Assembly: GCA_018668695.1 (NCBI GenBank)
Contig: JABJBS010000073.1
Location: forward strand, 1 to 32,388
Source: Deltaproteobacteria bacterium
GTDB lineage: Bacteria; Myxococcota; XYA12-FULL-58-9; JABJBS01
DNA: 32,388 nucleotides
Direction of reading: 5' to 3'
Below the pieces are notes generated by a model. The model saw nothing but the letters and a program-made list of their open reading frames with translations. It ran no database searches and was not told the DNA's origin. Both the position numbers and the translations under genes were made by a program. Shown here piece by piece: positions 1 through 32,388 of this stretch. Every line of letters starts with the position of its first letter. Position 1 is the first letter of the stretch.

Positions 1-97
1 CTTACGGGTATAGCCGTCAACCGAGCCTCTGACTTGATTTAGGAATTCAAACCCTGGACGGAAAATAAGGGAGCCGTATGCAAAGACCCACACTGTC

Positions 98-1234
98 TTA
101 GAGGTCAGCCTTGGTACCTTCAATCAACGCATCGACCACGCCACACATCGCATCTTGATGTGAAAGGCCACGTGATTTTAAGTCGTCGTAGGTATCCAGC
201 TGTAAGTGAGCGCTTGTGCCTCGGTCCCGAATCACCCGAAGGTGCTCCAATTCCTTCAAACATCCCAAACGGTCCGCATCCTCGCCCACGAGATCAATGA
301 TCTCATCGAGTAACGTATCCCATTGAATAATTTCACGGCGACCAAAATCGACCAAGCCCTCGTCGAGCCCATAGCGCTGAGCGCGCCAGCGATTCTCTTT
401 AATCAACGAGCCTGAATACACGCGCCACTTTTGGTTTTGACGTCTTAACCGCTGTAAGCAACTGGCCAGCGAAACATAAAAAGCTGCGATAGCAACTGAA
501 TCATCGAGCCGGGTGCAAACATCGGTAATTCTCATTTCCAGTGTAGGAAAACGTGCATTCGGACGAATGTCCCACCAAAGCTTGCTGGTATCTTCCACCA
601 GACCCGAATCGGTCATCACCTCAGTGAATCTCTCGTACTGCGAATAGCTGTCGAAATATTCAGGCAAACCAGTCCTGGGTAAACCATCAAAGATGCTCAA
701 GCGAAAACTCTTTAGCCCTGTATCGGCCCCGTCCCAATAAGGGCTAGAAGTACTAAACGCGAGCAAGTGAGGTAAGAAATACTTCAGCTGATTCATCATA
801 TCGATGCGTAAATCAGGGTTTTCAATGCCGATATGGACGTGCATACCGCATGTGACCAGGCGACGGGCCACACCCTGGAGCTCGCTCATCAAGGTTGCGT
901 AACGCGCCATCGGTGTATGAAGCTGCTCGTGCCACTTTGCAAACGGATGTGTTGCGGAGGCAATCGGAGCAAGCCCATACTCACCAGCCACCTTCACCAC
1001 AGTTGCCCGCAGTTGACGAAGTTCTTCACGAGCTTCAGCGATGGAGGAACAAACCCGTGTACCAACTTCGATCTGGCTACGTAAGAGCTCGTGAGTCACT
1101 TGGCCATCATGCAAGCTGCGGCATTTATCGATCAATTCTTTGGGCGGGTCTTGGGCCAGGTCGCGCGTCTCGATATCGACCAATAGATATTCTTCCTCGA
1201 CTCCAACCGTGAGTGGCGGAATATCGTAACTCAT
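98..1234 (-). CDS. Carboxylate-amine ligase, YbdK/GCS2 family
   Basis: A 378-residue protein of the glutamate-cysteine ligase type 2 (GCS2/YbdK) family, which joins a carboxylate to an amine using ATP; E. coli YbdK has weak gamma-glutamyl-cysteine ligase activity and its true substrate is unsettled. The family's N-terminal signature GVEEEY is at residues 11-16 and the metal/ATP-site HVHIGI motif is near residue 133. The length is close to the usual ~370. The ATG at 1234 is preceded by a strong GGGAGGA ribosome site, which fixes the start. The protein is soluble, with no signal peptide. The next gene upstream on the same strand is a lytic transglycosylase whose stop is 108 bases away, so co-transcription is possible but not required. 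The family call is firm; the substrate is unknown. Confidence 0.9.
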   Translation of the reverse strand: MSYDIPPLTVGVEEEYLLVDIETRDLAQDPPKELIDKCRSLHDGQVTHELLRSQIEVGTRVCSSIAEAREELRQLRATVVKVAGEYGLAPIASATHPFAKWHEQLHTPMARYATLMSELQGVARRLVTCGMHVHIGIENPDLRIDMMNQLKYFLPHLLAFSTSSPYWDGADTGLKSFRLSIFDGLPRTGLPEYFDSYSQYERFTEVMTDSGLVEDTSKLWWDIRPNARFPTLEMRITDVCTRLDDSVAIAAFYVSLASCLQRLRRQNQKWRVYSGSLIKENRWRAQRYGLDEGLVDFGRREIIQWDTLLDEIIDLVGEDADRLGCLKELEHLRVIRDRGTSAHLQLDTYDDLKSRGLSHQDAMCGVVDALIEGTKADL

Positions 1235-1342
1235 GCAACGTCCTCCCCATGTAGTCCAAGGCGTAGCACTGGGTACGCACTGGCTCCAGTCCTACAATCC
1301 CCCACAATGGGCAGGTGCTCAAGATTTAATTTACAGGGCGGG

Positions 1343-2749
1343 TTAACCCGAGATCGGTCGGTTGGGTACTTTGGCCGCGGGTGGCTGAATCTTCGTAAGG
1401 GTAGAGATCTCTCGGCGCGCCGCATCCAAAAACCCATACTTTTGCTTCCAGGATAAAACCCGCTGAACATAGTCACGGGTTTCAGCATATGGAATTTCTT
1501 CAACGAATACATCGACTGGCACATCACCGAATCGGTTTCTCCAGCGAGCAACGGCAGCCGGACCTGCGTTATAAGAGGCCAAGGCATATTCAACCTGCCC
1601 ACCATGACGGCGAAGCATGCGGGCTAGATAAACAGAGCCTACTTCCGCATTATTCTTAGGGTTCAGGATATCAAACTCAGCCGACTCCACACTGTCGGAG
1701 GTAAAGCCGAGTACTTCGTTGGCCGTTTGTGGCATCACCTGCATCAGCCCCATTGCGCCGGCATGTGAGATGGCACTCGGGTTGAAGGCACTCTCTTGAC
1801 GGGCCAGAGCTATCACCAGACTAGAATCGAGCTGGGTCATCCGGGCTGCCCGCGAAATAATCTGCACATAGGTCCACGGGAAGCTGTAACCCAGCGCCCG
1901 AATAGACTCATGACTGACATTTGGAAAACGTTTATTGCGCTCCCAGCGGAAACGACGCTCAAAGTAGTTTGAATCGACTCGCTCGGCCAAAAGCTCAAAA
2001 CCCAATAACGCTTTAGGTCCCAGACTATCTTTTTGACTGGTCAATGCACGCTGCAACAACCGCCGTGTGGCCTTAAAGTCACCCACATCAACCAAAGCTT
2101 GGGCCAGGATGAGGGAATCAGGGAGTTGTCCAGTACTGAGTTGAGCTGTTTCAACTTCAGCCACCAAAGCTGAATCACCCAGGCGCTGCAAGGCTTGAAC
2201 CGCATAATAATCTACGGGAAAGCGCTCTACGAGAGCTTTAAGTTCTGCGAGATAAGTCTCTCCCATGCCGAGCATCTCTGCTGAGCGCGCAGCCCAGTAA
2301 ATCGCTCCTGGAGCATGTTGGCTGTAAGGAGATGAATCGTGGAGATACTGAAATACACCGCGAGCCGAAGCGTACTGCCCAGACCGAAATGCCACCCAAC
2401 CCATGGAGCGCAAAGCGCGGTGCCGTGAGTCAGCAGTGGAGAAAATGTGAGTTTGTTCGTTCAGAGAAGCAATGGCATCGCGGAAAGACGCACTCACCAG
2501 CACGGGTATGCGCCGTGTTGGCTGGTGAACATCCTTGGCTCCAGCAATCACGCAACCTCCAGCATCCATAGCAAGAGGAGGCCTTGCAGCGACCAATGGC
2601 ATAGGCAGCGGACGGCCTTCGCAAAGAGCAGGTTCAGCGCGAACTACGGCGTTGGGGACCGGATGGCCTCCTGTGCATGCAGTTACGAGTAACGCAAGAA
2701 TCCCCGCCCCCAGGGCTATTTTTGGCAGACAAAACGTCATTTTCTTCAT
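1343..2749 (-). CDS. Lytic murein transglycosylase lipoprotein (SLT domain)
   Basis: A 468-residue envelope protein. The N-terminus is a lipoprotein signal with lipobox LVTAC (Cys25), so it should be membrane-anchored. Residues about 100-260 are helical and TPR-like, as in the superhelical part of Slt70-type enzymes. Residues about 300-430 form the SLT catalytic domain: the catalytic Glu is E319 in ARQES, followed by AMGLMQVMP and, further on, SYNAGPAAV. These enzymes cleave peptidoglycan glycan strands to 1,6-anhydro products. A second ATG three codons in (2740) is an equally plausible start. The 259 bases upstream hold no convincing gene and should contain the promoter. The family is confident; the cellular role (recycling or making space for envelope complexes) cannot be read from sequence. 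Confidence 0.9.
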   Translation of the reverse strand: MKKMTFCLPKIALGAGILALLVTACTGGHPVPNAVVRAEPALCEGRPLPMPLVAARPPLAMDAGGCVIAGAKDVHQPTRRIPVLVSASFRDAIASLNEQTHIFSTADSRHRALRSMGWVAFRSGQYASARGVFQYLHDSSPYSQHAPGAIYWAARSAEMLGMGETYLAELKALVERFPVDYYAVQALQRLGDSALVAEVETAQLSTGQLPDSLILAQALVDVGDFKATRRLLQRALTSQKDSLGPKALLGFELLAERVDSNYFERRFRWERNKRFPNVSHESIRALGYSFPWTYVQIISRAARMTQLDSSLVIALARQESAFNPSAISHAGAMGLMQVMPQTANEVLGFTSDSVESAEFDILNPKNNAEVGSVYLARMLRRHGGQVEYALASYNAGPAAVARWRNRFGDVPVDVFVEEIPYAETRDYVQRVLSWKQKYGFLDAARREISTLTKIQPPAAKVPNRPISG

Positions 2750-3008
2750 TCCATTCGGTGCACTGACAAGCCATGCACGCTAGAAGTGTCTGCAACCAAT
2801 ATGCCTATTTTGACTTATCGGTGAACTCTCTGACAAAACCGGTACTTAAAAGAGAAAAAAGCCTTTGGTAGGACCAAATAAGTGGGTATTTTGTTACGCA
2901 CCGCGTAACGCGTTCGACAAAAATGTCACTGAAGTATGATCGGTCACAGGGTTTATTGACGCTTTGGAGATACTTCAGCGGCCGAGAAATCGATTCATCT
3001 GGCAAAAA
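2750..3008. other. Intergenic region, no gene supported
   Basis: This stretch separates the end of rmlB from the start of the lytic transglycosylase, both on the minus strand. A 66-codon minus-strand frame (2805-3005) exists but has no recognisable motif and no good ribosome site, so I do not call it. The region is AT-richer than its neighbours and probably carries the transglycosylase promoter. Confidence 0.5.
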
Positions 3009-4091
3009 TTAGCTCTCAGAAAGACCTTGCCGCTCCAACCTGTATCCGCCAGAGCGGATGTCTGCGGCCCAGGTTTCATTGTCTAAGTACCAAATAATCG
3101 TTTTCTTAAGCCCTGACTCAAAAGTCTCCGCAGGTCGCCAACCAAGGTCCCGGTCCAGACGGCTGGCATCGATTGCATAGCGACGGTCATGACCCGGTCT
3201 GTCTTTCACGAAAACAATTTGGGAGCGATATCCACCCTCGCGGCCACTGGGCTTGAGGTTTTCAAGCTCATCACAAATCAAATGGACAATATCAATGTTG
3301 GCCCACTCGTTGTGTCCTCCAACATTGTAGGTCATTCCATCTTTCGCAAACCGAATGATTCTATCAATCGCCGAGCAATGGTCGCGCACATAAAGCCAGT
3401 CTCTTACGTTTTTCCCGTCCCCATAAATAGGCAAGTCCTTACCCTCTAGGGCATTGATAATCATGACCGGCAATAGCTTCTCCGGAAACTGATACGCGCC
3501 ATAGTTATTCGAGCAATTCGAGATTGTCACCGGCAGCCCAAAGGTTCGCTGCCAAGCGCGCACAAGGTGATCAGAACCCGCTTTCGAAGCACTGTAGGGA
3601 CTTGAAGGGTCGTAGGGAGTATCTTCCTGAAACAAGCCGGTATCGCCTAAACTTCCATAAACCTCATCGGTCGAGACATGGTGAAAACGCACATCCTGAC
3701 GGTCTCCCCAGTAATGACGCGCGGCTTGTAGCAAAACGAAAGTACCCACCAAGTTTGTTTGAATGAAATCACCAGGCCCATCAATAGAGCGGTCAACGTG
3801 ACTCTCCGCTGCCAAGTGCACAACCGTATCAATGTTGAAGTCTTCCAAGGCTTTGCGAACCACCTGGTCATCGCAAATATCACCTTGAACAAAAACATAT
3901 CGATCCCCGTATTTTTCTTGGACTCCACTGAGATTATTTAGGTTGCCAGCGTAGGTCAGCTTATCGAAATTAACGACACGGACGTCGGGGTCATTCTCGA
4001 GAAATTGATAGACTAGGTTTGAACCAATAAACCCCGCGCCTCCGGTTACTAAAATATGATGGGGGGTGTGCTGCGTCTCTGGAGAAGTCAT
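3009..4091 (-). CDS. rmlB: dTDP-glucose 4,6-dehydratase
   Basis: A 360-residue extended short-chain dehydrogenase that converts dTDP-glucose to dTDP-4-keto-6-deoxyglucose, the branch point for rhamnose and many amino-deoxysugars. It shows the NAD-binding GGAGFIGSN near residue 17, the [12 protein letters not shown] sugar-nucleotide signature, the STDEVYG active-site segment (Thr/Asp/Glu acting in dehydration) and the YSASK form of the YxxxK motif. The length is normal for the family (about 350). It follows rmlD by only 5 bases, so the two are co-transcribed. rmlA and rmlC are not visible here. The product can feed both rhamnose synthesis and the amino-sugar genes on the other side of the divergent region at 4949-5055. 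Confidence 0.96.
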
Positions 4092-4096
4092 AGCTT

Positions 4097-4948
4097 CTAT
4101 CCTTCCGGGTGCAATTTAAGAAAATCGTTCAGGGCTTCTCTCCAATGAGGCATCTCTTGGATATTCTCATTCACCAAAACCCTATTCTCAAGCCGCGAGT
4201 TGGCAGGCCTTGGCGCTGGGCGTGGAAATGCATCGCTTGTACATGCCGATACCTTTCGCTCAATCCCAACTTGCTCAAAAATAGCTCTGGTAAATTCAAA
4301 CCACGTGGCTTCACCCTCACAGGTAAGATTTACAACGCCCCGAATATTAGAGTTCAATAAAAGCCCGATGTGATTTGCCACACAAAGCGTTGAAGTAGGA
4401 TTTCCTATTTGGTCGTTCACGACTTGCATTGGGTCTCCGCCCGCTGTCCCAAGTCGCATCATCGTATGTAAAAAGCTTGGTCCGCCTGGGCCATAAAGCC
4501 AGGCAACACGCGCTACGATTGCATCTGCATATTCGTCAAGAACAGCACGTTCTCCGGCAAGTTTACTCTGTCCGTAAATTGTTTGGGGGGCGGTGGGGGC
4601 ATCTTCGGGATAGGGCGTGAGCGCATCACCCTTGAAGACATAATCCGTGGAGATCGCAATCAAGCGACTCTTTATCTGCTTCGCCGCTTGAGCAACATGC
4701 AAAGCGCCTAAGTGATTGACCTCGAAAGCTCGTTCTTGATCGGTTTCGCAGTCATCAACTTGAGTCATCGCCGCACAATGAATGACCACATCAGGCTGAA
4801 GCTCTTGAAAATTCGTGAGGACGGATTCCTGAGAGGTTACATCAAGCTCATCACGCCCCATCGCAAAAACTTTGTGGTCACGAAACTTCTGGCAAAGTGA
4901 CCTTCCCAGCATACCGCCTGCACCGGTTATAAGGACCGAATAGCTCAT
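4097..4948 (-). CDS. rmlD: dTDP-4-dehydrorhamnose reductase
   Basis: A 283-residue SDR-type reductase that performs the last step of dTDP-L-rhamnose synthesis. Visible signatures are [10 protein letters not shown] at the N-terminus (nucleotide binding), the STDYVF segment and YGQSKLAGE carrying the YxxxK catalytic pair; RVAWLYG follows, as is typical of RmlD. The length is normal. It is the first gene of a two-gene rmlD-rmlB operon. Its start lies 107 bases from the divergent epimerase gene, so the two sugar operons share one control region. The protein should be cytoplasmic. Confidence 0.95.
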
Positions 4949-5055
4949 AGGGTAGATTCATAACAGAAACCGCCTTAATTTCCACCTTTCCGCTACGCTC
5001 GATCTATCCAATTTTCTTTCATGCTTTCTATTCGATGCTCTGTTAGGCTCAGGCC
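4949..5055. promoter_or_regulatory. Shared divergent promoter region of the two sugar operons
   Basis: These 107 bases separate rmlD (minus) from the epimerase operon (plus), so promoters for both must lie here. On the minus strand a TATGAAT element close to the rmlD start resembles a -10 box. No clear consensus pair is visible on the plus strand. The assignment rests on position more than on motif. Confidence 0.5.
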
Positions 5056-6066
5056 ATGACTTCCCAGAATCTAAGCTTTGAGGGGCAAAAAGTGCTGATC
5101 ACGGGTGGGCTGGGCTTCATCGGCTCTACCCTCGCTATCAAACTCTTAGAGACCGGCGCTAAAGTAACGCTCGTGGATTCACTGGAACCCCAGTACGGCG
5201 GCCATCCCAAAAACATCGCAGGTTATGAAGAGCAGCTGGATATCCTCCAAGAAGATGTACGAAATACCCAGGCCATTCGAAAATTAATCCAAGAGCAAAA
5301 CTACCTTTTCAATCTAGCTGGTCAAACAAGTCATCTCGATTCAATGCAAGATCCAGAGACCGACCTTGCCATCAACTGCACGGCTCAGCTCTCTATTCTT
5401 GAAACCTGCAGGCATCATAACCCAAGTATCAGGATAGTCTTCGCCAGTACTCGGCAGATCTACGGTACGCCCCAGTACCTCCCTGTAGATGAAAAGCACC
5501 CTCTTCGCCCAGTCGACGTCAACGGCATTAACAAACTAGCCGGTGAGCAGTACCACTTGCTCTACAACAATATCCACGGCCTACGCTCGAGTGTCTTAAG
5601 ACTCACCAACACCATCGGTCCTCGAATGCGAATCCGAGATGCTCGGCAAACTTTTCTTGGTATTTGGATCCGTCGACTTCTAGAAGGTGACCCCTTTGAA
5701 GTTTGGGGAGGCCAACAGCTTCGGGACCTCACAGATGTTGAAGACTGTGTAGAGGCACTGATGCTCAGCGCTCTGAGCGATAAAACGAGCGGCCAAGCAT
5801 TCAACTTGGGTGGTCACAGTACGCTCTCGCTTCGAGAACTCGCAGAACTCTTAATAGAGATTCATGGAGACGGCGTCTTCCAAATCTGTGAATTCCCAAA
5901 AGACCGCGCCGCCATTGATATCGGTGATTACTATGCCAGCGACAAACTCTTTCGAGAAACCACAGGCTGGGCTCCTAAAATCGATTTAAAAGATACTCTC
6001 AGCCGAACTTTGGATTACTACGCTAAACATCTCCAAGACTATACTGCGAGTGAATATGTCTCTTGA
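5056..6066 (+). CDS. NAD-dependent sugar-nucleotide epimerase/dehydratase
   Basis: A 336-residue extended SDR. The Rossmann motif GGLGFIGSTLA starts near residue 17, and LRLTNTIGPRMRIRD and the DLTDVEDCVEA segment are typical of UDP/dTDP-sugar epimerases. At the catalytic YxxxK position the sequence reads NGINK, so Lys is present but Tyr is replaced by Asn; the neighbouring Ser-Thr in FASTRQIYG is kept. From memory, a subfamily of sugar epimerases shares this VNGINK form, so it may be a family trait and not decay. The gene overlaps the aminotransferase start by 11-17 bases, which implies translational coupling and a joint role in making a modified (probably amino) sugar nucleotide. The exact reaction is unknown. 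Confidence 0.87.
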   Translation: MTSQNLSFEGQKVLITGGLGFIGSTLAIKLLETGAKVTLVDSLEPQYGGHPKNIAGYEEQLDILQEDVRNTQAIRKLIQEQNYLFNLAGQTSHLDSMQDPETDLAINCTAQLSILETCRHHNPSIRIVFASTRQIYGTPQYLPVDEKHPLRPVDVNGINKLAGEQYHLLYNNIHGLRSSVLRLTNTIGPRMRIRDARQTFLGIWIRRLLEGDPFEVWGGQQLRDLTDVEDCVEALMLSALSDKTSGQAFNLGGHSTLSLRELAELLIEIHGDGVFQICEFPKDRAAIDIGDYYASDKLFRETTGWAPKIDLKDTLSRTLDYYAKHLQDYTASEYVS

Positions 6067-7195
6067 ACAACCTCGTATTCCCATTGCTGCTCCTGGGCGT
6101 AGCTACCAAGCCCATAAGGATGAGATCAACGCAGCCATCACTGCAGTACTAGAAGGTGGTCACTATATTCTAGGACCGCAAAGCCAAAGGTTTGAAGAGT
6201 CATTCTCAAAATGGGTCGGGTCATCATACGGGATCGCCCTTGCTAGCGGTACCGATGCCATCAGCCTGGCCCTGCGCAGCTGCGGCGTTACCCGTGGAGA
6301 TGGCGTTCTCACTGTAGCCAATACAGCCGGCGCCACCATTGCCGCTATTGAAGCCATCGGCGCGGTTCCGATACTTGTCGACATTCATGAAGCAACCATG
6401 AACATCTGCATTCGCTCAGCCGAGGCTGGCTTTTTAAAATGGAAAGACACCTACCCCATCCGTGCAGTTGTCCCGGTTCATATGTACGGTCACTCCGCGA
6501 ACATGAACGATGTTATGTCCTTCGCCGAAGAATACGACCTTCTTGTTGTGGAGGATGGTTCCCAGGCACACGGCGCCAGGTGGAATAATCAAATGGTCGG
6601 GTCGTTTGGTCATGCTGCCGCCTTTAGCTTTTATCCAACGAAGAACCTCGGAGCGTATGGCGATGCGGGTATGCTTGTTACAAAGTCTCAGTCGATTGCT
6701 GACCAGGCTCGGGAACTGCGTCAATATGGGTGGCGCAAACGACATATAAGCTATCACCAGGCTACCAATTCACGAATGGACGATATTCAAGCAGCGATTC
6801 TTAGTACTCGGTTCAAAAGCTTGGCCAAAGAAACCAAGCGGCGACAAGAAATCGCCCAGCACTATACCGCGGCCCTCAAAGGTAAGGCCGGGTTTCGCGC
6901 ACCGGATGTCTCTGAGGAGGCAGAGCACGTCTTTCATCAATATGTTGTGAGGCACCCCAACCGTGATGCCTTAGCGTCGCACCTAAACCATGCAGGCGTT
7001 GATACATCCGTGCTTTACCCTGTCCCAATTCATCGGCAACCCATATGGGAAAATCTTCCCCGGACAAACGATGCGGGGCTTGAGGTATGCGAAAAAGTGT
7101 CCCGCCACATTCTCTCGATCCCGGTGCATCCATTTTTACGGGATTCAGAAATAGAACGCATTGTATCCGCACTTGAAAGCTTTTCTGACACGTGA
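6056..7195 (+). CDS. DegT/DnrJ/EryC1/StrS sugar aminotransferase
   Basis: A 379-residue PLP-dependent sugar aminotransferase. The PLP lysine is K196 in SFYPTKNLGAYGD; VVEDGSQAHGA (Asp167, Gln170, His172) is the cofactor-ring site, and VPVHMYGHSANM precedes it. The pattern is closest to the 3-amino transferases of FdtB/QdtB/DesV type, which aminate dTDP-3-keto-6-deoxyhexoses; this sub-assignment is inference. Two starts are possible: GTG at 6050 or ATG at 6056. I chose the ATG. Both overlap the end of the epimerase gene, so translation is probably coupled. The nearby RmlB can supply the 4-keto-6-deoxy precursor, although a 3,4-ketoisomerase is not present in the window. Confidence 0.9.
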   Translation: MSLEQPRIPIAAPGRSYQAHKDEINAAITAVLEGGHYILGPQSQRFEESFSKWVGSSYGIALASGTDAISLALRSCGVTRGDGVLTVANTAGATIAAIEAIGAVPILVDIHEATMNICIRSAEAGFLKWKDTYPIRAVVPVHMYGHSANMNDVMSFAEEYDLLVVEDGSQAHGARWNNQMVGSFGHAAAFSFYPTKNLGAYGDAGMLVTKSQSIADQARELRQYGWRKRHISYHQATNSRMDDIQAAILSTRFKSLAKETKRRQEIAQHYTAALKGKAGFRAPDVSEEAEHVFHQYVVRHPNRDALASHLNHAGVDTSVLYPVPIHRQPIWENLPRTNDAGLEVCEKVSRHILSIPVHPFLRDSEIERIVSALESFSDT

Positions 7196-7278
7196 TTTGC
7201 GAAGAAGCGGACCTCTTCGGTATGCTCAGCCTAACCTAAACTATACGCCCAAAACCCTCAGAAATTTAAAAGTGTGTC

Positions 7279-9024
7279 ATGGACCCTAAAGCTGAAAAAA
7301 TTTACAACTTAGCCCATAAGCAATTGCGCGCTGGGGATGTTGAGCTTGCCTACGGAATGGCTTCGAGTGCTATCCGGCAATTCCCGGAGTCAGCCCCTCT
7401 GCTCCAAGTCACAGCCCTTGCTGCATTTCAGATGGGGCTGAACGACGAAGCAATAGAGCTGTGCGAGCGCGCCTGGGCAATAGATCCCAACAATTACATT
7501 CTTGCCTATAACTATGCCACGATTTTACTCCATCTTGAGAGGGCAACCGATGCCCGCGAATGGCTTGTTAAAAGCCTCACCGTCAACCCGGACTACGCAC
7601 CAGCGCATGCAAACCTTGGCTCTGTCTTAATTGCATTTGGGGAACTCGACGAAGCCCTTCTGCACCTCGACCGCTGCATTGAGCTTGGGACCGGAACAAC
7701 AGCCGAGGTTTTAATCAACCGCGCAAGTGCTTTACGTGACTTAGGTAAAATCGACGAAGCTCTTCAGGGTTATCGCAATGCAATCGCCTTGGACTCCGAG
7801 TCGCAAATTGCTCATGCAAATTATCTACTTTGCTTAAATTATTCTCAGCAAAACCAGGCCACAATCAAAAAAGAGCACGAAGCCTGGGGAGCGTCCCAAA
7901 GCCACGGTCAACCTCCAATACCCATGCCTGTTCCTGCAGGTAAAATAAAAGTAGGCTATGTTTCTCCCGATTTTAGACGCCACTCGGTCGCCTTTTTCCT
8001 CGAGAGCGTCTTAAAAAATCATGACCACGAGAACTTCGAAATTGTTTGTGTTTCGAACACCCAACGCGAAGATGCTGTTACGGAAAACTTCAAAAAGTTA
8101 TCCCATCAATGGATTGACGTGAAAAATTTGGACGCCCCAAGCGCATGCGCGGCGATTCAAGAAGCCGGTATCCATATCCTCGTCGATTTAGCAGCCCATA
8201 CGGCTCACAACCGGCTCGATATTTTTGCCCAGCGCGCCGCCCCTATTCAAGCGACATGGCTAGGTTATCCAAATACCACTGGCTTACCTGAAATGGATTA
8301 TCGAATTGGTGATGCACTGACAGATCCTCCAGGGTTTGCTCAGCACTACAGCGAACAACTTGTTCATCTGCCCAAAACATTCATCTGCTTTTGTCCACCT
8401 GAGCAATACCCAAGCTTAGACGACTCTGGCAGCCCTGCAGATTCGCCCATCACTTTTGGTTCCTTTAACCTCTTGGCGAAAATCAACCATGAAGTTATCC
8501 GTGTGTGGTCTCAAATTCTTCATCAAGTTGAAGACTCGAAAATCCTGCTGAAGTCCAGACAGCTCGCTTCCGAGGCCGCCAAAGAGCGCTACCTAAAGCT
8601 CTTTGAACAAAACGGAATCGACTCGAGCCGGGTAATTCTTAAATCTCACGTCAACTCTTTCATGGAGCATCTCAACTTATACCGGGAAGTTGATATTGGC
8701 CTTGACCCCTTTCCCTACCACGGGACCACCACAACATGTGAAGCTCTGCTTATGGGAACACCGGTTTTAACATTGGCAGGCGAGAGGCATAGCGCGCGCG
8801 TTGGCGCCAGCTTGCTTTCGGCATTAGGTATGGGCGACTGGGTATCTAAGAGTGTCAGTGATTATATTGAAAAAGCAGTAAACTTTGCCGGTGCAGATAA
8901 AGAATTAAGCCGCCAGGAAATTCGAAAGAGATTTCTGGAATCATCCTTGTGCGACACTTCTGGTTTTACACGGGATCTAGAATCGCTCTTTAAAGACTTC
9001 GTTGCAAAATCTACTCAAGGTTAA
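7279..9024 (+). CDS. TPR protein with GT41 (SPINDLY/OGT-like) glycosyltransferase domain
   Basis: A 581-residue cytosolic protein with the architecture of O-GlcNAc transferase and SPINDLY. Residues about 1-190 are TPR repeats (for example near 70-100 and 100-130, with AYAPAHANLGSVL-like phasing). Residues about 215-575 are the GT41 catalytic region: GYVSPDFRRHSV, the LVDLAAHTAHNRL stretch, WLGYPNTTGLPEMDYRI, FGSFNLLAKIN and the nucleotide-sugar-binding GLDPFPYHGTTTTCEALLMG. Bacterial members glycosylate proteins such as flagellins and adhesins or work in polysaccharide loci. Here it lies 83 bases after the sugar aminotransferase on the same strand, which suggests it transfers the sugar made by that operon. 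Acceptor and donor are unknown. The 3' end overlaps the convergent oxidase gene by 4 bases. Confidence 0.92.
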   Translation: MDPKAEKIYNLAHKQLRAGDVELAYGMASSAIRQFPESAPLLQVTALAAFQMGLNDEAIELCERAWAIDPNNYILAYNYATILLHLERATDAREWLVKSLTVNPDYAPAHANLGSVLIAFGELDEALLHLDRCIELGTGTTAEVLINRASALRDLGKIDEALQGYRNAIALDSESQIAHANYLLCLNYSQQNQATIKKEHEAWGASQSHGQPPIPMPVPAGKIKVGYVSPDFRRHSVAFFLESVLKNHDHENFEIVCVSNTQREDAVTENFKKLSHQWIDVKNLDAPSACAAIQEAGIHILVDLAAHTAHNRLDIFAQRAAPIQATWLGYPNTTGLPEMDYRIGDALTDPPGFAQHYSEQLVHLPKTFICFCPPEQYPSLDDSGSPADSPITFGSFNLLAKINHEVIRVWSQILHQVEDSKILLKSRQLASEAAKERYLKLFEQNGIDSSRVILKSHVNSFMEHLNLYREVDIGLDPFPYHGTTTTCEALLMGTPVLTLAGERHSARVGASLLSALGMGDWVSKSVSDYIEKAVNFAGADKELSRQEIRKRFLESSLCDTSGFTRDLESLFKDFVAKSTQG

Positions 9025-10214
9025 ATTTGCTCCAGGGCTTTATTCCCAATCGTTTCACCCAAGGCCAAACTTGCAGTCGCCGCGGGAGAAGGCGCATTGA
9101 TAACATGGACTGCATGTGCACTGCGCTTCACGATAAAGTCGTCAGCTAACTTCCCCGACTCATAAACAACCTGAGCCCTTACACCGGCGGGATAGGGTTC
9201 CAGCATATGTGCTTGGACTTCAGGGACCAACGTTTGCAAAGACCGAACAAACGACGCCTTGGAAAATGAACGCCACAACTCGTGAAGCCCATATCCCATG
9301 TTGCCCAGTGCTAGTTTCCAAAATCCGGGATAGGCCATCGTTTCCATCAGGTCCCGAAAGCTAACGTCAGTACGCTTATAACCCTCTCTCGAAAATGCCA
9401 GCACCGCATTGGGACCACAAGTCACCCGAGAATCTACTCCACGCGTAAGGTGAACGCCGAGGAAAGGAAAATCAGGGTTGGGTACCGGATAAATCAAAGT
9501 TTTACACAGTGAATTAAACTCCGGCTTGAGCGCAAAGTACTCACCCCGAAATGGGATGATTTGGCTTTCGAGCTTCACATTAAACATTCGAGCGACGCGG
9601 TCCGAATAGAGCCCTGCGCAGTTGACCATTAACCGCGTAGCGAAAGCCTCACCCACACTTTTCAACTCCAGACCTTCAGAGTTTTCCACGCAGCTGTCGA
9701 CTCGAACACCGAAACGAAGCTCCGCTCCACGATTCTTCAGATCTTTAACCAGCGCGTCGCAAACCTCTTGGTAATTGACCACCCCTGCCTCAGGAATACT
9801 TAACGCCGCCACTGACGCTACATGGGGTTCAAAGTCATTCACCTCTTCAGCCGCGAGCCAGCGGGATGCGACACCATTTTCATTAGCCCTACGTTCCAGC
9901 TCCCGAAGCTGTGGTAATTGTTTTTGCTGGGTAGCAACGATTAGTTTCCCGGAACGCTTCCAGGCGATACCATGTTCATCACAAAAGTCTTCCAAGAGCT
10001 TACGCCCCGCATAGCAGTGCTTGGCTTTCTCGGAACCCGGAAGGTAATAAACCCCCGAATGAATGACTCCCGAATTACGACCTGTTTGGTGGAAGGCGTG
10101 GCGCTCTTCTTTTTCTAAAATAAGTAACTTAAGATCTGAGCGAGACTTCAAAAGATGACGAGCAGTCGATAAGCCAACAATTCCAGCGCCTATAACGATA
10201 GCATCAAAAACCAT
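9021..10214 (-). CDS. lhgO: L-2-hydroxyglutarate oxidase/dehydrogenase family flavoprotein
   Basis: A 397-residue FAD-dependent DAO-fold enzyme that oxidises L-2-hydroxyglutarate to 2-oxoglutarate, a metabolite-repair and lysine/glutarate catabolism step. The N-terminal VIGAGIVGLSTARHLL is the FAD Rossmann motif; GRNSGVIHSGVYY, with the sequence after it, is the hallmark of LhgO/L2HGDH. Further matches are VNYQEV, NCAGLYSDRVA, FRGEYFAL and, at the C-terminus, INAPSPAATASLALGE. The length is normal (about 400). It stands alone, convergent with the glycosyltransferase and divergent from a small membrane-protein gene, so it is likely monocistronic. Confidence 0.93.
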   Translation of the reverse strand: MVFDAIVIGAGIVGLSTARHLLKSRSDLKLLILEKEERHAFHQTGRNSGVIHSGVYYLPGSEKAKHCYAGRKLLEDFCDEHGIAWKRSGKLIVATQQKQLPQLRELERRANENGVASRWLAAEEVNDFEPHVASVAALSIPEAGVVNYQEVCDALVKDLKNRGAELRFGVRVDSCVENSEGLELKSVGEAFATRLMVNCAGLYSDRVARMFNVKLESQIIPFRGEYFALKPEFNSLCKTLIYPVPNPDFPFLGVHLTRGVDSRVTCGPNAVLAFSREGYKRTDVSFRDLMETMAYPGFWKLALGNMGYGLHELWRSFSKASFVRSLQTLVPEVQAHMLEPYPAGVRAQVVYESGKLADDFIVKRSAHAVHVINAPSPAATASLALGETIGNKALEQI

Positions 10215-10299
10215 AGTGAAGGCTGTTTCATTCCTTGAGGAAAGTCAAACCGCTCACTCTCTACTGGCGCCGCCCCATTGCCTTGGGTTAAAACATGGC

Positions 10300-10620
10300 A
10301 TGTCTTCTCTATTGTTTGCCCTGTTTCTGGTGATTGCACTCACGGTCCAGCTGGGTAAATTCTTAAGAAAGAAGGCCAGCCAAAATAGTTTCCAGCAACA
10401 AACTGGTAACCATCCCGACCGTCCTCTTAAAATTAACCGGTTTGACCAAATGGAAGACCACTTACGTGCTTCAAGATGCCCATGTGGTGGAGTTTGGATG
10501 GTGCGGCACGAAGGGTCTAAGAGTAGCGCAGGCGTACGTCTAAGGGTGCTTCATGCTGAGTGCACGCGGTGCGAGTCGGAGACCGACTTTTTCTTCGATC
10601 TCACAATGATGCAGAATTAA
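10300..10620 (+). CDS. Small membrane-anchored zinc-ribbon-like protein, unknown function
   Basis: I prefer the ATG at 10300, giving 106 residues that begin directly with a hydrophobic segment (residues 3-18). The same frame extends up to 10216, but that would place a signal-like helix internally and almost abut the divergent oxidase start. After the single transmembrane helix comes a basic linker and then a Cys pair CPC (Cys60, Cys62) and CTRC (Cys88, Cys91), spaced as in a small zinc ribbon, ending with an acidic FFFDL stretch. No family is recognised. The stop codon shares 4 bases with the convergent flavoprotein gene. The protein is probably inner-membrane with a cytoplasmic metal-binding knob; function is unknown. 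Confidence 0.6.
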   Translation: MSSLLFALFLVIALTVQLGKFLRKKASQNSFQQQTGNHPDRPLKINRFDQMEDHLRASRCPCGGVWMVRHEGSKSSAGVRLRVLHAECTRCESETDFFFDLTMMQN

Positions 10621-12239
10621 CGCTTCATCCCAGCATTTCGAAGCATCTTCATTGTGCCTACAGGTTCAGCTGAGAGCACCGATAACACTCCGCCCATCAT
10701 GGCCCCGATGACGCCAACAGACGCAACCTCAGAGCCTGCCATAAATAGATTTTTAATCGGGCTACGGGGTCGCAACCATTGATTTCGAAATCTCGTAGGC
10801 GTGGGCTCAATACCATAAATGGAGCCAGCTACGGGGCGAACAAAATGCTCAGTAGAAAGCGGCGTAGAAAGCTCTACGTACTCAAGATATTCTTCAAGTT
10901 CAGGCATTTGCTTCAAGAAGTTTTCAAGTAACTTTTTCTCCATGCGCTCCTTAAAGGAGTCATAGGTCTCACCGCGCTTTTTCCACTTGGTATCTTTCCA
11001 TTCCTGGAAAACATCCCAAGGTACAAATGTTACCACTTCACCTGTATGCAACTCGTCTGGGCCTGGATCATGCTTCGGATCTTTGAGCGACGGAAAGCTG
11101 CAATACAATACAGGAACATCCGGTAGTTCTTCGTCAGGCTCGACCATCCAATCACTGAAGTTTGGATCCCAGGTGCCATAAAACCATTTGTTGGCTGAAC
11201 CGGCGCCGGCCTTGCGAATATCGCCTTTAAATCCCAGGTAGAGACAAACATGACAGGACGCCGGGTTTAGTTTTGATATCCCTTGAGTCCATTCCTCTTG
11301 GCGGTAGCGCTCAGGTAAAAGTCGCATGACCGTCGACATAACTCCCGCAGCACTGATCACCGCGCCGGCGGTTATTTCTTCGCCATCTTGAAGACGAACG
11401 CCAATGGCCTTGTCTTCGTGAACCATGACCTCTGCAACATCAGCACGAATTCGGGTCCAGCCACCGCCATCTGCCACCGTTTTTAGTAACTGATTTGCAA
11501 TTTCCTGAGAGCCGCCCACTGGGTAATAACCACCGTGAACAAAGTGACGTACCACCAATGCCTGCATCGCAAAAGACGACCGACTTGGAGGCGAACCATA
11601 ATAGCCCCACTGAGCCGTCATAATATTTCGCAATTTAGGATTATCGGTAAGACTGTTCACAACTTCTTCGGTATTGAGTTCGAGCATCTCTTGGCCTTTT
11701 CTGCCAAGTGTAGCCTCTCCAAGCCAGCCCATCTTTGGAGGTAACGCTCTCGCGAGATAATATCCCTTCATCGCCCCTGCGACTTCACGGACATACGCCA
11801 AATAATTATCAATCGCTTCTTCCTCTTCAGGAAAAGCGTCAATTAGATTCTGGCGAAACTGCTGCGGGTTATCTGGAAAATCAATTCGGAAACCATCCGG
11901 ATAGTAGAACTCATCGTAAACAGGGCCAAGCGATGCCCATTGAAGTCCGCCGTCAGTGAGGTATTCCAAAAGACGTCCGGTAAGAGAGTGGCGCGTGACT
12001 TCACCCACAGCATGGACGCCCACATCCCAAAGAAACTTTTTACGCTTAAAAGTATGGGTGTAACCACCGGGCACATAATGCTGCTCAACCACCAATACCT
12101 TTTTACCAAGCTTGCTCAACATCGCAGCGGCCGTCATTCCGCCCATGCCAGAACCGATGACGATATAGTCCCAAACGCCGTCTTTACCTTTTTTGTTCCA
12201 GTATTTTTCTGGCACCTGAACCGCTCCTGCTTTTGTCAT
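10617..12239 (-). CDS. Retinol-saturase/carotenoid-isomerase-like FAD oxidoreductase
   Basis: A 540-residue flavoprotein of the phytoene-desaturase/CrtISO/RetSat superfamily. IVIGSGMGGMTAAAML is the FAD dinucleotide motif, followed by VVEQHYVPGGYTHTFKRKKF, as in all-trans-retinol 13,14-reductases; the C-terminus has FMAGSEVASVGVIGAMMGG, the second FAD contact. Members saturate, isomerise or desaturate polyene or isoprenoid lipids. The start at 12239 is chosen because AAAGGGG lies about 8 bases upstream; a longer frame reaching 12266 lacks such a site. No carotenoid genes are in the window, so the substrate is open. A steroid 5-alpha-reductase-like gene 5 kb away makes a terpenoid or sterol substrate conceivable, but this is speculation. 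Confidence 0.87.
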   Translation of the reverse strand: MTKAGAVQVPEKYWNKKGKDGVWDYIVIGSGMGGMTAAAMLSKLGKKVLVVEQHYVPGGYTHTFKRKKFLWDVGVHAVGEVTRHSLTGRLLEYLTDGGLQWASLGPVYDEFYYPDGFRIDFPDNPQQFRQNLIDAFPEEEEAIDNYLAYVREVAGAMKGYYLARALPPKMGWLGEATLGRKGQEMLELNTEEVVNSLTDNPKLRNIMTAQWGYYGSPPSRSSFAMQALVVRHFVHGGYYPVGGSQEIANQLLKTVADGGGWTRIRADVAEVMVHEDKAIGVRLQDGEEITAGAVISAAGVMSTVMRLLPERYRQEEWTQGISKLNPASCHVCLYLGFKGDIRKAGAGSANKWFYGTWDPNFSDWMVEPDEELPDVPVLYCSFPSLKDPKHDPGPDELHTGEVVTFVPWDVFQEWKDTKWKKRGETYDSFKERMEKKLLENFLKQMPELEEYLEYVELSTPLSTEHFVRPVAGSIYGIEPTPTRFRNQWLRPRSPIKNLFMAGSEVASVGVIGAMMGGVLSVLSAEPVGTMKMLRNAGMKR

Positions 12240-12311
12240 TGCGAACCCCTTTATTGGTAGGACCAATGGCTATCGAAGGGAATACAATCTGTCAACGCCC
12301 TATAAGCAGGA

Positions 12312-12333
12312 CTCCCCACAAATTCGTGGGGAG
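12312..12333 (-). terminator. Possible hairpin terminator downstream of the Cys-rich lipoprotein gene
   Basis: CTCCCCAC (12312-12319) and GTGGGGAG (12326-12333) form a perfect 8-bp stem with a 6-base loop, 17 bases beyond the stop of the minus-strand lipoprotein gene. No clear T-run follows on the minus strand, so it may be an attenuating or mRNA-protecting hairpin instead of a true intrinsic terminator. Confidence 0.5.
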
Positions 12334-12349
12334 AGCTGAAAGTTCAGCC

Positions 12350-15300
12350 TTACTGCGAAACGACATCTGCCGCTGAGCGCGGTACAAGCTTGTAATTACT
12401 ATAGGAATAAAAAAGAGGTGCAGTGATCTGGTAGGTCGAGCCGACAGCCTGAATGCTGTAATCAAAACCCAAATCGTCAACTCTCAATGAGCCGGTTCCG
12501 TCATCAATAGACCACTCGCCGTAGCCTAGGTCAGATTCATCACAACTACCGACGACTTGAACCAATACCCCCACATATTCAGGGGATAATACAGCTCCAG
12601 TACCAAGCGTAAGAGCGGCCGGCAATCCATTGTTGGAGCTGTTTATTTGCACCGACACGGCCTCAACTCTTAGCAGTCCGTTGCTATCTGCTACACTGCC
12701 TTCAACCGTAACCTGGTCACCCACGGATACAGCGTCACTGCCTTGAATCCAAAGTCCTGTGGAAGCGCCCGTACCGTCGCTGATTGAGAACCGGTCGGTA
12801 CTACCAGAATAAACACCCGTGACGACTCCTTGAGTAGATACAATCTGCCCCACAACATCCGTGGTGTTAATTTCGTATACCGTATAGCTGCTTACGGTTG
12901 CCTCTTCGGAATTCGCTGCGCCCGGTGTTCCAAGCTCAATCGTACTTGCCTGCCAGTTCGCCGATAAAGCGTTATCTGCAGTCACATCCTTGAGTTCCAA
13001 AGAAGCACCTGCTCCATCTGCGGCAGCCGGCCAGCCGTTACCGTCATCGTAGGTGACGGTATCAATCACCACGCCATTGGGGTCGACCAAGGTCACCTCT
13101 TCACCGCTGTTGCCGAGACCTCCACTGGTCCACTCAACCACTGTGGCGCTCAACGAAGAATAACTGCTCTGATTCACAGTCACCACAAGGTATGTACCCG
13201 CTTCAAAGGTTACCGACCCAAAGGTATGGGTGACTCCAGCACTGAATGAACAACCCTCAAGGTTGACGGTCTCACCCGCGTTGTAGAGTTCAAGAAACTC
13301 ATAGAGGTTGTCGTTGCCTTGAGACGTGGGTGAATTGTAGTACAACTCGTTGATCACAATATTATAAGAGGCAGTCTCGGTGACACAGCTTCCTTGCTGG
13401 CAGACCTGCGAGGTTAACGAGCAATCCGTATCGGTTGAGGCATAACTACAAACGCCCTCACTGCACACCCCGGTTTCAAACACAGTTGCTACATCGCCCG
13501 TGCAGTAATCAGCGGGAACCTCATCGCATGTGACAGCCGCACAAGGGTCTGCATTGTCCACGCATTCGCCATCTGTACAAGTTGCTTCGTCGCCGCAGTC
13601 GGTTTCACTGTTTTCATAGGCGCACACTCCGCCATCACAAGTTCCGGCCGCGGCGTAAGACACCACGGTGTTACCGTCACATGTTGCTGCCGGCGGCTCC
13701 TCGCAAGTCACGCCATCACATGGGTCAACAACTTGGCAAATCGCGTTTTCAGCGCCCGGCGTCCCCTGGTTTCCATTGCTGTCATAAGAGCCCATACCTT
13801 CACACCATAGACTACTGTCGGCGTTGTCGGCGGCGTAGCTTCCGCCACCAAGACTTACCGAAGCTCCTGATGGATCGGGAAAACAGCTCGAACAATCGTC
13901 ATAGGCAATAGAATCAATAACCACAGAATCATAAGTCAAAATGATTTCATCGTCGCCATTGGCAAGTAAGAAAGTCCCGCTTTCGCTCCAGTCGTAATCT
14001 GGTCCACCCGGTATCGCATCCGCACTCTGACCAAACACATAATGGTCAAAAGCAGAAATAATAGTGCCGTCTAGGACAGTAAAAGAATCGCTGCCCGCAT
14101 CACTAACGACCATTCCGCCCACATAAAGGTCTGTACCGAGCGTGTTATACACCTCAAACCACTCGTAATTGGTATCGGTTGAGGCAGGATTGGCCAGATA
14201 CTCTGTAATCACTAAATCAGATGCACTGGCTACCACATAGCAAACACCGCCATGACACTCTTGGTCACCACAATCGGTCACTGTCTCGACCGCAGAAAAA
14301 TCACATCCTTCAGCACCCGTGCACACGCCGTCGCCGGAATAACTCACCACACTGTTGCCGTCGCAAATCGAAATTGGCTGTGTACAGTCAAAAGCGTCAC
14401 ATGGGTCAGCCACGCAAGATGCCCCGGTTTCTGTTGCAACGCACTCAAGGTTCGAACAGTCAGCGGCACTGGACTCATAGAAACAAGCCCCATCGGTGCA
14501 GGTTCCCGTGGCTTGATAGGTAAGTACACTGTTTCCATCACAAATGCTGACTGGCGGTTCATCGCATGAAAGCACGCTGCATGGGTCAACCAGCTCAACA
14601 TCACCTTCGCCGCGAAGAGCAATCTTGAAATTGCTGAATGAGTAATCCAACGGGCCACGAACGGTATAGGCGATGCCCTCAATGGGCGTCTCATAAACAT
14701 AGCCAAGGTCATCTACTCTGAGCATACCGGAACCATCGTCCACGCCCCATTCGCCGTAACCTAGGTCAGCCTGCGTACAGGTTGCAGTCACTTCGATTAA
14801 TACCGCTTCCCAATCATCGCTTGCGGCTTCTAGCGTCGTGAGCGGCTCTGCATAAGGCAGTATGCCCTCCGGCGAAACAACTTCGACTGCCGTTGCCCAA
14901 ACCATGAGTCGGCCGCCATCATCCACCACATGCCCCGTGACTTCGACATCTTCGCCATAAGCAGCACCCACACCTTCAACCCAAAGTGCTGAATACGCGC
15001 CATTGCCATCTTGAATCGTAAACCGGTTCATATCGGGAAAAGCACCCGTTACTACGCCGCCCGTGATGACATATTCACCCACAAAGTCGTTAATTCGAAT
15101 ATCACCCACGGATGCCGACATGGTCGCAGGCTCTGAGGAGTTGGCCTCACCTGGGGTACCCCCTACGATAAAGCTTGGTCGCCAGCTCACTGCTAGATTG
15201 TTGTCTAGGTCGTTATTTATCAGCTCGAGCGAGTAACCGTCGCCGTTAGCAAGCGGGCTCCATTCACCGCTGTTTTCGTAGGTGACGGTATCCACTTCTT

Positions 15301-16237
15301 CGCCATCTGCGCCGAGTAAAGTAATCGTCTCGCCGCTGTTGCCTAAAGATCCGCCAGTCCATGCCACAACATTTTCACCCTGATAAGAGGCCGCATTGGC
15401 TGCCACAACAAGGTAAGCACCGCCTGCTAATGTATAATCTTCGAAGGTGTGAGTTACACCGGAGCTGAATGTGTAGCCGGCCAAGTTGACAGATAAACCT
15501 GGGTTGTAAATTTCTAGAAATTCAAAATCGGCATCGTCACCCTGGGCAGTCGATGGATTGTAGTGAATCTCTGTAATAACCAAACCAGAATCAGTCGGGG
15601 CAAAACAGCTTCCCTCGGAGCAAACCTCATCTTCGCCGCATTCCGTGAGGGTCGACTCGTAAAAACACTCCCCAAAATCACACTCCCCAGCTTCCGAATA
15701 AGTAACGACAGCATTTCCATCACAGGTCGGCCCTGGCGGCGTCTCACACTCCATTTCGTCACAAGGATCTTCAACAGGAATACAGGCACCATCGACGCAT
15801 TCTTCACGCTCCATACAGTCTACGTTCGTTGTCTCATATTGGCACACACCGCCCACACACTGGCCAACCTCAGCGTAGGTCACGCCTGTGTACGAGTTAA
15901 TGCAGGTTGCATCCGGGGGTGAATCACAAACCACACCATCACACGGGTCTTCTATTTCGTTCGGTACGCAAGCACCATCGACGCATTGCGCATCTTGAGC
16001 CACGCAATTGGTCACTGTCTGTTCGTAAGCACATTCGCCGGAATCATCACAGCTACCGGTGTCAGCATAAGCCACCAGTGTCTGTCCCTGACAAAGAGCG
16101 GCAGGTGGCGCAACACATTCTTCAGAATCACACGTCTGACCCGGACTGGTTTCAGAACCACAACCCATTAAAAGTAAGGCCCAAAGCGCGACGCTCAGAA
16201 AGTTCTTTAACGCGCTCGAATTGACTAAATGATTCAT
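12350..16237 (-). CDS. Giant secreted lipoprotein: Cys repeats, lamin-tail and OB-like domains
   Basis: A 1295-residue surface protein. The signal peptide ends in lipobox LLMGC (Cys26). Seven Cys-rich repeats of about 56 residues, most starting DPCxxxxC, lie at about 36-92, 97-152, 157-212, 551-609, 611-667, 838-893 and 897-952. Between them are three lamin-tail-domain-like segments (about 217-365 LVITEIHYNPS, 673-833 LVITEYLANP, 959-1109 IVINELYYNSP) and two OB-like beta domains (about 370-550 and 1115-1295). The first and third lamin-tail units, each with its OB domain, are clear duplicates: LGYGEW is followed by an aspartate-rich DDG.G.LRVDDLG segment in both. Bacterial lamin-tail and OB modules occur in secreted nucleases and adhesins, but no nuclease domain is seen here. 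The start has a GGGGGAACAAA ribosome site. It is probably an outer-surface adhesive or scaffolding protein; function is unproven. Confidence 0.9.
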   Translation of the reverse strand: MNHLVNSSALKNFLSVALWALLLMGCGSETSPGQTCDSEECVAPPAALCQGQTLVAYADTGSCDDSGECAYEQTVTNCVAQDAQCVDGACVPNEIEDPCDGVVCDSPPDATCINSYTGVTYAEVGQCVGGVCQYETTNVDCMEREECVDGACIPVEDPCDEMECETPPGPTCDGNAVVTYSEAGECDFGECFYESTLTECGEDEVCSEGSCFAPTDSGLVITEIHYNPSTAQGDDADFEFLEIYNPGLSVNLAGYTFSSGVTHTFEDYTLAGGAYLVVAANAASYQGENVVAWTGGSLGNSGETITLLGADGEEVDTVTYENSGEWSPLANGDGYSLELINNDLDNNLAVSWRPSFIVGGTPGEANSSEPATMSASVGDIRINDFVGEYVITGGVVTGAFPDMNRFTIQDGNGAYSALWVEGVGAAYGEDVEVTGHVVDDGGRLMVWATAVEVVSPEGILPYAEPLTTLEAASDDWEAVLIEVTATCTQADLGYGEWGVDDGSGMLRVDDLGYVYETPIEGIAYTVRGPLDYSFSNFKIALRGEGDVELVDPCSVLSCDEPPVSICDGNSVLTYQATGTCTDGACFYESSAADCSNLECVATETGASCVADPCDAFDCTQPISICDGNSVVSYSGDGVCTGAEGCDFSAVETVTDCGDQECHGGVCYVVASASDLVITEYLANPASTDTNYEWFEVYNTLGTDLYVGGMVVSDAGSDSFTVLDGTIISAFDHYVFGQSADAIPGGPDYDWSESGTFLLANGDDEIILTYDSVVIDSIAYDDCSSCFPDPSGASVSLGGGSYAADNADSSLWCEGMGSYDSNGNQGTPGAENAICQVVDPCDGVTCEEPPAATCDGNTVVSYAAAGTCDGGVCAYENSETDCGDEATCTDGECVDNADPCAAVTCDEVPADYCTGDVATVFETGVCSEGVCSYASTDTDCSLTSQVCQQGSCVTETASYNIVINELYYNSPTSQGNDNLYEFLELYNAGETVNLEGCSFSAGVTHTFGSVTFEAGTYLVVTVNQSSYSSLSATVVEWTSGGLGNSGEEVTLVDPNGVVIDTVTYDDGNGWPAAADGAGASLELKDVTADNALSANWQASTIELGTPGAANSEEATVSSYTVYEINTTDVVGQIVSTQGVVTGVYSGSTDRFSISDGTGASTGLWIQGSDAVSVGDQVTVEGSVADSNGLLRVEAVSVQINSSNNGLPAALTLGTGAVLSPEYVGVLVQVVGSCDESDLGYGEWSIDDGTGSLRVDDLGFDYSIQAVGSTYQITAPLFYSYSNYKLVPRSAADVVSQ

Positions 16238-16431
16238 TTTGTTCCCCCAAAAAGTGCAGCGACTAGAGATATCTCGCTATTCATACAGATTCAAGGCAAT
16301 AGCCAAGACATTTGGTTACAATTGAAGGTCCATCTCGGCTTTCAAATGACAAGCCGTTACCAACCTCAAGTCGATAGAGCGGTACGCTGATGCTAGACGA
16401 AAGCAAATTGACTGACACAATTGCGAGAAAA
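16238..16431. promoter_or_regulatory. Divergent promoter region: giant lipoprotein / sterol-like operon
   Basis: About 190 bases separate the minus-strand lipoprotein start from the ATG at 16432 of the SDR gene. Both genes must be controlled from here. On the minus strand a TTGGCT/TATGAAT pair with slightly short spacing is the best promoter-like element. No operator repeat stands out. Confidence 0.45.
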
Positions 16432-17439
16432 ATGAGCGAGTCGTATTCAAAAGCTATTACGGGTTCCACCGGCCACATTGGTGAGGCACTGGTGCGTAGG
16501 CTCCTAGAAGAGCCTGGAGAAGTTCGCGCATTGATCCGTAAAAGTCCCGGCTCGTTGCCCGATAAAGCGGTGAAAACTCAGGGAGACCTTCGCGATCCGG
16601 AAAGCTTACGAAAAGCCTTCAAAGGATGCCAAGAGGTCTACAACCTTGCTGCTATTATTTCCCTTTCCGGCGACCCCGATGGACAGGTTTGGAAGACCAA
16701 TGTTGAGGGAGCGCGTAATGTTGCCCAAGCGGCGGCTGATGTAGGCGTACAAAGACTCATTCATTGCAGCTCAATTCAGGCTTTTGTAAGCCCAGGAGCT
16801 GAAGGCCATTTAACAGAAAAGGCCCAGCGCTCTCTGGATTCATCTTGTCCAGTTTACGACCGCTCGAAGGCAGCGGCCGAAGAAGCTGTTCGTGAAGTTG
16901 CAGACCAAAGTGACTTGGAAGTGGTCATCATCAACCCAAGCTCTGTGATTGGGCCATTTGATTTTCGTCCATCCAGAGCCGGTCAACTTCTCCTGGATTT
17001 GTACCACCGAAAAATTCCAATGCTTCCACCTGGGGGCGTCGATTGGGTGGATGTCCGTGATGTTGCAGAAGGCGCAAGACTTGCAGCGCGCCGCGGAAAA
17101 CCCGGTCAAAATTATCTACTTGGCGGGAATTGGCATCGCATCTTAGAGTTAGCAAAAATAGCAACTCAGAGCGTGAACCGGTTTAGCCCTTTGCCCTGCC
17201 CCACTTGGCTCGTTAGAGGAGCAATTCCCTTTGTCTCGGGTTGGTCCAAGCTATGCGGCACCACACCGGTGCTTAATCACGAAGCCTTAAATGTACTTGA
17301 ACAAAGTCCACGAATCGACACGACACGTGCACGAACAGAACTTGGCTACGCGCCTCGTCCTCTATCTGAAACCATTGAAGACAGTTATCGATTTTTTGCC
17401 GACCACGGCATCATCGAACGACCTGAAAAGAAAGGATAA
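16432..17439 (+). CDS. Extended SDR, 3beta-hydroxysteroid dehydrogenase / HpnA / DFR-like
   Basis: A 335-residue NAD(P)-dependent extended SDR. The cofactor loop is TGSTGHIGEALV close to the N-terminus, followed by GDLRDPESL; the catalytic YxxxK is YDRSK and the upstream Ser is in HCSSIQAF. INPSSVIGPFDFRPSRAG and VDWVDVRDVAEGA are typical of the dihydroflavonol-reductase, HpnA and 3beta-HSD branch. I chose ATG 16432, so that the Rossmann beta strand begins the protein, over 16390, which has no ribosome site. The steroid 5-alpha-reductase-like gene starts 9 bases after its stop, so they form an operon. Family knowledge: 3beta-HSDs make the 3-keto-delta4 steroid that 5-alpha-reductases use. Inference: this pair acts in sequence on a sterol or similar polycyclic terpenoid. 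Confidence 0.85.
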   Translation: MSESYSKAITGSTGHIGEALVRRLLEEPGEVRALIRKSPGSLPDKAVKTQGDLRDPESLRKAFKGCQEVYNLAAIISLSGDPDGQVWKTNVEGARNVAQAAADVGVQRLIHCSSIQAFVSPGAEGHLTEKAQRSLDSSCPVYDRSKAAAEEAVREVADQSDLEVVIINPSSVIGPFDFRPSRAGQLLLDLYHRKIPMLPPGGVDWVDVRDVAEGARLAARRGKPGQNYLLGGNWHRILELAKIATQSVNRFSPLPCPTWLVRGAIPFVSGWSKLCGTTPVLNHEALNVLEQSPRIDTTRARTELGYAPRPLSETIEDSYRFFADHGIIERPEKKG

Positions 17440-17448
17440 CGGTGTAGC

Positions 17449-18210
17449 ATGCCGGATACCCTAGAAATTCATAGCCTCATTGTTTGGCTGATATTTGGAA
17501 TGGCTGCCGTTACATTTGTAATGGTGGCGTTTATCACTGCACCCTACGGGCGTCATATGTCTGACGGTTGGGGTCCCTCTATACCTGCCCGGACCGGCTG
17601 GTTATTGATGGAGACACCTCCCGTGCTTGTATTCTTTGGTTTTTACAGCATGGGCCAATTTCGGGCAGAGACAATTCCATTGTTCTTCCTCTTCCTTTGG
17701 CAAAGTCATTATATTTACCGCGCCTATGTTTTCCCGTTTAAGACGCGCGCGTCTGGTAAAAAGATGCCTGTGCTGGTCCTCATGCTTGCGGTGATATTCA
17801 ACAGCCTCAATGCCTACATCAATGCCCGCTGGATCAGCCACTTTGGCCAATACACAATTGAATGGCTTAGTGACCCGCGTTTCATTATTGGCGTCGTCGT
17901 ATTTTTCTCGGGGATGATCATCAATCGCCAATCAGACAACATTCTGATCAATCTTCGAAAGCCTGGCGAATCAGGTTACAAGATTCCAAAAGGTGGACTC
18001 TATCGGTTTGTGTCATGTCCTAATTACTTGGGCGAACTTCTAGAATGGCTCGGATGGGCCATAGCCACTTGGTCACTTGCTGGGCTTGCTTTTGCTATCT
18101 ACACCGCGGCTAACCTTGCGCCGCGTGCTATGACCAATCACCAGTGGTACCAAGAAAAATTTCCAGATTACCCGGAACAAAGACGAGCTCTTATTCCATT
18201 CGTAATCTGA
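17449..18210 (+). CDS. Steroid 5-alpha-reductase type 1-like membrane enzyme
   Basis: A 253-residue polytopic membrane protein, close to the 259 residues of human SRD5A1. Similarity recalled from the human protein runs through the C-terminal two thirds: DPRFIIG, SDNILINLRKPG, SGYKIPKGGLY, NYLGELLEW, ATWSLAGLAFA, and the HQWYQEKFPDYP to IPF end. Residues matching the catalytic and NADPH sites of the family are visible: Glu55 (METP), Tyr88, Asp163, Arg170, Asn192, Glu196 and Tyr234. The family reduces the delta4 double bond of 3-keto steroids with NADPH. It is the second gene of an operon with an SDR and is followed by a strong terminator. The family is very firm; the physiological substrate in this bacterium is unknown. 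Confidence 0.93.
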   Translation: MPDTLEIHSLIVWLIFGMAAVTFVMVAFITAPYGRHMSDGWGPSIPARTGWLLMETPPVLVFFGFYSMGQFRAETIPLFFLFLWQSHYIYRAYVFPFKTRASGKKMPVLVLMLAVIFNSLNAYINARWISHFGQYTIEWLSDPRFIIGVVVFFSGMIINRQSDNILINLRKPGESGYKIPKGGLYRFVSCPNYLGELLEWLGWAIATWSLAGLAFAIYTAANLAPRAMTNHQWYQEKFPDYPEQRRALIPFVI

Positions 18211-18462
18211 CTCATTCTAAAATAAAAAAGGGGAACACGTTTTGGTGACGTGTTCCCCTTCTTGATATCAACAGTCAACAGCCAGGCTTCCCACTCTTTA
18301 AGAGCCGAAATCCGAGCTTGTTATCGGGAAATTTTCATCTCCCTGATCAGGACCAAGCCACGGTCTCCATGTTCTATACATCGTAGATTCGCACTCATAA
18401 CTTGAGAGTTTAATTTGAAAACATGCGCGCAGCGTACTTTCAGCTCTCTGCGCTTCAGACAC
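18211..18462. other. Intergenic region between convergent genes
   Basis: Apart from the terminator at 18228-18260, these 252 bases hold no supported gene. A 6-bp stem GCGCAG/CTGCGC (18427-18432 / 18448-18453) just beyond the stop of the minus-strand gene is followed on that strand by GCATGTTTTC, and may be its weak terminator. A few short palindromes (CTCTTTAAGAG, TCCTGATCAGGA-like) are not clearly functional. Confidence 0.4.
18228..18260 (+). terminator. Strong intrinsic terminator of the SDR/5-alpha-reductase operon
   Basis: AAGGGGAACACGT (18228-18240) pairs perfectly over 13 bases with ACGTGTTCCCCTT (18248-18260) around a 7-base loop, 17 bases past the reductase stop. The flanks are A-rich upstream and contain CTTGAT downstream, so it could stop transcription in either direction. 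Confidence 0.85.
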
Positions 18463-19029
18463 TTAGGTTTTCTCTAATAATTCCTTGGCCTTCTTGAGAG
18501 CCTGGGGCAATTCCCGCCCCCAAAAGAACGATGCCATGTGCAGGATACTGCCATGAAACCACCATTGCGTATTGGGAGATTGTACCTGCCAGGAAACAGT
18601 GGTCGTCCCTACTTCAACTTCCTTAAGCCCGATTCCATGAATGAAGATAACTCCATCAAGCCGTTCTTGATACATAAGAAAATCAGGTTGACGATGGTCC
18701 ACCATAAGCAGTGAAGCAACACCGAAACGGTTGAGTCCAGGTAAACCCAATAACCGGCTCACCCCTTCGGAGAGATTTGTCGCTTGACGGCTCGCATCAG
18801 TATCGGCCTCTATTTCGCCTTCTCCCGAGGGCTCTACATCGTTGATACTTAAGCCCGACAAGCTCTCGTAAACATCTTTGAGCGACCGATCGACATCGAT
18901 AGATGCTTCACCAAGGACGTGCGTCTCGCCAAGTCTATCGTAACGAGTCATGTCGAGAACGTAGAGCACCCAAAAGGTGATCCCGAGGGCTAAACCAACA
19001 AAGAATATACTCTTGAGCAAGTTTCTCAT
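18463..19029 (-). CDS. Membrane-anchored protein of unknown function (possible SRPBCC-like fold)
   Basis: With the start at 19029 the protein has 188 residues; an in-frame ATG at 19047 would add six. Residues about 4-25 form one transmembrane helix or uncleaved signal (IFFVGLALGITFWVLYVL). The remaining ~160 residues are predicted extracytoplasmic. The pattern ASIDVDRSLKDVYESLSGL early on, beta-rich segments such as TTTVSWQVQ in the middle, and a long C-terminal helix (RELPQALKKAKELLEK) recall START/SRPBCC lipid-binding folds, but this is a weak structural guess. It is divergent from the cytochrome gene, with only about 70 bases between their starts. No family is firmly recognised. Confidence 0.7.
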   Translation of the reverse strand: MRNLLKSIFFVGLALGITFWVLYVLDMTRYDRLGETHVLGEASIDVDRSLKDVYESLSGLSINDVEPSGEGEIEADTDASRQATNLSEGVSRLLGLPGLNRFGVASLLMVDHRQPDFLMYQERLDGVIFIHGIGLKEVEVGTTTVSWQVQSPNTQWWFHGSILHMASFFWGRELPQALKKAKELLEKT

Positions 19030-19101
19030 AGCTCCGAGACTACCCAAAAACGCAGGTGGATAAAATAGGTCTATCAGAGAGTATTCCTTCCATTGGAATC
19101 A

Positions 19102-21276
19102 ATGAGAATCCGGGCCATACTAAGAGTTATGACAAATACAACGCTTCGGGCTCACGTTGTTATGCTGATGACTTGCCTAACCAGCTTAGGATGCGAACAA
19201 ATTGACTCGCCCATCGATCAAGAGGTGGTCAATGTTCCGGCCAAACTGCCCAAGCAGCCAGGCCCATACAGTCCGGCTATGGCTCAAATCGCTCCCAACG
19301 GCCCCTACAACCTCGCGGTGCATAGTGAGGTAAAGCTATGTGCATCGTGTCACACACAACATCATGAACAATGGCGTGAAAGTACTCATGGGCTCTCGTC
19401 ATTTAATAACCCCTTCTATCAAGTTGCATTTGATTCTTACGTTGAACAAGTTGGTCTTGATAAGGGAGCTTTCTGCGGTGGGTGCCACGACCCCACACTC
19501 GTATTTACCGGCGCAATCGCAGAACCCATCAAGCCTGAACACGCCTCCAACTACCTTGGAATAACCTGTAACAGCTGTCATGGCATCAGTGCCGCTACTA
19601 CCGATGGCGTTGCCAGTTACACCCTCGACACCAGCCCTATCCCCATCCCCAATGAAACTGACCCGGCATCTTTGCATGCCCACATCAGGCGAGTCTCTAA
19701 GCCAATACTCAAAGAGGACACCTTATGCATCAGTTGCCACAAAGGGTTTCTGTCTCAAGCCTCAGGGCATAAAGCCTTTTTACCTGCACTCGATGAGTTC
19801 GGCCCTTGGCGACGTTCAGGGTTTGCGAATACCTCAACAGCGTCACGGATCGTGACGCCGCGTGTGAAGCAAGGGTGCAAAGATTGCCACATGCCTGAAT
19901 CGATGAATGAAGGCGTTGCCCACTCCCACAGATTTCCCGGTGGCCATACAACTCTTGCCTATGCGTCGGGCTCCGGCAAACAGCTAGACGCAGTTAAAAA
20001 GATAATGGCAAACCGAATTGCCTTTGATATCCCGGCATGGCGTGAAGGCTCTCAAAGCTGGGTTGCAACCAATTCCGCTCAGACTCCCAAGACCTCAAGC
20101 ATCCAGTTCGATGTCGTCATATCCAATACGAACATTGGACATCACTTTCCAGCCGGTGCCCGAGATCTACGTAATGTCTGGGTCGAACTCACATTGCTGG
20201 ATTCAGCCGGTAAGACCGTGGGTAACTCAGGACATCAATACACGCAGTCTGGTGAAGAGGAAGACGTTCATGTCCTTCAGGTTGGACTGGTCGATGAGAA
20301 CGGAGACTTGGTTAAAAAGCACGGGGTAGGACATTTCCGTACTCCCCTCTTCGATCAAACAGTCGCTCCGTCCGACTCACGGGCAGCTCGCTACCTATTC
20401 CAGCCAACCACTCAAATTGCGTGGCCTCTTCAGATTCAAGCCAGGCTTCTCCAAAAGCGCTTCAGCAAAACCTTCCTCGATGAAGCTTGTAAATCCTCAA
20501 AGACTCAGCGCGGAAAAGACTTTCAAAAGAACTCTCTTACTCATCACTCTGTCCCCATTGATGCCTGTAAACCTCAGCCTACAGTTGTGATGGCCACATC
20601 TACATCGTGGGTCGGCAAGGTTTCTCAATCCGACACACCCGCTTGGTTACGTTGGTATCGCCATGGCATAGCACTTAGGCACGACCTTCAAGAGCGGCTC
20701 AACGTTGCGGCACAGAGCTTACAAAATGCACTCTCACAACTTCCCGCCAATATTCAGGGTCATCGCCGAGCCATGATTCACGCAAGCTTAGCGGATATTT
20801 TTGTTCAACAGTCCAAACTCGCCGAAGCAAACCAACATCTTGATATTGCTGAGAAAATCACTCCGAACCAGCCGGTGATTGCCAAGCTTAGAGGTCAAGG
20901 ACTTCGAAAGATCTGGAAACTTAAAGAAGCAGTACCTCATTTTAGAAAAGCTGCAGCACTCGCCCCAAACGATGAAGCCAGGTGGCGGGACTTGGCAGCA
21001 GCTTTGGGTTCAACAGGTCAACACAATCAAGCATTTAAGGCTGCACAAAAAGGTCTTGATGTTGAGTCGCGTGACGCACACCTTTTGCGTCTGCAAATGT
21101 TAGCCATCGAAAAATCGGGTCAACCTCACTCCAAAGAGGCCCGGCAATCCTTTCTTGACTTCAAACATGACGAGGCTGCTGCAAAATTAAAAGCTCGCTG
21201 CAGTCAGCAATCAGCGGAGTGTCGCAAAGCGCGACTACCTCTCCGTATTTACAGGATAAAATCGGAAATTAATTAA
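19102..21276 (+). CDS. Multiheme cytochrome c / TPR lipoprotein
   Basis: A 724-residue envelope protein. The N-terminal signal ends in lipobox LTSLGC, so it is a lipoprotein; an ATG at 19129 is an alternative start giving a shorter signal. Five CxxCH heme-binding motifs (CASCH, CGGCH, CNSCH, CISCH, CKDCH) fall in about the first 265 residues, in a cytochrome c554-like arrangement with extra distal histidines (HTQHHEQW, THG, SGHK). A beta domain with HHFPAGARDLRNVWVELTL follows, then a C-terminal TPR region (about residues 550-690). It should carry electrons on the periplasmic or outer surface; the TPR part suggests protein docking. No partner oxidoreductase is adjacent. The AT-rich sequence after the stop leads to the large RNA locus. 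Confidence 0.9.
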   Translation: MRIRAILRVMTNTTLRAHVVMLMTCLTSLGCEQIDSPIDQEVVNVPAKLPKQPGPYSPAMAQIAPNGPYNLAVHSEVKLCASCHTQHHEQWRESTHGLSSFNNPFYQVAFDSYVEQVGLDKGAFCGGCHDPTLVFTGAIAEPIKPEHASNYLGITCNSCHGISAATTDGVASYTLDTSPIPIPNETDPASLHAHIRRVSKPILKEDTLCISCHKGFLSQASGHKAFLPALDEFGPWRRSGFANTSTASRIVTPRVKQGCKDCHMPESMNEGVAHSHRFPGGHTTLAYASGSGKQLDAVKKIMANRIAFDIPAWREGSQSWVATNSAQTPKTSSIQFDVVISNTNIGHHFPAGARDLRNVWVELTLLDSAGKTVGNSGHQYTQSGEEEDVHVLQVGLVDENGDLVKKHGVGHFRTPLFDQTVAPSDSRAARYLFQPTTQIAWPLQIQARLLQKRFSKTFLDEACKSSKTQRGKDFQKNSLTHHSVPIDACKPQPTVVMATSTSWVGKVSQSDTPAWLRWYRHGIALRHDLQERLNVAAQSLQNALSQLPANIQGHRRAMIHASLADIFVQQSKLAEANQHLDIAEKITPNQPVIAKLRGQGLRKIWKLKEAVPHFRKAAALAPNDEARWRDLAAALGSTGQHNQAFKAAQKGLDVESRDAHLLRLQMLAIEKSGQPHSKEARQSFLDFKHDEAAAKLKARCSQQSAECRKARLPLRIYRIKSEIN

Positions 21277-21381
21277 TCACGAAATTAATAATTAAAGTTA
21301 TCGCTTACCCCGCCGATGTACGTGTGACTGCGAGAGCTGATCTTTTTATCGATTTTCCTAGCTCAAAAATTCACCATATCA

Positions 21382-21411
21382 TTGACCAACCTGATTAGAG
21401 ACCGCTAACAT
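21382..21411 (+). promoter_or_regulatory. Predicted sigma-70 promoter of the large structured RNA
   Basis: TTGACC (21382-21387) matches the -35 box at five of six positions, and TAACAT (21406-21411) fits a -10 box after an 18-base spacer. This would start transcription near 21418, just before the first three-way-junction stem of the RNA. It is the best such pair in the 21277-21420 gap. Confidence 0.55.
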
Positions 21412-21417
21412 TGTAAT

Positions 21418-22567
21418 GTAAGGTGTATTGCTTGGGGAGTTTATACATTAAACAATAAGGTGCTTTGCGCCGTCCCAAGTTCCTCAAGCACAAGCCATAC
21501 GAATAAGGTGTACGAGCAATTAAGTTCGCACCAAATATCAGCGAATTAACTCCTAGATGCTCTGGCCAGCGATAGGGATGTGTTCGTGGAGGAACGTGGA
21601 TGATTACTGAGCCGTTTCCATAACGTAAATTCGACGAATTAAAGACAACTCGTGGACACGTGTGTCCAAGGGAGCTGTGTAGCGTCTCACCAAAAGTTAC
21701 GTACGGGTTTGGAATGCCGGTTGTAACTTAAAGGGATTGGTGCGTCCTTTCTGCTCCTGCGATCGATTGTCGCAATTTGGGAAATAGTGGTAGCTGTCGG
21801 TTTGCTTGGGTGGCAGATCGTTAGCGCAACGCTATGCATGAGTGTTGGTGAGCTGTGGAAAGCCCACCGGGTAAATTATGTGACGTTGTGAAACGTCGCA
21901 AAGGTCAGCTCGACTTCCGACCCTGAATCGGAACACAAGAAGAGCCTGACTCCTGGATACTCAGGGGGTGCCTGTCATACCCAGGCACTCCCAACCATCT
22001 TGCGAGACCGGTGGCTACTCAGCACACCTCTATTCACCTGTGTCATGTTCAAACATGTCTCCCCGCAGTTACGCGCGTGTATCGCGCATGGGAAATGTAA
22101 ATGGGTGTTCGAAAACATAATCATCAGCCAAGGGCAATTCACAAGGCCGCTGCGCCTATGAACCTTTGTCCATGGTCTCTTGGTGACGAAAATCTTGTCT
22201 ACTGGATTCCGCCAGAGCTTCTACGGGCTCATTCTTCGGGAGGAGCCACGCTAGATAGGCTCCCGGCAAACCCGGGTGCCCGAAGGATTACTCTCAGGTC
22301 TCCAGATCAGGACAGAGCCTCTTACAAAGGAGACTGCAAATACTAGACTGCCTAGCCAGGCAACGGAGCCACCGATTTACTCGGCGGTGGGCGGTGGCTC
22401 CAGTGATAACCGTGCGCAGGGCCCAATAACCTGTGGCACGGTAGACGGTGACTGGCTCTTGTTTCATGACAAGAGTCAGTCTCGTCTCAAGGCGAGAGAA
22501 ATTATTACCACCGTAAAAAAAAACGCCGCCTGATGCTTTTAAATGCATCAGGCGGCGTTTTGATTTT
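21418..22567 (+). ncRNA. Candidate large structured noncoding RNA (~1.15 kb), class not recognised
   Basis: No convincing protein gene lies between 21277 and 22590. The plus strand instead packs more than twenty stems. Examples: a three-way junction 21431-21436/21474-21479 enclosing GTTTA/TAAAC and GGTGC/GCGCC hairpins; nested CACCAA/TTGGTG (21688/21737) and AAGTTAC/GTAACTT (21694/21723); a 7-bp hairpin capped by a GTGA GNRA loop (21881-21898); 10 bp at 21965-21974/21982-21991; CTTCGGG/CCCGAAG (22234/22279) enclosing GGAGCC/GGCTCC; perfect 10 bp at 22365-22374/22392-22401; ACCGTGC/GCACGGT (22409/22436); and 12 bp with one G-U at 22450-22461/22470-22481. A promoter-like pair precedes it and a 17-bp terminator ends it. 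It shows no recognisable signature of RNase P, tmRNA, SRP RNA or an intron. The 5' end is approximate. Confidence 0.72.
22520..22567 (+). terminator. Very strong bidirectional intrinsic terminator
   Basis: AAAACGCCGCCTGATGC (22520-22536) pairs over 17 bases without mismatch with 22545-22561 around an 8-base loop. On the plus strand the stem runs into TTTTGATTTT and ends the structured RNA. On the minus strand it runs into nine T's, 30-odd bases past the esterase stop, and so also ends that gene. It serves both convergent transcripts. Confidence 0.92.
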
Positions 22568-22590
22568 AAGCTTTTAAGCTCTTACCTAAA

Positions 22591-23679
22591 TCAAGGATTC
22601 AAACGACAGATTGAATCTAGGCTCGATGGAAGACCATCAAGAAGGTAAGGTGAAGCCTTCCCTGCACGGTGTGCCTTGAAGAACTCCTTCACAATTGAGT
22701 TAGATAACTGTGGGTGGTTTGAGTGACCACCTGTGTGTGCACAATCGATGACGTTACGGTTGTGGTTAGGCAAGTGCGAGTGCGCGAAAGAAGCACTGTC
22801 TTCGAAACTAATGATGCGTCCGTTGTTGCCTACACCAGCAATCGAGAACTGCGGATCACCGTAGATATCGCCGGCGCCGCCATGAGACATCAGAATAGTT
22901 CCTTCGTGAGCAGGATTCAGCGCATCCCAACGGAAGTTAACCGTCAACATACCTGTATCAATTGCATCGACAGTGTCAGGGCTATTAAACCATGCACCAC
23001 TCATGATGTACGCAGCGCCAACCATCTCAGGATAACGGCTGTGCATCATCGCACTGATGATAGCTCCACCAGAGAATCCCATGTGGTAAATACGTCCAGA
23101 ATCGATTGTGTACTCTTCAGCAAGGCAGCCAACGACTGTTTCAAAGAGTGCTGCTTCAAGGTTATCGTCGCCATTTTCGCTCTCGAATGCATCCCATTCG
23201 ATACCAATCGTACCGGAACCATCGAGGCTATAAGGCTGCAGACGCATTCCTTGTGGAAAAATCATGATGTACGGGAAGTCCGCGTCACCATCAGGTGTTG
23301 GAGCGATAAAGTTTTGAAAGTTTGAAGCGGTATCACCCACTCCGTGCCATGCGAAGATGACGCTTACGGGTGTGTCGCTATCTACGTTCGGTAGGTGCGC
23401 GTAGAATTCACGTGCATCAGGACCTGCTTGCCAGCCATTGTTCAGGCCTTCTGCAACCATCTGACCATTACACTCGAAAGGGATTTCAGCGATAGCGTCG
23501 GTTGAGCCGTTAGCCGCTCCGTTGTCTCCAGAGACATTGTCTCCAGTAGTCGAATCCGCCCCATCGGTTCCGTCCATCGTTGTACCATCTTGGTTCCCAG
23601 CTTCAGTGGTTTCTCCACCACAAGCAGCCAAACCCAAAGATAAAAGGCCTATCAACAAGATATTCCAAGATTTCAACAT
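22591..23679 (-). CDS. PHB-depolymerase/feruloyl-esterase-like alpha/beta hydrolase lipoprotein
   Basis: A 362-residue secreted esterase. The start at 23679 is fixed by GAGGGAG upstream and by the lipoprotein signal with lipobox GLAAC (Cys20); a longer frame up to 23916 is not needed. A low-complexity Gly/Asp/Thr linker (about 21-65) separates the anchor from an alpha/beta-hydrolase domain of the CE1/PHB-depolymerase type: oxyanion region WHGVGDTASNF, nucleophile Ser203 in GFSGG, probable acid Asp271 in GAGDIYGD and His319 in HTGGH. Such enzymes cleave polyester or aromatic-acid ester bonds. Scattered Cys residues may form disulfides. It is monocistronic, with its own promoter and the shared terminator at 22520-22567. 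The substrate is uncertain. Confidence 0.87.
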   Translation of the reverse strand: MLKSWNILLIGLLSLGLAACGGETTEAGNQDGTTMDGTDGADSTTGDNVSGDNGAANGSTDAIAEIPFECNGQMVAEGLNNGWQAGPDAREFYAHLPNVDSDTPVSVIFAWHGVGDTASNFQNFIAPTPDGDADFPYIMIFPQGMRLQPYSLDGSGTIGIEWDAFESENGDDNLEAALFETVVGCLAEEYTIDSGRIYHMGFSGGAIISAMMHSRYPEMVGAAYIMSGAWFNSPDTVDAIDTGMLTVNFRWDALNPAHEGTILMSHGGAGDIYGDPQFSIAGVGNNGRIISFEDSASFAHSHLPNHNRNVIDCAHTGGHSNHPQLSNSIVKEFFKAHRAGKASPYLLDGLPSSLDSICRLNP

Positions 23680-23735
23680 GTGCGCGCTCCCTCGACATGA
23701 GTGTATAGTGTAGGTGTCGGTCATCGAATGTGGGA

Positions 23736-23765
23736 TGCATAGCGATGCGGTACGCCAACTGTCAA
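23736..23765 (-). promoter_or_regulatory. Predicted sigma-70 promoter of the esterase gene
   Basis: Read on the minus strand, a perfect TTGACA (bases 23765-23760) is followed after 18 bases by TATGCA (23741-23736). This places the transcript start about 50 bases upstream of the ribosome site at the 23679 start codon. The rest of 23680-23950 holds no gene; it is the divergent control region with the amine oxidase. Confidence 0.6.
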
Positions 23766-23950
23766 ACCAAAAGCCCATCACGGGGATCACCGACCAACAA
23801 ATATTTACATTTGAAGCCTGTTTTGGCCCTATTGGTCCCCCCCAAATAGACCAATCGCTTTTTGAGACTGAATGATGAGCCAGCCACTTATCTTTATAAC
23901 TTGCCCCGATTCTCAATCAGCTCTAAATTTTGAGACGTTAGGAAACCAGA

Positions 23951-25327
23951 ATGAGCAAAAAACCTTCTCAAAAGAAGATTAAATTAGAGTCGACCGACGT
24001 TGTGGTTATTGGTGCTGGATTGGCTGGGCTGCAAGCGGCGTACAACGTTCAGCAAGCCGGTAAAACCGTTACCCTCTTGGAGGCGCGCGACCGAGTCGGT
24101 GGAAGAACAGTAAGCCAACAAGTTGGTTCAGCCACCTTCGACCTGGGCGGGCAATGGCTAGGCCCTACTCAATACCGCCTCAGCCGACTTACATCACAAG
24201 CCGGTATTCGAACCTTTCCAACGTTTCATGAAGGGAAAAAGGTTCTTAACCACGATGGGAAAATAAGCACATATAACAGTTCCATCCCTTCCATTTCTCC
24301 TTTGAATTTAGCTGTCCTACAATTTGCCTTAATGCGCGTTGAGCGAGCTCGTAAAAAAGTACCCGTAACCGCACCGATGCGTGTTCGGGATGCCGCAACT
24401 CTAGACGCCACATCCGTGGAAACGATTAAGAGAAAGCTGATTCCCACTCGAGGCGTTCGTGGAATTTTTGATGCTGCAGCCCGTGTAATATTCGGGGCCG
24501 AACCTGCAGAGCTTTCGTTGCTTCACTTCCTCACCTACCTCAATGCGGGAGGCGGCTTACTCAAGCTCTCAGAGATTGAAGGTGGAGCACAGCAGGAGCG
24601 GTTCGCCGGTGGTGCTCAGGAATTGTCCAGATACTTGGAGTCCAAACTCGACCGCGACATTCAATTCAACTGGCCGGTTCGCAAAATCGTACAGAAAAAG
24701 ACAAAGGTGACCGTCCACTCCGACCACGGTAGCGTCAGCGCTAAGCGAGTCATTCTTGCCGTTCCTCCCAACCTTGCAGGCAAGGTTCAATACGAGCCAG
24801 CCATGCCCGCATCTCGAGAATACCTGACCCAGGGAACAACAATGGGTCAAACCATCAAATGCATCGCAACTTATAAAGAACCCTTTTGGCGACATAAAGG
24901 GTTCTCGGGCGAAGTGGTTTCTACTCAAGGTCCCATCACCGTCATCTTCGACAATACATCCTATGACGGTAAGCAACCGGCCCTGCTCGCATTCTTGGTC
25001 GGTAATGAAGGGCGACGCTGGTCTGAACAATCGGACGCGCACCGCAAAGAAATGGTCCTGGCAAACTTCGCCAAGTACTTCGGTCAAGATGCGTTAAGCC
25101 CCACTGAATATGTTGAAAAAGATTGGGCCAAAGACCCTTGGGCATTGGGTTGCCCCACCGCCAGTCCGTCGCCAGGCGTTTGGACCAACTCAGCCCACAG
25201 CTTGCGCGAGCCTGTGGACCGCATTCACTTTGCAGGAACGGAAACAGCGACGGAATGGATGGGTTACATGGAAGGGGCTCTTGAATCGGGAGAACGAGCA
25301 GCCTCTGAGGTCATCAAACTTCTCTAG
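23951..25327 (+). CDS. Flavin-containing amine oxidase family protein
   Basis: A 458-residue FAD enzyme of the monoamine-oxidase superfamily. VVVIGAGLAGLQAAY is the FAD-binding motif, followed by LLEARDRVGGRT and DLGGQWLGPTQ, typical of MAO/putrescine-oxidase-like proteins; the C-terminus carries HFAGTETATEWMGYMEGALESG, the second flavin contact. There is no signal peptide. The ribosome site AGGAAA lies a few bases before the ATG. Members oxidise amines to aldehydes with H2O2, though some act on other substrates. Its stop shares 4 bases (CTAG) with the convergent membrane-protein gene. The substrate cannot be named. Confidence 0.9.
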   Translation: MSKKPSQKKIKLESTDVVVIGAGLAGLQAAYNVQQAGKTVTLLEARDRVGGRTVSQQVGSATFDLGGQWLGPTQYRLSRLTSQAGIRTFPTFHEGKKVLNHDGKISTYNSSIPSISPLNLAVLQFALMRVERARKKVPVTAPMRVRDAATLDATSVETIKRKLIPTRGVRGIFDAAARVIFGAEPAELSLLHFLTYLNAGGGLLKLSEIEGGAQQERFAGGAQELSRYLESKLDRDIQFNWPVRKIVQKKTKVTVHSDHGSVSAKRVILAVPPNLAGKVQYEPAMPASREYLTQGTTMGQTIKCIATYKEPFWRHKGFSGEVVSTQGPITVIFDNTSYDGKQPALLAFLVGNEGRRWSEQSDAHRKEMVLANFAKYFGQDALSPTEYVEKDWAKDPWALGCPTASPSPGVWTNSAHSLREPVDRIHFAGTETATEWMGYMEGALESGERAASEVIKLL

Positions 25328-27639
25328 GAGAGAAGTCCTTTTAGCCCCTGCTTTGAAGCTCTCCGGCTCTCACCAATGGTATCGAGCAGAATCTCCAGGT
25401 ACTGAATCTCTTCATGAAAATCAAAATGGGAAACTTCGAGTTTTTCGTTCAACGCAATAATCACATCGGTATCGTCGTAGTAACGAATCGCGATATATTT
25501 CACTAAGTCAAAACGCAGATGACGACTAAGCTGCGAGACAAAGTGCATAAAGGGCTCTTCTTTACCGTCCCAGGGTGCTCCAAAGAGCTGCGCAAACAAT
25601 TCAAAGCCGCGTTCATCCTCAAGCCGGGTAAAGGCCCAAGCCAATCCTCTTCTAACCATAGGATCTTCAGCCAATTGCGAGGTCATAAGCTTATCAAGAT
25701 GCTTCATGAATGTTTTGTCACGAAGTGAACCCACCACATAAAGTACGGACACCAGCATTTGTGTATCGTAGCCATCGAGAATCTCTCGCGTGATACCCTC
25801 ATACAATTCTCGGTCCTGACGATAATGCGCAAGGCCCATCAAAGCGTTGGCCCGGACACGAGGCACCGGCCACTCAACAAATTCACGAAAATACCGAGCG
25901 AGGTTTTTGTCTTTAAAAACGCTTAGAACTTCCAGGGTATTTGCCACGACACGCTCGTCCTCATCTTCCAAGCCATTTAGAAGAAACGGAATCGCCTTGC
26001 GACCATAAAGTGATGCAATCATCTGTGCGGCATTCATTCGAACTTTTAGGCTGTGACTCATTTCCTTGGCCATCATAATTTTGGCTAGGAATTGAATGGC
26101 TTCGTATCGGTTCGACAATTTCAAGGCGTCTAGCACCGCTATCTGTATTTCTTCTTTATCCGATTTAAACTGATGTAAAATCGTTTCAGTAGTCTGGTCA
26201 TCGTGGCTCACATGACCCAACCCCATAATAATCGTCTTGCGCAGCACTTGCTTAGGCTCAGCGCTAAGAAGCTCTCCCATATGCTCCGAGTATTGAGGCG
26301 GCTTTAAAAATGAAAGAGCCTGCACCGCTCCCACCGCAGATGTTTTATTACCCTCATAAACAAACTGATAGAGTGCTGCGACTAAACGTTTTTCAAAGCC
26401 CATGAGTAAGACCAAGGCGATGGTCAGCAACGTGATAATAATACTGCCTAATAGGAATCGCTCAGATTCCAACGCAGCACTCGTGTATGAGTAAAGCATG
26501 GCCAGTGGTACACCCACCGCACTGTAATAAAAAATGCTGTGCGCTGAACGAAGTTTGGTTCGAAGCTTACCCGCAAAACTTGTGATGACCATCTGGACCG
26601 AAGGATTGAGCAGGCTGTTCTCTGCAACCCGTCGAACAATGGCCAATGCAAGGAACGCATAAAAGACATCGGTCCATGTTGCCACCAGAGCGACCGTTAA
26701 AACCGAAGCGATGTAAAAGATAATCAGCCGAATCGGTGAAGTGTGAGTTCTCTGGACCTGGCGACCAATTCCAATGGTGATTAAGATGACGAAGAAACTG
26801 GCGACTAAGTAGTAGTCGGCCATCACTCCGCGGATTGCCGCGTAGGACGAGAGTTCTTCTTTTAAAACAACGGAAACCAGATAGCTTTCCGAGACTTTCG
26901 CGGCCCCCAGACAAATAACGAGCATACCGAAAAAGATATAAAAGCCTTTAAATTTATCAAAACTTGCAGGCTCGTCCCGGTCAAACCCCATATCTTCACC
27001 GGTCTGATAGCGAACTTCTAGATTGCGAGTAGGAACAAACTGAAGAAGTAAAAGTCCTGATACCATGAGGTACATTAAGACCAGACACAGCATCGTCTCA
27101 TTGGGCCCTAGGTCGCCCGGATAAACCTTAGAAGCGACGATAACCACGACAGTACCAATTTCATAGGACGTTCCCAGGTAAGCAAAATAAGACTGGGCTA
27201 CCGCCGGGTTCAAATGGCGTAGTAAGACCTCACCACACATCCAGCGGTGGAATGCTGTACTCAGAATAATAAGTAGGTACCAGACCAGAGCCTGAGTGGA
27301 GTGCCCGGGCGAGGTTACCACCAAAGCCAAAACCAACGCTGCGAAACCCAGAGTTACCCATAACGCCAACTTAGAAAACTTGCTTTGCTCCCAATCCACT
27401 CGAGGTAGGACAAAAGAGAAAAGCATGCTGCCAACCGTGGCTACATAAACCGCATGGATCGGTTCAAAAGTCGCAAGTAGGTAAGCCTCAGCTCCAATAC
27501 GGCCAAAGTTCAGTAACCCTCCGACCAAAAAGCCGAGGATCAATATTGCTAATCGATTACTTAGAACCATAAAGCCGATGGTTCCCCTTCTCGTGATTGC
27601 GACCCTCTTACGAATTCTCCCGAGCGGAGTAATACGCAT
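25324..27639 (-). CDS. Polytopic transporter-like protein with C-terminal HEAT-like repeats
   Basis: A 771-residue inner-membrane protein. A basic N-terminus (RIRKRVAITRR) precedes roughly 10-12 hydrophobic segments over residues 25-420, with an MFS or ATP/ADP-translocase-like layout. From about residue 430 to 740 the chain becomes soluble, with HEAT-like helical repeats (ALSFLKPPQ, MGLGHVSHDD, AVLDALKLSNRYEAIQFL, LNGLEDEDERVVANTLEVL, ARYFREFVEWPVPRVRANALMGL). From memory, NTP/NDP exchange transporter-like proteins with HEAT tails are found in several environmental phyla. ATG 27570 is an alternative start that would remove the basic extension. The methyltransferase gene lies upstream on the same strand, 62 bases away. 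Solute and role are unknown. Confidence 0.78.
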   Translation of the reverse strand: MRITPLGRIRKRVAITRRGTIGFMVLSNRLAILILGFLVGGLLNFGRIGAEAYLLATFEPIHAVYVATVGSMLFSFVLPRVDWEQSKFSKLALWVTLGFAALVLALVVTSPGHSTQALVWYLLIILSTAFHRWMCGEVLLRHLNPAVAQSYFAYLGTSYEIGTVVVIVASKVYPGDLGPNETMLCLVLMYLMVSGLLLLQFVPTRNLEVRYQTGEDMGFDRDEPASFDKFKGFYIFFGMLVICLGAAKVSESYLVSVVLKEELSSYAAIRGVMADYYLVASFFVILITIGIGRQVQRTHTSPIRLIIFYIASVLTVALVATWTDVFYAFLALAIVRRVAENSLLNPSVQMVITSFAGKLRTKLRSAHSIFYYSAVGVPLAMLYSYTSAALESERFLLGSIIITLLTIALVLLMGFEKRLVAALYQFVYEGNKTSAVGAVQALSFLKPPQYSEHMGELLSAEPKQVLRKTIIMGLGHVSHDDQTTETILHQFKSDKEEIQIAVLDALKLSNRYEAIQFLAKIMMAKEMSHSLKVRMNAAQMIASLYGRKAIPFLLNGLEDEDERVVANTLEVLSVFKDKNLARYFREFVEWPVPRVRANALMGLAHYRQDRELYEGITREILDGYDTQMLVSVLYVVGSLRDKTFMKHLDKLMTSQLAEDPMVRRGLAWAFTRLEDERGFELFAQLFGAPWDGKEEPFMHFVSQLSRHLRFDLVKYIAIRYYDDTDVIIALNEKLEVSHFDFHEEIQYLEILLDTIGESRRASKQGLKGLLS

Positions 27640-27701
27640 CCTTCGACGCGCCTGAAAAGGCTATCAAGGCCCCGGGAGTCAGTCCAACATCCAAGAAATA
27701 G

Positions 27702-28367
27702 TTACAGAATCCCGGATATGACCATATGTCGATCGGTTAAAATATCAATCGCCAAACGGTCGCTCAAACCAGCCTCTTCCAGCTGAATATTCACCTCTTC
27801 TAGTGAAAATGCCGCCAAAAGAGAGTTAAAGAAGTCTAATTTCAAGATTTCGGGCTCATTGGGCGTGTAACGCTCCACCATAGCTCGGGCAGCTTCAGGG
27901 GTTTCAGGCCGGTAAAGGTCTGCAATATAGACCCGAGTCGACGGCTTGCTCGCTTTTTTGACCACTGTCCATAAATCCGATGGGTTGTGTAAGTGATGAA
28001 GAAGCGAGCTCGAAAAGATTAGAGAATAAGATTCCTGTGGCAATGTAAGTGCTGGAAGACGCTGATTTAGGAGAGACATTCTGGTTTGCAGGCCCCGCTT
28101 CACAAGCTCTCGGCGCCCCAGCTCTAGCATCGGTTCGGAACCATCCACTCCGTGAACCGTCATCTCCCTAAACTTTTCCAGCAGCCGAACCGAAACATCC
28201 AGTGGTCCGCAACCTAAATCCAGGCAGGCACTGGTAAAATCAAAATCTGAAAAGCGCTTAGCCAGTGCGTCAACAATTCCTTGATGCCCAACTGAGAAAT
28301 CAGCATCGGCATAGGCAGCCGTTTGCTGCGGATCTATCATGAGCTCTGGTTCGAGTACTCTTTGCAT
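27702..28367 (-). CDS. Class I SAM-dependent methyltransferase
   Basis: A 221-residue cytosolic enzyme with the methyltransferase-25/11-type fold. Motif I is LDLGCGPLDVSV; VHGVDGSEPMLELG carries the acidic ribose-binding residue, and SYSLIFSSSLLHHLHNP is motif IV with the following helix. The ATG has an AGGAG site 7-8 bases upstream, so the start is secure. No substrate-specific domain is recognised. The gene is upstream of the HEAT-repeat membrane protein on the same strand and may share its transcript. It is divergent from a Cys-rich lipoprotein across 142 bases. Confidence 0.85.
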   Translation of the reverse strand: MQRVLEPELMIDPQQTAAYADADFSVGHQGIVDALAKRFSDFDFTSACLDLGCGPLDVSVRLLEKFREMTVHGVDGSEPMLELGRRELVKRGLQTRMSLLNQRLPALTLPQESYSLIFSSSLLHHLHNPSDLWTVVKKASKPSTRVYIADLYRPETPEAARAMVERYTPNEPEILKLDFFNSLLAAFSLEEVNIQLEEAGLSDRLAIDILTDRHMVISGIL

Positions 28368-28509
28368 TCAGTCTCCTGCTCTAGGAAATCCATATCGGTC
28401 ACAGGCCTTTGAAGCAATTAGGCCGATCCCGCTCCGACTTTAACTTGTTTGTCACGAAGATTATCTTCTATCCTTAACCTAAGAACTTAATTTTGGAGAT
28501 TCCCCGCCC

Positions 28510-29235
28510 ATGCGACTCAACCTTCTTTGGACATCTGGATTGGCCCTACTCTTATTGATTGGGTGTGCTGGAGAAAGTGCCGATGGCGGCGATCGCTCGT
28601 CGTCCCAGCAAGAGGGCGACAATGCAGATAACGATTCGTCTAACTCCGGAGATGAAAATACCTCGGATGATCTTGCACCTGTTCCGATCTGTGTGACCGG
28701 ATGCGACACCCCCGCCGACTGCGACATCTACAACGGACAATACAGCGCATACGATGCAAGTCACTACACCTGCAGCGACGGCGGTTGCACATGGCTCGGC
28801 TGTAACTCACACGCTGAATGCGCTGAGATTCAGCCTAATTACCGTTGTCATCCCATGCCCTTCACCGATTTTAAATCTTGTGTACCTGGGTGCGCGTCAG
28901 ACTCTGATTGCGGCTACGCCGCCGCCGGGACCCATTACGACCAGGATAATTATCGCTGCGATGAAGGTGCATGCGTCTATTCCGGTTGCAATAATGATTT
29001 GGAGTGCCAAGAAAACTTGGGCGCAGCATCCACTTGCGCAGACCCTTTTAACATTGGACAAACCACTTGCTACACAAGCTGCAGCACCTCAGCCGACTGC
29101 GGGACCAGCGACGCATCGGCTGCCTACGACGCCGATAACCACAGCTGTGAAGACGGTCTTTGTATCTATACTGGCTGCCGTAACGACCAAGAATGTGAAG
29201 AGACGTATGAAGGAATGATCTGCCTTGGTGGATGA
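28510..29235 (+). CDS. Cys-rich repeat lipoprotein
   Basis: A 241-residue secreted lipoprotein with signal and lipobox LLIGC (Cys19), then a long acidic Ser/Asp/Asn linker to about residue 58. The rest is three copies of a ~60-residue Cys module with the pattern GCxxxxDC, a Tyr/Asp-rich YDxxxYxC or YDADNHSC segment, and C.DG.C.Y.GC.N..EC. Such disulfide-rich modules are common in myxobacterial surface proteins of unknown function. The next gene (the N-terminal glutamine amidase) is 94 bases downstream on the same strand and unrelated in kind. Export and disulfide bonding are confident; function is not known. Confidence 0.82.
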   Translation: MRLNLLWTSGLALLLLIGCAGESADGGDRSSSQQEGDNADNDSSNSGDENTSDDLAPVPICVTGCDTPADCDIYNGQYSAYDASHYTCSDGGCTWLGCNSHAECAEIQPNYRCHPMPFTDFKSCVPGCASDSDCGYAAAGTHYDQDNYRCDEGACVYSGCNNDLECQENLGAASTCADPFNIGQTTCYTSCSTSADCGTSDASAAYDADNHSCEDGLCIYTGCRNDQECEETYEGMICLGG

Positions 29236-29329
29236 AGTTCAACACGAAAATATCATTAGAAATCAACTCAAGCACCGGTGACTGGGCCAGAAGCCCGGCG
29301 CCAGACTCAGAGCTCTAAAAGGAGTGCCC

Positions 29330-29863
29330 ATGTCTTTCGAACCCAAGTATCAAGCAAACTACTGCGAGGAGAACATTTGGCATCTCTCCAATGAGCCCGC
29401 ACTTGAAAAGCTTGAGAAGTTTGCAGTTGTTATTTCCAACCCGGCGAAGTGTTTTGCCATGTGGGACCAAAAATTAGCTGCCGCTGGCGAGCCTGTGATG
29501 TGGGACTACCATGTTATTCTTGTGACTCGGGGTGAAAAACTCGAAATCTGGGACCTGGATACCACCCTCGGTTATCCCGTCCCCGCCCAAGAGTGGGTTC
29601 AAAAAAGCTTCCAAGCAAGCGCCACCATGCCCGAGGCTTTCCACCCAATGTTTCGAGTGGTCGATGCAAAAACATTTCGTGAAGATTTTAGCTCCGATAG
29701 AAGCCACATGCTCGAAGGTGAAAACACTTACCGCGAACCCGTACCTTCATGGCCCATCATTGGCGATGGCAAGCCGGGAAATCTGCACCGATTTATTAAT
29801 ATGAGTTTCCCATTTGTGGGAGAGGTTTTTGACCTGGATGATTTTACGATTTGGTTAGGTTAG
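29330..29863 (+). CDS. NTAQ1-like protein N-terminal glutamine amidohydrolase
   Basis: A 177-residue soluble protein that matches eukaryotic NTAQ1 (WDYHV1) along its whole length: YCEENIW near the N-terminus, VMWDYHVIL, IWDLDTTLGYPVP, a FRVVDAKTF-FSSDRSHM block, YREPVPSWPII and a C-terminal DDFTIWLG. The catalytic triad expected from human Cys28-His81-Asp97 is present as Cys12, His61 and Asp75. NTAQ1 deamidates N-terminal Gln of proteins to Glu, creating a secondary N-degron. The start ATG 29330 has AAAAGGAG just upstream; GTG 29324 is less likely. The 3' end overlaps the convergent PUA-like gene by 4 bases. Its bacterial pathway partner would be an N-end-rule aminoacyl transferase and ClpS, neither seen here. 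Confidence 0.93.
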   Translation: MSFEPKYQANYCEENIWHLSNEPALEKLEKFAVVISNPAKCFAMWDQKLAAAGEPVMWDYHVILVTRGEKLEIWDLDTTLGYPVPAQEWVQKSFQASATMPEAFHPMFRVVDAKTFREDFSSDRSHMLEGENTYREPVPSWPIIGDGKPGNLHRFINMSFPFVGEVFDLDDFTIWLG

Positions 29864-30390
29864 AGCGATGCTTGCTCAGGCAAGCCAAACGCTGAACCGC
29901 CCCGCTCTATTGACCAACTTTTAGGGAAATAGCTTTCAAGTTCCGCGCCCCCTTCGGCTGGAAACCTCAGAAAACCAAGCCCCATCACGATGCCCTCGTG
30001 CTTTACAACGATATAACCTTGGCTCGTGCATCGCTCTATTTCAGCGTCTTCGAGATTGATGGTCTCACGAGATAAGAAGGCATCCGTTTCATCACGCGTC
30101 AGTGACACCACATTACGCGAAGCATGTCCGCCAATGAAGTAAACAGCTGCGGTCGTGAGCTTTGGAAAGCGCATTTGTGCGTGCAAAAAAGTAATCCCTT
30201 TTGCTTCCACGCCATGGCCTTCAACCGGAACATGATCCTTGTTTACAATGGAAACAAGACGGCTGTTGGAACGAAAAAATACCAGATTGTTGAACACACC
30301 TGGGTCGATACCGAAACGCTCACAAACCAAGGTCCTAAGACTATCCTGGTCCACTTCTTCGGTACGCTGTACAAGCTGCGGATACGCCAT
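29860..30390 (-). CDS. RsmF-type PUA-like domain protein (separate RNA-binding half)
   Basis: A 176-residue protein resembling the C-terminal PUA-like domain of RsmF-type 5-methylcytosine rRNA methyltransferases: a VEAKGITFLHAQ-like strand, then LTTAAVYFIGG, a RETINLEDAE segment, and GYIVVKHEGIVMGLGFLRF near the end. It starts at ATG 30390 with AGGGG about 8 bases upstream. The gene lies 51 bases after the stop of an RsmB/NOP-family methyltransferase on the same strand. In E. coli RsmF the catalytic and PUA-like parts are in one chain; here they look like two co-transcribed proteins. The domain call is from pattern memory and moderate; the neighbourhood makes it more likely. Confidence 0.7.
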   Translation of the reverse strand: MAYPQLVQRTEEVDQDSLRTLVCERFGIDPGVFNNLVFFRSNSRLVSIVNKDHVPVEGHGVEAKGITFLHAQMRFPKLTTAAVYFIGGHASRNVVSLTRDETDAFLSRETINLEDAEIERCTSQGYIVVKHEGIVMGLGFLRFPAEGGAELESYFPKSWSIERGGSAFGLPEQASL

Positions 30391-30441
30391 TTCGAGCCCC
30401 TACTATACGTCTGTACGTAGTCGAAATTCCAAGCACTATTG

Positions 30442-31401
30442 TTATTCGACTCTTCTGAGAGCCGCAACAAAAAACCCACCTGTATTATTATGATGTGGGT
30501 AAAAACGAACGGCTCCCGATACCGCCGGGTGGAATTGTTGTCCAGCCCAGTTAGACAAACCTGGTGACGTTTTCAGGGCCGGAAGTACTATTTCGGGATC
30601 GCTTTTCTCACCGTGAAGCGGGACGATTTCGACGCTGCCATCGAACTCTTTAACGATAGTATCCAAGACACCCTCGTTCTCCTCCGGGGCATAGGTACAC
30701 GTGCTGTAGAGAACGGTTCCACCGGGGCGCGTTAAGCGCAACGCTCGACGTAAAATCCGCGTCTGCGTGACCACCAGCTTCTCGTGGAAACCTTCCTCTT
30801 TTCGAGTTAGGGCAGCCAAGCTCTTTCTGGAGTTGCCCTCACAAGAGCATGGGACATCGGCGAGGATTTTATCAAAAGGCCCCCACGCCAAAGGCAAATC
30901 GAAGCCATTTCGATTGGTCAGGGTAAGATTGATAATCCCAAGCCTCTCCTGATTACGGCGAAAAGCCCGAAGCCGTCCAAAAGAAGAATCATTGGCGATG
31001 ATGCTCCCTCGGTTTTCCATCCGCACCCCTATTTGGGAAGTCTTACTCCCCGGCGCCGCGCACATGTCGAGTACCCGGTCTCCGGGCTGCGGGTTCATGA
31101 TGGCAACTGGCACCATAGAGACTTCCTCTTGGATATAGATAAGTCCCGTGAGGTGCTCAAAGCGTTTACCCAAAGCGATTTTACTGTCTAATCGGTGCGC
31201 CCCTGGAAGCCAGGGCAAAGGTGTGGACTTGATACCATCGGCCCGAAAACGAGCCAAAAGCTCCTCTTCGGAAATCTTTAAGGTATTGACCCAAAAACAA
31301 TATGGGACGGGACTTGTGGCATACTCCACAAAGCTATCCCAATCGTCGATGATATCGCGGTAGCGGCTCAGGGCCGCCAATTCAGGTTCTCCAGCTTTCA
31401 C
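30442..31401 (-). CDS. RsmB/NOP family RNA (cytosine-5) methyltransferase, RsmF-like
   Basis: A 319-residue SAM-dependent RNA m5C methyltransferase. VLDMCAAPGSKTSQ is motif I; ADVPCSCEGNSRKS holds the release Cys of motif IV, and YSTCTYAPEENE the catalytic Cys of motif VI. FWVNTLKI in the N-terminal part is typical of the NOP/RsmF branch. The protein ends with GFFVAALRR right after the catalytic fold, without a C-terminal PUA domain; that domain appears as the next gene. It starts at GTG 31401, since an in-frame stop lies four codons upstream. It begins only 18 bases after the end of the Cys-repeat gene on the same strand. The probable target is 16S or 23S rRNA. Confidence 0.92.
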   Translation of the reverse strand: MKAGEPELAALSRYRDIIDDWDSFVEYATSPVPYCFWVNTLKISEEELLARFRADGIKSTPLPWLPGAHRLDSKIALGKRFEHLTGLIYIQEEVSMVPVAIMNPQPGDRVLDMCAAPGSKTSQIGVRMENRGSIIANDSSFGRLRAFRRNQERLGIINLTLTNRNGFDLPLAWGPFDKILADVPCSCEGNSRKSLAALTRKEEGFHEKLVVTQTRILRRALRLTRPGGTVLYSTCTYAPEENEGVLDTIVKEFDGSVEIVPLHGEKSDPEIVLPALKTSPGLSNWAGQQFHPAVSGAVRFYPHHNNTGGFFVAALRRVE

Positions 31402-31419
31402 AAAGGCCGCTTATATGAA

Positions 31420-32388
31420 TCAGGTGTCCCCGACAACCGTCAATGTGTAAGTGGATGCTTCGCCTGAAGAACAGCTATTGCCGCTTTGAAACTTCACTCG
31501 GATAAAGATGTACCGGCTGTCGTCTGGGTCAGAGAAGCTTAAGGTACTCACGTTGTCATTCCAACTGATGTTCACAGCTTCAGCTGTGCCACCGCTCGAA
31601 GATGAAAATCCAGCCAATTGCCCTGAACATGGGTTGTCGTAGTAAACCTCTAAGTCGTAGTCCACAGCTGAACCAGGGTCGACGGTAATGGTTGCACTCA
31701 GGTCCCAAGACAGTGCCCAGTTACTATAACCTTCTACAATGTTCATCCTAAACCAGTACTCACCAGCCAATCCTGAGAAGTTCAATGAGTCACCATAATC
31801 TCCGCGAATCAGACTCGTATTTCCGGGGCTGATCAGACCGCTGAGGTATTCGTCCAAGTCAATCCATTGCGAACAGCTTGGGTTTGAATTCAATGCATAT
31901 TCACAGCCATCAACCGCCACGCCGTTAGAATCACAATAGCCTTCTGAGCAAGTGCTCACCGCACAAGCGTAGCTGCTGCACACCGACGAGGCATTGGGCA
32001 AGTTACATGCGTTGCCGCAGCTTGAGCAGTTGCTGAGCGTTCCGAGCTGGGTTTCACAGCCGTTGACCGTATAGTCATCACAATCACCCCAGCCGTTGTT
32101 GCACTCTGGTGCGCATTGCCCGGCAGAACAAAAAGCCCCGCCATTGGCGTTGCTACAGGTCAGGCCGCAAGAGCCGCAATTGGATACATCGTTAAGCGTG
32201 TAAATCTCGCACCCATTGACGTCTTGGCTGTCGCAGTCGGCATAACCGGTGTTGCAGCCCGTCAACTCACATGTACCAGCCGCGCAGCTTTCAGAGCCGT
32301 TGGCTAGGTCGCAGCTGTTACCGCAGCTACCGCAATTACTCAGAGTATTAATGTTGGTTTCACAGCCATTGCTCGGGTCGCCGTCACA
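31420..32388 (-). CDS. Cys-repeat secreted protein, C-terminal part (partial, start outside window)
   Basis: The reading frame is open to the window edge, giving 322 residues without the N-terminus. The last three visible tandem repeats (about 42 residues each) have the form NGCET...LSNCGSCGNxC...C..G.C, with aspartate-rich DCDxxxxNGCE joints, a module common in myxobacterial surface proteins. They are followed by about 150 residues of beta-rich sequence (SLIRGDYGDSLNFSGL, YWFRMNIVEG, DYDLEVYYDNPC, YIFIRVKFQSG) resembling a pre-peptidase C-terminal or jelly-roll sandwich. A TTG at 32265 is internal leucine, not a start. It is probably exported and disulfide-bonded; function is unknown. Confidence 0.85.
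   Translation of the reverse strand, partial: CDGDPSNGCETNINTLSNCGSCGNSCDLANGSESCAAGTCELTGCNTGYADCDSQDVNGCEIYTLNDVSNCGSCGLTCSNANGGAFCSAGQCAPECNNGWGDCDDYTVNGCETQLGTLSNCSSCGNACNLPNASSVCSSYACAVSTCSEGYCDSNGVAVDGCEYALNSNPSCSQWIDLDEYLSGLISPGNTSLIRGDYGDSLNFSGLAGEYWFRMNIVEGYSNWALSWDLSATITVDPGSAVDYDLEVYYDNPCSGQLAGFSSSSGGTAEAVNISWNDNVSTLSFSDPDDSRYIFIRVKFQSGNSCSSGEASTYTLTVVGDT

Follow-up and report, generated by a model that had tools for sequence, protein, structure and literature searches.

The closest described systems to the locus reported here are the large bacterial RNAs OLE, GOLLD and ROOL, all of which have Rfam profiles (PMC12286853). OLE dimerises; GOLLD RNAs, many of which exceed 800 nt, are found in phages and prophages, often near tRNAs; ROOL RNAs, among them the 659-nt env-120, contain pseudoknots, occur in phage and tRNA-island contexts and form an RNA-only cage (PMC12286853). 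The stretch of DNA analysed (32,388 nt, hereafter the window) is contig C73 of a draft genome of 5.87 Mb in 424 contigs, 98.6% complete and apparently a MAG. GOLLD, a large noncoding RNA of bacteria and phages, is rich in stems and multi-way junctions (PMC12286853); the locus resembles it in these respects, here in the form of predicted structure, and differs from it in the lack of an Rfam match and in its ordinary metabolic neighbours. What it has in common with ROOL is a large, structured RNA for which no protein partner is known (PMC12286853), but no sequence or structure match to ROOL was found at the locus, and env-120 has only 659 nt. The likeness to OLE is that of a large free-standing bacterial RNA, whereas the locus matches no Rfam family. 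Moreover, the setting of GOLLD and ROOL was looked for and is absent: no tRNA occurs in the 32-kb window, no phage protein was recognised among the scanned neighbours, and blastn against phages and plasmids gave no match.

The region occupies the longest gap between credible genes (21277–22590, ~1.3 kb) in an otherwise gene-packed window, in agreement with what an earlier note on this DNA had reported. The features considered below are the following.

19093–21276, plus strand: cytochrome-c/TPR protein gene (727 aa; Pfam), the upstream neighbour, on the same strand as the RNA
21412–21540, plus strand: 5' structured block (z −4.14 on plus, −0.6 on minus; none of 100 shuffles as low)
21541–21780, plus strand: linker stretch without significant local structure (z −0.24)
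21781–21995, plus strand: middle structured block (z −5.93 on plus, −3.28 on minus; none of 100 shuffles as low)
21996–22345, plus strand: second stretch at chance level (z −1.07 for 21996–22344)
22346–22515, plus strand: 3' structured block (z −7.68 on plus, −3.81 on minus; none of 100 shuffles as low on plus)
22520–22561, no strand assigned: 17-bp terminator hairpin (−33.5 kcal/mol; called on the minus strand only)
22591–23916, minus strand: esterase-like alpha/beta hydrolase gene (441 aa; Pfam), the convergent downstream neighbour

Elsewhere in the window, a very large protein of 1295 aa with three lamin-tail (LTD) domain matches in Pfam is encoded at 12350–16237 on the minus strand, and a 194-aa ORF without Pfam match (18463–19047, minus strand), which could belong to an unknown gene family, lies divergently upstream of the cytochrome gene. 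Local GC skew is positive (0.05 to 0.07) over 21601–22800 and negative in nearly all of the surrounding window, which fits a G-rich plus-strand RNA.

Folding of the plus strand of 21412–22515 (1104 nt) gave −418.3 kcal/mol (z −5.5), lower than any of 60 shuffles that preserve dinucleotide content, for which the energy was −361.7 ± 10.2 kcal/mol. The folding-energy check that the earlier note had proposed thus came out in its favour, and 21 segments of the same length taken elsewhere in the window gave a mean z of 0.06 (sd 0.88, minimum −1.97). In agreement with the whole-region fold, a 120-nt scan gave z values of −3.3, −3.7 and −7.2 for plus-strand windows of the region, windows elsewhere averaging 0.09 on the plus and −0.10 on the minus strand. 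All three blocks score lower on the plus strand than on the minus strand, which points to selection on an RNA, where G-U pairs count, rather than to a DNA palindrome; two of them also reach significance on the minus strand (z −3.3 for 21781–21995 and −3.8 for 22346–22515). Unpaired bases showed no A-enrichment relative to shuffles, so that this mark of selected RNA is absent.

A real structured plus-strand RNA signal, unclassified and orphan, is therefore present at this locus, on account of the folding statistics, the strand asymmetry, the lack of a coding signal and the lack of an Rfam match. The general mark of a structured noncoding RNA, a folding energy below that of dinucleotide-shuffled controls with preference for the plus strand, is found here. 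What the earlier note had described as a large structured noncoding RNA of unrecognised class holds to this extent and does not extend to a single 1.15-kb RNA: individually significant structure is limited to the three blocks (~515 nt), the intervening stretches, about half of the region, are at chance, and duplexes joining positions more than 300 nt apart are matched in strength in 20 of 60 shuffles, so that one folded 1.15-kb molecule is not established. For the same reason a single closed global architecture, obtained from a fold without span limit (5'–3' helix 21413–17/22504–08, long-range helices 21536–21566/22211–22257), was dropped. The picture that the models support is one of three robust domains, with the links between domains only predicted.

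In the 5' block, a three-way junction is predicted, with an outer helix (21429–21438/21481–21490) enclosing hairpins 21439–21453 and 21459–21471, and followed by a further hairpin at 21507–21532; pair probabilities, computed without span limit, are 0.79–1.0. The junction strand CUUGGGGA can pair either with UCCUCAAG (within 21481–21490) or with CCCAAG (21474–21479). A junction had already been proposed at 21431–21479, and a junction is indeed predicted, although the CUUGGG/CCCAAG register on which that proposal was built comes out ~4.6 kcal/mol worse than the outer helix; on these modelled energies, a two-register switch at 21429–21490 is possible. The middle block is predicted to form an extended hairpin (21784–21835), a four-way junction closed by 21839–21846/21956–21963 and a perfect 11-bp hairpin (21964–21992), with pair probabilities mostly of 0.87–1.0 under a 160-nt span limit. 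Within the four-way junction lies the GNRA-capped hairpin seen by the earlier note, predicted at 21879–21900 with a GUGA loop and a pair probability of 0.97. In the 3' block, hairpins are predicted at 22349–22362, 22365–22401, 22409–22442, 22450–22481 and 22481–22496, with a possible closing helix 22445–22450/22509–22514. Both long helices previously pointed out there are recovered, namely 22365–22401 (10 uninterrupted pairs, a bulge, then 6; pair probability 1.0) and 22450–22481 (14 pairs; 0.99), and, together with hairpins 21964–21992 and 21879–21900, they are the strongest single elements of the region.

The nested helices (21688–21742) and the second junction (22234–22285) of the earlier note are predicted as helices, but both fall in stretches at chance level. 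The second linker includes a cUUCGg hairpin (22232–22241, loop 22234–22239) and a hairpin at 22258–22280, and its sub-stretches have z values of −1.1 (21996–22200) and −1.3 (22201–22345). A separate point concerns hairpins 21847–21868 and 22010–22028, each of which is complementary to itself as well as to the other: folded alone they yield −10.6 and −8.7 kcal/mol, paired with each other −27.3 kcal/mol, and as self-pairs −22.8 and −20.2 kcal/mol, respectively.

As for the limits of the region, the AT-rich stretch 21282–21411 shows chance-level structure (z 0.02), for which reason the 5' limit was set at 21412. A promoter-like pair had been placed just upstream, at 21382–21411; it scores 9/12, and one such site was found versus 1.4 expected, so it is at chance level and this part of the earlier description falls. 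At the 3' side, the terminator hairpin just past 22515 is real, but the call was made for the minus strand alone, on which nine consecutive T follow from the end of the stem and the U-tract is better (esterase side); the plus-strand tail is TTTTGATTTT. Judging from its sequence, the hairpin would plausibly serve both convergent transcripts. A sequence with weak similarity to it (78% over 49 nt) lies in the same genome at C276:4527–4575.

Search for relatives did not retrieve any convincing result. The region is single-copy in its own genome by blastn, and no match was found in 195 genomes of the phylum (E ≤ 0.001), nor any convincing relative in its own class. Covariance models were built for 22345–22515 (R1), 21836–21994 (R2) and 21418–21535 (R3), each from one sequence and thus weak; run over 189 genomes of the phylum they recovered only the own copy, and so did R1 over the class. 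Strict filters were applied to the large genome sets and looser ones to the R1 search of the class. An R1 match in another genome (G007; 17 bits, E 0.24) is at noise level. Relatives of the neighbouring esterase and of an amine oxidase are only 33–53% identical in other genomes, the closest amine oxidases (46–53% aa identity) coming from four genomes labelled Myxococcales, Polyangia or Deltaproteobacteria, which suggests a Myxococcota lineage for the source genome. Blastn of the region against these four genomes and the loci of neighbour-gene relatives gave no convincing match, and R1 and R2 found nothing in those loci. Seven exact-pattern scans of viral contigs returned one 18-mer, attributed to chance because its surroundings do not align. 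In the genome set searched, the family is represented by the source genome only and the class by eight genomes; the lack of relatives is partly a lack of sampling.

The reading we prefer is a stand-alone plus-strand noncoding RNA gene, running from ~21412 to the bidirectional terminator at 22520–22561 and made of three stable domains with flexible linkers, to which we assign about an even chance. It is supported by its boundaries, with chance-level structure upstream of 21412 and the terminator hairpin just past 22515. Counting against it are the absence of any homologue and hence of any sign of conservation, the promoter at chance, the linkers and long-range pairing at chance, and the minus-strand significance of two blocks.

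The next-best reading after a trans-acting structural RNA is a structured 3' UTR of the cytochrome/TPR mRNA, in which read-through from 19093–21276 would reach the shared terminator and the blocks would protect the mRNA or yield 3'-UTR-derived sRNAs. Like bacterial structured 3' UTRs and the sRNAs derived from them, the region lies downstream of a same-strand gene, whose end is only 136 nt from the first block, and it ends at a terminator common with a convergent gene. The terminator scan found no plus-strand terminator between 21276 and 22515, that is, none after the cytochrome gene, which keeps this reading alive, and the promoter is only at chance level. At 1.2 kb, on the other hand, a structured 3' UTR would be much longer than bacterial ones usually are, and the 130 nt preceding the region lack structure and are AT-rich, like a promoter region. 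On balance we regard the 3' UTR as an unlikely but serious candidate.

Less probable still, and in our opinion rather doubtful, are two or three separate shorter RNAs, for example a ~220-nt sRNA (22346–22561) with independent elements at 21412–21540 and 21781–21995. The restriction of significance to three blocks with chance-level stretches between them, and the lack of significant long-range pairing, speak for such a division, but the scan found no internal promoter or plus-strand terminator that would separate the blocks.

That the region is the remnant of a mobile element or a decayed protein gene, with incidental folding, is largely refuted and very improbable. The best weak DNA match of the region (42 bp, 84%) falls inside a coding sequence of genome G003, which we take to be DUF1343-like, and a 'WIPPEL' stretch is common to the region and a coding end in locus L033. 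Both would suggest a gene remnant, but they are short and weak, lie in coding sequences and fall in different, unrelated frames of the window, and are thus taken as coincidences; tblastn of the G003 protein against the region gave only noise. Codon scores of the gap are at wrong-frame level in all six frames, Pfam found no family in six-frame translations of the region even at E ≤ 1 beyond one noise match at 0.22, and the region's small ORFs had no match in PHROG. In addition, protein-gene segments of the window have z values near 0, and the region is single-copy, with flanking direct repeats absent. The decayed gene and the intron that the earlier note had named as its own possible refutations were looked for and not found. 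In particular, Rfam intron models gave no match over 21200–22700 at E ≤ 10, no reverse transcriptase or other protein family appears in six frames, and the flanking genes, being oppositely oriented, do not form one interrupted gene. DnaA boxes and a hammerhead core motif, searched with a replication origin or a ribozyme in view, were not found either, and an integron attC site was considered and set aside by eye only.

Hardly credible at all is the idea that the locus belongs to one of the known large classes (OLE, GOLLD, ROOL, group II intron or RNase P) and is too divergent for the models to detect: large size, multi-way junctions and GNRA and UUCG loops would suggest one, but Rfam 15 (cmscan) gave no match at gathering over the whole window, none of these classes appeared at E ≤ 10, and neither tRNAs in the window nor recognised phage genes nearby were found. 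Over 21200–22700 at E ≤ 10 the only Rfam matches were low-scoring and mostly covered the terminator hairpin; the absence of OLE, GOLLD and ROOL signatures remarked on in the earlier note was borne out there by their covariance models. The RNase P model did not match the region either, and the genome's RNase P RNA was found elsewhere (C214:1514–1898, 307 bits), which indicates that the genome search detects real RNAs in this class.

Returning to the stand-alone noncoding RNA, the facing gene is convergent and no same-direction gene lies downstream of the region to be controlled, which makes cis-control unlikely and a trans-acting structural RNA the best guess. We infer transcription as one molecule from ~21412 to the terminator at 22520–22561, and action in trans rather than as a cis-regulator. 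The RNA would fold into three stable domains with flexible linkers between them and may serve as a scaffold or binding platform, either for a protein or for its own copies. Hairpins 21847–21868 and 22010–22028 might fold alone, pair mutually or each bind its counterpart in a second copy of the RNA; that these alternatives constitute a conformational switch or a dimer contact is speculation from energies alone, and the 5' junction, with its two registers, could, on the models, have the same role.

The locus illustrates a limit of comparative discovery, since structure is clear in one genome and no relative is found in ~190 genomes of the phylum. More tentatively, and as a possibility that we hold well below an even chance, the region might encode one multidomain noncoding RNA of 1.1 kb, which would surpass many GOLLD RNAs in size, be confined to a poorly sampled Myxococcota-like lineage and represent a new class of large ornate RNA that serves in structure or assembly. 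Few very large structured RNAs are known from bacteria, and the three examined by cryo-EM proved to form assemblies made of RNA only (PMC12286853); if true, another such class, this time outside phages, would make a strong target for structural studies.
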